From: a virus
IMG/VR virus record: IMGVR_UViG_3300031692_000004
Coordinates: 1 to 49,403 of that record
Strand: one strand, 5' to 3'
Length of the DNA stretch: 49,403 nucleotides
Made by a program: the position numbers and the translations under genes. The notes beneath the pieces are model-generated. The model was not told the DNA's origin, searched no databases, and saw only the letters and a list, made by a program, of their open reading frames with translations. Shown here piece by piece: positions 1 through 49,403 of the stretch (the stretch's first letter is position 1; every line of letters starts with the position of its first letter).

Positions 1-127
1 CCTATTTCTCCTTCAGTTTCTTCTTAAGCCTCGTAATGTATCCACGTAATCCTGATATCTTCTTTTCGAGATAAGCTGAGTACTCTACTTTTGAATCATA
101 CCATCTTTTATACCTATCTTTTTCGCT
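1..127. repeat. Terminal direct repeat, left copy (assembly overlap)
   Basis: These 127 bases are identical to 49277-49403. The length equals the largest k-mer commonly used by short-read assemblers, so this is most likely an artefact of assembling a circular or circularly permuted molecule, not a biological terminal repeat. The overlap lies inside the coiled-coil gene at 2-262, so the right end holds a second partial copy of that gene's 3' part. Joining 49276 to 1 gives one continuous minus-strand operon. Confidence 0.95.
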
Positions 128-262
128 TATCAAATCGTTGTACCTATGCGCCATTGCCTCTGTTGCGTCTGCTATCCGTTGCAGTGATCCTGCGTTTATA
201 TGTTCGATTGTGTTGCTTGACGTAAAATCTCTTTTGCTCGATTCTCTAAGGTTCTCACCCAT
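2..262 (-). CDS. Small coiled-coil protein, 86 aa
   Basis: Function unknown. The product is highly charged and mostly helical: an N-terminal 25 residues rich in Ser/Arg, then a heptad-like stretch ending in a lysine-rich tail (...KKKLKEK). The start codon overlaps the upstream gene by 8 bases (255-262) and follows a strong purine-rich Shine-Dalgarno site formed by the 3' arm of a repeated hairpin. Its stop codon sits inside the AAGGAGAAATAGGGATG junction that also forms the ribosome site and start of the next gene across the contig join (48883-49275). No motif shows a function; with its neighbours it belongs to a cluster of small helical accessory proteins. Confidence 0.8.
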   Translation of the reverse strand: MGENLRESSKRDFTSSNTIEHINAGSLQRIADATEAMAHRYNDLISEKDRYKRWYDSKVEYSAYLEKKISGLRGYITRLKKKLKEK

Positions 263-638
263 TTGTTTCCTCCTCCCCTCTCAGCGTGGAGAGGGCTTCT
301 TGTGTTCTTTGATATGCCCTAACAAGTTCTATTCTGCGGTTTGCAATTAGTTCTTCCTCAACATATTCAAATGCTTCCTCGGCAACATCAAGTTTCTCCT
401 CCAGACATGCAATCGTATGTATTTGGGATTTCTCGATACCCCGAAGGTTGGCTATCTCTTCCTTCAGCGCCTTGTTCTCGGCTTCGAGGGCTTGGATTTT
501 ATCTGCTTGCTCTTTCTGAGATTTATATAAGCTGCATGTTTTTACTTTTACAGAATCATCTTCGCATCCATCAAGACAGCATGTATTATCGTATTCGGAA
601 CTGTATAATGGACAATATTTTACGTTACACACTTCCAT
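255..638 (-). CDS. Cys-rich N-terminus plus coiled coil, 127 aa
   Basis: Unknown function. The start chosen is the ATG at 636-638, directly behind GGAGAAATAGGG; a longer reading frame continues upstream but would ignore this ribosome site. The first 40 residues carry seven cysteines, including a C-x4-C pair followed by CC, C and C, suggesting a small metal-binding or disulfide-rich knuckle. Residues about 45-95 form a leucine/glutamate heptad coiled coil containing LEAENKALKEEI, nearly the same phrase as LEAENKELKQRV in the 1130-1333 product, so the two are probably paralogues. The C-terminal codons are part of a 27-base repeat also found at 808-834. Confidence 0.8.
   Translation of the reverse strand: MEVCNVKYCPLYSSEYDNTCCLDGCEDDSVKVKTCSLYKSQKEQADKIQALEAENKALKEEIANLRGIEKSQIHTIACLEEKLDVAEEAFEYVEEELIANRRIELVRAYQRTQEALSTLRGEEETNG
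272..298 (-). repeat. 27-bp hairpin repeat, copy 1
   Basis: Identical to 808-834. The core is CCCTCTC (276-282), a six-base loop, and GAGAGGG (289-295). On the minus-strand transcript the 3' arm runs directly into the GAGGAGG-type Shine-Dalgarno site of the gene starting at 262. This copy lies in the last codons of the upstream gene. Occlusion of the ribosome site by the hairpin is inferred, not shown. Confidence 0.8.
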
Positions 639-640
639 CC

Positions 641-796
641 CTATTTCTCCTTCTCTTTGCTTTTCAGCATCGGACAATTCTTTTCTGTGCATTTATGATT
701 CGGTGCTTTGTTTGGTTCCCTATTAAATTGACACATTTCCGATATGTTGTATTCACATATACTCTGTATACACTCAAATTCAATCAGGTATTTCAT
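641..796 (-). CDS. 51-aa cysteine-containing small protein
   Basis: Unknown function. It reads from ATG (794-796) to TAG (641-643). The start follows a long GGGGAGGGAGG Shine-Dalgarno tract made by hairpin-repeat copy 2. Five cysteines (positions 9, 14, 22, 36, 41) include a late C-x4-C, which resembles the knuckle at the N-terminus of the next gene's product and suggests zinc binding. It ends ...KEKEK and its stop overlaps the AAGGAGAAATAGGGATG cassette that starts the following gene. The strong ribosome site and the tight coupling are the main reasons to believe this short frame is real. Confidence 0.7.
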   Translation of the reverse strand: MKYLIEFECIQSICEYNISEMCQFNREPNKAPNHKCTEKNCPMLKSKEKEK

Positions 797-807
797 CCCT
801 CAACCTC

Positions 808-834
808 CCTCCCCTCTCAGCGTGGAGAGGGCTT
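808..834 (-). repeat. 27-bp hairpin repeat, copy 2
   Basis: Exact copy of 272-298, with stem arms 812-818 and 825-831. Here it is intergenic, between the small frame ending at 846 and the ATG at 796. As in copy 1, the 3' arm merges with the Shine-Dalgarno tract of the next gene. Placement directly before a start codon in both copies argues for a role at the RNA level. Confidence 0.8.
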
Positions 835-845
835 TCTGTGCTATA

Positions 846-908
846 TTATGAAATTTCCACATCCAGCCCATGGATACTCACACTAAACTTGGCATATTTT
901 ATAGACAT
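846..908 (-). CDS. Possible 20-aa peptide
   Basis: An ATG at 906-908 overlaps the upstream stop as TAATG and opens a 20-codon frame ending in TAA. The upstream gene's end supplies a GGAGG-like site (GGAGGTTAAATAATG). The peptide has no recognisable motif. It may be a leader peptide coupling translation across the gap or simply chance; the SD and overlap are the only support. Confidence 0.35.
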   Translation of the reverse strand: MSIKYAKFSVSIHGLDVEIS

Positions 909-1093
909 TATTTAACCTCCTCCAATTCCCATTCATACATCCACACAGAGTACCTAACTCCATCATTCCAGTATACTACCCTATACATTTCGCCTCTGAT
1001 ATCTGTAGCCATAGAGTCTATCTGACCTTCTATGTCTATAGCCTTCACCTTTACACGATCCTCTATATTGTACTTAAAACTCACCTCAACCAT
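908..1093 (-). CDS. 61-aa small basic/aromatic protein
   Basis: Unknown. The predicted chain alternates hydrophobic and charged residues and has several aromatic residues near its C-terminus (VVYWNDGVRYSVWMYEWE), suggesting a compact beta-barrel-like fold of the KOW/SH3 size class, but no family signature can be named. The start ATG overlaps the stop of a 13-codon leader frame (1086-1127). It sits in the small-gene operon downstream of the 1.4 kb promoter. Confidence 0.65.
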   Translation of the reverse strand: MVEVSFKYNIEDRVKVKAIDIEGQIDSMATDIRGEMYRVVYWNDGVRYSVWMYEWELEEVK

Positions 1094-1127
1094 TATATGT
1101 AATCTTTATATACATCTTACTGATCAT
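1086..1127 (-). CDS. 13-codon leader frame behind a cassette RBS
   Basis: The repeated GGAGAAATAGGGATG cassette here starts a frame of only 13 codons whose TGA overlaps the ATG of the 61-aa gene. It could be a translational-coupling leader or the remnant of a larger gene lost from this site. There is no evidence that the peptide itself matters. Confidence 0.35.
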   Translation of the reverse strand: MISKMYIKITYNG

Positions 1128-1129
1128 CC

Positions 1130-1333
1130 CTATTTCTCCTTATTGAGGTTGCAACTATCGCACCTTTCCCGGTAATACTGTTCTTTACATCTTTTACACA
1201 TCCCATCCTCCAACTCCTTTACCCGCTGTTTCAGCTCCTTGTTCTCTGCTTCGAGCTTGGCGAGATTGTATCTTGTGTATATTAATTCAAATTCTAAACT
1301 TTCTGAGTCTTCGTTAAAGGTTGTTTCTTCCAT
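1130..1333 (-). CDS. Coiled coil with C-terminal zinc ribbon, 67 aa
   Basis: Likely first gene of the small-gene operon. The ATG (1331-1333) follows GGAGAAATAGGG; an in-frame upstream ATG exists but lacks this spacing. Residues about 22-42 form a short coiled coil (KLEAENKELKQ). Residues 46-61 hold two CxxC pairs (CKRC ... CDSC), typical of a one-ribbon zinc-binding domain. It ends NKEK with TAG inside the next copy of the same cassette. Such helix-plus-ribbon proteins can bind nucleic acid or protein partners; the role here is unknown. Confidence 0.8.
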   Translation of the reverse strand: MEETTFNEDSESLEFELIYTRYNLAKLEAENKELKQRVKELEDGMCKRCKEQYYRERCDSCNLNKEK

Positions 1334-1401
1334 CCCTATTTCTCCCTTTCGTTTGATTGACATTTATGTCTATTTGCCTGTACTTACTCATATGTACAAA
1401 C

Positions 1402-1430
1402 ATTATGGCACATTGAAAACCTGTTGACAA
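1402..1430 (-). promoter_or_regulatory. Sigma-70-type promoter for the small-gene operon
   Basis: On the minus strand: TTGTCA (1425-1430), a 17-base spacer, and CATAAT (1402-1407); transcription would start near 1395, about 60 bases before the gene at 1333. The -35 box is inside an 8-bp-arm inverted repeat (1423-1454), so a repressor could cover it. Confidence 0.65.
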
Positions 1431-1454
1431 CTAAAAATATATTTATTTGTCAAC
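1423..1454. promoter_or_regulatory. Inverted repeat GTTGACAA-N16-TTGTCAAC (candidate operator)
   Basis: Perfect 8-bp arms at 1423-1430 and 1447-1454 flank an AT-only-like spacer. One arm overlaps the -35 element of the leftward promoter. The TGACA core resembles the GTGACA half-sites in the 43.35 kb control region, so one regulator might act at both places. Confidence 0.55.
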
Positions 1455-1471
1455 CCATTTATTTTCATAGT

Positions 1472-1561
1472 TTAATCCATTTGTTTCTTACAAGAAAGTC
1501 CGCAATAGCTCCGTCGAGCAACGAAACAGTAGACTCTCCTCTGTGTTTTATACTTTTTCAT
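1472..1561 (-). CDS. 29-aa basic, Cys-containing peptide
   Basis: The frame begins at ATG 1559-1561, overlapping the upstream stop as ATGA and preceded by GGAGG at ideal spacing. It is rich in Lys/Arg with three cysteines. It is the last frame of the replication operon before the 1.4 kb promoter. Size makes it uncertain, but the ribosome site is one of the best in the region. Confidence 0.45.
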   Translation of the reverse strand: MKKYKTQRRVYCFVARRSYCGLSCKKQMD

Positions 1562-1833
1562 AGATCCTCCAAGTCCATCAGAATGTAACAATTTGCTATT
1601 GCGTGAGCGAGATGCGGAAGACCGTCTTCTTTGTCGTTTTTTTCTCCGCCCTTCCATGCTCCTATATGTCTGCGTAAGGCATTATAGCATCGTGTCGTCA
1701 TCTCGCTATGTGACGCGGAATCCCTCCACCCAAAGTCGCCATGCTTCTCCGCGCCCATCGTAAAGACCTGTGCGACAAGATTTTCGTAAGCAGGACTGAC
1801 AAAATCGTATCTTGTTTTCTGTGGATCACTCAT
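1558..1833 (-). CDS. dATP/dGTP diphosphohydrolase-like protein (DUF5664/MazG-like)
   Basis: At 91 aa this matches the small phage family annotated as dATP/dGTP pyrophosphohydrolase: a KxRYDFVSPxxxE start, an MGAEKHGDFGWR motif, a RHIGAWKxGE segment and an EDGLPHLAHAIANCYILMDL C-terminus. Family members are all-alpha NTP pyrophosphohydrolases that hydrolyse purine dNTPs to the monophosphate, with acidic residues binding magnesium. Relatives accompany PurZ in 2-aminoadenine phages, but I see no PurZ here, so it more likely shapes the dNTP pool during replication. It starts by ATGA overlap with the phosphoesterase gene. Confidence 0.75.
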   Translation of the reverse strand: MSDPQKTRYDFVSPAYENLVAQVFTMGAEKHGDFGWRDSASHSEMTTRCYNALRRHIGAWKGGEKNDKEDGLPHLAHAIANCYILMDLEDL

Positions 1834-2666
1834 AGTTTGATCTCCCGAACCTCTGCTACTTTGCCCTTGTGCATCTGTATCTCAATATATCCCATTTCCG
1901 TTGGGCTGAACCCAGCTCCCTCTGAATATGATATTACGTCCTTCATGCGCGTCCTCATAAACCCTCCGGTAGAACAATAATATCTCTGCGTTTCCGGTAT
2001 CACGTGATCCCTGTACATGTCGGGTGTTGTGTACACCTGATGATCTTTGTCATCCCCGACAAGCGCAAGCTCCTGCACTGGCCGACCAACTCTGAGCTTG
2101 TGGATATGGGCCACTGCCATAACGATGCAGTCCCCAGCCAGCGGATACAGAAATCGTCTGATTTTTCTTACATCATTACTGTACCTTTGTTCTGCATCTC
2201 CAGCTTTTGAATTAGTTGTGAATTTATCCGGATGAAAATAGAACAGCCTGTCATCTCCGATCTTTGCCTTGAGCGTTATCATACCGCATGGTCTGTTTAT
2301 ACCAAGGTACTCTGTGAATTTTTTCGACACGTCGAAAGTTTCTCTGTGGCTTCTATCGTGATTTCCGAGCATAACAGCAGCAATATATTTTTTGAACGGG
2401 CGGAACTTTGCGGCTATACCCCTTATCTGATCATCTATCGTTTTGTGCTTACCTTCATCCATCGACTTTTCGTAATATGGATGGCTCGGTCTTCTTGCTT
2501 CTATCAGATCACCGCCGAGAACGATTGTACTTTTCTTGCGCTCGCATCTTTCCAGTGCTTCCTGCAAGGTCTCCTCTGATTGAGAGATAATTCCCTCGTG
2601 CGTGTCCGATATAAGGGCAATTGTTCCGTTTTTTCTAACCAAATTACTAATGTCTCCAATCCACAT
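1830..2666 (-). CDS. Calcineurin-like metallophosphoesterase, 278 aa
   Basis: All core motifs of the metallophosphoesterase superfamily are present: D21-T-H23, GGD53LIE, GN102HD104, and a late AH187-I-H189 pair that completes the dinuclear metal site. Possible substrates include phosphomonoesters, cyclic phosphodiesters and nucleic-acid ends; motifs alone do not decide. It is not an SbcD/Mre11 nuclease by size or neighbour, since no SbcC-like ATPase is present. The start has AGGAGATAAATTATG. It sits between the zinc-finger protein and the dNTP hydrolase, in the DNA-metabolism operon. Confidence 0.8.
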   Translation of the reverse strand: MWIGDISNLVRKNGTIALISDTHEGIISQSEETLQEALERCERKKSTIVLGGDLIEARRPSHPYYEKSMDEGKHKTIDDQIRGIAAKFRPFKKYIAAVMLGNHDRSHRETFDVSKKFTEYLGINRPCGMITLKAKIGDDRLFYFHPDKFTTNSKAGDAEQRYSNDVRKIRRFLYPLAGDCIVMAVAHIHKLRVGRPVQELALVGDDKDHQVYTTPDMYRDHVIPETQRYYCSTGGFMRTRMKDVISYSEGAGFSPTEMGYIEIQMHKGKVAEVREIKL

Positions 2667-2676
2667 AATTTATCTC

Positions 2677-2979
2677 CTATCTATACTTTCTAAGGTCAAC
2701 CATACACAAACCGCACAAGGCCCCTGATTCAACCGGACCTCCACATCGTGTGCACTTTCCTTCCTCCCTCCGTCTGCGGGTGAGGTCCCGATTCCGTTTC
2801 CGATGCTTTTCCTTCATCTCTTCCGAAAACCTTCTGTCCCTTCTCCTATCAGATGCCCTCTTTGCACATCGAGTCTTACCGCTCCCGATCGAGCCGCCAA
2901 ACGTTTTGCAATATTTCTGATGCGGTGATTTGGGTACAAACTCGCGACCGCATTCCGGGCATATTTTTGTTTCAGGCAT
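2677..2979 (-). CDS. Two-zinc-ribbon, Arg-rich protein, 100 aa
   Basis: An N-terminal CPEC...C motif (ICPECGREF, then YC about 15 residues later) resembles short zinc fingers found in phage HNH-type and DNA-binding proteins. The middle is very Arg/Lys rich (RRRDRRF, RRRREE), and the C-terminus carries CTRCG ... CGLC. The charge and paired ribbons suggest nucleic-acid binding. No nuclease motif is visible. The start overlaps closely with the methyltransferase end (TAAATG). Confidence 0.65.
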   Translation of the reverse strand: MPETKICPECGREFVPKSPHQKYCKTFGGSIGSGKTRCAKRASDRRRDRRFSEEMKEKHRKRNRDLTRRRREEGKCTRCGGPVESGALCGLCMVDLRKYR

Positions 2980-4125
2980 TTATACCTCCATTCCCTTTAA
3001 AATATGTGCTATAACATCAACCGTCCATCCATTTCCAAGCATACGGTACCTCTGTGTATTGCTTACACCCTCTGTATACCCCTCTGGAACAGTTTGTAGT
3101 CTCTCGCATTCAATAGGTGTTAATTTCCTTATATAACCCTCAACAAGTACACCATGTCTATCCTGAGATGTCAGAGTATAAAACTTCTGTCCATCATTAA
3201 AACTCTGACCATTCTGCCTTTTATTTAGTCTATTTGGTGTAATACATCCAAAAAGATATTGACCCATCTTAGCTGCACCACCACCTGAGTCTCCACATAA
3301 AGTTACCGATTTACCGTGTATATAATATACTCTATTAGCTTGTGAGTCCTTTCTAAAGTAGCCTATTTTACCTCTCTCTACTTCTTTATCAAGAATCTGT
3401 AAAGTTTCATCGAATGGTACTATATACTCATTAAGTGCCTGAAAGAAGCAGTTATATGGTACTCCTTTGCGGATGTTGGCAGTTATAGTAAATGACTTTT
3501 CATCATTATACTGAGTGTATCTCTCTAATCTGCACTTACCAGCCTGTTGCCATTTAGGGTTACCTTTCAGCATGTAACCTATCTCTTTATCTGATAAGTG
3601 TGCATCTACAGACTCATGTACAATGTCTTTTAACAAAATACCTTTATCGTCTGGTAATTTTACCCCTGGAATATTAGTCCAGTATAACCTCTTGCGATTT
3701 TGCGCCGATACCAATGATGAATTTATTTCTATAGGTTCAACGTTTAAATAATTGGTAATCACTCTCTCATATTCTTTTTTCATCTTTACATTCTCAAGCA
3801 AAAAGTACTTAGGATTGTACTCCTTTAAAATTCTAACAAATTCAAAAAATAACTTACTTCTTGGATCGTCAAAATTTAACTGTTTACCCGCAAAGGAAAA
3901 TCCCTGGCATGGCGATCCACCCATTACAAGATTAATTTCTGGCAGTTTTGATGCCTTCACTTGGCATATATCACCGATTTGCCTTGTTTCTGGGTAGTTC
4001 TTTTGGGTCACTTGAATTGCATACTTATCAATTTCACTTGCAAAGTATCTATTATATTTTATACCAGCTCTGTTTAGGGCGATTTGTCCGCAGCTCATTC
4101 CATCAAACAAACTTAATACATTCAT
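2980..4125 (-). CDS. DNA (cytosine-5) methyltransferase, 381 aa
   Basis: It transfers methyl from S-adenosylmethionine to cytosine C5. The ordered C5-MTase motifs are visible: motif I FDGMSCGQ (residues 7-14), motif IV with catalytic C73 in GSPCQGFSFAG, motif VI ENV (111-113), motif VIII QNRKRLYW (142-149), motif IX near RKLTPIECERLQ and motif X GNGWTVDV. No partner restriction enzyme is nearby, so it is an orphan enzyme, probably protecting phage DNA from host restriction. Its DNA is visibly more AT-rich than the primase and helicase genes beside it, suggesting separate acquisition. It is the size of a complete enzyme. Confidence 0.93.
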   Translation of the reverse strand: MNVLSLFDGMSCGQIALNRAGIKYNRYFASEIDKYAIQVTQKNYPETRQIGDICQVKASKLPEINLVMGGSPCQGFSFAGKQLNFDDPRSKLFFEFVRILKEYNPKYFLLENVKMKKEYERVITNYLNVEPIEINSSLVSAQNRKRLYWTNIPGVKLPDDKGILLKDIVHESVDAHLSDKEIGYMLKGNPKWQQAGKCRLERYTQYNDEKSFTITANIRKGVPYNCFFQALNEYIVPFDETLQILDKEVERGKIGYFRKDSQANRVYYIHGKSVTLCGDSGGGAAKMGQYLFGCITPNRLNKRQNGQSFNDGQKFYTLTSQDRHGVLVEGYIRKLTPIECERLQTVPEGYTEGVSNTQRYRMLGNGWTVDVIAHILKGMEV

Positions 4126-4128
4126 TTC

Positions 4129-6402
4129 TCATTTCCCCTTCATCGTAAAAACCTTATGTATCGGATCCCAGTCCCCGAACCCGCCTTCGGCCAGTCTTTC
4201 AAGGTCTTTTGCTGCCTGAGCTACATTCGGATATTTCTTTCCGTTCTTCCTCTGCAGCTCACGCGCGGTCAGCTTCCCACCTGCCGCCTTTACTCGTGCC
4301 ATTGTTTCCTTTATACTCTTTTTGGCATAGCTTTCACCGGCAAGATTGTACACGCTCATCTGCTGATCAACGAGATACTGCATGATCTCAATCCCGTTAA
4401 GCATTGTCTGCTCTGATAGCTCATCGCTTACCTCATTCAACCCACACGTATACCCAAGACCGTGCAGGACCAACGCTACACGCCCTGTCATTCCCTGAGC
4501 CTTGCCGAGGAACAGCTCTGTCATTTCATCTGCAGATGCTATTTCTTTTGCTACTCTGTTGAATTCTTTGATATATTGATTCTTTGCCGATACGCTCGGA
4601 ACAACAATGTTGGGAAAGAATTCTCCGGTGTTCGGGTCCTGGGCCGCAAACGGGATTGATCTGAGCTTCATGATGGTATCTTTCCACCATAACGAATCAT
4701 CGTCTGTCATTTCCCGTTCAGACCACCCACGGTATTTTTTTGGAAGATATACTACCAATAGCCTCGGTACAAGTCCGCTTGCGAACTGCGACGGATCAAA
4801 GCATTCTGCCATCTTCTTTGGCTGGATGCAGACCAACACTCCGCATGAGGCATTGTGGATAAGCATGTTCTCAGAGTCTGTCTTTCTGTTTTTCTGGTAC
4901 GTGTCGCAATCCCACATCTTAAGCCATACCGTCTCATCCACGCTGACTTTCTTCTTTGAGCCCTGAGAGTATCGGTCAAACGCCCCAACCCATCCAGCTC
5001 CCTCCCCGTTGGCCATGATGAGTCCCCTCGGGCTTCCATCGAGCACCCCAAGCACCGCTTCTGTCGTGGCATCCTCTATAAGAAGCTGTCCCTGCGGATT
5101 TCTCATCCTGTGCTCAAGCCTATCCCGCGGAACATCCAGCCTGAGAGGCTTTACAATCTCCCTGAATGGTCCTGACTTATTCGACCCTGAGCTTGATATG
5201 ATAGCACCCCATAGTATCGGAGGAACCTCAAAACCGCCTTTAAGCTTGAGCCTGAACGCATTCCCCATGGCCGACCCCGCAGAGATCAGGATAGACAACG
5301 CAACCCCGGCCGTCCCAACTACCTGGACATCTGAAACAAGCTCAATATACTCTCTCACCCTCGGAGGAAAACAATGCAGTGGAAAATCAGGCGATTTCAG
5401 ACTATCGCTTATGTCTGGTATATTGTCAGGATCCTCAGCGGCGTGCATGTACACTCGTTCAGTATACGTCTTAGCGAACTCATTGCCGAGCATGGATGCC
5501 AAGGCGTCCTGGTTGTTCAGCATATCGTTCTCAAGCAGCCATCCGGATTTTCTGTCAAAAGGCAATGTACGGGCTTGAGACACTTTACGCTCAAAATCGT
5601 TCACATCAGCCTGCACATTGCGATCCCATGGTGGAGAACATCTCGGGTTATACTCGGACCATAAAAGGTCCAAGGCATCCGCATCAGAAAGCTCAAACCC
5701 AACGACCAGGCATCGTGCTGCCCACAGCAGTGCGTTGTGCCCTCCTGAGCCCTGCACGGCAGCGGGGACCTCCCAAAGGTACAAAGAGGCTCGCCGCTTA
5801 ACAGTGTTATCTACGGGCTCTACAGGCGCTTGTACGGGCTTTGGTTTGGGCTTTTCATAACCCTCTGGACGCTCCCATGGCATTGACGCTCTCTTTTTTG
5901 GTGCAATTATGTCCAAAATAGGTACAGGACACTCAGCGAACTCGTTATTGTTGATCCATTCATACGTATTACCCGTTTCGTGTATTGATGGCGGTAATAC
6001 AACATACCCACCCTCACCCCTGACATCGAGGTCCGGATACAACTTTGGATCAATTGGCTGTTTATTCCTGACCTCCCTTCCATGAGGATAGGCAAAGAAC
6101 AAGTGCCTCCCCCCGGATCCAGTCCTTGATTCACGTGTTGACGGAACATCTTTGAGGATAGCCAATGATTCTTCGCCCTTTTTATTATTGGCGGTATCAA
6201 CGTCTATTACAAATACACCAGACTTTTTACCGCAGGAAAGCCCAATGTTTGCATCAGGCCACTTTGCCCACCATGCGCGGATCTGAGACTGTTCTTTAGT
6301 CGCGGCATTCGGCCAGTCCTTGATGAGCGGTTTCTTTCCCTTCGGCTCAACGGGAAATACTCTCCATCCTTGCGCTCCGTATTCTAAGGCAGAATTGATC
6401 AT
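4129..6402 (-). CDS. Primase-polymerase with DUF3987 helicase-like domain, 757 aa
   Basis: The N-terminal 160 residues match the bifunctional primase/polymerase (Prim-Pol) fold: a GWRVFPVEPKGKKP entry motif, catalytic acids D67 and D69 in VIDVD, and H100 in SGGRHLFF. Residues about 330-740 resemble DUF3987, with a P-loop-like segment SSSGSNKSG near 400 and a later ANGEGAGW motif. Together they would prime and help open the replication fork. No family A or B DNA polymerase is recognisable in the genome, so this protein plus the host replisome probably copies the DNA. GGAGTAATACATATG defines the start. Confidence 0.88.
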   Translation of the reverse strand: MINSALEYGAQGWRVFPVEPKGKKPLIKDWPNAATKEQSQIRAWWAKWPDANIGLSCGKKSGVFVIDVDTANNKKGEESLAILKDVPSTRESRTGSGGRHLFFAYPHGREVRNKQPIDPKLYPDLDVRGEGGYVVLPPSIHETGNTYEWINNNEFAECPVPILDIIAPKKRASMPWERPEGYEKPKPKPVQAPVEPVDNTVKRRASLYLWEVPAAVQGSGGHNALLWAARCLVVGFELSDADALDLLWSEYNPRCSPPWDRNVQADVNDFERKVSQARTLPFDRKSGWLLENDMLNNQDALASMLGNEFAKTYTERVYMHAAEDPDNIPDISDSLKSPDFPLHCFPPRVREYIELVSDVQVVGTAGVALSILISAGSAMGNAFRLKLKGGFEVPPILWGAIISSSGSNKSGPFREIVKPLRLDVPRDRLEHRMRNPQGQLLIEDATTEAVLGVLDGSPRGLIMANGEGAGWVGAFDRYSQGSKKKVSVDETVWLKMWDCDTYQKNRKTDSENMLIHNASCGVLVCIQPKKMAECFDPSQFASGLVPRLLVVYLPKKYRGWSEREMTDDDSLWWKDTIMKLRSIPFAAQDPNTGEFFPNIVVPSVSAKNQYIKEFNRVAKEIASADEMTELFLGKAQGMTGRVALVLHGLGYTCGLNEVSDELSEQTMLNGIEIMQYLVDQQMSVYNLAGESYAKKSIKETMARVKAAGGKLTARELQRKNGKKYPNVAQAAKDLERLAEGGFGDWDPIHKVFTMKGK

Positions 6403-6407
6403 ATGTA

Positions 6408-8033
6408 TTACTCCTCGGTTAATACCTTATCATGTGAGATTTTATAATTAGTAATCTCTGTAAACTTCCCTTTTCGCACAACCGTAATTGATTTTGTTAA
6501 GTTCTTAATCCCATCGGCCAGGAACATGTTGCTCATGGCCTCATCCACCGTGATATTCCTTGCCTCCTCACCGCCAAACCTTCTGGCCCACCATGTCCGT
6601 GCCTTATCCTCTGCAAACCCTCCATGCTCCAAACAGATCCATTCCCGGAATACGAGCATCCCGCACCTGTACTCTACCCTGATACTGTCAGGCTTTCCTG
6701 TCTTCTTGTGCCTGTGAACTGTCACCCCGTCAACTATGAATTCCTCTGGGTCTCCGCTGATAATGTTTCGGTCCGATGCTTTTGCTGCGTGCATCCTGCG
6801 CTGTTTATCCTCAGCCTCCATGCGTTCCACTTCCTGCTTAGGTATTTCCCAATCGCAGTGCGGGCACTTCCTTACAGCCCTGCTGAACGCGTCTCCACAA
6901 CTTTGGCAAACTACGATCCTGATGTCTCCTCCATTGATTTGGTCGATCGGTCCGTGTGTTTCAATACATTTTCCAAAATCAAGTACAAGGCAATCATTTT
7001 TTGATTCATGTATTCTAAGACCGCGTCCGACCATCTGATAGTAAAGTCCTGGGGATAGCGTTGGACGCAGTAAAACGATACAGTCAATTCTTTTTGCATT
7101 GAATCCCTCCGAAAAAACGTTTATATTTGCGATGGCCTGAATTCTCCCAGCTTTAAATTGATTTGCTATTCTATCACGCTCTTTTGTTGGTGTCTTTCCT
7201 GTAACCATTGCAAGCTGCAGTCCGTACCTGCTTGCCTCGGCAACTACGTCACTGCAATGCTTCAGGTCCACGCAGTAAAACATTATGCTGTTTCTTTGCT
7301 CTCGTCTAATTATCTCCACAGCTGATCTAACGGCCTTTTGCACGATCTCGGGAGTATCAACAGCCTCTGCGAGACTGTTTGTAATGTAATCACCGCCCGA
7401 GTTGCGCTTAACGTTTGTAAGGTCAGCCTGAACATCCCCTACTTTTGACCTTAAATTGCATAGATATCCTTGGTGTATCAGGTCGGCCACATTTGCTTCG
7501 TAACATATTTCGTTCAGAATATGATCCTTGTGACATATTGGTCCGCACCCCATCCTGAACGGTGTTGCCGTAAACCCTATGACCTTAACATTCGGGTTCA
7601 TTTTCTGACAGCCTTTTATGAACTGCCTGTACTTTCCCTCTCCTCTTGCGGGAATACGGTGACTTTCATCAACGATAATAACATCAAACGGCGGAAAACT
7701 CCCCCATTTATCGTATACGCTGTCAATGCTTGCGTATACAATATCATTCTCCTGATCCCTTCTTTTAAGAGCTGCAGAGTACACCCCAATATCCCCATCA
7801 GGCCATATGCCGGAAAGCTCTGAGGAATTCTGCTCAACCAGTTCTTTTCTATGCGCAAGAATAATTGCCCTGAACGGCGGATAGTCGAGCTTCCAAGACT
7901 GTATACTCCACGCCATCAGAATGCTCTTCCCTCCGCCGGTTGGGATAACCACGCAAGGATGCGTATCCTTTGTCTTCATGTGTAAATCAAGAGCTTCGAG
8001 AGCCTCTGCCTGGTACGGTCTGGGGGTGATCAT
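6408..8033 (-). CDS. SF2 DEAD/DEAH-type helicase, 541 aa
   Basis: An ATP-dependent helicase or translocase. Motif I is PTGGGKS (31-37), motif II DESH (122-125), motif III TATPFR (155-160), and motif VI is the QMVGRGLRIH phrase. After the second RecA-like lobe a zinc ribbon follows (CQSC ... CPHC, around residues 385-402), then about 140 residues of unknown fold. This architecture is common in phage replication modules beside a Prim-Pol. Translation is coupled by ATGA overlap to the small membrane-protein gene upstream. Confidence 0.9.
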   Translation of the reverse strand: MITPRPYQAEALEALDLHMKTKDTHPCVVIPTGGGKSILMAWSIQSWKLDYPPFRAIILAHRKELVEQNSSELSGIWPDGDIGVYSAALKRRDQENDIVYASIDSVYDKWGSFPPFDVIIVDESHRIPARGEGKYRQFIKGCQKMNPNVKVIGFTATPFRMGCGPICHKDHILNEICYEANVADLIHQGYLCNLRSKVGDVQADLTNVKRNSGGDYITNSLAEAVDTPEIVQKAVRSAVEIIRREQRNSIMFYCVDLKHCSDVVAEASRYGLQLAMVTGKTPTKERDRIANQFKAGRIQAIANINVFSEGFNAKRIDCIVLLRPTLSPGLYYQMVGRGLRIHESKNDCLVLDFGKCIETHGPIDQINGGDIRIVVCQSCGDAFSRAVRKCPHCDWEIPKQEVERMEAEDKQRRMHAAKASDRNIISGDPEEFIVDGVTVHRHKKTGKPDSIRVEYRCGMLVFREWICLEHGGFAEDKARTWWARRFGGEEARNITVDEAMSNMFLADGIKNLTKSITVVRKGKFTEITNYKISHDKVLTEE

Positions 8034-8170
8034 TTATTGCTCTCTATGACGTCAATCCTGTGTTTAATATCTTCTATTGAAACAGTGTTCGATTTTAGGA
8101 TAGCTAAAAACAACACCAAAATTATTATAACAATAACCAGTGTCAAATAATATTCTGCCTTACTTATCAT
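8030..8170 (-). CDS. 46-aa single-pass membrane protein
   Basis: Residues about 7-26 are almost all Leu/Ile/Val, a clear transmembrane helix, followed by a 20-residue polar tail (SIEDIKHRIDVIESNK). GGGAGGAAAAGAAATG is a strong ribosome site, and the frame is joined by ATGA overlaps to genes on both sides. Its role is unknown; a membrane peptide within a replication operon could anchor a complex or alter the host envelope. Confidence 0.7.
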   Translation of the reverse strand: MISKAEYYLTLVIVIIILVLFLAILKSNTVSIEDIKHRIDVIESNK

Positions 8171-8340
8171 TTCTTTTCCTCCCTTTCATCCGGATTAAAA
8201 ATAGGCATTCCCTTATCATCGTATCCGATCAACTCTGTTTGCCCGCAATCACATTTCGTGCCCACAGGTATTTTGCCAGTTCTATTCCATTCCCATATAA
8301 AAACATGGCCAATGTGCGGCTTGCGAAAACACTCGCTCAT
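8167..8340 (-). CDS. 57-aa protein with one CxC pair
   Basis: The start is the ATG at 8338-8340 (ATGA overlap with the exonuclease gene). The chain contains CDCGQTE, half of a zinc-ribbon-like site, plus an early cysteine and histidines (SECFRKPHIGH), so a C-H-C-C metal site is possible. It has no recognised family. Confidence 0.6.
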   Translation of the reverse strand: MSECFRKPHIGHVFIWEWNRTGKIPVGTKCDCGQTELIGYDDKGMPIFNPDEREEKK

Positions 8341-9641
8341 TCTTTCCCCTTCCATATAGCCGAATAATCCTCGCCCTTATAAATAACTGTTAAGACGTTA
8401 TCCATAAACTCCCACGCTATACACTTTTCATCTTCATACCTTCCTGAAGGTTTTTCGCCTAAAACTATATCTTTAGCTGCTTTCTCTAACTCCCCTTCCG
8501 GACCCTCCCACAAAAGCTCACACTCATCAGGAGGATACTTCTCGATGAGAGTCAATTTCTTGCCGTAAGCCACTGCTGTGCCGGAGAACGCATCTTTGAT
8601 CTTCTGCACCACTGGCTGGCCAACCACCTCTGATGGTGACGTCATAAGCTCACCTGTGCTCCACATGCCGTCTCCGTTCCCATGCCTCCACACAGCACCA
8701 TCTTTTTTGTTTGTGAACTCTATCCAATCTGGTCCGCTATCTGTTGGATCCGCGAAAGATACGAGGCCTGGCAGGAGTAAATGAAAATCACAGGCGATTG
8801 ATTGGGCTTTTACGCATAAATCAACGTTCAACCTTGCACATGACCATCTCGCTCCTTCTCCGTCAAGCTCCGCCGTTGCATGACAACACGATCTGCACGT
8901 TTTTGAGCATATTCCAACAGCCCCCACTCCCGTGTTCCAGCATAGATCATACGCGTCACAAAACCTGCACCGGAAGTCGTCCGGTCTGTCTGCAATGCGG
9001 TCTGGTGGATTGGTCGATGTTATAACGCGTTGCGCCTTATCCCTTAACCTACTGTATTCAACTGCATCAAACTTAACACGCTCACCGTACAGTTCATCGG
9101 TATCCTTGTTCTTTACGAGATACAAGGCTCTTGTCATTCCGGACATCCCCATACCTACCATCATTTGAGCATAGTGCTCTGGTTTTGATTTTTTTACTCC
9201 TTCTTTTTTGAGCTTGTTAAAACCTTTATCGTTCATGGTCTTAAACTCTGCCACGTGCCATGTTTTCGGAGCTTCGGGCAGGCCAAGGATTGCAGCGTCG
9301 GGATAGCATACAAAATGACCCCCAAAATCTGTCAGCTCAAACTGCCTGCCCGTTTCCTGATCAATATCATAGACCGTGCATCCGATACCCCTGAGCTCTT
9401 GAACGAACCTCGGCTCTTCCAAGTGTCCTGTCGCAAAAAGCCTGAGCATACGGCCATCAAACTTTGTTGTAAAAAGTTTTCTGAACGAATACCACAGCTC
9501 TCTCTCGCACGGCTTACCTATAACGCTTGCTCCAAGACGACCGAGCCGGAGCGGTTTGTTCGCTTCCTTTTCCTCATGCCATTCATAAATCTTTTTTATT
9601 GTTTCCAACTGCTCTGCCTGGTAGTCCTGGAGTTTGCTCAT
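8337..9641 (-). CDS. Cas4/AddB-like PD-(D/E)XK exonuclease with Fe-S cysteines, 434 aa
   Basis: The nuclease core is visible: E76 in HLEEPRF, D114 in YPDAAI, and E132-x-K134 in HVAEFKT, followed by a helix with HYAQMM. Cys45 (GKPCERELW) and the trio C225, C228, C234 give the one-plus-three cysteine pattern that binds a 4Fe-4S cluster in Cas4 and AddB-type nucleases. A second Cys-rich patch follows (CSKTCRSCC). The last 150 residues are of unknown fold. Next to a Sak4-like annealase and an SSB it most likely resects DNA ends for recombination. No cas1/cas2 is present. Confidence 0.83.
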   Translation of the reverse strand: MSKLQDYQAEQLETIKKIYEWHEEKEANKPLRLGRLGASVIGKPCERELWYSFRKLFTTKFDGRMLRLFATGHLEEPRFVQELRGIGCTVYDIDQETGRQFELTDFGGHFVCYPDAAILGLPEAPKTWHVAEFKTMNDKGFNKLKKEGVKKSKPEHYAQMMVGMGMSGMTRALYLVKNKDTDELYGERVKFDAVEYSRLRDKAQRVITSTNPPDRIADRPDDFRCRFCDAYDLCWNTGVGAVGICSKTCRSCCHATAELDGEGARWSCARLNVDLCVKAQSIACDFHLLLPGLVSFADPTDSGPDWIEFTNKKDGAVWRHGNGDGMWSTGELMTSPSEVVGQPVVQKIKDAFSGTAVAYGKKLTLIEKYPPDECELLWEGPEGELEKAAKDIVLGEKPSGRYEDEKCIAWEFMDNVLTVIYKGEDYSAIWKGKE

Positions 9642-9645
9642 ATTT

Positions 9646-10026
9646 TTACCCTATCTTTAAAGATACAGATGGTTTTGCCGCGGTAACCGTAACGCACTTT
9701 GCAAGCTTCAGTGCAGTCTCGTGATCGTTCTTCACGATCCACTCATACCCCTTCTCGTCAAGAACTTCCTGCGCCGGCTTTGTTTTGATCGGGATAATGT
9801 TTGCTGGAAGATTGAGCTTCTTGATAGCGTCAATATCAGCTTTATATATCAACCCTCTCTTTACCGTCAGTTTAAGTCCAACCCCCGCCTCAACCGTTTT
9901 ACTTCCGTTCTCGGGTGTTTCGATGAGCGGGAGTATCTCTTCCTCTACCTGTATCCTTCGTTCTTTAGCCTCAGCCTCCTCTCTCTTTGCGGTGGCCAGC
10001 TTCCCTGCGAGTGTTTCTAAGTCCAT
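9646..10026 (-). CDS. Phage recombination-module protein (DUF7173-like), 126 aa
   Basis: The first 40 residues form an Ala/Glu/Lys helix; then an EGSKT-like phrase (NGSKTVEAG) begins a beta-rich C-terminal domain. Small proteins of this layout commonly sit beside phage exonuclease and annealase genes and are listed as DUF7173; I use that only as a resemblance. Biochemistry is unknown. AAAAGGAGTTAAACTATG gives a firm start. Confidence 0.6.
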   Translation of the reverse strand: MDLETLAGKLATAKREEAEAKERRIQVEEEILPLIETPENGSKTVEAGVGLKLTVKRGLIYKADIDAIKKLNLPANIIPIKTKPAQEVLDEKGYEWIVKNDHETALKLAKCVTVTAAKPSVSLKIG

Positions 10027-10060
10027 AGTTTAACTCCTTTTTGTGTGTGGTGGATCGAAT

Positions 10061-10918
10061 CTATATTAATTCATCAATCTCAGCCTTTGTCAAGCCGAGT
10101 ACCTTCTTCAGTTCGTCTGCTTCTGCTCTATATCTGCGAGCCTCCTTTTCTGTGTAAACAAAGTTTTTTACTCCTATCTGATACTCGGCTTTCTTTTCTG
10201 CTGTAGCCTTCTCGATCATTTCATTTTTCGCCTCTGCCAGTGCCTTCTTTTCCAGTTTTGTTTCTGGTGCGTTCATTTTTTCCCTTTCTAATTCAAAATT
10301 TAAATTTGTAAATGTACCTATTGATCCAAGATTTCCAGATAAATCGTCTATTTGTTTCATAAGCTTCTTTTGATCATTTATAATATCTAATCCTTTTTTC
10401 GGAAAGTCTTTAATGCACAAGTCCATTTCATTTTCTATATCTTCGCGTGAAGGAAAATGCTTTTCTTTTGGCTTAATCGGAACGTCCTTAACAAGCACAA
10501 GTCTTCCATCTTCAATGTATGGTTTTATATCGTAGCAATAACTTTCGCAATTTTCATACTCGCACTCGACATTACCGCTTTCCTTTATTGACACAATGGT
10601 CATGGGTCGCCCGGTTGACAACCACCTCCACACCTGACCGACCTTGATTTGGGGGTCTGGTTTGGGCGCTGTCTCTTCTATTTCGTAATACCTACCGCAT
10701 TGAGTGGAATATGACCGAAATGGATCTCCCGGTTTTCCGTAAATCCTTCTATTGGACTGATGATCGCATTCGAGCATGTCCTCGGAAGTCCAGCACAGAT
10801 ACTTTGTATCATTTTTAAGCTTGTAAACTATACCGATTGGATCATCTGGATCAACACGTCCTATCTGACACTTGCCATGAACGTCGTGGATTACCTTATC
10901 CCCTACTTTAAATTTCAA
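10061..10918 (-). CDS. Hypothetical protein with SH3/KOW-like start, 285 aa; TTG start
   Basis: The start codon appears to be TTG (10916-10918), seven bases after GGAG; no better ATG lies upstream. Residues 1-35 (KFKVGDKVIHDVHGKCQIGRV) resemble a small beta-barrel, and a second similar motif (IKVGQVWRW...MTIVSI) appears near residue 90. The last 110 residues are a charged helix rich in Ala/Glu/Lys. Two barrels plus a helix suggest a binding protein, with unknown partner. A cloverleaf-like structured RNA lies directly upstream. Confidence 0.6.
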   Translation of the reverse strand: MKFKVGDKVIHDVHGKCQIGRVDPDDPIGIVYKLKNDTKYLCWTSEDMLECDHQSNRRIYGKPGDPFRSYSTQCGRYYEIEETAPKPDPQIKVGQVWRWLSTGRPMTIVSIKESGNVECEYENCESYCYDIKPYIEDGRLVLVKDVPIKPKEKHFPSREDIENEMDLCIKDFPKKGLDIINDQKKLMKQIDDLSGNLGSIGTFTNLNFELEREKMNAPETKLEKKALAEAKNEMIEKATAEKKAEYQIGVKNFVYTEKEARRYRAEADELKKVLGLTKAEIDELI

Positions 10919-10940
10919 TTTGATTCTCCTTTAGAAAAAT

Positions 10941-11031
10941 AAGCGGTGAGCGGTGCTATTCCGCCTGTGCGTCTGCCTGGCATAGTCACGGGGTGTTATG
11001 ACGCTTCCCCAAATTAAGCCACTCACCGCTT
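10941..11031 (-). ncRNA. Cloverleaf-like intergenic RNA B
   Basis: A perfect 10-bp closing stem pairs AAGCGGTGAG with CTCACCGCTT across 71 bases. Inside, by hand folding, are a GCTT/AAGC hairpin in D-arm position, a GTCA/TGAC hairpin, and GCGG/CCGC with a 7-base loop abutting the closing stem in T-arm position. A T-run (ATTTTTC) follows, then the GGAG of the next gene. It lacks TTCRA in the T-loop and a usable anticodon, so it is not an ordinary tRNA. It shares GGTGAGTGGC with RNA A at 42486-42628. Terminator, riboswitch-like leader or tRNA relic remain possible. Confidence 0.5.
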
Positions 11032-11044
11032 TATTCATACCTTC

Positions 11045-11641
11045 CTACCTCTCCCAGGGGCGCTTAGATCCGCCTGCCGGAGTCTGTGCCGGAGCTGGGG
11101 ATGACTGCTGTACTCCGCTCGAAGTCTGTGCTTGAGCCTGCTGAGGCGGTGTGTAGGCCACTGGTGGCTGTGCCGGCTTCGCAGGAGAATCCTCTTTCTT
11201 TCCTCCGGTCCCGAGCGTTGCGAATTTTGTTGCGACATTACTGTCCTTGTATTCGCCCGTTCCTGCCTTTGTCTCAACAAATACATCAAGCTGTTTATTG
11301 AGAAGCTCGTCTTCATCCCTGAGCCTGTCATTTTCACCGTACCCGCACGCTCTGGTAAGCTTACCGAGCTGCTGCTGGCCAATAGCCTGACACTGCTGTG
11401 AGGTGTGGATAAAGTTAAACCCTGCCCCGTTCCACACCTTTCGTCCGGCGTATTTCTCTCCAAAGATAGTGAACTCCACTACGAACCGTGCTCCTGAACC
11501 GTTCGCGTTATCTTTGATCTTAACCTTTGTGATCTCTACCGGATACCATGCGGTTGGGAGCAACGTGTACTCTCCGTCAAAACCATCATCCTCCGGTGCC
11601 TCAAACCCTTCTGCGCCAAGATACTCTGAAAGTTTACTCAT
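11045..11641 (-). CDS. DUF669-like single-stranded DNA-binding protein, 198 aa
   Basis: The N-terminal 120 residues fit the DUF669 pattern: an LP-x-AWYPVEITKVKIK strand pair, FVVEFTI, then a WNGAGFNF phrase and LGKL. The last 60 residues are Pro/Gln/Ala-rich and disordered (PPQQAQAQ) and end in a basic aromatic tip (KRPWER), like other phage SSBs with protein-docking tails. It would coat ssDNA during replication and recombination. It follows the Sak4-like ATPase gene, the usual pairing. Confidence 0.75.
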   Translation of the reverse strand: MSKLSEYLGAEGFEAPEDDGFDGEYTLLPTAWYPVEITKVKIKDNANGSGARFVVEFTIFGEKYAGRKVWNGAGFNFIHTSQQCQAIGQQQLGKLTRACGYGENDRLRDEDELLNKQLDVFVETKAGTGEYKDSNVATKFATLGTGGKKEDSPAKPAQPPVAYTPPQQAQAQTSSGVQQSSPAPAQTPAGGSKRPWER

Positions 11642-11671
11642 GTTCTGTCTCCTTTTCTGTGTGGTAAAAAG

Positions 11672-12490
11672 TTATTTAATTGTATTTGCTACAGCCTCTT
11701 CAAATGACGCCCAGTCAAGCGGGAGCTCGTAAGGCAACGCGCCGTAAGGATCTCTGCCGCCTCCCGGATGAGCTGGACGTTTCTGCGTGAACAGGAATCT
11801 TTGTCCTCCTGTCACATCTTTTACTGTGCGTTTTGCCTTTGAGAACTTAGTGTCGTCACCATCCTTTTTCACAACGACTTTCGTATTTGCGAACAAGATG
11901 AGATCAGCCCATCTCTTAAGCATTTCCGATATGTCTGACATATCAAGATCAAGATCGTATATGTCGTAATTCTCACCTTCCGGATTTTTGTGGTTTCGGA
12001 TCCGGATGTGGCTTACTATGATGCTGGCCATCCCTTTGTTGTTCCTCAGCGCGTCAAGTCCATCAAGCACGCTCCTCCATCTGTTCATTACAGCTGCTTC
12101 TCCTGTTCTGAAGCCTGGGACCTTCCGCACGTTCTCTACGTTGAATTCAGAGCAAACATCATCATATATGAGCGTCTGGAGCGTCGATACGCTGTCGAGC
12201 ACGACTGTTTTATACTCGTGCTCATTCTGGTACAGAACCCCTATCGCCTCCATGACCTCCTCATACGTCTTACTGATCGGGAACTTTCCGACCTTGAGAG
12301 CGTCAGTCCCCTCTTCACCCTTGATTGAGATAACAATCGGGTCATTGATGCCTTCCTGCACCTTCACTCCATTCTCAAAGTGACATCCGCAGGCAAATGA
12401 AGATTTTCCAATTTTCTCTGCCCCGAGGAGCAGGATCTTCGGTGCTTTTATGCACGCCTCCTTACTGATACTTTCTAAACTTAGTGCCAT
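11672..12490 (-). CDS. Sak4-like RecA-fold ATPase (annealase), 272 aa
   Basis: The start is placed at ATG 12488-12490 behind GGGGAAATAAC; a longer frame exists but lacks that site. Walker A is GAEKIGKSS (23-31) and Walker B the TVVLDSVS segment near 92-98, with SHIRIR further on. This is the phage Sak4 type of short RecA-like ATPases that anneal single strands, usually with an SSB, and the DUF669 gene lies directly downstream. A RecA/KaiC-like role other than annealing cannot be excluded. Confidence 0.8.
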   Translation of the reverse strand: MALSLESISKEACIKAPKILLLGAEKIGKSSFACGCHFENGVKVQEGINDPIVISIKGEEGTDALKVGKFPISKTYEEVMEAIGVLYQNEHEYKTVVLDSVSTLQTLIYDDVCSEFNVENVRKVPGFRTGEAAVMNRWRSVLDGLDALRNNKGMASIIVSHIRIRNHKNPEGENYDIYDLDLDMSDISEMLKRWADLILFANTKVVVKKDGDDTKFSKAKRTVKDVTGGQRFLFTQKRPAHPGGGRDPYGALPYELPLDWASFEEAVANTIK

Positions 12491-12491
12491 G

Positions 12492-12740
12492 TTATTTCCC
12501 CTTATGTACAAGTGTGATGAATCCCTTGAATGGTAACCATATTTTATGCTCACGCTTTACTCGGTTCTTTTCTGACCTCTCTTGAGGGGCTGTCTTCTTC
12601 GCCATCAGAGCCTTCTTTGTTTCTTTTATTACTTTCTTATACCCAACGTTCGTTATCGTCTTTCCTTTTGTTAGGTATTTTGTCGGTCCCGAAGTCAGTC
12701 TGCACAACGCCCTGATTCTTTTTGCTGCGGTTCCTCTCAT
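12492..12740 (-). CDS. Very basic 82-aa protein
   Basis: About a third of the residues are Lys or Arg, with very few acids, so nucleic-acid binding is likely. No motif is recognisable. It starts behind AGGAGAACAGATA and lies between the RNA ligase and the Sak4-like gene, overlapping the ligase stop by one base. Confidence 0.6.
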   Translation of the reverse strand: MRGTAAKRIRALCRLTSGPTKYLTKGKTITNVGYKKVIKETKKALMAKKTAPQERSEKNRVKREHKIWLPFKGFITLVHKGK

Positions 12741-13390
12741 TATCTGTTCTCCTGAAAATCTTTATTTTTTATTTTTGTTATAATGCGTTTTCCATTACGG
12801 CCCATCAATTCAACCTTTGGTCTAAGAACCATTCCTTCAGCTAAGAAATTTCCCCATTCGGAATTAAACCCGTCACGAGTTTTTTGAATAGCGCCATCAA
12901 GCGTACCTTCGTAAATGATGGGAACAACAGGCACTCCAAATTCTTCTGCTATTTTTACAACACTATCCCTCTGTAGCCAAGTATTGTTAATAAGCACATC
13001 AAATAGCACAAAATCCTTGTGGTCAATATAGTTTCCGCCACCCTTCTGTATTCCCGGTCCATACCCTTCTCCATACAGGCATGTTGCGATATGTCCATCG
13101 TCATTCGCAGTAAACATCTCTGCGAATTTATCAATTTGACCGTCAAACAGATCATGCAGCCTTGCAATAAGATCAACGTGCAGCTGTGCGTTGTCAGATT
13201 TACCCCCATATGCCAACTGGCCATCAAACATTATTCTTATGTTGGTTCCGTCCACCTTTTCCGTACCGATCCATTCATTGTTTTTTAAATATTCAAACTC
13301 TGGCCTTGTGTACTGATCCATCAGGAATGTTTTGTAATTATTTTTTTCGTCACGTTTGAATATGCTCTGTATTTTGTGGTACATTTTCAT
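12740..13390 (-). CDS. RNA ligase of the Rnl2-like nucleotidyltransferase family, 216 aa
   Basis: The adenylation motif I is TEK45VDG48TNIRI, where the lysine takes AMP from ATP. Motif III-like GEGYG, motif IV EGMVLRP and motif V KIKNKDF follow in the right order. The length fits the catalytic domain alone. Such enzymes seal 3'-OH/5'-phosphate ends in RNA, often repairing tRNAs cut by host defence. GGGGAGGTAAATAATG defines the start. No partner polynucleotide kinase/phosphatase is recognisable. A DNA ligase is less likely given the size and lack of an OB-fold. Confidence 0.85.
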   Translation of the reverse strand: MKMYHKIQSIFKRDEKNNYKTFLMDQYTRPEFEYLKNNEWIGTEKVDGTNIRIMFDGQLAYGGKSDNAQLHVDLIARLHDLFDGQIDKFAEMFTANDDGHIATCLYGEGYGPGIQKGGGNYIDHKDFVLFDVLINNTWLQRDSVVKIAEEFGVPVVPIIYEGTLDGAIQKTRDGFNSEWGNFLAEGMVLRPKVELMGRNGKRIITKIKNKDFQENR

Positions 13391-13605
13391 TATTTACCTC
13401 CCCTTTTTGTAATAAACTCATTCACTGATTCTGCGAACCATCTGCGCTGGCCGTTGATCACCGTGTAGCATATGTTCCTGATATCAGAAACATTCTGGTG
13501 CCTTTTTCTCGGGGGACCGTTCTTCAGGTGATTGTACAACGTGCCGTAGCTTATTTTAAGCTTACGACAAACCTCTTTATCCGATAGCGTGATTTCTTTT
13601 GTCAT
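13390..13605 (-). CDS. Helix-turn-helix DNA-binding protein, 71 aa
   Basis: The start is ATG 13603-13605 behind GGGAGAAAAGC. The N-terminal LSDKEVCRKLKISYGTLYNHLK reads as a winged or excisionase-type helix-turn-helix, and RRWFAESVNEFI resembles the C-terminal strand/helix of that small family. It could regulate the replication operon in which it is second, or act as a recombination directionality factor for the serine recombinase. Neither can be decided here. Confidence 0.65.
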   Translation of the reverse strand: MTKEITLSDKEVCRKLKISYGTLYNHLKNGPPRKRHQNVSDIRNICYTVINGQRRWFAESVNEFITKRGGK

Positions 13606-13618
13606 GCTTTTCTCCCTA

Positions 13619-13903
13619 TCAATATTCATCATTGGAAATGCTTATGTTAAGATTCTTGATAGAGTCTGTCAGGAATTGATCTGACAGCTTGTTTCTAATA
13701 ATCCCTCTTAACAAATCATCCTTGCGATCAATTTCTTCTTCGACAATACTTTTGATTTTGCTTTTTAATGCTGTAATAAAAATACCCCCGTCTCTCCATC
13801 CAACATTAAGAAGGGATTCAACCTTGCCCTCAATGTGATCAAATAAAAGTTCGTTGACGAGCGTGTTGATCATTTCCTCGGCTTTTTCTTTTTGTGATAC
13901 CAT
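13619..13903 (-). CDS. 94-aa hypothetical, first gene of the replication operon
   Basis: The start is ATG 13901-13903 after AAAGGAGAAAAGC; the 94-aa product is helical and acidic/basic mixed (RKDDLLRGIIRNKL). It lies some 30 bases downstream of the 13.95 kb promoter and so is probably made early and abundantly with the replication proteins. No family recognised. Confidence 0.65.
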   Translation of the reverse strand: MVSQKEKAEEMINTLVNELLFDHIEGKVESLLNVGWRDGGIFITALKSKIKSIVEEEIDRKDDLLRGIIRNKLSDQFLTDSIKNLNISISNDEY

Positions 13904-13939
13904 GCTTTTCTCCTTTTGTTTATCTTTAACTACAGCATC

Positions 13940-13968
13940 AGTATACTTCAAGAATATTGAAATGTCAA
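13940..13968 (-). promoter_or_regulatory. Sigma-70 promoter of the replication operon
   Basis: TTGACA (13963-13968), 17 bases, TATACT (13940-13945) on the minus strand. It shares the 13-mer TTTTTCTTGACAT (13962-13974) with the promoters at 33.05 and 42.26 kb, and an A/T-rich tract upstream could act as an UP element. Transcription would begin near 13933. Confidence 0.85.
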
Positions 13969-13998
13969 GAAAAAAATAAAAAAAGTTGAATATATTTT

Positions 13999-16900
13999 TT
14001 ACGGCAGTTTGCGGAGCTCTATGACATGTCTCCTGTACGCATCTCCACGCGTTTTCTTTTTACCGTTCTTGTCAGGTTTGAACCAGTAAGCGTCAAAAGC
14101 CTCTCTGCGGTCTTTTTCAGAAAATATGCTTATAGCATTTATATAATCAGACTCATTTTCTGATTTGGAAGGTCCGGTAACATCATTTATAAAAGATCCG
14201 AGACTGTATTTTCTAAACACTTCTTTTGGGTTTTCCATTGATGTACGGGCCTCAGACAGCATCTTATCCCTTATTTCTAAGATTTTATTTTTCTTGTCTT
14301 GGTCTGAAACCTCGGTATCTCCAATAATCGCTTTGGTCTCTTTTCTGTATTCGGACAAGACTGCGGATACCTTGCTCATTGCGTCACGCTGTATAATTTC
14401 GTTCCCAGATAATTGTGTATCCAAAAGCTTTGCGCTTCCGTATTTTTGATTCAGCTCTTTTAGTTTTGTATAAAAGTCATCAAACACTCTATTCGCGGAA
14501 GATTTTAAAAACAACCTTCCAAATATTGGGATATCCGACATCTCTGCAGGCGCAGAACCCTTTATTGGCAACACACCGATCTTCCGAAGAATCTCCTCAG
14601 AACTTTTTACCGCATCTGTTGCCATACCCCCTGTATACGACGATAGCAAATGCTCAAACTTTGCCGGAGATACGCCAAAAAGACCCCCAACTTTCTTGGC
14701 CAATTCTGTGGTGTATCCGTAAAACTGATCTTCAGGATTGAGATGCTCTTCCATCCATGGGCTTATAATCGATCTATCTCTGAACATATCATAATTAACC
14801 ATATTCTCTATAATTGGTTTTGCAGCAGTTGGGAGCCAATCTGGAGTTGCCGTCTGAGAAACCTGCTTCATTGCTTCGCTTATATATTTTGGATCTTTCC
14901 TGTAAGCGCTCTCCAATGCTCCAAGAGGTATTGCCCCAAATACTGTAAACCACTCAAAGGGAGTTGGAATTCTTAAAACAGTATCTCCTACCTTGACATG
15001 CCAATATGCAAACTTCTCCCATGCAGGAAGATCTTTGTACCAATCATCATCCTTATACGCAAACCACATTAGCATTGTGGGTATTGTTATATTTGACAAT
15101 GCCCTGACAGTCCATGATACTGGATGATTCTTGATTGCCTGTACCATTCTATTCGGACCCTGTATATTTGCGTTAAAAAAAGCATTTGTTCTGTTAATCC
15201 ACATGGACAACAGCCCCCCTTCTCTGAAGTCTACCGTAACATTTGCCGCCCTTAACTGAGCTTCAACATATTGTGGAAACGTTAGCCTGTCACCTTTCTT
15301 CCACCCGTTTTCCTCCAGTGCTGACTTAAATTCTGCAATACGAGGACCAAGCTCTGGGATTGAGATCAAGGTCCTTAATGACTCGATCGGATTCTTTGCC
15401 CACAAAGCAGCCTTCCTGCCTGGTGTATTAGCGATAGCTTCCTTAATTGCATTTCTCACAAATTTTCTATCTGCCCCAAGAGGCTGGGCAAGCTCGCCAC
15501 CGCCAGCCTTAAATAATCGTGACATATCTCCACCTGTAATATCATCAATAACACCGGCGATTGAGTCTACCATTATTCTCGGCAATGTACCTTTAAATCC
15601 TTTTCGTTCTGTTTGCTGTACTGCTGTTTGTATGTCCCTCAACGGGTTTGTTACCCATCCGAATGAAGCCTTAATTCCGACAGCTCCAAGTCTTACGAGC
15701 CTTGCTGGTTTTCCAAGGGTCCACTCGATAACCTTTGGCAGATGAAACTGCTTATCGAGCCCTGCCAAGGCGCTATAGATATCAGGATCAACTTGATACA
15801 TTTCTTTTTTACCGTTTCTCCATAACGCTATAACATTATCCTTTGGATCTCCATTATACGCATTCTCAAATATTGTTATTATTGAATCAATATCAGCGTC
15901 AGCCATATCAATTCCCGCTTCTTCAAGCTGTTGAGATATGTCTTCGAGCTTTATATCTTTTACCATACCTTTCGGCGCAACTCTCTCAATAAACTTTCCC
16001 ATCCCGCCATACTTCTCACTCGCATCAATCAGCATACGCCCGACTCTGATCTTATCGGATAGAGAGAATATTCGTTCTGCATATTGCACTGACGATTCAA
16101 GCGGTGATATAACCATACGGCCTGAACCCTTCAGCCTTTTCAGCCCTGACGGCAAGTTTGCGTAATTGCTCCCAATACCTCCATGTTTTCCTTTAACCTC
16201 TCTTTGAAGAGGAACGTAATGAGGGTACATGTCTCTCATTATTTTTTTTGCCTCACCCGTTAATCCGCCAGCATCAATCAAATAATCCAGCAACTGGTCA
16301 TGCCAGTCCGTAATACCGTCTGACGCTTTTTCCCATCCATCCCTATTTCCGTATCTTTCGACAACCTGCTGAGCATCTTCCTGTGATATACCAGGGTCCT
16401 TTCCCTGCTCGAGAACGTCAAGAGCGTGTCTTGCATATATGTATGATTCAAACGCCAGCATCCCACCATCCTGGTTTAAATCATTTGCTATAGGCTCTAA
16501 TATATCCTTAAGCGATTTACCAACACGTTCACCCATCACGTTTGGCATGTAATCATTAACTGCTGCCTGAGCCCTTGCAGATGACACCATGGTAAGCACT
16601 TTTGCAGCTGCTGCAAAATTATCGCTATATGGCAATTCCTTAAGGTCCAGAGTTCTGGCCATTGCCAGTTGGGCGTCCCATAGTGGGTGCATTCTGTTTG
16701 TAAACATTGTCAAGAATCCGTGCCACATCTTTGACAGTGGACCTCTTTCGACATACAGTGCTCCGGTATTTTTGTTCCTGCTATCAGCCATGCTAAGCTG
16801 GCCGGCCACCCTTGATACGGACCCTTGCGTCCTCCATTTTGAGATCATTTTCTTTGTGTCGGACATCGCCTTTGCATACTTGCTCTCTTTTATCCAATTC

Positions 16901-19900
16901 TCAAACCAGGCATTGAACTTTGGAGCTTTCAGTCCAGCTTCGTCAGTTGTGAGATAATACCTTATATACTCAGCCCATCCCTCTTCAAGTCTTAGTTTTG
17001 CCGGGTCATAATCCAATGACCTCAATTCGGATTTAAATTCTTTTGGTATGATTTTCTTCATATCGAGATCACTTGACATAGAATGTGCTATCTCGTGTGA
17101 CGCAACTGCAATATCGGCGTATTTCTTTGTTCTAACAACCTTTGCTAACGTTTTGTATATTCCGGACATTTTTCCTCTGAACCGTCCAGTCCTGATCGGT
17201 ACATCGAACGCTTCTGACATGCTGCGAACAACCTCTTCCGTTCCAATGGGATTTGGTGCTACCCCAATCTTTTCAGTCGGGATATCCGCCTTTCCGGCAA
17301 ATCCCAAGCTTGATTCCGCCAACTGCACACCCTTCTGCCTCATCTGCTTCTCAAGAACCTCAAACGCCGCCTTGCGCCTATTTCCTATTGTTGTTCCTGA
17401 AACGCCAAGTTCCTCAGCCATCTGAGTGTCTGATTTCCCTTCCATGAACCCGCGCACTATCGCCTTTTGTTCCTCTGGAAGAGACTCTACGGCATCATTT
17501 ATTGCCGTCTTTTCAAAGTCACCTACAAGAGCCTCAGACTCCTTGGCCGGTGTTGATTCGATAACGTCACTGCTGATGGATGTCTCTTTAGCCGTTGTCC
17601 TCTTCTGCTTTTTTGACATAGATATTAAGTTGTTGCGAACGACTGTGCTCGCCCATGCGTCGTAATTCCCTACAGACTCATCGAACGTGCCTTCCTTCTT
17701 TGCCTTGTCAAGAGCCATGACAGACTCTGCTTCAAGCGCTTCCTGATCAAAACCCTGTATATCAAAACCTCTCGAAACCTTTTTAATCAAGGATATGTCT
17801 TTGTCTGTTATTTTTGATTCTTGCTTGACGGCCTTCTTTCCGATCTTGGGCTTTGTTTCAATCTGTTTTGTTTTAGGAGCAAACACTTCCGACAGACCTG
17901 TCTTTATTGATGAAAGTATAGCTTTTGTTTTTTCTGCTATCTCTTGTTTTAAATCAGTCTGTTGCTTGCTTGTAAGTCCTGATACATTTGAAAATAGAAG
18001 GTCGTACTCTCCTGACAACGTTCCGTATCTCTCTTTAGCTATCGCCTTACCGACTACATTCTGCGCCGATTCGATGTTTTCCTTGCTTTGAAGATTTAAT
18101 TTCAAATGCTCTGCTGACAGTATGGCTCCAACATCTGTTTTCGCCTCTCCAAGCTCAAAAATCTTCAAAACAGAGTCTACCATTTTTTCGTCTTTTACAG
18201 ATTTAAGCGCATCATCTTTAATCCCCTTCATTATCTTGTTGTGTTCCTTGCGACTTATCTCATTTTCTGATTCAAGAGCATTCCAATAAGATTCAAGGTC
18301 TTTTCCGCTTACCCTTTTCTCTATTTCTGCCATTTTATTTTTGTTTTTATCCCTAACTTCTTCTGTTTCTCTCTGGTCTTCGGACATTTCCTTTGCCGTA
18401 GCCCAATCAATAGAGTCTTTTACCCAGTTATCGTACCTATCAACCAAAACATCTTCGATATCCTCCGCTTTCTTGCCCTTAAATTCCGACTCTTCCTTGC
18501 TCAAAACCGATATAATATCATTAGGCACAGCCTTCTCACGCTTGAGGATCTGCGACTCAATTTGTGATATCTCTTCCTCAATAGGACCAAGCTCTTCGTC
18601 AGGCAGGGTTTCTGCGATCTGCTGTAGCTCGGCTATTCGTGATCTCGCATCTTCTGTTGACTTGAATTCAAACTCAGTCCTTGCGGACTCCTCTTGAATA
18701 GCCACTTCTTTTACAAACTCAACCCGTTCTTTTTCTGATGTCTTTTTTGTTATGCCTGTAAGTCTTTCAAACTCTTTTCTGCTCGGTCGCTCTATACCGG
18801 CCAGTTTCTCGGCCGCCTCGGGATTATCCTTCCTCCACTGACCAACTCTGCTGATAACCGACAATCCACCGCCAAGAGCTGCAAAGGTTACCAGCTCAGC
18901 CTTGAGCTGTTTTTTTGTTGGAATAAGAGCGTCTTCAATACTCTGGTCAGAAACTCCAGTAACAGACCTCAATACATCTCCAAGACGTTCTTCTCCCATT
19001 TCCGCAAGAACACCGTGATATCCAACGCTATTGAGTTTTGCGGCCCACTCGGCTGACGTCTTTCCAAAGGCTTTCATCCACGCCTTCTTTGTAGCGTTAA
19101 CGACAGTTGCAAACTTCGGCGATTTGGCCATTATGCTATTTAACGCCCCAGACCCAAGTTTGCCCATTACGTCACCCGAATCTTCCGATAAATACTCTAT
19201 ATATGTGTCACCAATTGATTTAAGCAGTGCTGAGCTCAAGTCTTCAGGTGACTCTTCAATTCTTACCTTATGTATTCCGTCAAACACTGCCTGCGGATTT
19301 GTTCTCTGTAGAATTCCCTGAGCAATACGAGGTATACCGGTAGTGATTGTGCGGGCCGTTGCACCTGCAGCTAAACCCGCGGCTCCACGAACAGCACGCC
19401 CCAGGATGTTCTTTCCCAAGCCAGAAAGCATTTCTTTTGTTCCAGACTTGAATACAGATGCGAGGCCTCCAGACGCCCACATTTCAACCAAGAACCCCGG
19501 AAGTTCAGAACCTATGTCTACAGCCATTCCTCCCCATGTCTGCCCACGGGCTTTTCTGTATTCATCAACCATCCAAAGGTCGCGGAGTTTTTCAACGTCA
19601 TGTATATACTCTTTTGAAAATATATCCTTTCCCTCCGCCTGCGCTTCCTTTATGCGATTAGCAGTTGACCTTATATCTATCAATTCTCCTATTTTCCACC
19701 CCAGCCCAAAAAAAGGTATTTTTTCGACAAGCGATAAATTCTTTGCTGTCTCAATAGCTCCGATCTCACCTTTTTTCTCCCATGTACTTGCAGGTGGAAT
19801 AGACACTGTATTGCCGTACAGGTTGATTCCAATCGTCATATCGTCAGGAATTTTCATAGGCGAATCCTTATCCATAAACGCAGACTTAAGAACACGTGCA

Positions 19901-20475
19901 TCCTCAAAGCTGTACTTTTTTGGATCAATCTCTGTCTCGAGAGACTTGTATACATCTTTGATGATTCCCGCAGCTTTTTTTGCCTTTGATATCTCTTTAG
20001 ACACTTCCGGATCATTGACCATTGCACGAAAATAAGAATCAAACTGCCTGGCCTTTTCCGGAGTCCACTTAAGAGTTTCAAGATTCATCTCTATAATTTT
20101 GTCCTTTAATGTCTCTCTTTTTGTCCCAGACTCATCGCCCGTAAGATTAGAAAAAGCGACAGTATTGGCCGATTTCATAATGTCTTCGTTTATTGCATGT
20201 TCTTTTTGTGCTGAAGGAATGGCTGCTTTAAATGTCTTAACATCTTCGGCCTTGTATTTCCCCAACCCTATTTGCATTTCTATGAAATTATCAATATTTA
20301 CACCATTGGCGACAACATCAAACGCTGTCTGAGTTACGAGCTGTTGCCTTTTTTTGAATTCGGCTATATTTCTATCCATGGCAACCTTGCTTGCCGGTCG
20401 CGGATCAAGAGGACTCATATCTTCCTTATGTATTTGAGATTCTGTTTCCTGCTGAGCTGAAAGTGGTAGTACCAT
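13999..20475 (-). CDS. Giant polyvalent virion protein: sigma-like, HEXXH and LPD38-like regions, 2158 aa
   Basis: Probably an internal protein ejected with the DNA, by size and place after the tail genes. Residues about 895-960 resemble sigma-70 region 2 (GFDQEALEAESVMAL, then YDAWASTVVRNN), and 990-1048 resemble region 4 with its helix-turn-helix (SLPEEQKAIV, TQMAEELGVSGTTI). Residues 1127-1131 are HEIAH, with EEGWAEYIRYY about 35 residues later offering the third ligand of a gluzincin-type zinc peptidase. Residues about 1590-1850 read like LPD38 (TNPLRDIQT, LPAWEKFAYWHV). Ala/Gly-rich hydrophobic segments lie near 360-385 and 550. Long helices join the parts. The order suggests one chain delivering several activities. 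Confidence 0.75.
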   Translation of the reverse strand: MVLPLSAQQETESQIHKEDMSPLDPRPASKVAMDRNIAEFKKRQQLVTQTAFDVVANGVNIDNFIEMQIGLGKYKAEDVKTFKAAIPSAQKEHAINEDIMKSANTVAFSNLTGDESGTKRETLKDKIIEMNLETLKWTPEKARQFDSYFRAMVNDPEVSKEISKAKKAAGIIKDVYKSLETEIDPKKYSFEDARVLKSAFMDKDSPMKIPDDMTIGINLYGNTVSIPPASTWEKKGEIGAIETAKNLSLVEKIPFFGLGWKIGELIDIRSTANRIKEAQAEGKDIFSKEYIHDVEKLRDLWMVDEYRKARGQTWGGMAVDIGSELPGFLVEMWASGGLASVFKSGTKEMLSGLGKNILGRAVRGAAGLAAGATARTITTGIPRIAQGILQRTNPQAVFDGIHKVRIEESPEDLSSALLKSIGDTYIEYLSEDSGDVMGKLGSGALNSIMAKSPKFATVVNATKKAWMKAFGKTSAEWAAKLNSVGYHGVLAEMGEERLGDVLRSVTGVSDQSIEDALIPTKKQLKAELVTFAALGGGLSVISRVGQWRKDNPEAAEKLAGIERPSRKEFERLTGITKKTSEKERVEFVKEVAIQEESARTEFEFKSTEDARSRIAELQQIAETLPDEELGPIEEEISQIESQILKREKAVPNDIISVLSKEESEFKGKKAEDIEDVLVDRYDNWVKDSIDWATAKEMSEDQRETEEVRDKNKNKMAEIEKRVSGKDLESYWNALESENEISRKEHNKIMKGIKDDALKSVKDEKMVDSVLKIFELGEAKTDVGAILSAEHLKLNLQSKENIESAQNVVGKAIAKERYGTLSGEYDLLFSNVSGLTSKQQTDLKQEIAEKTKAILSSIKTGLSEVFAPKTKQIETKPKIGKKAVKQESKITDKDISLIKKVSRGFDIQGFDQEALEAESVMALDKAKKEGTFDESVGNYDAWASTVVRNNLISMSKKQKRTTAKETSISSDVIESTPAKESEALVGDFEKTAINDAVESLPEEQKAIVRGFMEGKSDTQMAEELGVSGTTIGNRRKAAFEVLEKQMRQKGVQLAESSLGFAGKADIPTEKIGVAPNPIGTEEVVRSMSEAFDVPIRTGRFRGKMSGIYKTLAKVVRTKKYADIAVASHEIAHSMSSDLDMKKIIPKEFKSELRSLDYDPAKLRLEEGWAEYIRYYLTTDEAGLKAPKFNAWFENWIKESKYAKAMSDTKKMISKWRTQGSVSRVAGQLSMADSRNKNTGALYVERGPLSKMWHGFLTMFTNRMHPLWDAQLAMARTLDLKELPYSDNFAAAAKVLTMVSSARAQAAVNDYMPNVMGERVGKSLKDILEPIANDLNQDGGMLAFESYIYARHALDVLEQGKDPGISQEDAQQVVERYGNRDGWEKASDGITDWHDQLLDYLIDAGGLTGEAKKIMRDMYPHYVPLQREVKGKHGGIGSNYANLPSGLKRLKGSGRMVISPLESSVQYAERIFSLSDKIRVGRMLIDASEKYGGMGKFIERVAPKGMVKDIKLEDISQQLEEAGIDMADADIDSIITIFENAYNGDPKDNVIALWRNGKKEMYQVDPDIYSALAGLDKQFHLPKVIEWTLGKPARLVRLGAVGIKASFGWVTNPLRDIQTAVQQTERKGFKGTLPRIMVDSIAGVIDDITGGDMSRLFKAGGGELAQPLGADRKFVRNAIKEAIANTPGRKAALWAKNPIESLRTLISIPELGPRIAEFKSALEENGWKKGDRLTFPQYVEAQLRAANVTVDFREGGLLSMWINRTNAFFNANIQGPNRMVQAIKNHPVSWTVRALSNITIPTMLMWFAYKDDDWYKDLPAWEKFAYWHVKVGDTVLRIPTPFEWFTVFGAIPLGALESAYRKDPKYISEAMKQVSQTATPDWLPTAAKPIIENMVNYDMFRDRSIISPWMEEHLNPEDQFYGYTTELAKKVGGLFGVSPAKFEHLLSSYTGGMATDAVKSSEEILRKIGVLPIKGSAPAEMSDIPIFGRLFLKSSANRVFDDFYTKLKELNQKYGSAKLLDTQLSGNEIIQRDAMSKVSAVLSEYRKETKAIIGDTEVSDQDKKNKILEIRDKMLSEARTSMENPKEVFRKYSLGSFINDVTGPSKSENESDYINAISIFSEKDRREAFDAYWFKPDKNGKKKTRGDAYRRHVIELRKLP

Positions 20476-20478
20476 CTA

Positions 20479-21558
20479 TTACTTACTCCTTTTTTTTGCG
20501 CCCAATTTCCTCATCTTATCCTTTAACTCATCATACAGCAACGCCTTGTCGATCAAATTTGTTTCGCGATCCCATCTATTATGGGCCAAGATCAGGATAT
20601 CTGCGTCAACGCCCTTTATCTTATTCTCAGAAATAAAGCTATCAATACCCTCTGCGCTTAAAGCACTCTCGGCAGGAACTTGATTGATTTGATTTGACTG
20701 ATATTTTTTCATTAACTGACCAGCATCTTCTAAAAACTGCTGCACGGCGTTTTCCGGCTTATTCGCAGGCAATCCTCGCCTCTCACGATCTAACATCTCA
20801 AGCTGATGGCTGATTCTGTCCTGCGACGGATCTCCCCACTGAACATTTGACACACCGGCTGGGAGCTGTGTGTTGCCCTGCTGTCCGCCTCCCAACGTAT
20901 CCATAGACCGGTTAAAGCTCCTCTCATACGCATCATCATACGCTTTTTGCACTTCTTCTCGTGTTGGAGCGGGATTTGTTCTCATCTCAACCCGGGCGGC
21001 AGCCTGTTCGGCAGCCTTGACAGCAGCATTCTCTGCAGCTATTCTGTCCTTGTACGTCGCTGTCGGCCTTACCCCGGGGTCCTGTTTTAAGTTTGCAGGC
21101 ATTCCGTTTTCATCATAATTCCCAACAAACCCTTTAAGTTCTGTGTATGGATCTCCCGGAGCCTTACCTTTAGGATACTTCCTCGGCAGTATGGTCTTTT
21201 CCAGCCCCATCATCTTTTTGTCGAGATCCTTTTCAAGTGTTGCTATCTCGTCCGGAGCAAACCTTCCACTCAGCTTTGCTGCATCAAGAGCCTCACGCTC
21301 TCTTTGTATTCCTACCAGTTGGGTGCGGGAGAACTTCCGCTCAAACTCCGTATCATTAAGGTCTGTTCCATATCTCAGAGCGTCTCTTGATTGATCGAGG
21401 GTCTGCTGGTTAGCAAGCTCGTTGCCCATGATTTGCTGCTTGGTGATCATATCAAGAGCTTTGTCCTGCACTTGCAGCTTTCTCTTAGACTGCCCAGCAG
21501 CAAACGCACCAGCTGTTAGAGTGGATGGACTACCTTGTGATCCGACTATAATAGGCAT
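20479..21558 (-). CDS. Internal virion protein candidate, 359 aa
   Basis: The chain is mainly helical, Gln/Ala/Lys-rich, with an extended coiled-coil-like middle (residues about 170-200, AAENAAVKAAEQAAAR) and a low-complexity N-terminus. There is no enzyme motif. Its position just before the giant polyvalent gene, four bases away, matches podovirus internal core proteins that are packaged together and ejected. AAGGAGAATAGGT precedes the ATG. Confidence 0.6.
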   Translation of the reverse strand: MPIIVGSQGSPSTLTAGAFAAGQSKRKLQVQDKALDMITKQQIMGNELANQQTLDQSRDALRYGTDLNDTEFERKFSRTQLVGIQREREALDAAKLSGRFAPDEIATLEKDLDKKMMGLEKTILPRKYPKGKAPGDPYTELKGFVGNYDENGMPANLKQDPGVRPTATYKDRIAAENAAVKAAEQAAARVEMRTNPAPTREEVQKAYDDAYERSFNRSMDTLGGGQQGNTQLPAGVSNVQWGDPSQDRISHQLEMLDRERRGLPANKPENAVQQFLEDAGQLMKKYQSNQINQVPAESALSAEGIDSFISENKIKGVDADILILAHNRWDRETNLIDKALLYDELKDKMRKLGAKKRSK

Positions 21559-21569
21559 ACCTATTCTCC

Positions 21570-22319
21570 TTAAATTCCAAACTCATCTTCTATGAAATCA
21601 CACAGCCACGACACCCATCTTCCGCGCTCTGCATCCTCTTCTGCCCCTGGAGCCAAATGCGTTATATCAATCTCAAGCTCGTCGTATGGCACTCCAATTC
21701 CTTGAGACCACGCTGCAAACGCATCAATCCCGGTTATATCATCTCTATCCATAATAGAGCTCTTCTCATAAATAACCCTGACCCTTGCAGGCCGTGCTAC
21801 AGATTGATTTCCAAGAATGCGATAATGAGATCCAGTAATAGCGCCTCTTATGACGAAATTAGTCGTTGATGGAGAAATGGACTGATCGTAATATGTGTCT
21901 CCGTGCTGAAAGCATCTTTGCAAATAATCAAATGTCATGGGATCAACCATGTTATCATTCGAGATTTCACCAAGCGCAACCGATGGAGATCCAATATCAT
22001 AACGCCCCACAGGCTTGGTTGACTGATCGGCCTTTAGTCTCATGATGCCGTAATTCATAGCGTAAAAAGGCAAAAAAGACGGGTCAACACCACCATGCAG
22101 CGCGGTATATCTATTTACATCAGCCACCCACCGGGCGTCACCATCTGGAAAATCTGTAAGAGGATAATTCGGAAAATCATATGGACCCCAGTAAGATTTT
22201 GACTCACTAAACACGAATATAGGAAATCCCACAGCCGCGTGAATCTTTGACATATTCGCTATGCCAGCCCCGGGGAACCCAAAGTAAGACATTCTTGGCC
22301 GATAGTTGATGGGGCACAT
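21570..22319 (-). CDS. Virion structural protein candidate, 249 aa
   Basis: The start is set at the ATG overlapping the upstream stop as TAATG (22317-22319); an 8-codon longer frame is possible. The sequence is Pro/Gly/Tyr-rich with mixed beta content and repeated aromatic turns (YWGPYDFPNYPLTDFPDGD). No family is recognised. Gene order within a run of tail and internal proteins is the reason for the call. Confidence 0.5.
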   Translation of the reverse strand: MCPINYRPRMSYFGFPGAGIANMSKIHAAVGFPIFVFSESKSYWGPYDFPNYPLTDFPDGDARWVADVNRYTALHGGVDPSFLPFYAMNYGIMRLKADQSTKPVGRYDIGSPSVALGEISNDNMVDPMTFDYLQRCFQHGDTYYDQSISPSTTNFVIRGAITGSHYRILGNQSVARPARVRVIYEKSSIMDRDDITGIDAFAAWSQGIGVPYDELEIDITHLAPGAEEDAERGRWVSWLCDFIEDEFGI

Positions 22320-22843
22320 TAGTAATCCGCCCCCATCATCCACGCTCTTCCGCTATTATTTAAATCTTCCCATTCTATCCACTGAGGAACGGTCTCGCCT
22401 GTTTCTATGATATCTGTCTGTATATTTGTACGAACAAACAAACAACGTATTTTATCATCCTCAGCGTATGGAGTACAGATCAAATGTTCAGTATATGAAT
22501 AGGCCGGATCTGTCGCCGTAAGCAAATTGACGCCAGCAGTAGCGAATGTAACCGTTCCTCTCGTCTGCCCATCAAATGTACTATTTCTAAGATAGTGAGG
22601 TTTGGCTACAAATGTTACAGCTCCTGCAATCTTGCCATTCTCGTCAAACCCCTCAGAATCAGATTCGTTTATACATTTAACATAATCCTTGTACTCTTCC
22701 ACAACCCTCATCTCAGCAGAAATGTACTGCGCGTATATGTCAATCGGAACAGATTGTCCTGACATCGGATTATATGGAACCTTAGACAATCCTGCAAGTC
22801 TGAATGCCCTCAGAGCCTTCCGCATTTTCTGTACATTATTCAC
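22319..22843 (-). CDS. Virion structural protein candidate, about 174 aa
   Basis: The start is uncertain: I chose GTG 22841-22843, which follows GGAGG by 11 bases and overlaps the upstream stop by 8. A GTG further upstream (22876) or the ATG at 22822-22824 are alternatives. The product is beta-rich after a helical N-terminus (RKALRAFRLAGL). Function unknown; it sits in the tail-gene run. Confidence 0.5.
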   Translation of the reverse strand: MNNVQKMRKALRAFRLAGLSKVPYNPMSGQSVPIDIYAQYISAEMRVVEEYKDYVKCINESDSEGFDENGKIAGAVTFVAKPHYLRNSTFDGQTRGTVTFATAGVNLLTATDPAYSYTEHLICTPYAEDDKIRCLFVRTNIQTDIIETGETVPQWIEWEDLNNSGRAWMMGADY

Positions 22844-23729
22844 CGTCTGTAAACCCTCCTGGATTACCGGCACCAAGCTCGCTTACAATACCAGTAATAG
22901 CCGCAAGATCAGGATATACGTCAGTCCTGCGCTCTACAAAATTATTAAGAAGCTCAACTATCTTATTTCTAAGATTCAGTCTTGTAATCGAGTGCGTATT
23001 AAGCATCTCTACAAGCCGCTCCTTGGCATTTATCAATTTACTTCTAAAATTAAATGTGACTTGATACAGATGTTCCTCAACAGAAAGCTTCTTATCGGCC
23101 ACCATATCAGCGACCTTAGCGAGATTTATTGTGCGCTCTGCTTCAACACGTGTCGTCATCGCTCCCGCCGTAAAAGCATTATAAAAACCTGAAGCTATAA
23201 GAGCATCCTCCCTCGCAGATGCCTGTATATCTGAAGCGGTATTAACGTCAGCAACTGCCCCATCACCATAATCATCGAGTATTCCAGACATCGTTGTATA
23301 GTGTGAAGTATAATCATTACTCATTAGTGTAACGACTGAGTCTATGTAATTCTCATATGCCTCATCATCATTCTCTCTCAGGTTGAACTCGTCTTCAGCC
23401 TTATCTAAAGCCGTAGACCAAAGAGTTACAATGCTGTCATATCTTGTATTATTATCAGCAACACCCTTATTAATGGCTTCAACATAATCGGCAACCATGG
23501 CGTTGAGAGTGCTCTCAATGTCCAATACTGTTCTCTTGAATTTATACCGATATCCATTAGGAAGATAAGTCCCTTCAGCCTCTCGCCAACCCTGAGCCTC
23601 AAGAAGCGCCCTGTGCGATCCGCTTATATTCTCTATTTCCAGCTCTTCAGGCTTAAACCAATTTGTGACCGATATGTCATCAATTACCTGTGGAACGAGC
23701 GTAAAACTTGGTAAACTTATTTTATCCAT
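22836..23729 (-). CDS. Helical virion-associated protein, 297 aa
   Basis: The N-terminus (about 70 residues) is beta-like; from about 80 on the sequence is almost all amphipathic helix with acidic character and regular spacing (EDEFNLRENDDEAYENYIDS). This fits a trimeric coiled-coil fibre stalk or an internal protein. It lies directly downstream of the repeat-containing fibre gene. No domain is recognised. Confidence 0.5.
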   Translation of the reverse strand: MDKISLPSFTLVPQVIDDISVTNWFKPEELEIENISGSHRALLEAQGWREAEGTYLPNGYRYKFKRTVLDIESTLNAMVADYVEAINKGVADNNTRYDSIVTLWSTALDKAEDEFNLRENDDEAYENYIDSVVTLMSNDYTSHYTTMSGILDDYGDGAVADVNTASDIQASAREDALIASGFYNAFTAGAMTTRVEAERTINLAKVADMVADKKLSVEEHLYQVTFNFRSKLINAKERLVEMLNTHSITRLNLRNKIVELLNNFVERRTDVYPDLAAITGIVSELGAGNPGGFTDGE

Positions 23730-23739
23730 TTATCATTCC

Positions 23740-25230
23740 TTAAATTTTGCTTATTCTCCATTTTGAATCAGTATCATCATAAATGCAAAACAGCAGCTCG
23801 TTTTGTGCAAGAACAATGTCAGAACCAGTAGTGGAAACGAACTGTCTGCTTGCATCCGAAGATCCATCCAAATGCTTAAACGTTTGTGATCCGGCAACGA
23901 TATTGACTATAATCCTGATATCCGCTCTTCCTTCTCCTGTATCCGCAACCATGCCTGTGATATCGTAAGCACCATCACTGTCCAGTCTGATAAAACTATA
24001 CGCACCCGGATTCCAATTATTTGTATTTGCCGTTATCTGTGTGGGAGTAACAAGCCCCAGAGTAAATTTTCCCTGAGTACCAAGTGACGATGCAGCATTA
24101 ATAGACGTTCCACCAGTGATTCCGGCCGACGTTGAAATAGTGGCAACACTCGTAAGGTTTCCCGCATATGATGGAAGCTTGCTCGCAATCCATGTCCATA
24201 CATTTGTAAATGTAGAATTTTTTACCACATCAGAAGCCGCTGAATCAACAATGCCAATGGAGTCGGCATCAATGATTACAGCTTTATTGGTTGCACCAGA
24301 CACCTTGGCCCACAGCCATGTCCACACTTTTGTGAAAGTGCTCTTTGTTGGGACTCCAGCATCTCCATCATCCACCAAAATAGTATCAGCATCGGCTATT
24401 GCAGTTAAAGCAGATTGATCACTGACAATCGTCTTCATCTCACCTCGCACTGCGGCCGTAGTCGGGACCGCCGTGTCTGATCCAGCTCCGGAAAACCCTG
24501 TTGCCACAGGAACGAGAGATATACTCGCATCAAGCGTATCTGCATCAACCCATGCAGCAAGATTGCCTGCAATGCCGCCGGTAGTAGTAACTGATATCCC
24601 AATATATGTTGCAAGCTGCAACAGTGTCATTTTCTTTTGAACACCAGCCTGAGATACATAAATAATATCCGTATCGCCACCAGCTCCTGCTGCCCCAAGA
24701 GCGAGCACGTAAGCTTGTAGGCCGGCCATCACTTGGGTTTTCAGCTGAAGCCATGTTGTTTTCTTTGGAGTGGATCCGTCGCATATCATGACCAAATCAG
24801 CGTCAGCAGGAGTCGCGTTTGCCGCCAGATCGGTTATATCAAGAATCGAAGGCTCAAGAGCTGCCAGCATATATGTCGCAAGCTGTACAGCAGTGAACGT
24901 TCCTTTTGTGACTCCCCCGTCTTTCTTGAGCATGACGTCTGTGTCGATAACTGACCCTGAAGCCGCTTCCGCATACATTGTTTCCGCAACGGAATTCTCA
25001 AGAACCTCATATGTCACCGGCTTTAGAACTGCATCGTTCTCAAGAATCATAACACTGTCACCGCTATCAAGCGTTGGACTTGCAGCAATGGCCTCAATCT
25101 CATCTATTGCAAAAGCAACCAATTGGTCTACTGTTACCTTTTTACCAGTACCGGCATCAGAGACAACAAGAACCTCAACACCGGTTACAGCGGCATCAGC
25201 AGCAAAAGCATCAATTTCCTTATTCGCCAT
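23740..25230 (-). CDS. Repeat-built tail-fibre-like protein, 496 aa
   Basis: At least six modules of about 45-60 residues follow one pattern: an aspartate-rich beta pair (ADLVMICDGS, TDIIYVSQAG, ADTILVDDGD, ADSIGIVDS), then K-x-T-x3-L/V-x2-W/Y (KKTTWLQL, KKMTLLQLATY, KSTFTKVWTWL, KNSTFTNVWTWI). The C-terminal 110 residues differ and look globular (ITANTNNWNPGAYSF ... LLFCIYDDTDSKW), a possible receptor-binding tip. Such modules are typical of fibre shafts. GGGAGATTAAGATAATG supports the start. Confidence 0.65.
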   Translation of the reverse strand: MANKEIDAFAADAAVTGVEVLVVSDAGTGKKVTVDQLVAFAIDEIEAIAASPTLDSGDSVMILENDAVLKPVTYEVLENSVAETMYAEAASGSVIDTDVMLKKDGGVTKGTFTAVQLATYMLAALEPSILDITDLAANATPADADLVMICDGSTPKKTTWLQLKTQVMAGLQAYVLALGAAGAGGDTDIIYVSQAGVQKKMTLLQLATYIGISVTTTGGIAGNLAAWVDADTLDASISLVPVATGFSGAGSDTAVPTTAAVRGEMKTIVSDQSALTAIADADTILVDDGDAGVPTKSTFTKVWTWLWAKVSGATNKAVIIDADSIGIVDSAASDVVKNSTFTNVWTWIASKLPSYAGNLTSVATISTSAGITGGTSINAASSLGTQGKFTLGLVTPTQITANTNNWNPGAYSFIRLDSDGAYDITGMVADTGEGRADIRIIVNIVAGSQTFKHLDGSSDASRQFVSTTGSDIVLAQNELLFCIYDDTDSKWRISKI

Positions 25231-27014
25231 TATCTTAATCTCCCAAGTTTACGAGTTTTTAGTGAAACCGATTCATACGCCCATCTTCCTTCTGAAGACA
25301 GCCATAGCACGCTCCACGGACCGCGAGAACGCGGGTATGACGGCCTATTATGCCTTTCACCCCACGTACCCGTTCCACGCACATTAGCCGTTGTACCAGC
25401 CGTTAAATCGCTATCAAAGGCATCCACGGCTTCTTCTGCCGATTTACCTGGAACAAGAGCCCATGTAACCGCGGCACTGTCATCCGCCAGATCTCCGCTG
25501 ATCTCGGTAATTATACCGTCCATTGAGTTCTCTTCGCTTATATGCAAAGGACCCATCCCTACAGAACTTGTAATTGTTGTGCCGTCATCTGTGGTTGATG
25601 TATTCGAGAACCTTCTCAAATACCCATCCCTGCATCCAAGAACAACATCAGAATCACCTGTCAAAGGCAATACCCCTGCCGCTATAGGCTGGTGTGTTGC
25701 CAATGCGAACTTAACAGGCCACAAGGCCCTATATTTCAGGTCTATCCACCAGTGGCTTCCATCCCGCAGAAGAGTATAGGCCTGACCAACAACGTCACCA
25801 CTTGCCGATACTTTAAGATGAGTATCATCAGTCCTCGCTGTTACAGAATATGTAGTTGCTCCTATCACAAGAGACGCCTCTGCAAAATCAGCAGTAAGCC
25901 ATGTCGGCCACACTCCGCCTGTTAAAGTACAGGTTGTACCGGATACAGTAACGGTTCCTGTATTATATATTGTAGGAGTGATGAATAAATGAACTCCCTT
26001 ATTTTTCTTATCATATTTCATAATGATGTCATTTGCAGTTACGTCAACATCCTTAAGCTCTTCCGGAACCACACTTGACAGCATGTTGGGCTGATCATTG
26101 CTTCCAATATTCCACGAGTATAACCCGTTCCTGCTGAGGAATACGAACAATCCATCGACTATACACCCTGCCTGCGGTGCAATCGGACCAAAGCTGTCAC
26201 TTACCGTTTTTTTAGAGCCTCCTCCACCAGGATTGCCATAAATAACGTACAAACCATCAGCATGGCCAAAAATAAACGCATTCCTACCCCATGCCATTTG
26301 GAAAGTAACAGCACCCCCGACAACACTGTTATCGCCGGCGTAATCAATACAAGCGCGACCAATATCCAACGGATCATCACCTATGTTCCAATCATTAGGT
26401 TTTCCCTGTCTCGAAAAGTAGACAAGGTGGTTTGCCCCTGAAAGAACTACTCTTTCCCTGTATACTGTCACAAGCTGATTCCCTGTCGGTGCAGCAGAAA
26501 CCGGACGGACATATCCGGATCTTGCCTCGTATTCGCGAAGCACATTATCTGCAATATATACCTTACCATCATGTTCTGCCATCTGAAAGGCGTCTGTATT
26601 TCCCAACGGGTTCACAGCCGCAACAGTAGAGCTGAATATAATATTATCGCCGCCTACGGTTATTGTGTTCCCTGACTCATCTGTCAGATATGATACAGTT
26701 GTCACTCTTGACGAGCTTTCAACAAGGTTCATGTTACCATCTGCAATAACAACGAGCTTCACCTGAAGGTCACCGTCATCATCAACGTAGGCCACCTTTT
26801 GGATGCCTGTTATGGCTGTTCCAAAATCGACATCGAGAAAATCATACAGCCCGGGCCTTGACCCGCCTCGATCCCTACCTTCAAAAGTACCTACACCTCG
26901 AACATTTACAGCCCGAGGGGTAGTGAAAGGAGGTTCTTTTTGGGCATAACCTCCCGCCCGGAATTCACCTCCGAGCGGGAAGATTATGTTTCTATTTCTC
27001 AACTGTTTAGGCAT
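25230..27014 (-). CDS. Beta-propeller-like tail nozzle/stopper protein, 594 aa
   Basis: An opening LGGEFRAGGYA...RAVNVRGVGTFEGRDRGGSRPGL and repeated short strand phrases (KVYIADNVLREY, LVYFSRQGKPNDWNIG, LFVFLSRNGLYSWNIGS) are typical of podovirus tail-hub proteins with propeller folds. Residues about 345-420 hold an inserted module (TCTLTGGVWPTW ... YSVTARTDD) that also occurs in the gene at 28616-29596. It likely closes the tail channel under the adaptor. Family assignment rests on pattern and gene order. Confidence 0.6.
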   Translation of the reverse strand: MPKQLRNRNIIFPLGGEFRAGGYAQKEPPFTTPRAVNVRGVGTFEGRDRGGSRPGLYDFLDVDFGTAITGIQKVAYVDDDGDLQVKLVVIADGNMNLVESSSRVTTVSYLTDESGNTITVGGDNIIFSSTVAAVNPLGNTDAFQMAEHDGKVYIADNVLREYEARSGYVRPVSAAPTGNQLVTVYRERVVLSGANHLVYFSRQGKPNDWNIGDDPLDIGRACIDYAGDNSVVGGAVTFQMAWGRNAFIFGHADGLYVIYGNPGGGGSKKTVSDSFGPIAPQAGCIVDGLFVFLSRNGLYSWNIGSNDQPNMLSSVVPEELKDVDVTANDIIMKYDKKNKGVHLFITPTIYNTGTVTVSGTTCTLTGGVWPTWLTADFAEASLVIGATTYSVTARTDDTHLKVSASGDVVGQAYTLLRDGSHWWIDLKYRALWPVKFALATHQPIAAGVLPLTGDSDVVLGCRDGYLRRFSNTSTTDDGTTITSSVGMGPLHISEENSMDGIITEISGDLADDSAAVTWALVPGKSAEEAVDAFDSDLTAGTTANVRGTGTWGERHNRPSYPRSRGPWSVLWLSSEGRWAYESVSLKTRKLGRLR

Positions 27015-27019
27015 TTAGA

Positions 27020-27829
27020 TCAGACACCAAAAAGTTCAATCAGTACAATACCAGCCGAATAATTTGCATCCGTTTTGGTTCCATTTGCAAGATACAGATA
27101 TGTATTCGCGGCAGGAACTGCAGAAAGCACAGCAATCTCACCGGCAGACCATGCGCCATGATTAATCATCTGCGCCGCACCTGCAAGACCAGCCACTGCT
27201 GCGTCCTGAGCCCCAGTTGATGCAGTGCTTGTCCACAAATCAATATCAGCATTTCCGCCAGCAGGAGCCTCAAAACATGTAATCCTTCCCGAAACAATTG
27301 TTCCGTTTACAGCGGCAGTGATCTGTCCAATATGACAGTTTGCGGTTCCGCCGTCTTTTCCGATAACGTCACCATTCGTCCCGCCGTCATTAAGACCGGT
27401 AATATCCAGAAGGATCTCTGTCTTGATAACGTCACCTACTTTGGTTACTCTATGGCTGCAGATTGTTCCCGTACCTGTTGAAATACCAGTACCTGGGGTC
27501 ATTCCAGCCTGAAGCTGAATTGTACCAAGAGGAACTTCGCCACTCGAATCCAGAACGAGAGCCTTTGAGGCAGTAGCTGTACCAGCAGTCGCTCCAAGCA
27601 AGGCTTCCTGTGTAGAAGTCAGCGCAGACCTCTCATTGAAATCACATGAAAGTATTGTACCTTCATTTACATACGTCACACCGTTCGTGGTGTCAAAATA
27701 GACGCCTTCTACTTCATACCCGGGAGTACCGTCTGCAGGAACAGACGAACCTTTATCCCAAACAATTGAACCATTGATACCTCTGAACCCAGCACCCAAC
27801 CCAAGCAATTTACAAATTCTCGGAAGCAT
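27020..27829 (-). CDS. Fibre/decoration-like structural protein, 269 aa
   Basis: The start is the ATG at 27827-27829 behind GAAAGGAGTGATATT; the longer frame would read through structured element C and is rejected. Residues 30-130 are Gly/Thr/Ser-rich with a fibre-like turn pattern (ALTSTQEALLGATAGTATASKALVLDSSGEV, broken by turns). The C-terminal half looks like a small beta-sandwich. A head or tail fibre role is likely. Confidence 0.5.
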   Translation of the reverse strand: MLPRICKLLGLGAGFRGINGSIVWDKGSSVPADGTPGYEVEGVYFDTTNGVTYVNEGTILSCDFNERSALTSTQEALLGATAGTATASKALVLDSSGEVPLGTIQLQAGMTPGTGISTGTGTICSHRVTKVGDVIKTEILLDITGLNDGGTNGDVIGKDGGTANCHIGQITAAVNGTIVSGRITCFEAPAGGNADIDLWTSTASTGAQDAAVAGLAGAAQMINHGAWSAGEIAVLSAVPAANTYLYLANGTKTDANYSAGIVLIELFGV

Positions 27830-27844
27830 AATATCACTCCTTTC

Positions 27845-27912
27845 AAAAAAATGGCATGTCGTGAGGTGAGTGAAACCCGCAGGACCGCAGAAGCGCGATC
27901 CTCGCCATGCCA
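27845..27912 (-). terminator. Structured intergenic element C with T-run (likely terminator)
   Basis: On the minus strand TGGCATG (27906-27912) pairs with CATGCCA (27852-27858), with smaller hairpins between, and seven T residues follow (27845-27851). This is a bulky but plausible intrinsic terminator after the putative holin gene. A direct repeat CCGCAG-GA-CCGCAG is inside (plus-strand reading). Confidence 0.5.
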
Positions 27913-27916
27913 AAGG

Positions 27917-28228
27917 TTATTTATTAAGCAATTTCGGTATAACTTCAACAGCTATAGGCACAAGCACAATTGTAATCAAAGCACCCATACCCAACAGCAT
28001 ATAAATAAATTTTGTGTGATCTGCTGTGCACTTTATGAGGTCTTGTATCGCAGCTGCATTATTGATCGGTTTATCGTTGACCCTCCGCATGAACTCGTCA
28101 ACTTTGTTGCTTATATGCTTTGCATGTTCAGCAATTACAGTAGTGTTGTTTTCAACAAGAGCAACTCTTATGTCAAGAGAATTTCTTGAATCAAACAATT
28201 CCTTAATCCTCGCATCTTCATTTGGCAT
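27917..28228 (-). CDS. Holin-like coiled coil with C-terminal membrane helix, 103 aa
   Basis: Residues 1-70 form a charged helix (NSLDIRVALVENNTTVIAEHAKHISNK is mostly heptad-like), and residues 76-97 are a transmembrane helix (MLLGMGALITIVLVPIAV), then EVIPKLLNK. The XhlA-type phage lysis proteins share this helix-then-TM layout and size. It overlaps the lipoprotein gene upstream by 11 bases. No holin-specific motif exists to prove it. Confidence 0.5.
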   Translation of the reverse strand: MPNEDARIKELFDSRNSLDIRVALVENNTTVIAEHAKHISNKVDEFMRRVNDKPINNAAAIQDLIKCTADHTKFIYMLLGMGALITIVLVPIAVEVIPKLLNK

Positions 28229-28622
28229 TTTTCGTTCCCTTCACAAGGTTTGCCAAGGTATTTCCGGGTGATAGTTTTGCAATAATCAGAGCTCGTACAA
28301 ATTTAAGCAACTCATACAAAAACCATATCCCTGCCGCAGTCCACGCAAGACTTTTTAAACTCTCATTGTTGTTTGTAGTACTTTGATCTATTTTATTGTT
28401 AATTTCAGTCTTAAACTCTGTTAAATCATTTCTTGTTACCGCAATATCGCCCTGAACGCTCTCGAACTTCTGATCAAGATCTTCCTGTTTCTTCATGACC
28501 TGAGCTGTCTTCTGTGCGATTTTCGCTATTGGAGATATATCTGTACCGCCAAAAAGCGAACATCCCGCAATAAACGCCACTGAAGAACAAAAGACAAAAA
28601 ACCAATACATATACTTCACCAC
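28218..28622 (-). CDS. Lipoprotein with second membrane segment; candidate unimolecular spanin, 134 aa
   Basis: A signal peptide ends in the lipobox FIAG-C21, so the mature N-terminus would be lipidated. A predicted coiled coil (residues 43-80) follows, then a hydrophobic segment (about 92-115) and a polar tail. An N-terminal lipid anchor plus C-terminal membrane helix at this length is the plan of T1 gp11-type u-spanins, which fuse inner and outer membranes at lysis. The strongly helical middle and the moderately hydrophobic TM leave doubt; a plain membrane lipoprotein is the alternative. Confidence 0.5.
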   Translation of the reverse strand: MVKYMYWFFVFCSSVAFIAGCSLFGGTDISPIAKIAQKTAQVMKKQEDLDQKFESVQGDIAVTRNDLTEFKTEINNKIDQSTTNNNESLKSLAWTAAGIWFLYELLKFVRALIIAKLSPGNTLANLVKGTKNAK

Positions 28623-29596
28623 GTGCTCCCTTTGTAAGTTATAGGATAATAGTCTCCAATATATCTGTTGTATGGACTGGACTCTGCCCCTAACCCGCTT
28701 GATCCCATTGGACCAAAATACCTTGCTCCATTCTTTTCATCCTGAGCTACTGCAGCAACAAGAAGTCTGCTGAAGTTATCCCAGTGTATTCCTTTTTCAT
28801 CGTTCAGACGCTGTTCGGCAATCGCAAGACAGCTCTCTGTGATGACCTCTGAATGCTTCATCCCGCCTACCGCATATTCTCCAGTAGCGATTTCTCCGGT
28901 AAACGCCTCGTAACGATATGTCAACACATAAACGTCGTTCGGTATCGGCCACCACACAATCTCCTGCCTCTGGCCGGTACCGGTATCATCCTTGAACCGT
29001 ACTGCGGCGTATTGAGGACGACCCTCATCCTCGCTCTGCTGAAGCATCATGCGTATTTCGTACTCACTTACGATAGGTACCGATATTGAGCATTCACTAG
29101 ATTTGTAATTCAGATCACCTATGACCCTTCCAAAGCCGTCTGGAAGGTCCTGATATCCTGCGTGCTTTAAATACCATTCACCCTCATCTGCAGTATCATC
29201 ATCACCTACTACGGTAATTTCAAGACCGCCGATATCACGTGCTGTTACGCTGTATTCTACATCATTGCAGACAAGCGTTCCGTGTGTTGCCGCCCATGTA
29301 GGCCACGTTCCGCCTACGAGAGTACAAGTTCCAGCTACAATAGCAATATCACCTGTCTCATATCTTTTGATAGTTGTGATCGTCGTTGTGGGTTTCAGAA
29401 ATGACCATTCATATCCCGCCTCAACACCTTCCATTGCTTGAGGGTACAGGAACTGTCTGTATCCTGCCTGGATTATTCTGTTAACCTCAGCGACCTCAAG
29501 CAAAGACCATTCGGTATAATCAGCCTCATATCCGAGATACCGACCTACCTCAATCTGAATCTCATCATATCCAAGAGAGAGTGTTGATTCGGCCAT
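28616..29596 (-). CDS. Head-tail adaptor / tail tubular-like protein, 326 aa
   Basis: The opening LGYDEIQIEVGRYLGY followed by VNRIIQAGYRQFLYP is the helical pattern of podovirus adaptor proteins that bind under the portal. Residues about 77-150 contain the TCTLVGGTWPTW ... YSVTARD module shared with the nozzle-like gene at 25230-27014. C-terminal residues (ESCLAIAEQRLNDE) are helical again, matching an all-helix adaptor interrupted by an inserted domain. The family call is inference from pattern and order. Confidence 0.6.
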   Translation of the reverse strand: MAESTLSLGYDEIQIEVGRYLGYEADYTEWSLLEVAEVNRIIQAGYRQFLYPQAMEGVEAGYEWSFLKPTTTITTIKRYETGDIAIVAGTCTLVGGTWPTWAATHGTLVCNDVEYSVTARDIGGLEITVVGDDDTADEGEWYLKHAGYQDLPDGFGRVIGDLNYKSSECSISVPIVSEYEIRMMLQQSEDEGRPQYAAVRFKDDTGTGQRQEIVWWPIPNDVYVLTYRYEAFTGEIATGEYAVGGMKHSEVITESCLAIAEQRLNDEKGIHWDNFSRLLVAAVAQDEKNGARYFGPMGSSGLGAESSPYNRYIGDYYPITYKGSTW

Positions 29597-29599
29597 GAT

Positions 29600-29857
29600 T
29601 TATTCCTCATCAACTGGTTTTATTTTTCCGTCGAACATGTCAGCAATTACAGCTACAAACGCATATCCTTCCGGTGTGAGCCTTCCGGGCTGTATCTTGT
29701 CCTTCTTTGCTTTGAATTCCCTGTATGCCATTACAGCGTTTTTTGAAAGTCTTGTTGTATACCCCATGGCCTTGAATGCGTCAACTCCGTTTTCGTCTAT
29801 ACGGTTCTCTGCCTCAATAACGTTCTTAACAACTTCCTTTTCAGCAACTTCGGACAT
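29600..29857 (-). CDS. Small conserved-looking virion-region protein, 85 aa
   Basis: Start at ATG 29855-29857 behind TAGGAGAGCCAAT. Mostly helical with a central RLSKNAVMAYREFKAKK. No motif recognised. It is the first gene after the terminator that follows the capsid/decoration genes. Confidence 0.55.
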   Translation of the reverse strand: MSEVAEKEVVKNVIEAENRIDENGVDAFKAMGYTTRLSKNAVMAYREFKAKKDKIQPGRLTPEGYAFVAVIADMFDGKIKPVDEE

Positions 29858-29869
29858 ATTGGCTCTCCT

Positions 29870-29916
29870 AAAATTATAAAAGAAATGCGGGACCGGATTT
29901 ATAGCCCGGCCCCGCA
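29870..29916 (-). terminator. Rho-independent terminator after the capsid-decoration genes
   Basis: On the minus-strand RNA, TGCGGGGCCGG pairs with CCGGUCCCGCA (one G-U pair) around a 9-base loop (29886-29916), followed by UUUCUUUU and more U-rich sequence. The wobble pair exists only in this direction, which fixes the strand. Partial termination here would let capsid genes be made in excess over tail genes. Confidence 0.85.
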
Positions 29917-29930
29917 CTAAAAACTAACTA

Positions 29931-31025
29931 TCAACCTTCGGTAGCACCTACCCTAAGATCCATTGTCTGCCACAGCGAACCGTGGAATTCAAGGAAAACA
30001 CCGTCTCCAGCGTCATCAATCGTCAGAATCTCTGCAAGGTCAGCATCTCCATCCAGCGCACGACCGGTTGTGTCAAGATCGACTGTGAAGTCGTTCGTTC
30101 CCAGGTCATTAAGAAGGATAAAGCACTTCTTGTCGCCAGGAAGAACACCCTGAGCGAGGTCTACATCCACATCACCAGCAAGAGTAAGGTTGCCACAAAT
30201 GTATGACTTACCGTTAATCATGTAAGGCATATCAGCACTTCCCGCATTAGGAATATTGAGGAACTCAATACCACAAGATTCCTCACCGTCAAGCAGATCA
30301 CAGATCGCTGTCGGGTTTCCGGTATAGATGTAACCTGTGCACGTGCAGGCGCTGGTGATAGTATCTTCTGCACCAGCAGATTCAGTCAGAACAAGAGTTG
30401 TTCCGTCTGTCACAGAACTTACAGTATACTTACCGGGAACAACGGTGTCAGTGCCGTCATCCTCACCACCAAGAATAACCACAGTATCACCTGCGGCAAT
30501 TCCCGTGGTTGAGTCAACCGTAAGGGTCACACCATCATCTGCGAGTGACCATTCTCCATCCATTCCAGACTCAAGAAGAGCTGTAACAGTCTGACGAGGA
30601 ACAGCAGAACCACGACCGCGATATACGCCATCATAGAACCTTCCGCCGTCATCTCCATCACCACCCTCAACACCAATGTCATAAAAACCATTGACACCGA
30701 AAGTAATGATACCCGTATTGATCACAACATCACCACCAAGAGCAACCGGAACACACTTTGATCCCGGGCAATAAATCTCAATGAACTGCCCAGTCGATTT
30801 CGCAGAATAATTCCGAGCCGCTACACCTGCGAATGCAGAGTTATTGGTCGTAGTCGGACGTTCCACTTTGTTACAACGCCGAGCGTCTGCTTCTGTTGCA
30901 GTACCGTAATCAGTGTTATAACAAACACCTTCACCCTGAAAAAGAGCGTCAGTGCCTTCATACCATACCCATTCAACTATTGCGTTACCCTGTTTCTGAG
31001 GGCCGTTTACACTTTTATCAGCCAT
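29931..31025 (-). CDS. Capsid decoration or head-fibre protein candidate, 364 aa
   Basis: It lies immediately downstream of the capsid gene, the usual place of decoration proteins. The N-terminal 140 residues are beta-rich with Gly turns; residues about 150-235 form an Ig-like or repeat segment (LTVDSTTGIAAGDTVVI, KYTVSSVTDGTTLVL); the C-terminal 130 residues resemble small beta-barrel virion modules. AGGAGACTATATAC precedes ATG. No catalytic motif. Confidence 0.55.
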   Translation of the reverse strand: MADKSVNGPQKQGNAIVEWVWYEGTDALFQGEGVCYNTDYGTATEADARRCNKVERPTTTNNSAFAGVAARNYSAKSTGQFIEIYCPGSKCVPVALGGDVVINTGIITFGVNGFYDIGVEGGDGDDGGRFYDGVYRGRGSAVPRQTVTALLESGMDGEWSLADDGVTLTVDSTTGIAAGDTVVILGGEDDGTDTVVPGKYTVSSVTDGTTLVLTESAGAEDTITSACTCTGYIYTGNPTAICDLLDGEESCGIEFLNIPNAGSADMPYMINGKSYICGNLTLAGDVDVDLAQGVLPGDKKCFILLNDLGTNDFTVDLDTTGRALDGDADLAEILTIDDAGDGVFLEFHGSLWQTMDLRVGATEG

Positions 31026-31042
31026 GTATATAGTCTCCTTTC

Positions 31043-32074
31043 TTACTTGTTAATGACGGCCTGCTTGCGCAGATTCGTACAAATCATGTTAAGAGAAGCA
31101 TCCAGATCCACGCGCCTGACAAGGTGTTTTCCTGGTACCATGTAAGGTGCTGTCAGATTGTTCTCCCATCCAGACATAACACCAACCGCCAACCACTGCC
31201 AGTCAAGCATATAGACTGGATCTGCGCTATCATCATCAAGCTTCGGAGCGTATGTGATCGGGGTACCTTTGAAAACGGTACGTCCGTCTTTGCTCGCAAG
31301 GTCGTTGCCGAGGTTCATATTCTGACTCTCGAGAACTTCCTCCATGATTCCAATAACGTCACTGTTTGTATAAATACCGTTCTTCATCCCGCCGAGCTTC
31401 GGTTCGGTATGAGAAACGGGGGATCTGAACTGAGTCTTTCTATGCGCTGTACGCATTTTTCTGATCAAGTCTTCTTTTGTAATGTTCACATACTGTGCTG
31501 TCCAGTTTGCCCAGCGAGAATATGTGCCCTGATCAATACCAGCTTTACCGGAAGTAAAACCGGCAGGATTTCCGCCGTTAAGACCTTCGGTTGCGCTTCT
31601 TGTGAGCCAGTAGGCGAGTCCATACGGAGTTTTGTCATCACTGTCATCCGCAGGTTTGCTCCAGAGGAAATCTTCCAGATATTCGTAAAACGAAACCATC
31701 ATGGCAACGTAACGAGTCTGTACGAGATTGGCGATCGCGCGCCCACCCTGCTGAAAATCCGGCTCACGCTGATCATAAATATAATGAGCATTAACATGTC
31801 TCACAGGAACTTCACCTTTTTTCATGGTGTCATTGATACTTGAACCATCAAGCTCAAAAAGCCCTACAGCACGAGCACTGTGATTGTGGTCCATCTGCAC
31901 TTCAAAGCGCCAAGGATGCCCACCATCAAAAACCTTTCTACGATCTTTCCACAGTTCGCGAACAGCGACATGATCAGAAAGGTCGGTCTGCATATTGAGA
32001 AACGAACCCTGTTCGATGAATTTAGCCTGCGTCTCTAAGACGGCATCATCAATATCGGCAAAAGCTATTCCCAT
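31043..32074 (-). CDS. Major capsid protein, 343 aa
   Basis: The product follows the acidic scaffold gene and precedes the decoration gene, the standard head order. It is a mixed alpha/beta chain with an N-terminal arm, an EFxxQMDHN-type strand, a long helix (ANLVQTRYVAMMVSFYEYLEDF) and C-terminal WQWLAVGV... MVPGKHLVRRVD, fitting an HK97-fold capsid of podovirus type. No proteolysis signal or delta domain is seen, which fits a separate scaffold. AAAGGAGTTATACAATG is a very strong ribosome site, as expected for the most abundant protein. Confidence 0.8.
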   Translation of the reverse strand: MGIAFADIDDAVLETQAKFIEQGSFLNMQTDLSDHVAVRELWKDRRKVFDGGHPWRFEVQMDHNHSARAVGLFELDGSSINDTMKKGEVPVRHVNAHYIYDQREPDFQQGGRAIANLVQTRYVAMMVSFYEYLEDFLWSKPADDSDDKTPYGLAYWLTRSATEGLNGGNPAGFTSGKAGIDQGTYSRWANWTAQYVNITKEDLIRKMRTAHRKTQFRSPVSHTEPKLGGMKNGIYTNSDVIGIMEEVLESQNMNLGNDLASKDGRTVFKGTPITYAPKLDDDSADPVYMLDWQWLAVGVMSGWENNLTAPYMVPGKHLVRRVDLDASLNMICTNLRKQAVINK

Positions 32075-32093
32075 TGTATAACTCCTTTATTCC

Positions 32094-32999
32094 TTATTTT
32101 TTCTTAAAATACTTGTTATCAAGGGTTTCAGCGATTTCATCCATAGGATCCTGGACAACCTTTGTCTTTGGCCCACCTGGGCGCTTGATGTGCTGCTTTT
32201 CGCGCTTGGAAAGCTTCTTCTCGGTAATAGATATTTTAACATCTCCAAGAACCGCTGAAACAGCCTGATCAAAAATCTTATCCTGTGAAATCTCCTCACC
32301 CGTGGCCTTATAGCCGGCCACCAATACTTCGTGCTGTTTGCGCAGTGCATCGCGTTTTTCCGGATTGTCCGCTAACGCCTGTGCAAAATCTTTGTCAAGT
32401 CCCAATACCTTTGTGTCGAAAAATCCATTTACCGCGCTCTTTTCTCCGGCAATCCTTAGAGATCGTATTTCCTCACGCTGCTTTGCGACAATGTCCTTGA
32501 GCGAGTTAAACCCTTTTACTATAGGATCATCCTCTTCAAGGTCTGTCATATCCAGTGCTGGGATATCATCTAACGGATCAACATCTTCGGCCTTGGCACT
32601 CTTCTCATCAGTCTTGGACTGCGCGTCAAGTTTGTCGCACATTTTTTCCAGCAAATCAGCGCTTGCAAAATTCTTAGCTTCTGTTAAACTGAAATACCTT
32701 GACTGAACCGCACGCTCGATCAACTCATCAGGAATAACGGAATTTTTATCATCGTCATCACTTTCGTCGGTCGCTTCTTCGCCTTCTTCAGAAGAATCAT
32801 CTTCCTCTGTTTCATCGTCCTCAAGGACTTCTTCGGACGGAATATCATCTTTATCGTCTTTCTCGACGGTTTTATCTTCTTCTTCCTCTACAACTTCCCC
32901 ACCTATTTTTCTGGAATCCCCTGTTAATTCCTTTACACCTTCGTCTATTTCGGCAGACAGCTCTTTGGAAACACTTGTTTCTTTTGTAGCTACACTCAT
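32094..32999 (-). CDS. Scaffolding protein, 301 aa
   Basis: Extremely acidic N-terminal half (runs of Glu/Asp around residues 35-90), a helical middle with a coiled-coil-like region (KGFNSLKDIVAKQREEIRSL), and a basic C-terminal 40 residues (KKLSKREKQHIKRPGG). Acidic body plus basic capsid-binding end is the hallmark of phage scaffolds. It lies just before the capsid gene and downstream of its own strong promoter. Confidence 0.8.
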   Translation of the reverse strand: MSVATKETSVSKELSAEIDEGVKELTGDSRKIGGEVVEEEEDKTVEKDDKDDIPSEEVLEDDETEEDDSSEEGEEATDESDDDDKNSVIPDELIERAVQSRYFSLTEAKNFASADLLEKMCDKLDAQSKTDEKSAKAEDVDPLDDIPALDMTDLEEDDPIVKGFNSLKDIVAKQREEIRSLRIAGEKSAVNGFFDTKVLGLDKDFAQALADNPEKRDALRKQHEVLVAGYKATGEEISQDKIFDQAVSAVLGDVKISITEKKLSKREKQHIKRPGGPKTKVVQDPMDEIAETLDNKYFKKK

Positions 33000-33031
33000 T
33001 TTACTTCCTTCAAAAAAGTAATACCATTAAT

Positions 33032-33060
33032 ATAATACACTATCTAAGCACATATGTCAA
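33032..33060 (-). promoter_or_regulatory. Sigma-70 promoter of the head genes
   Basis: TTGACA (33055-33060), 17 bases, TATTAT (33032-33037), minus strand, with TTTTTCTTGACAT shared with the promoters at 13.97 and 42.26 kb. Transcription would start near 33025, giving a short leader to the scaffold and capsid genes. Confidence 0.88.
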
Positions 33061-33076
33061 GAAAAATAAAATTTTT

Positions 33077-33451
33077 TTATATATATGATGCCTTATCTAC
33101 AAAACCACGGCATTTTAGCGCTTTCTTTCTCTGTGCCGGGCTCTCATATATCGGGTTTCCGTCATTGGATACCTCAACCCGAAGGCCCTGCTTTTTGAAA
33201 TATTCCCTTAACTCCGGAGCCTGTTCCGCATTAACCCCGGAACCCAAGCACTCAAAAGGCCATCCCTTTGATGATTGATTGCTTGTCTGAATGACGTCAA
33301 GATCAAGTGCCCTGTAGTAAATATCACCATCCTCGATATATACCGCCAGATCCTTGTCCGGCTCATGCTCAAGCTCATCATACTCTTTGTACGATAAATA
33401 CCTTTCTATTACCTCGTCAGTTACGATGTTCCTGAAACTGTATGTCGGCAT
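33077..33451 (-). CDS. FmdB-like small phage head-region protein, 124 aa
   Basis: MPTYSFRN at the start resembles the FmdB-type zinc-ribbon N-terminus but lacks its cysteines. The C-terminal EVSNDGNPIYESPAQRKKALKCRGFVDK is a phrase common in small phage proteins located between portal and scaffold genes. Function is unknown; its place suggests head assembly. Confidence 0.55.
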   Translation of the reverse strand: MPTYSFRNIVTDEVIERYLSYKEYDELEHEPDKDLAVYIEDGDIYYRALDLDVIQTSNQSSKGWPFECLGSGVNAEQAPELREYFKKQGLRVEVSNDGNPIYESPAQRKKALKCRGFVDKASYI

Positions 33452-33460
33452 AGTTTTCCC

Positions 33461-35179
33461 CTATCCTATCTGTGAACCTTCGGAAGGCTGCACATTGCCT
33501 CCCATCAAAAGCCTGCTCATTACATCAGCCTTACCGCGCTCTGTGGCCCCGGAACGGTTTGTACGTGTATAGTTCCTCGTCGTGGTTGTGGGCATTCTCG
33601 TTGGCTCTGAATTGCCCTGCTCAGGCAGTCCCTGCGGAGGCTCGCCAAATACAAGTATATCCTCAAGCTCTGGAACATTACTAAGTTCCGCAGCCAACGA
33701 GTTAAGCGTCTTGAAGTCGATTGAAGCACCCTGCTGCTGCAGAAGCGGAAGAGCGGGATATACGACCCTCTCAAGGTACTGAAGTATCTTCTGGAGCTTG
33801 ATTGCCGGTGTATCTGAACGCATTGAATAGACGTCAATATCAAAATTATAGTCAAGCCAATCGCCCTCTCTCGTATCCTCTGAGAACACTGCGGATACCC
33901 TGAGGCTTGAACCTTTCACAGGCTTGCTTACATCACTTTTTCTTACAGGGTCCGTCCAACGGTACCATGCAAGTTTCTTGAATATGCTCCTTGCGAAGTC
34001 AAGCGTTCTGTCACGCATGAACTCAAGACGGGCGTTCGCACCTTCCTTCATTATCTCATCCTGGCCTACTGTATCGCTCATCTTCCCAAGACCTGCGAGA
34101 GCGTCCCAGTTCCCGCCGAAATAACTTGCCTGATCTTTTACCTGCAGATAGAACGCGAGTGTCGGGGCGTCTATTCCGCCGACAGTAACGTTATCAACCT
34201 TAGCAGCACCGACTTTTACGCCCTCTCCGTCTTTTACCTGAACAATAGCGCTCTTATCATCATCACTTCCTCCATGAAGCGCGGCAAAGCTCTTCTTCTC
34301 ATCAGCCTGTCTTCCAAGCTTGCGGAAAAGGTTATTAGCGAGTTCGTGCAGATCGTACCACAGCGCAACCGGAGGTAATGGGAGCAAATTTCCCGGAACA
34401 TCAGAAAATCCGAGCAGGTCATACGGGCCAGCCTCTGGGCCGTCCCATTCCTTAGTCTCGAATATCTCTTTAGTCTGAACCCCGTAGGTCATGAACACAT
34501 TTGTCCTCGGGATCCAAACATCCCTCAGCCATATCTTTTCCTTATACAGATCAGCACCCTCATCTGTAGAAACGCTCTCAGCGCGAACCTCGCCCTGCGG
34601 TCCTACAAGCGTATGCTGATCGGGCTGTATTTTGTTATTGTTATATATGGTCCTTGCGTCTTCCACCGGAAGCCAATAATCATTTCCCTCGAACTGCATA
34701 TCTGCTCTGCACTTTGCGGACATATCGCAGAAATAATCATCTATTGACACCAAGTCGCAAAAAGATCGGCCCACATCATGCCCCAGTATCTCTATCCCGG
34801 ACGAGCACATCCCTGTCTTTACCGCGGCAAACCCGAACAGAGCTTCCATGAAAGCACGTCTCAGAGTCGCGTCCAGCCCTATCTCGTCAGGTATCTTGTT
34901 CAGCTCTATCTCGGTAGTGAACGCCCACGGCTTAAGGCGTACAACCTCTGTGTCGAACGTGCACCTGGGGGACCGTGCGGCGAGCTGCTGCATGTAGATC
35001 ATCACAGCAAGCTCAATGAAGTTCGTAGGAACTGCCTTGTCGGATCCGCCGGAGGAAAAATGATTGCCGACGTATTGCTGTATGAACTTGACGCGCTCCG
35101 TCTTGGGCTTGTCCATCTGCCTGATGGACCAGTCTATTGCCGGCGTCAGTCTTTTGAAGTCGATCCCTATATCTGCCAT
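33461..35179 (-). CDS. Portal protein, 572 aa
   Basis: It forms the dodecameric ring through which DNA enters and leaves the head. Length, helical stem-like middle (KLGRQADEKKSFAA), an LPLPPVALWYDLHELANNLFRK segment, a MSDTVGQDEIMKEG motif and a Gln/Pro-rich, Arg-rich C-terminal tail fit podovirus portals. It is followed by the FmdB-like and scaffold genes, the usual order. A collar or other head protein is unlikely given size and place. Confidence 0.75.
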   Translation of the reverse strand: MADIGIDFKRLTPAIDWSIRQMDKPKTERVKFIQQYVGNHFSSGGSDKAVPTNFIELAVMIYMQQLAARSPRCTFDTEVVRLKPWAFTTEIELNKIPDEIGLDATLRRAFMEALFGFAAVKTGMCSSGIEILGHDVGRSFCDLVSIDDYFCDMSAKCRADMQFEGNDYWLPVEDARTIYNNNKIQPDQHTLVGPQGEVRAESVSTDEGADLYKEKIWLRDVWIPRTNVFMTYGVQTKEIFETKEWDGPEAGPYDLLGFSDVPGNLLPLPPVALWYDLHELANNLFRKLGRQADEKKSFAALHGGSDDDKSAIVQVKDGEGVKVGAAKVDNVTVGGIDAPTLAFYLQVKDQASYFGGNWDALAGLGKMSDTVGQDEIMKEGANARLEFMRDRTLDFARSIFKKLAWYRWTDPVRKSDVSKPVKGSSLRVSAVFSEDTREGDWLDYNFDIDVYSMRSDTPAIKLQKILQYLERVVYPALPLLQQQGASIDFKTLNSLAAELSNVPELEDILVFGEPPQGLPEQGNSEPTRMPTTTTRNYTRTNRSGATERGKADVMSRLLMGGNVQPSEGSQIG

Positions 35180-35180
35180 A

Positions 35181-36425
35181 TCAATAACGTCCTTTACTTT
35201 GCTCGTAATCTATCTTAAACCATGAGTCTGATTTGGCCGTGTTAAAATATAGCCCCTCATCAAGTCCACCGTTCCAAAAATCAGCCACACCCTCTGCTGC
35301 ACCTATGTAAGATACAAGAGGAGGAGCAGCAAGCCCTGTATATGTTGATGCAGCACCTGGAACACCGTTCATAAATGTTTTGTAGTTCGTTCCATCCCAT
35401 GTCATTCCAACACGTACCCATTTGTCTACAATAAAATCAAACGTAGAGTCTACAAATGTACTGCCAAGAGCAATATAAAAATTTGCCCCATTCCTATACA
35501 TATAAATACGTTGCGGATCTCTATGAATGTAAATATACGCATTTCCTGCAGCGATAGTATTTGTTTTTGCCCAATATACAATTGTTCCAGAACTTGAGCT
35601 TAATATTCCTGCCGGGATAGCAAGACTACTCGCCCCATCAAACTCCATCCTCTTCCCGACAATAACGCCTGAGTTTGTTATAGTGTGACGATACCTACTC
35701 TTATCCAACCCATCCCCATCAACAGCCAGAACGAGTGAAGAGTCTGGTACGCCACGGTGGAAGCGTTCTGATACCCATGATGCGGATTTGGCAGAGGAGT
35801 AGTAATTGACTATTTTAATCTCGCCATTGAAATATGCAGAGGTACTATTTCTTTTTAGCGCACCAATAATAATATTGTCTCTATCTTCTGTATCTGCCAT
35901 CCAATCGCCATTGTTTGATCCCGATACCACATTAAGAGTTTCTGGATTGTTATTAACATACATAAGGTAAGAGCTACCATTGCTAATTACTACAACATGG
36001 TAGTATTCATTTGCGTTTATAACAGTAGAACCCTCTACGCTGTCCGCTCCACTGGCATTATTATTTGCTATCGTTAAAAGATTAGTGCTTGAAACATAAA
36101 ACTCTATATGCTTGTTTGGGCCAGCTTCGTCAGAACTTGAAAATATAACATGATTTGCTCCAGAAACATCTCTATATATCCAAGCCTCAATCGTTCCTAC
36201 ACTATCGGCACTTCTCCAATCAGCTTCTGCTCTTCTCAAATATCCAGTAATTCCATTGAACTCAGCTCCATCTTTTTGAAACTCTACACCACCAACCGCT
36301 GTCATATCGTCACCAGCAGAAGATGCATCCTTGGCAGATCCTTTTGTCACTGGACTGAGCCATGAGCCCTTGAGACTGCTATCTGTCAGATCAGCGTTGA
36401 GTGCGATTGGTTGTTCAAGTATCAT
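35181..36425 (-). CDS. Two-domain LamG/concanavalin-like lectin protein, 414 aa
   Basis: Two jelly-roll LamG_3-type domains: the first about residues 45-230 (FNGITGYLRRA, GTIEAWIYRD, YYHVVVISNG, SYLMYVNN), the second about 235-410 (MEFDGASSLAIP, GTIVYWAKTN, KWVRVGMTWDGTNYKTFMNG). These bind sugars or adhere to surfaces. First named of three neighbouring LamG genes placed between portal and terminase. A surface-exposed head or tail adhesin is likely. Confidence 0.75.
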   Translation of the reverse strand: MILEQPIALNADLTDSSLKGSWLSPVTKGSAKDASSAGDDMTAVGGVEFQKDGAEFNGITGYLRRAEADWRSADSVGTIEAWIYRDVSGANHVIFSSSDEAGPNKHIEFYVSSTNLLTIANNNASGADSVEGSTVINANEYYHVVVISNGSSYLMYVNNNPETLNVVSGSNNGDWMADTEDRDNIIIGALKRNSTSAYFNGEIKIVNYYSSAKSASWVSERFHRGVPDSSLVLAVDGDGLDKSRYRHTITNSGVIVGKRMEFDGASSLAIPAGILSSSSGTIVYWAKTNTIAAGNAYIYIHRDPQRIYMYRNGANFYIALGSTFVDSTFDFIVDKWVRVGMTWDGTNYKTFMNGVPGAASTYTGLAAPPLVSYIGAAEGVADFWNGGLDEGLYFNTAKSDSWFKIDYEQSKGRY

Positions 36426-37619
36426 CTAAAGACCTTTCTTCGCCATGCGGTGTAAAACCTTAACTTCATCCCACGTAGCTATCATTTTATGTGCTTTTAC
36501 TAAACTGATTTGGCCGTCGAAAGATAGAGCAGAGTCCTTGCGATTTCCTATAGTAAAAACATCTGCTACAGTGGTGGACGTTCCAACCGGAGTAGCACTC
36601 TCTATTACATTAACTCTTTCACCATTGATATAAATTACTGGATCATTGGTAACACTTGAACTATCATATGTCACAACTACATGATACAAACCCCCATAAG
36701 AGATTGATGAATTCGGTGAATCCCAATAGCCATTTGTTCCAGAAAAATACTTATAAAGCCTGATCTTATTTACTGATAAATAAATGATATATTCATTATA
36801 TTTGTTGATCACATTGCCTTGATTTATTTCTCCTGCACCATTAGCTTTTATCAAAGCAGATATAGTCCCACCACCATTAAACAACCCCTGAAGGTTTGAA
36901 TTGTTGGCCACATCAGCCTTCGTATCAGCCCCATCAAACACACCAACCGATTTGCCGTAAGCCCCCTCTGTATACGTGAGAGCTGTCGGAGTCGCTGTGA
37001 GTCCTGTAACGCTGTCAACTGTGTTATTGTTGAGAGGTATGTCTAATACTTTAAACTTCGGATCAGTTAAACGCCATCCATCCAGTCTTCCATGTCTCTG
37101 CCGATTCATAATATCAATAGCTTGTATTTGCGTAATCACGTCTGAAAATACAATCGGCTCATCAAGTAAAACTGAACCAAAATTCGTTCCATCGGTAGCA
37201 AGCTGAAATGTGTTTGCATCAACATCCGCATCCAGAACACATACTAAATGCTGAAGTGTTCCTGCCGCAAGAGTGGTGCCTGGCTCTCCATCAATGTATG
37301 TGGCCGAAGCCGTGATACCGGTATAAGTCACCGTACCTCCCGATACCATTATGTCTTTTCCTGTGTCTATTAAAACCAGCTCTTCCGTATCGGTATCCGG
37401 ATTTACCCAAAGTGAAATAGCCCTGATAAGTCCTATATCACCAAAAGATGTTTTTTCATCAATACCATTGTATCTTGTTCCTATCCCAATTCCAGACAAT
37501 ACCAAATCATCAGCCGCAACAATACCGGTCCCCGTTCCGTTGTGGCCATTACCAGATAAATCTTGCGGATTGACCTCGCTAAGGTCTGATTTAAAAACAA
37601 CTTTGTCCATGTACGACAT
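36426..37619 (-). CDS. Two-domain LamG/concanavalin-like lectin protein, 397 aa
   Basis: The first domain spans about residues 10-185 (RYNGIDEKTSF, RAISLWVNP, LQHLVCVLDAD) and the second about 195-395 (GVFDGADTKADV, GTISALIKANG, LYHVVVTYDSSS, VIYINGERVN). It is paralogous to its neighbours on both sides. The ATG overlaps the stop of the 35-aa gene as TAATG. It lies in the same virion-gene unit. Confidence 0.75.
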   Translation of the reverse strand: MSYMDKVVFKSDLSEVNPQDLSGNGHNGTGTGIVAADDLVLSGIGIGTRYNGIDEKTSFGDIGLIRAISLWVNPDTDTEELVLIDTGKDIMVSGGTVTYTGITASATYIDGEPGTTLAAGTLQHLVCVLDADVDANTFQLATDGTNFGSVLLDEPIVFSDVITQIQAIDIMNRQRHGRLDGWRLTDPKFKVLDIPLNNNTVDSVTGLTATPTALTYTEGAYGKSVGVFDGADTKADVANNSNLQGLFNGGGTISALIKANGAGEINQGNVINKYNEYIIYLSVNKIRLYKYFSGTNGYWDSPNSSISYGGLYHVVVTYDSSSVTNDPVIYINGERVNVIESATPVGTSTTVADVFTIGNRKDSALSFDGQISLVKAHKMIATWDEVKVLHRMAKKGL

Positions 37620-37726
37620 TACTCACTCTTTCTTTTTGGCTGACGAGATGTTCCAAAATTACCACGACCTCCGCCCGAACCATCCCTTCGTCTTACTCCT
37701 CCGCACGCTCCTCTTCTTCTTGCCAT
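37619..37726 (-). CDS. 35-aa Arg/Gly-rich peptide
   Basis: The frame starts MARRRGACGGVRRRDGSGGG and ends with basic residues; AAGGGAATAAAATA precedes its ATG, and its stop overlaps the next start as TAATG. Similar tiny Arg/Gly proteins occur in phage head regions. The composition suggests DNA or RNA contact. Function unknown. Confidence 0.55.
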   Translation of the reverse strand: MARRRGACGGVRRRDGSGGGRGNFGTSRQPKRKSE

Positions 37727-37738
37727 TATTTTATTCCC

Positions 37739-38404
37739 TTAAAAAGGTGTCCCATTAGCAAAATCCAAAATCTCCTGATTGCTCAACTGCCTCGCAAATA
37801 TCATCGGTCTGGCAATCGAACCCTCCATCTCACTCAAGGCACCGCCTCCTCGTGAGCCAACCTGAAGATTGACTGAAGAAACCACAGGATCAACACCTTC
37901 CGCACGAGCTGTATTAGTCTTATCGCCGTTGACGTACATGGTCCCGAGATTGTTCCCGATAGTAGCTGTGTCAATGATAAAGCTGACTGCCATGTGATTC
38001 CACGTGTTCAATGATACCGCGTCTGTATTCGATATCGTAACAGCATTCATCCCAAGACCTTTGGATGTCATGCAGAACTGTTCATCGGCGTTTACATAAG
38101 TATGCCATCCGCTTGTCTGTCCGTCTCTTGCAATAATTGCTTTACTGACAATCCCTCTCGTTATCTTGACCCACGCCATTACCGTCAGATATGTTGCTGT
38201 TGCATCGAACCTTGTGTCTGTTCCGGTATTATCAAAATTGATATACTCAGAAGCGTCAGCATCAAATTTAAGACCTCTTCCCGCGGGTGAGTCGATTGGA
38301 ATTGGATTTCCGGTTATCGTACCGATCCCCCTTATCTCAGAAAGATCAGCGATGTCCGGACACCAGATACACCCGACTTGCTTTAGTCTGCGGTTAAGGT
38401 CCAT
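37739..38404 (-). CDS. Single-domain LamG/concanavalin-like protein, 221 aa
   Basis: One LamG domain covers residues about 45-215 (LKFDADASEYINF, YLTVMAWVKITRG, NTWNHMAVSFII, GTMYVNGDKTN), preceded by a short N-terminal anchor. It is the third member of the lectin-like cluster and overlaps the upstream stop as TAATG. Probably displayed on the virion surface. Confidence 0.75.
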   Translation of the reverse strand: MDLNRRLKQVGCIWCPDIADLSEIRGIGTITGNPIPIDSPAGRGLKFDADASEYINFDNTGTDTRFDATATYLTVMAWVKITRGIVSKAIIARDGQTSGWHTYVNADEQFCMTSKGLGMNAVTISNTDAVSLNTWNHMAVSFIIDTATIGNNLGTMYVNGDKTNTARAEGVDPVVSSVNLQVGSRGGGALSEMEGSIARPMIFARQLSNQEILDFANGTPF

Positions 38405-38796
38405 TAAAGTTTCTCCACAACTTCAACAACAGGAGTCACAGCAAGTTTAAGGTCTGTCCATGTACTTACTCCTGCTTCTGCTTTTACTCCTGACAACCAC
38501 TTCTCCGGATCAGCGTACACCGCTTTCTCGGTTAGCTTGGCAACATACTCTGTCTGTGTCTTTGCTTCAGCAATGGAAACACTTCTGAGAGCTCTCTTCT
38601 CTTCCATGACCTTATTATACACTTCGGTCATCTTGTGAATGCAATCACGCCCTGCAAGCTGTTTTGATATAAGAACAATCTTGTCCTCTTCACCGGCCAC
38701 CATCTGAGCGATTATACCGGCAGCTTCTACTGCTTCATCAATTTCGTCTTCGGCTTCCGGCTTTACCGGTACCGTTGGATAGAATTTATCAACCAT
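38404..38796 (-). CDS. Helical hypothetical protein in the virion cluster, 130 aa
   Basis: Acidic helix-rich protein (DEIDEAVEAAGIIAQM, EKRALRSVSIAEAKTQ) with a hydrophobic C-terminus. No motif. Neighbour order (fibre-like gene upstream, LamG gene downstream) suggests a structural or assembly role. Confidence 0.55.
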   Translation of the reverse strand: MVDKFYPTVPVKPEAEDEIDEAVEAAGIIAQMVAGEEDKIVLISKQLAGRDCIHKMTEVYNKVMEEKRALRSVSIAEAKTQTEYVAKLTEKAVYADPEKWLSGVKAEAGVSTWTDLKLAVTPVVEVVEKL

Positions 38797-38811
38797 GTTT
38801 TAATCCTTTAA

Positions 38812-39726
38812 TTAATTTCCAGAACGAGTCTGAAAAGTTACAGTACTATCAGTATCACCAGCCTCTGAAACAAACACAGGCTTTACGTTTTTATAATGAC
38901 CACGAACCTTTAATAGCGCTGTGACATCTGCATCAATAGTTACAAGGTTATTTGTAGCCGAAACGTTTGCAGTGTCTGAAGATTCAATTGAGCAGATTCC
39001 GTAATTAGTTCCATTAAGAGATCCGTCAACCCTGACAACAACACTTGAGCAACTATTAAGAACAACAGTTACCGCAATGGTATGCTCATTGTAACCATCA
39101 ACATCTTTTACCGCACCATCACCGGGAGCTGTCAATGTTGTATCCGCATCTGGTTTAAACGGCACACCACTCACAGCTGTAAGGTCTGTTACAAGCCCGG
39201 TGTTTGAAGCGGCATCATAAAATGCGTTGATCAGTCTTTTGAAAGCATCAATTGCCAATGGGCCAATATCTCCACTATCAATTTCATTTAAAGTTGTTTC
39301 ATATTTTCCACCTACTTGAACTGTGTTCGTTGGAGCGGCCGCGTCTTCTGCAGCTGTTGCGAGCTGAAGTGCTTCAAGGTCTGAAGCGTCCAAAACCTCT
39401 CCGTCAGCATCAACATGCTGAACTGCAACAACATGGTCCGTTGCGGCACGTGCTGTATTAGCATCACTGATCAACGCTCTGTCATCGGTTGTCGCGTTTT
39501 TCAGCTCTACCGCTCCTATCTCAACATCTCCAGCCTCAATGTTGGCCACAAGCTCTCCGTCCGCATTAAGCTTCAGAGGTATCGCGTTTGTTCCATCTGA
39601 ACCCATAACGAGAATACCCTTAGCCTCATCCTCACCGATCGCAGCTCTTGCCGCCTGATCGTTATCAGCTATAAGCCCGGTCCCGTCCGCATTAAACAAT
39701 GCTCTGTTAAGAAGATCGTCACTCAT
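38812..39726 (-). CDS. Fibre-like structural protein, 304 aa
   Basis: Begins like many phage fibres (NRALFNADGTGLIADNDQAARAAIGED is a trimerising fibre-start pattern), continues with Asp/Ala-rich turns, and ends in a beta-sandwich-like domain of about 110 residues (VVLNSCSSVVVRVDGSLNG ... KVRGHYKNVKPVFV). It could be a head fibre or a carrier of the LamG adhesins. Directly downstream of the terminase large subunit. Confidence 0.55.
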   Translation of the reverse strand: MSDDLLNRALFNADGTGLIADNDQAARAAIGEDEAKGILVMGSDGTNAIPLKLNADGELVANIEAGDVEIGAVELKNATTDDRALISDANTARAATDHVVAVQHVDADGEVLDASDLEALQLATAAEDAAAPTNTVQVGGKYETTLNEIDSGDIGPLAIDAFKRLINAFYDAASNTGLVTDLTAVSGVPFKPDADTTLTAPGDGAVKDVDGYNEHTIAVTVVLNSCSSVVVRVDGSLNGTNYGICSIESSDTANVSATNNLVTIDADVTALLKVRGHYKNVKPVFVSEAGDTDSTVTFQTRSGN

Positions 39727-39739
39727 TTTTTATTCCTTT

Positions 39740-41650
39740 TTACCAATTACTTCCAAGACAGTCGGCCAGCTTCTTTGCCTCGGCGTCTTGCTTCAGTTTA
39801 ATTCTCCATGCAAGTGAGCCGTAGGGAGGCTCGTTATTCTCGACAGGTTTCTTTGTCTCCTGACGCTCCTTCATACCAAGATTCGCAAGCGCGTCAGAGA
39901 TAACCTCATCACCATGCGCCGCACCGGCACCGTCGGGATCTTCGGCATTTATTGACGAAGAGTGCTCAACGCTCCCGTTATCCTTCTTAATGAACTGCAG
40001 GCACTCATCCATACCGGTCTCTGAACGGTTGATAAAACGGTGAGTGTCTATCGCGTCACGATAATCGTGCAGTATCACGCTCTTTGCCTGGGGATTGAGA
40101 AATACCCCGGGCTCATCTGTCATTGGCCTGCCGACCTTCTTCTCGTTCCGTCGATAATATACGTTGCCATACCCTTGCTGAGAAACCTGCTGAGCAAATA
40201 CCTCTCCGGTAGGACCGCTGCGGTCCCATGCAAGATATGCTTTATTGAACCACTTAGCAAGTGCCATTGTCTGATCAGCAAATAAATGCGGGAGAGTATG
40301 GGAGTCTTTCCAGACAGCCACCTTCTCTCCCGTATTCCGATCCACCACACTTGAACAGGAATTAGAAGAACCGGTACCGGCGGATACGTCGGAACCGATA
40401 CAGAACTTTCTATCATATGCGGGATTCCCGCTTCCGTCAAGAGTGATCCATAGCTTCAGCTTTCCACGCTCGTTCTCAACAAACCTCTTCGGGTCAAGCG
40501 TCACCGGATCAAACTCAAGGTCCCCAACCAGCAGCGGAGGACGGCAGTATTTCTTCTTGAGCATCATAACGACCTCGGCATCAAAGAACTGATAGTCAGA
40601 TCCAAGGAAGTCGATCTCAAGCTCCTGCTTGATCTCTTTATCGTTTGCGCATCGTGTGCATTCATAGTCAAACCACGGAGAGCGAAGCTTGAATACCGCA
40701 CATGACTGGAAAGGATAGTCATCAGGGAACATGAATGTCTTTATGTCCTTCGATCCTTTTTTGCGGAACCTTACTTTTCCGCGGAAACTATCAAGTAATT
40801 CGGTCTTTCCGTTCTCGTCTATTGTATAAAGGCCCTGGCTCTTAAGGTCATCTCTTGACCAATGAAGCCTCATGACAACCGGGGCTATCTCTTCACAGAA
40901 CTTATAGAAGTGGTTCTGCCCTCGCGGCGTTGAGTTCCCTATCCTGCAGTTCGTTACGTCCCGGGACCCACGAAGAGCGGAATACCCGTCTTCCTGCAGC
41001 GCAAACTCATCAAAGAAGATCGTTGTGTGCCTGCCTCCGACACCGATGTTCCCAGTCGTTGACTCTCCGGACATCACAGACTTATTATCAGCATTGACCA
41101 GCCTCAGCAGCTTTCGGTTCGGGTCTTTCGGTCCGAGGTGACGTCCGGACGGGAGCATCCACTTGGGCTGATAACGGTGTATGTAATCTATTTTCCAGAA
41201 CAGCGCATCAGGGTTGCCTGAATCATCAACCAGGTCCTGCTTCCTTGATACGAGCAGGAATGAAAGGAAGTCACGCCAGTGCCAGCACCACTCTATCGAA
41301 TCAAGACAGATCCAGCTCGCTCCTACACCCCTTGACTTCGGGGTTGCGCAATCCTTCCCCTTGTCTATGCAGTCAAGTATGGCGAGCACTGTCTCGCATT
41401 GAAAATCATATAAATTAAAAGGCGACCGAGGATCCCCGTAGATGGACTCTTTAGGGGAATATGAGTAGTTAAAGGTGTTTATGTAGAAGAGGGGGTCCTC
41501 GGCGCACATTTGTTTCATCTGGGCCTGAGCGAGCTTATCGTTCGCGGCATAGTTCAGCATCTCAATCCTGTAGGTAACGTTCTTGAACGGGTCGCGAGGG
41601 ACATAGGTATCAAAATGCTTTGTCGTCATCTCTCCAAGAGTTCCAAGCAT
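39740..41650 (-). CDS. terL: Terminase large subunit, about 636 aa
   Basis: The ATP-driven DNA packaging motor and nuclease. Walker A-like PKSRGVGAS lies at about residues 104-112 and Walker B IFFDEF near 211-216, counted from the ATG at 41648-41650; GTG codons just upstream or a later ATG are alternative starts. The RNase H-type nuclease has D in GSDVSAG (near 421) and HGDEVISDAL near the C-terminus. The small subunit candidate is directly upstream. The exact cut mode (pac or cos) cannot be read from this. Confidence 0.9.
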   Translation of the reverse strand: MLGTLGEMTTKHFDTYVPRDPFKNVTYRIEMLNYAANDKLAQAQMKQMCAEDPLFYINTFNYSYSPKESIYGDPRSPFNLYDFQCETVLAILDCIDKGKDCATPKSRGVGASWICLDSIEWCWHWRDFLSFLLVSRKQDLVDDSGNPDALFWKIDYIHRYQPKWMLPSGRHLGPKDPNRKLLRLVNADNKSVMSGESTTGNIGVGGRHTTIFFDEFALQEDGYSALRGSRDVTNCRIGNSTPRGQNHFYKFCEEIAPVVMRLHWSRDDLKSQGLYTIDENGKTELLDSFRGKVRFRKKGSKDIKTFMFPDDYPFQSCAVFKLRSPWFDYECTRCANDKEIKQELEIDFLGSDYQFFDAEVVMMLKKKYCRPPLLVGDLEFDPVTLDPKRFVENERGKLKLWITLDGSGNPAYDRKFCIGSDVSAGTGSSNSCSSVVDRNTGEKVAVWKDSHTLPHLFADQTMALAKWFNKAYLAWDRSGPTGEVFAQQVSQQGYGNVYYRRNEKKVGRPMTDEPGVFLNPQAKSVILHDYRDAIDTHRFINRSETGMDECLQFIKKDNGSVEHSSSINAEDPDGAGAAHGDEVISDALANLGMKERQETKKPVENNEPPYGSLAWRIKLKQDAEAKKLADCLGSNW

Positions 41651-41658
41651 CACCACGA

Positions 41659-42213
41659 TTATGACCCGCCTACTGTTGGCTGATCAACACCGCGTGCACG
41701 GTCAGCTATCTTCGATATCTTGTTCAAAACATCAAGCGCCATGGTCCCATCCATTTCAAATTCCTCGTCCTCGTCACCCAGCTGCGCACGGGTCGGCAGC
41801 GTCTTTGTGTACATTGACTTCCAGAAATCAAGCCTGAACCCTGCATTCGCCTGGCAGTCTGTCAGAAGAGCATAGGCGTCTTTCCCGGGACATGAATCAA
41901 GATCAACATCGCCCACCAGATTGCCGGCCACCCATTGGATGAGCTCGGTCGGACGTGACTTCCTTGGCAGTCCGTCGATGTCAACGTCACCACTGGATCC
42001 TTTGTCAGCCTTATTCGCCTTTTTGGCTTTCGGGGCCGGATCAAGCTTGTACTCAACTCCAGGATCATCACTCAAAAACTCCTGCAAAGCCTGTGCCTGA
42101 GCGTTACTGGCAGAATAACCTTCCTCAAGATGCAGCGCCTTCCTTCTGTCACAGAACGCCTTCCATACCCTGCGTTCCTTGAGCTGCGCCTTCTCTTCTG
42201 CAGTTACTGCCAT
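41659..42213 (-). CDS. Terminase small subunit candidate, 184 aa
   Basis: The start is ATG 42211-42213 behind GGAG; a TTG start four codons upstream is less likely. The N-terminus is helical and basic (EEKAQLKERRVWKAFCDRRKA), followed by a Lys/Ala-rich linker and a C-terminal helical oligomerisation-like region. There is no clear helix-turn-helix. Its place just before terL and right after a strong promoter is the main support. Confidence 0.6.
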   Translation of the reverse strand: MAVTAEEKAQLKERRVWKAFCDRRKALHLEEGYSASNAQAQALQEFLSDDPGVEYKLDPAPKAKKANKADKGSSGDVDIDGLPRKSRPTELIQWVAGNLVGDVDLDSCPGKDAYALLTDCQANAGFRLDFWKSMYTKTLPTRAQLGDEDEEFEMDGTMALDVLNKISKIADRARGVDQPTVGGS

Positions 42214-42241
42214 ACAACACTCCAAAAATGACTACATGAGT

Positions 42242-42270
42242 ATTATACACTTATCCGCAAGCAATGTCAA
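42242..42270 (-). promoter_or_regulatory. Consensus sigma-70 promoter of the packaging/structural genes
   Basis: TTGACA (42265-42270), exactly 17 bases, TATAAT (42242-42247) on the minus strand: both boxes perfect. Preceded by TTTTTC and A/T tracts (shared 13-mer 42264-42276). Start near 42235, a short leader before the terminase small subunit. Confidence 0.93.
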
Positions 42271-42291
42271 GAAAAATTTATTTTTTTATTT

Positions 42292-42462
42292 TTAATGCTC
42301 CAGATACTCCGGAACAGTACGCTCAAGGACCGATAGCGAGAAGATCACACCGTTGGCCAGGCCTTTCATGTAGGCTGTGTCACCCTTCTCGGCCATCTGC
42401 TCCTTCTGGATCTCCAACATCTCCTTCAGTATCTCTATCGCTTCCTCAAGTTCGTTCTGCAT
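42292..42462 (-). CDS. 56-aa helical protein
   Basis: ATG 42460-42462 to TAA 42292-42294. The first 27 residues are a Glu/Lys amphipathic helix (NELEEAIEILKEMLE), followed by a more hydrophobic segment (GVIFSLSVLER). The ribosome site is weak (GAAAGAAAAA). It lies just after structured RNA A and before the 42.25 kb promoter. No family recognised, but codon pattern and composition look coding. Confidence 0.6.
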   Translation of the reverse strand: MQNELEEAIEILKEMLEIQKEQMAEKGDTAYMKGLANGVIFSLSVLERTVPEYLEH

Positions 42463-42485
42463 GGTTTTTCTTTCATAAAAAAAAA

Positions 42486-42628
42486 TGGGTGAGGCAGGGA
42501 TTTGCCGAGATTCGAATACTCCCCGTAGGGCTCGAGACTCGTATAGTCACCCTGCATGATAGGCCAAACCGAGCTTACGCCTTCGCACCTATCTTTATTT
42601 CCGCGTCTACCTATTTCGCCACTCACCC
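42486..42628 (-). ncRNA. tRNA-Leu-like structured RNA A (non-canonical)
   Basis: A 7-bp acceptor-like stem pairs GGGTGAG (5', plus coordinates 42622-42628) with CTCACCC (42487-42493), followed by a discriminator-like A and a run of nine T. After the stem comes TG, then a GCG/CGC hairpin with a D-loop-like AAATAGGTAGA, the typical phrase of leucine tRNAs. A GATAGG/CCTATC helix stands where the anticodon arm would be, and GCAGGG/CCCTGC abuts the acceptor where a T-stem would, but its loop is about 50 bases and lacks a T-loop. At 142 bases it is not a normal tRNA; possibly a tRNA relic with insertions. Confidence 0.5.
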
Positions 42629-42656
42629 TTCCTTCAAAGAACCGGATTAAAAAAAA

Positions 42657-43043
42657 CTAAACCTCGTCCTTAAGCTCTCCATCAACATACAGCTTTGTGG
42701 TCTTTCCGTCACAAACCTCTACAATGTGATGATGTTTTCCATCCATCGGAAGTTCAACATCTTTGCCGGAAACCATTTTAATGCTTGCCTTCTCAACCCT
42801 TGACTTTAAACTCGAAAGCCACTCTATGCGTTCTCTGCATGTTTCGATAATCCGATCCCTCACATGCTCAACCGTTGCAACTCCGTTGCAATCAAAAGGA
42901 ACAAGCAGCGTAAACATTTTCCTCTCATGATCAAAACGCAAAACATGAATGTTCGGCTGGCCAGGCTGGTGATATACGTCAACCCGATCAGCAAACTCTC
43001 GGCCTACACCTTTTAAGAGCTCTTCAAAATCTGCATGGTTCAT
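42657..43043 (-). CDS. Hypothetical protein, 128 aa
   Basis: Start chosen at ATG 43041-43043 (GGAGGATGAT before it); an ATG four codons upstream is the alternative. The chain is mixed alpha/beta with HVLRFDHERKMFTLLVPFD, a helix ending RIEWLSSLKSRVEK, and a C-terminal hairpin (TTKLYVDGELKDE). It is the first minus-strand gene after the control region and so probably an early gene under the 43.07 kb promoter. Function unknown. Confidence 0.65.
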   Translation of the reverse strand: MNHADFEELLKGVGREFADRVDVYHQPGQPNIHVLRFDHERKMFTLLVPFDCNGVATVEHVRDRIIETCRERIEWLSSLKSRVEKASIKMVSGKDVELPMDGKHHHIVEVCDGKTTKLYVDGELKDEV

Positions 43044-43061
43044 ATCATCCTCCATGCCAAC

Positions 43062-43091
43062 AGTATACCACACGATTACCCTAAAGTCCAA
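43062..43091 (-). promoter_or_regulatory. Leftward promoter at the control region
   Basis: Minus strand TATACT (43062-43067) with TTGGAC 18 bases upstream (43086-43091), preceded by TTTTT. Weaker than the other promoters but correctly placed: the leader to the ATG at 43043 would be very short (about 12 bases). Confidence 0.5.
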
Positions 43092-43311
43092 AAAATTTTT
43101 ATATATTTTTTTGAAAGCCGTTTTTGCAAAAAAGCAAAACAGAGAGGCCGGAAACGTGCAGGCGGAGGGGTGGGGGTACCTTATGGTACCTTCGGGAAAA
43201 GCGGCCGGGGGGTGTGGTAAAGATTGACCTGGATCCGGGTACCTGTTTCCTTTTTGCTGACACCAGTGTACTCAGAACCGCTTAATACGGCTATATCAGC
43301 GCCATACCATA

Positions 43312-43565
43312 CCAAGGGTTCCCTTGGCCACATGGGCTTGAGGGGGAAGTGACAATTTTTGTCACATGAAAGGGTGTTCAGTATAAAAGTGTAGGATATC
43401 CCTACACTCCCCCAACGTCCGATAATATTTTAGCACCAAGGTCACCTTGATTGTCGGACTATAGTATAATATATATATAATTGTATATATTGTCATATAA
43501 TGTACATTATATATATACCCCTTTTATTGCCCTCTTGTATTGTGATACCAAGGTATACTTGGTAT
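43312..43565. promoter_or_regulatory. Three CCAAGG inverted repeats (candidate operators)
   Basis: Sites: 43312-43327 (CCAAGGG-TT-CCCTTGG), 43437-43449 (CAAGG-TCA-CCTTG) and 43545-43565 (ATACCAAG-N5-CTTGGTAT). Each has ACCAAG on the left arm. Shared half-sites with varying spacers suggest sites for one dimeric regulator, which is not identified. Confidence 0.55.
43349..43407 (+). promoter_or_regulatory. Rightward promoter with two overlapping inverted repeats
   Basis: TTGTCA (43359-43364), 17 bases, TATAAA (43382-43387). The -35 lies within GTGACA-ATTTT-TGTCAC (43349-43365), and GTGTAGG-ATATC-CCTACAC (43389-43407) covers the expected start point near 43394. This arrangement is typical of a repressed promoter. 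Its transcript would run about 380 bases before the first gene. Confidence 0.6.
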
Positions 43566-43628
43566 TTTTTTAAATATCCGACAAGGTGTTACTGTCCGAC
43601 AGTCCGACAAAAAAGCCTACATTCCGAC
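43418..43628. other. Candidate replication origin: iterons plus AT-rich tract
   Basis: TCCGACA occurs three times exactly (43577-43583, 43595-43601, 43603-43609), once as TCCGACG (43623-43629), once as TCCGATA (43418-43424) and once inverted (TGTCGGA, 43452-43458). The copies flank the nearly G/C-free tract 43459-43517, as iterons flank a DNA unwinding element. The genome switches coding strand here. It could instead be an operator array. Confidence 0.45.
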
Positions 43629-43693
43629 GCGGTTGACACAACACGACAATAAACCGCACAATAAAAGAATACAAGATAATTTTTATTTTTTGC

Positions 43694-43722
43694 TTGACAA
43701 TTAGTGACAATGTGACTATTAT
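43694..43722 (+). promoter_or_regulatory. Main rightward sigma-70 promoter
   Basis: TTGACA (43694-43699), 17 bases, TATTAT (43717-43722). The spacer holds GTGACAATGTGAC, two copies of the half-site seen at 43349-43365, so the same regulator may bind. Transcription would start near 43729, just ahead of the first early gene. Confidence 0.88.
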
Positions 43723-43775
43723 ATGGCATGGAGACAATAAAAATGGACAACAAATCTTTTAAACAGGAGAATGCA

Positions 43776-44039
43776 ATGGAATTCACAAAAGAACACGTTG
43801 AGCAGTTAGAGGGATATATTAAACAGTGGTTTAAATATAACTTGGTTGACAAAAAACATTCATTCAAGGTTTTTAAGGATATATATAAGGACCGGCCTAT
43901 AAAGAATTGGGACCTTTCATGGAAGTGGAAAATATTCTTTTGTAGTGGAGTAACAAAGGATATTGATTTTTACAAACTTGGGTATAATGATGATCATATC
44001 ACAACGGCGTTAAATCATATTTTTAAATCTATAGATTAA
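43776..44039 (+). CDS. First early-operon gene, 87 aa, unknown
   Basis: The frame is open from 43728, but that ATG coincides with the transcription start; the ATG at 43776, seven bases after AGGAG, is the sensible start. The product has mixed helices with many aromatic and basic residues (KNWDLSWKWKIFF). No family is recognised. Early position right behind a strong promoter suggests a host-takeover or regulatory role. Confidence 0.65.
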   Translation: MEFTKEHVEQLEGYIKQWFKYNLVDKKHSFKVFKDIYKDRPIKNWDLSWKWKIFFCSGVTKDIDFYKLGYNDDHITTALNHIFKSID

Positions 44040-44049
44040 GGGGTATAAA

Positions 44050-44298
44050 ATGGAACATACATTGAAACTAACAGAAGCAAGACAAGCACTAAAGCAAGGC
44101 ATTGACATTGTACTTGAATGCAAATATTGGGAAAGACGGGAAAGTCATGTATTTGAAGCGGAATACTATGGATCAAATGAAAGAGAAGCAGATTTTAATC
44201 ATAGAGTAAAATGTATTAAGGATGATTTTAAGGATATATCGACGTTTTACGGGGGGAATAAATCAGACTGCAAATTCACATTTAACACTATTTTATAA
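44050..44298 (+). CDS. Early-operon protein, 82 aa, unknown
   Basis: Starts at ATG 44050 after AAGGGG. The chain begins with LTEARQALKQGIDIVLECKYWERR and is rich in charged and aromatic residues. No motif recognised. Ten bases after the preceding gene, in one transcription unit. Confidence 0.65.
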   Translation: MEHTLKLTEARQALKQGIDIVLECKYWERRESHVFEAEYYGSNEREADFNHRVKCIKDDFKDISTFYGGNKSDCKFTFNTIL

Positions 44299-44308
44299 GG
44301 GGTTTACA

Positions 44309-44635
44309 ATGGAAACAAGCGGAAAATTAACAATTGATTACGGGCTGTCAGTGAACGGTGCACCTATGATATATGATACTGAACAGGGTATCTACGTTGC
44401 TGAAATCCTGAACATGGGAAACGATGTCAACCAATGCAACGATGAGCAAGCAATGTCCTATGCAAAGCTATTTGCTGCAGCACCCGACCTTCTGGAAGCG
44501 CTAAAGATGGCATCAGAGCATATTGCAGGCGGTATTGTTGAGCCGGATTCTGCTCATATGTTTACATATCAAGAGCAAAAAGCATACGTTCAGGGTATTA
44601 TTATCGATGCAATCAATAAATCAAGAGGTGAATAA
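44309..44635 (+). CDS. Phage protein with AAAPDLLEAL motif, 108 aa
   Basis: The true start is ATG 44309, behind TAAGGGG; the long upstream frame overlaps the previous gene and is ignored. The segment YAKLFAAAPDLLEALK is a phrase widespread in small phage proteins of unknown function, where it forms a short helix pair. The N-terminal half is beta-like (GKLTIDYGLSVNGAPMIYD). Likely an accessory early protein. Confidence 0.7.
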   Translation: METSGKLTIDYGLSVNGAPMIYDTEQGIYVAEILNMGNDVNQCNDEQAMSYAKLFAAAPDLLEALKMASEHIAGGIVEPDSAHMFTYQEQKAYVQGIIIDAINKSRGE

Positions 44636-44782
44636 ATGAGCACGCACGAAAGACACCGTATTAAAACCCTGCATATGGCCTTGCTGCAAGCCATTGACCG
44701 CAGGGACAAAGAAGCTAAGCGGATGATCAAAAGCATATTGGACAGATTACAATTTAGAAACATTTATAAAGGGGTAAAATAA
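44636..44782 (+). CDS. 48-aa basic helical protein
   Basis: ATG 44636 follows the upstream stop directly and has GAGGTG at good spacing; its TAA overlaps the next ATG as TAATG. The chain is strongly basic and predicted helical (KEAKRMIKSILDRLQF). Function unknown; coupling at both ends supports it being translated. Confidence 0.6.
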   Translation: MSTHERHRIKTLHMALLQAIDRRDKEAKRMIKSILDRLQFRNIYKGVK

Positions 44783-45690
44783 TGGAAAAACATAAATATT
44801 ATGAATTGGCAGTACAGGCTTTCAGCGGAACGAGCTTTTCACCAGAAAAACGAGCTGAATCCTACTGTGCCGACCATGATCAGAGAAAACAGGAGTTTAT
44901 AGACTGGCTTAATGATCTCGAAACGGATATTGACAAAGAAGCGGAAATTGAACGGTTTAAGGCAAATATTGATAACGCTTTCAACGCTTATCTCGGAGCT
45001 CACAGCCGGGTTATGTCAACAATGATAACGGGGCCGGCAAATTTCCCTGTAAACTCAAACAGGAAAAGGGGAGATACAGCAGACCGAAGAATGAGCGAAT
45101 ATCTGGAATGCACACAAAAGGCAAAAGATAGTATTATGAAACGTGTACGAAAGGAACAGATTGAAAATGCCGGGGGAGAACTGGAGATCAACAAAAAGAA
45201 ACTTGAAGGACTTGTCAAGCTCCAGGAGGCAATGAAAAAGGCAAACAGTATAATCAGGAAAGCCCCGAAGTATAAAAGAACAGATGAAAAAATAGAGGCG
45301 CTTGTATCTGCCGGGTTTAAACCGGATCAGGCAGAAAAGCTGTTTACTCCTGACTGTCTCGGGGGAATTGGATTCCACGGTTTCCAGTTGACAAATAATA
45401 ACGCAAAAATCAAAAATACAGAACAGCGGATCCGGGTACTTGAAGCGAGAGAGAACGCAGAGACAACAGAAACAGAGATCAACGGTATAAAGATCGTAGA
45501 GAACACCGAAATAGAGCGCATGCAGCTTATATTTGACGGAAAGCCGGAATATAACATCAGAGAAGAGCTTAAGCGGAACGGCTTTAAGTGGTCACCGCGT
45601 GAGGGAGCATGGCAGAGGAAACTAACAAATAATGCCAGGTGGACGGTCAAACGGGATCTTTCCTTTTTACAAACACAGGAGGTTAAATAA
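44782..45690 (+). CDS. LPD/DUF3560-like early protein, 302 aa
   Basis: The largest gene of the early operon. Residues 1-130 are helical and charged; 130-175 contain a coiled coil; 185-215 have a GFKPDQAEKLF turn with a FHGFQLTNNNAKIKNTEQRI helix. The C-terminal 60 residues (KPEYNIREELKRNGFKWSPREGAWQR, then LTNNARW) match a motif common in polyvalent and antirestriction-type proteins of phages and plasmids. A host-interaction or DNA-protection role is plausible. Start ATG 44782 with AAGGGG. Confidence 0.65.
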   Translation: MEKHKYYELAVQAFSGTSFSPEKRAESYCADHDQRKQEFIDWLNDLETDIDKEAEIERFKANIDNAFNAYLGAHSRVMSTMITGPANFPVNSNRKRGDTADRRMSEYLECTQKAKDSIMKRVRKEQIENAGGELEINKKKLEGLVKLQEAMKKANSIIRKAPKYKRTDEKIEALVSAGFKPDQAEKLFTPDCLGGIGFHGFQLTNNNAKIKNTEQRIRVLEARENAETTETEINGIKIVENTEIERMQLIFDGKPEYNIREELKRNGFKWSPREGAWQRKLTNNARWTVKRDLSFLQTQEVK

Positions 45691-45839
45691 TGGAAACAGC
45701 CTGAACCCCTTACCTGTGCCCCTTGCACGTGGAGGGGCATTGTAAGACGGTTTTGATGTCAAACCAAGCCCGGCAAAGTCCCAATTAAGGACAATAGGCC
45801 GGTATATTGAAAGGAAAAACCATGAAACATTCGGACTAA
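45690..45839 (+). other. Structured non-coding gap ahead of the ribozyme
   Basis: After the stop at 45690 a strong ribosome site (GGAGGTTAAATAATG) leads only to Met-Glu-Thr-Ala and a stop. Then come three hairpins: TGCCCCT/AGGGGCA (45717-45739), GGTTT/AAACC (45749-45765), and a two-tier hairpin CCGGC-AAA-GTCC/GGAC-GCCGG (45770-45802). No frame of useful length is seen. The stretch is continuous with the hammerhead and may be one RNA domain; it may also mark a lost gene. Confidence 0.65.
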
Positions 45840-45905
45840 AGATCCGAAACACCGGGGACATTAAAACCCGGTGTCTGCTGACTGTATCAGCACTGATGAG
45901 GATTT
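45840..45905 (+). ncRNA. Type II hammerhead ribozyme
   Basis: All invariant parts are present in order. Stem II 3' arm AGATCC (45840-45845), GAA (45846-45848), stem III ACACCGGG/CCCGGTGT (45849-45856 with 45867-45874, 8 bp), cleavage nucleotide C45875 in GUC, stem I TGCTGA/TCAGCA (45876-45881 with 45887-45892, 6 bp, loop CTGTA), core CTGATGA (45893-45899), stem II 5' arm GGATTT (45900-45905). Stem II is the open one, making type II. Cutting would leave a 2',3'-cyclic phosphate at 45875 and a 5'-OH at 45876, splitting the early mRNA 57 bases before the next gene. Confidence 0.92.
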
Positions 45906-45932
45906 GATAACTATTTTATAAAGGGTAAGAAT

Positions 45933-46241
45933 ATGAAAAAGTTTAAAATGAAAAAAGGCTGCTTTTATAGCCTTGCAAGAGTAAGCGGTGATGTGGTGTT
46001 TGTATTAAGGGAAGGATATTATTTTAAACAATTCGGAATATATAAAGAATCTTCCAGATGGTATCATATAATACATATACCAACCGGTATGGCCGTTTGC
46101 CCGGGGGAATCGTTACTGGCCAATGCGAAGAGGATAGTGCATGCCTTATCCAAAATAGACATTGACTGGACAAACACAAATATGGCAGGGTATGCCCAAT
46201 ACGGAACAATAATCCGTGACGCAATACGGGAAAAGGAATAG
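45933..46241 (+). CDS. Early-operon protein downstream of the ribozyme, 102 aa
   Basis: ATG 45933 follows AAAGGG and the recurring AACTATTTTATAAAGGG leader. The product starts with a basic patch (MKKFKMKKG), then a compact beta-like region (FYSLARVSGDVVFVL) and a helical C-terminus. If the hammerhead acts, its mRNA would carry a 5'-OH end and the stem I hairpin at its 5' terminus. Function unknown. Confidence 0.65.
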   Translation: MKKFKMKKGCFYSLARVSGDVVFVLREGYYFKQFGIYKESSRWYHIIHIPTGMAVCPGESLLANAKRIVHALSKIDIDWTNTNMAGYAQYGTIIRDAIREKE

Positions 46242-46274
46242 GCCGTTTAACTATTTTATACAAGGAGAGAAAGA

Positions 46275-46535
46275 GTGAAAAACTACGAATCAAAAGACCT
46301 TAATTTTGCATTGGATGGGGATATCCTCGACGGGGAACTGATCACCATATCCAACGAATCAACGTATGAACGGGTAAGGAGTGAAATTGAGGATGATCCT
46401 GATGTGGCCTGCTGGGATGATGAGATCTTCCACTATGTCCCGGATGAGGTCTTCGAAAAAGAGGATGAAAAGATCAACGAGTGGCTGGTTAAAGAGCTTT
46501 TTAATGAGTTTGAAGCGGGAGGGAGTTTAAGATGA
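46275..46535 (+). CDS. Acidic early protein, 86 aa; GTG start
   Basis: GTG 46275-46277 after AAGGAGAGAAAGA. About a third of residues are Asp/Glu (EIEDDPDVACWDDEIF), net strongly negative, a property of DNA-mimic and anti-restriction proteins, but no such family is recognised. It overlaps the next gene by four bases (ATGA). Confidence 0.6.
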   Translation: MKNYESKDLNFALDGDILDGELITISNESTYERVRSEIEDDPDVACWDDEIFHYVPDEVFEKEDEKINEWLVKELFNEFEAGGSLR

Positions 46536-46846
46536 ACACAAAAACAGATAAAAAAAGAGTCACAATCCCTGATTGCCGGGACTATCAAAAGATCATAGAT
46601 ACTCACATCCCCAAGACCAGGAGCATGTTAAAAATGAGTCACAAGCTGGCCTACACAGACACCATAACCAACGGGGAAATGGAGCTGACAGTCGCGCAGC
46701 AGTTCGGGGCTATTGTAACAATGAAAAAGGTTGAGAACATTGCCGAACGATTCCCCCGCCTGCAATGGGGAGTCCTGACAGAAGGGAAATGGTACGAACG
46801 TAATTCAATAGGAGAATGGGAGGAGGTAAGCAATGAAACACTTTAA
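46532..46846 (+). CDS. Early-operon protein, 104 aa, unknown
   Basis: Starts at the ATGA overlap. Mixed helical and beta composition with a central GEMELTVAQQFGAIVTMKKVENI and a C-terminal WYERNSIGEWEEV strand pair. No family. GGAGGGAGTTTAAG precedes the start. Confidence 0.6.
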   Translation: MNTKTDKKRVTIPDCRDYQKIIDTHIPKTRSMLKMSHKLAYTDTITNGEMELTVAQQFGAIVTMKKVENIAERFPRLQWGVLTEGKWYERNSIGEWEEVSNETL

Positions 46847-47093
46847 ACGGCTGTATCTGGCAATAGAGGAGGAGATGCTCGGGGAGTCCAAGCCTGAGTA
46901 TAATCTGGTTGATAATAATATGAATATTGTTGCAAGGGCGGTAAGCCTGGAACATCTGCTTTTTCTACAAAAGGCCGGCAACAATTTCGAGAGGATGAAA
47001 GCTTTGATTGAACGGTTTAAAGACGCTATGAACATGGAGGACGAGGCTTTGTGGGCTGACGCAGAAAAACTTTTAAAGGAGCTTGAGAAATGA
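46833..47093 (+). CDS. Helical early-operon protein, 86 aa
   Basis: Starts at ATG 46833 behind GGGAGGAGGTAAGCA and overlaps the previous gene by 14 bases. Mostly helix; the C-terminal 30 residues are acidic helix (EDEALWADAEKLLKELEK). No family recognised. Confidence 0.6.
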   Translation: MKHFKRLYLAIEEEMLGESKPEYNLVDNNMNIVARAVSLEHLLFLQKAGNNFERMKALIERFKDAMNMEDEALWADAEKLLKELEK

Positions 47094-47200
47094 CCACATT
47101 CATAGTTCTGGCAATAGTCCTGATCGTATGGGGGCTGGGCTGTCTGATTGTTGATAACTGGAAAAGTATTGTAAACTATTTATTTGAAAGGATGAGGTAA
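47090..47200 (+). CDS. 36-aa single-pass membrane peptide
   Basis: ATGA overlap at its start and TAATG at its end. Residues about 3-22 (TFIVLAIVLIVWGLGCLIV) form a clear membrane helix, then a short basic tail. It could act on the host envelope, for instance in superinfection exclusion, but nothing proves it. Confidence 0.6.
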   Translation: MTTFIVLAIVLIVWGLGCLIVDNWKSIVNYLFERMR

Positions 47201-47613
47201 TGAAACTGATCGGATCATGGAAAACTGAAGAAAAAGCCCAATATACCAAACAGGTCCAGACCCATCTCGGCGAACTGGCCGACCAGGTTGATATGATAGT
47301 TGAAGAGCAAAGCCTTAAAAAGGGCTATGTCCTCCGCGACCTCTGGCAGTGGGTGCTGGATTCTGATCTTGAAGTAAGGATGATAAGCCTGCAGCGCGAT
47401 GTGAACGGAAGTGAGCGCCTGACCGCTGTAAGCGTTACTGAGGAGATGTTTAACACTATTGAGGAGGTAAGGGGAACAATCCCCCGCGGGACCTTCTTGC
47501 GGGCCATTACCGCAGCAGGGATCAAGGCTAAGAGAACGGAAGAGCAGAAGGAGCAGGACGCAAAGGACGCGGAAGAGGTCTGTTTTGCAGCTCGCGGAGA
47601 GGGAGGTGAGTGA
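47200..47613 (+). CDS. Early-operon protein, 137 aa, unknown
   Basis: The product is helical with a charged, Glu/Lys-rich C-terminal third (KRTEEQKEQDAKDAEEV). The middle (LRDLWQWVLDSDLEVRMISLQRD) could pack as a small helical domain. It lies directly upstream of the serine recombinase (TGATG overlap), so it may be an accessory factor for it. Unknown. Confidence 0.6.
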   Translation: MKLIGSWKTEEKAQYTKQVQTHLGELADQVDMIVEEQSLKKGYVLRDLWQWVLDSDLEVRMISLQRDVNGSERLTAVSVTEEMFNTIEEVRGTIPRGTFLRAITAAGIKAKRTEEQKEQDAKDAEEVCFAARGEGGE

Positions 47614-48290
47614 TGTCACAAGCAATAATCTACACAAGATTCTCACCACAGCGAAACGCCGATGAATCGGACTCCTGCGAGATCCAGGAGGGGATCTGCA
47701 GAACGTACGCCGACAATAACGGGCATAAGGTGATTGACGTATTCAATGACGCGGACGTGTCCGGGAAGGACGAATACAGAGAAAAACTCTGGCAGGCCAT
47801 AGAGAGCCTGCCGAGGGGAGGCGTTCTGATCGTTTTTAAGCGTGATCGGCTCGCGCGCAACGTCTTCCTTGCGGAGCAGATAAACCGGGCTGTTGGGGCA
47901 AGGGGCGCATCCATAGAGGCCGTTACAGGGGATGTGGCCGGTAATGGTCCTGAGCAGGTCATGATCCGCCAGGTCTTGGCTTCCATAGCTGAATATGAAC
48001 GCAAATTGATAGCAATGCGCACATCGTGGGCAATGAAGCAGCACCAGAAGTCCGGTAAGCGCATGGGGAGATACGCTCCTTATGGTTATGAGATCGACCC
48101 GGACGACCCCTCGCTGCTGATTGAGCATGAGCGGGAGCAGAAGGCCTTGAATGTAATAGCCGAGCTTTTGCACACCAACAAGATGAGTGTTACTAAAATT
48201 ATGGAGTATATGAATGTGAATATGGCAGATTATGCCAGAGCCGGGCGATGGAACTCAAAGGTGATTCGGAAGATTATTGAAAGGGCGTGA
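47613..48290 (+). CDS. Serine recombinase (resolvase/invertase family), 225 aa
   Basis: The N-terminal catalytic domain has YTRFSPQRN with the expected nucleophile serine near residue 11, DADVSGKDEYREKLWQAI, FKRDRLARN with the conserved arginines, and the long helix with EYERKLIAMRT. The C-terminal 70 residues (GRYAPYGYEIDPDD, NSKVIRKII) resemble the recombinase domain of larger serine integrases, but the zinc ribbon and coiled coil are absent. It could integrate the phage, invert a segment or resolve dimers. ATG 47613 overlaps the upstream stop as TGATG. Confidence 0.85.
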   Translation: MSQAIIYTRFSPQRNADESDSCEIQEGICRTYADNNGHKVIDVFNDADVSGKDEYREKLWQAIESLPRGGVLIVFKRDRLARNVFLAEQINRAVGARGASIEAVTGDVAGNGPEQVMIRQVLASIAEYERKLIAMRTSWAMKQHQKSGKRMGRYAPYGYEIDPDDPSLLIEHEREQKALNVIAELLHTNKMSVTKIMEYMNVNMADYARAGRWNSKVIRKIIERA

Positions 48291-48292
48291 GG

Positions 48293-48490
48293 ATGTCTAA
48301 TAAGGGTAAAAAGAAGTGTCCTAAATGCCAAAAGTTCAGAGATATTATATTTGACTTTGGAGATGAAGGCGAAAGGGTGTGTCCATTATGTTATTTGACT
48401 GTGCCGTGCAAAGACTCCGTTCCAAAGGACATGTTTGTTGTTATGGAGCTAAAGCATCCTGACATGGATGGAAAAAAGACAATCTATTGA
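48293..48490 (+). CDS. Zinc-ribbon protein, 65 aa
   Basis: Two CxxC pairs (CPKC ... CPLC) about 25 residues apart form a zinc ribbon, followed by about 30 residues of mixed structure. It begins three bases after the recombinase stop; a GTG two codons earlier is an alternative start. Since the recombinase lacks its own ribbon, this could be a partner or a split-off domain, but it may be unrelated. Confidence 0.65.
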   Translation: MSNKGKKKCPKCQKFRDIIFDFGDEGERVCPLCYLTVPCKDSVPKDMFVVMELKHPDMDGKKTIY

Positions 48491-48496
48491 AGGGTG

Positions 48497-48880
48497 CTAC
48501 TTTACCCGAGTCACGGTAACTTCGACTCTGGGATTTTCTTTGTCAATACGAAATTCGGGCGGCATTGTCGTCCAGCAGGTGTGATTATCGTCAATAGCAA
48601 TACCACCGTCTATTAGGCCATCAAAACATCCCTTGAGCATCGCGTTGAAGTTGGATCCGTCTCTACGCCGATTGACTTTATGATAAAATACAGCCTTAAC
48701 TTCAACCTTATCCCACGGCCCGGACTCTATCCTTGCATCAATGATAGCCTTACGCGCCTCATCACGCTGTTTCTTCGTTGCGGCAGCTTTGGCAAATCTC
48801 CCTCCCCTGGTGAACGGCGGTCTGTTGGGCGACAGACACGCTGGAGGGAGCTTGAGGATGATGACTGCGGTTTCTTCCAT
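48497..48880 (-). CDS. RusA-like Holliday-junction resolvase, 127 aa
   Basis: RusA-type endonucleases cut four-way DNA junctions during recombination and packaging. The key block is RRRDGSNFNAMLKGCFDGLIDGGIAIDDNH (read in two parts): D74, N77, K83, D87, D97 and D98 match the family's acidic/lysine pattern, although the usual second aspartate after D74 is Ser. Length fits. It ends only six bases from the convergent plus-strand operon. Its start uses a variant of the cassette, GGATAAATAGGGATG. Confidence 0.8.
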   Translation of the reverse strand: MEETAVIILKLPPACLSPNRPPFTRGGRFAKAAATKKQRDEARKAIIDARIESGPWDKVEVKAVFYHKVNRRRDGSNFNAMLKGCFDGLIDGGIAIDDNHTCWTTMPPEFRIDKENPRVEVTVTRVK

Positions 48881-48882
48881 CC

Positions 48883-49275
48883 CTATTTATCCTTATTCCG
48901 TAACTTAATCATATCAAACATCAATTCGCAAAACTCTCCATTTGAAACACCGTACATATCAAATAATTCTATGGCTCGCTTGTTAGTATCCTCCAACTCC
49001 TTGATTCGCTTTTTTGATTGTTCAAACTTTGACTTATAATAATCTCGGTCATGCTCCAAGTTAAAATTACCTTCTTTCAGCTTATCATGACGTTCAATCC
49101 AATCATGTATAAGCTTGTCTTTTGCTTCGATAGTGGCTTCGAGTTTAGCGCACCGTGATTGTATGTATTTTATTTCATTCACCACATCGCCAACAAACAT
49201 TGTATGCCCGTCTTTTGTTATATATCCACTCATGCTGTGATACCTCGACGATTTGTGTGCTTTCCATTCTTCCAT
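48883..49275 (-). CDS. Coiled-coil small protein, 130 aa
   Basis: ATG 49273-49275 follows GGAGAAATAGGG at the end of the gene that begins at 262 across the join. The first 45 residues contain SGYITKDGHTMFVGDVV; the rest is a long coiled coil (LEATIEAKDKLIHDW, KSKFEQSKKRIKELEDTNKRAIELF). It ends LRNKDK with its stop within the next cassette copy. Function unknown; a structural or adaptor role is typical for such helices. Confidence 0.75.
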   Translation of the reverse strand: MEEWKAHKSSRYHSMSGYITKDGHTMFVGDVVNEIKYIQSRCAKLEATIEAKDKLIHDWIERHDKLKEGNFNLEHDRDYYKSKFEQSKKRIKELEDTNKRAIELFDMYGVSNGEFCELMFDMIKLRNKDK

Positions 49276-49276
49276 C

Positions 49277-49403
49277 CCTATTTCTCCTTCAGTTTCTTCT
49301 TAAGCCTCGTAATGTATCCACGTAATCCTGATATCTTCTTTTCGAGATAAGCTGAGTACTCTACTTTTGAATCATACCATCTTTTATACCTATCTTTTTC
49401 GCT
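49277..49403. repeat. Terminal direct repeat, right copy (assembly overlap)
   Basis: Exact copy of 1-127. It encodes only the C-terminal part of the coiled-coil gene at 2-262 and should be counted once when the genome is closed. Confidence 0.95.

Follow-up and report, generated by a model that had tools for sequence, protein, structure and literature searches.

Type II hammerhead ribozymes have been found flanking prophage genes, and their cleavage has been shown both in vitro and in E. coli; clustered hammerheads were cleaved in vitro, and one cluster also in E. coli (PMC3088659). In a halovirus, a hammerhead is located 13 nt before a helicase gene, and its cut coincides with a mapped mRNA 5' end (PMC3088659). 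Splitting of operon messages was proposed for such elements by Perreault et al. 2011 (PMC3088659). The majority of the members of the published type II consensus have a pseudoknot between loop I and the tail, which is not a condition of membership, and many hammerheads are without one (PMC3088659). In the published in vitro test, 4 of 18 consensus-matching hammerheads were not cleaved (PMC3088659). What this kind of self-cutting RNA is for in bacteria and phages has been a question since 2011.

Here we describe a hammerhead at positions 45840-45905 (+ strand) of the IMG/VR virus record IMGVR_UViG_3300031692_000004, which was analysed over its whole length of 49,403 nucleotides (the window). 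The element is a well-formed new example of the kind known from phages (Perreault 2011) and not a new kind. As judged from its sequence, this RNA between two phage genes very probably cuts itself, thereby splitting one long message in two.

Architecture of the element

All parts of a type II hammerhead were found by direct reading of 45840-45905. Stem II, the open helix, is formed by AGATCC (45840-45845) and GGATTT (45900-45905), which pair over 6 bp including one G-U; both strands also match the model of the sub-form described below. The 5' strand is followed by the core GAA (45846-45848) and by the stem III hairpin (45849-45874), in which ACACCGGG (45849-45856) and CCCGGTGT (45867-45874) form 8 bp around a 10-nt loop, as is also seen in the predicted fold. 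The C of the GUC triplet is at 45875, and from the established hammerhead mechanism the cut is placed after C45875. The stem I hairpin (45876-45892; 17 nt) consists of TGCTGA (45876-45881) and TCAGCA (45887-45892), which form 6 bp closed by the loop CUGUA, and its length is that of the 17-nt sub-form. The second core segment, CUGAUGA (CTGATGA in the DNA), occupies 45893-45899; like the GAA, it is invariant in 46 relatives. The element thus has the order GAA, NUH, CUGAUGA that defines type II, with an open stem II, terminal loops on stems I and III, and helices of 6, 6 and 8 bp for stems I, II and III. The coordinates, the stem lengths and the single wobble pair given in the original prediction were correct to the base. 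Its description of the element as a consensus type II hammerhead calls for a qualification, as the published consensus includes a pseudoknot between loop I and the tail; 45840-45905 offers only weak 4-bp options for this pairing, which is typical of the sub-form with a 17-nt stem I hairpin to which the element belongs.

Specificity of the match

The frequency of such a motif by chance was assessed with a loose type II descriptor (stems of at least 2/4/4), applied to both strands of the window and to 300 randomised windows. The element at 45840-45905 was the sole type II match on both strands of the window, and one match was obtained in the 300 randomised windows. A strict descriptor covering all three hammerhead types also returned 45840-45905 only, with 0 matches in 20 randomised windows. 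A chance origin of the match is excluded by these data. No second hammerhead of any type was found in the window with the descriptors or with the sub-form covariance model.

An Infernal search with the Rfam hammerhead II model had been named as a check in the original prediction, and its outcome was mixed. The model (RF02276, Hammerhead_II) does match 45840-45905, with 30.3 bits and E-values of 2.5e-4 (401-nt stretch) and 7.1e-6 (whole record), but this is under its gathering score of 37. At the gathering threshold no Rfam family matched in the window, and with lax thresholds the rest of the whole window gave chance-level matches only. A covariance model of the sub-form (R1) was derived from an alignment of 46 further phage hammerheads that come from IMG/VR contigs and have a stem I hairpin of 17 nt; the window's own motif was left out. 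With this model 45840-45905 scored 46.4 bits (E 1.6e-11, filters off), the next-best place in the window reaching 10.7 bits. Relatives for which R1 gives scores of up to 70 bits are near 30 bits or fail with RF02276; the low Rfam score is therefore a property of the sub-form. Strong pair covariation is present in the alignment of the 46 motifs, part of it by construction, as the aligned motifs were chosen for having stems. The scan pattern by which motifs were collected from IMG/VR fixed the core and a few adjacent bases only, and nearly all matches listed extend all three stems. Overall, the sequence, the chance test and two covariance models support the type II identity that had been predicted.

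Two sub-forms of phage type II hammerheads

The scan of IMG/VR for the hammerhead core yielded at least 120 stretches, from which at least 190 distinct type II motifs were collected, the window's own included. Among the matches listed, two main sub-forms can be distinguished: one with a stem I hairpin of 21-24 nt, a stem II of 2-3 bp and the loop I-tail pseudoknot, and one with a stem I hairpin of 17 nt, a stem II of 4 bp and mostly no pseudoknot. The window's hammerhead belongs to the latter, in which loop I is mostly UNANG (among the matches listed). Many cases of the 17-nt sub-form among the matches listed fall under the Rfam cut-off, and the sub-form is probably under-annotated.

Within the 17-nt sub-form the fourth pair of stem II covaries with the last base of loop I (Fisher p 3e-5 for 58 motifs, uncorrected for kinship). 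The window's motif has the rarer combination, a fourth pair A-U with a loop I ending in UA, and the same minor pattern occurs in four other contigs (L017, L081, L082 and L115) among the 58 motifs. A tertiary contact between loop I and stem II would fit this association.

Placement of the hammerheads in phage genomes

The position relative to genes was determined for the motifs collected. In 139 of 180 listed phage motifs, the stop codon of a long upstream frame lies 4-16 nt ahead of the GAA, as compared with 132 of 3,780 random sites; when one motif per locus is counted, the figure is 78 of 103 among the matches listed. On the other side, the first start codon that has a ribosome site follows the ribozyme core at a median of 27 nt, and the next start is within 60 nt for 87% of the motifs versus 24% of random positions (both among the matches listed). 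In the window, the corresponding distance from CUGAUGA to the start codon of the downstream gene is 33 nt.

Several contigs hold such hammerheads in series. In IMGVR_UViG_3300017605_000570:9000-18500 (L159, also L021), 24 type II hammerheads share one strand of a 7.6-kb stretch, so spaced that nearly every junction between small genes has one, and all 24 exceed the RF02276 cut-off; such an operon would cut itself into single-gene messages. With the 17-nt model, 11 hammerheads were found in IMGVR_UViG_3300036832_000364 (L160), 8 in IMGVR_UViG_3300047160_000799 (L161) and 9 in the contig of L108. In the three contigs that were mapped against predicted genes (L159, L160 and L161), nearly every gene junction holds a hammerhead, and in L160 and L161 most junctions do. 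The stop-to-start placement and the serial copies support, at the level of sequence, a splitting of long phage messages.

Genes around the element and search for relatives

The upstream gene (44782-45690, + strand) encodes 302 aa of the phage family phrog_19458, annotated as primase, and the downstream gene (45933-46241, + strand) encodes 102 aa of no known family, for which no known relatives were found. The downstream gene is preceded by a leader (45908-45931, + strand) consisting of an AU-rich stretch and the Shine-Dalgarno sequence AAAGGG. Similar AU-rich leaders with a Shine-Dalgarno sequence (e.g. ACTATTTTATAxAAGG) stand before several + strand genes of the cluster, at 44287-44303, 44763-44781, 45908-45931 and 46248-46271. 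A promoter-like site (43694-43722) precedes the + strand genes in 43728-48490, and between 44556 and 45933 the + strand showed no terminator-like site; co-transcription of the genes on either side of the hammerhead is therefore likely. The + strand operon at 43728-48490 is a putative early one, although the replication genes are on the opposite strand.

Searches via the 102-aa gene, via the terminase, with patterns made from the ribozyme and spacer DNA, and with blastn in phages and plasmids returned no close relatives of the junction. Homologues of the 302-aa gene do occur in other phages, mostly without a recognised ribozyme nearby. The slot behind this gene was inspected in 12 + 19 loci with 302-aa homologues, some of which are from one contig or near-identical; RAGATH-5 was found in one locus and twister-P5 in one, and a degenerate hammerhead is present elsewhere in the twister-P5 contig (L126). 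A conserved ribozyme site after the 302-aa gene was rejected, as most of these loci are without a ribozyme; the hammerhead is therefore no constant part of this gene neighbourhood. In the Faecalibacterium phage FP_Toutatis (L129, MG711466.1), six RAGATH-5 RNAs lie between the genes of one operon; five of them start 4-7 nt after a stop codon, and one directly follows the 302-aa homologue.

The upstream spacer and alternative explanations

The 302-aa gene and stem II are separated by 147 nt of structured non-coding DNA, a spacer (45690-45839, + strand) without an intact gene. Its gene-like start (AGGAGG, with an ATG at 45690) is similar to those of other genes of the cluster, and the frame from this ATG is the same as that of the stop at 45837 and is broken by three stops; agreement of the frame alone has a chance of one in three. 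The spacer is possibly the remnant of a decayed small gene. It folds better than shuffled sequences (z -3.6) and directly adjoins the ribozyme, by which its 3' end would be defined; the element might thus mainly release or mature a small RNA from the spacer rather than split an mRNA. This is very unlikely, as the spacer has no match in Rfam, as blastn and DNA patterns found no similar DNA in phages, plasmids and viral contigs, and as the sequence, with its gene-like start, may be what is left of a gene. The absence of matches also led us to reject a known RNA family or protein in the spacer. A decayed gene adjoining the element would in turn suit a relic or a chance hammerhead-like fold in which cleavage has been lost or is too slow to be of consequence, as would the score below the Rfam cut-off and the single copy for which no conserved neighbour was found. 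The core and all three stems are intact, however, and decay would soon break them; the randomised windows exclude chance, and the rule that relates loop I to stem II in the sub-form is kept. We regard a relic as highly improbable.

The 3' end of the spacer contains a five-codon frame, MKHSD* (45822-45839, + strand), with the Shine-Dalgarno-like sequence AAAGGA; its stop (45837) immediately precedes stem II, at the place where the stop of the upstream gene is found in other phages. It overlaps a predicted hairpin, UUCGGA/UCCGAA (45830-45848, + strand), that competes with stem II and covers the GAA. This hairpin is favoured by 1.7 kcal/mol (secondary-structure energy, in which tertiary contacts are not counted), is part of the minimum-energy fold and has a probability of 0.97 in the model. 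Because tertiary contacts are uncounted and the median gap of the competing folds in relatives is 6.0 kcal/mol, most of them exceeding the window's value (among the matches listed), the 1.7 kcal/mol does not argue against activity. The hairpin and the frame that ends just before stem II could point to a regulated cut, in which the hairpin holds off the GAA and the stem II strand until ribosomes on MKHSD*, or another factor, shift the balance. Competing hairpins with a probability above 0.9 are, however, found in about 10% of the other phage type II hammerheads among the matches listed, so that this one may be due to chance, and the general tendency of type II hammerheads to follow stop codons accounts for the position of the stop as well. 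A regulated cut is thus considered unlikely, and its specific form, a naturally switchable hammerhead in which translation of the five-codon leader decides via the upstream hairpin whether the message is cut, very unlikely.

Proposed role of the hammerhead

The explanation that we favour, with a probability of about 0.86, is that a type II hammerhead in the intercistronic gap cuts itself after C45875 and thereby separates two phage messages. We infer the cleavage, from the known chemistry of hammerheads, as well as the fate of the pieces and the benefit to the phage, as follows. The nascent co-transcript would fold and cut itself after C45875. The primase-like gene would be left on an upstream piece that has the stem III hairpin at its 3' end and carries a 2',3'-cyclic phosphate there. 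On the downstream piece, which would hold the 102-aa gene and later genes, U45876 would be the first base, bearing a 5'-OH and opening the stem I hairpin; this new 5' end would lie 57 nt before the start codon of the 102-aa gene. The hairpins and the unusual ends may slow exonucleases and RNases that depend on a 5'-monophosphate, and a likely use would be separate messages, each with its own stability and translation. Against this reading count the RF02276 score under the gathering cut-off, the competing hairpin favoured by 1.7 kcal/mol, the lack of a strong loop I-tail pseudoknot, the lack of a close relative of the junction together with the mostly ribozyme-free surroundings of the 302-aa homologues, and the four uncleaved hammerheads in the published test (PMC3088659). 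The splitting of a co-transcript, as envisaged in the original prediction, is supported by analogy with the stop-to-start placement, with operons that hold a hammerhead at nearly each junction, and with the literature (PMC3088659).

The element adds a clean phage example to those available. The comparative part outweighs this one copy: in phages, type II hammerheads take up the stretch from the stop codon of a gene to the ribosome site of the following gene, and there are phages with nearly one hammerhead per gene over many genes. This placement and copy number make the splitting of operons directly testable by mapping of 5'-OH ends.

Comparison with known systems

The RAGATH-5 (L129) and Twister-P5 (L126) elements are ribozymes listed in Rfam that are present in an operon holding a 302-aa homologue, but they belong to other RNA classes than the window's hammerhead. 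With the 17-nt sub-form (46 aligned motifs) the element shares the length of the stem I hairpin, the core and the absence of a strong pseudoknot. It differs from it in that its loop, CUGUA, begins with C, which is unseen among the 58 motifs compared, in that its stem II can extend to 6 bp, and in that its upstream gene is 147 nt off, whereas elsewhere the gene ends at stem II. In comparison with Hammerhead_II (RF02276), the element has a stem I hairpin of 17 nt that includes a loop of 5 nt, a 6-bp stem II and no loop I-tail pseudoknot, but the two have in common the order of the parts, the open stem II, the hairpins on stems I and III, the core, the GUC cut site and the intergenic position in phages.
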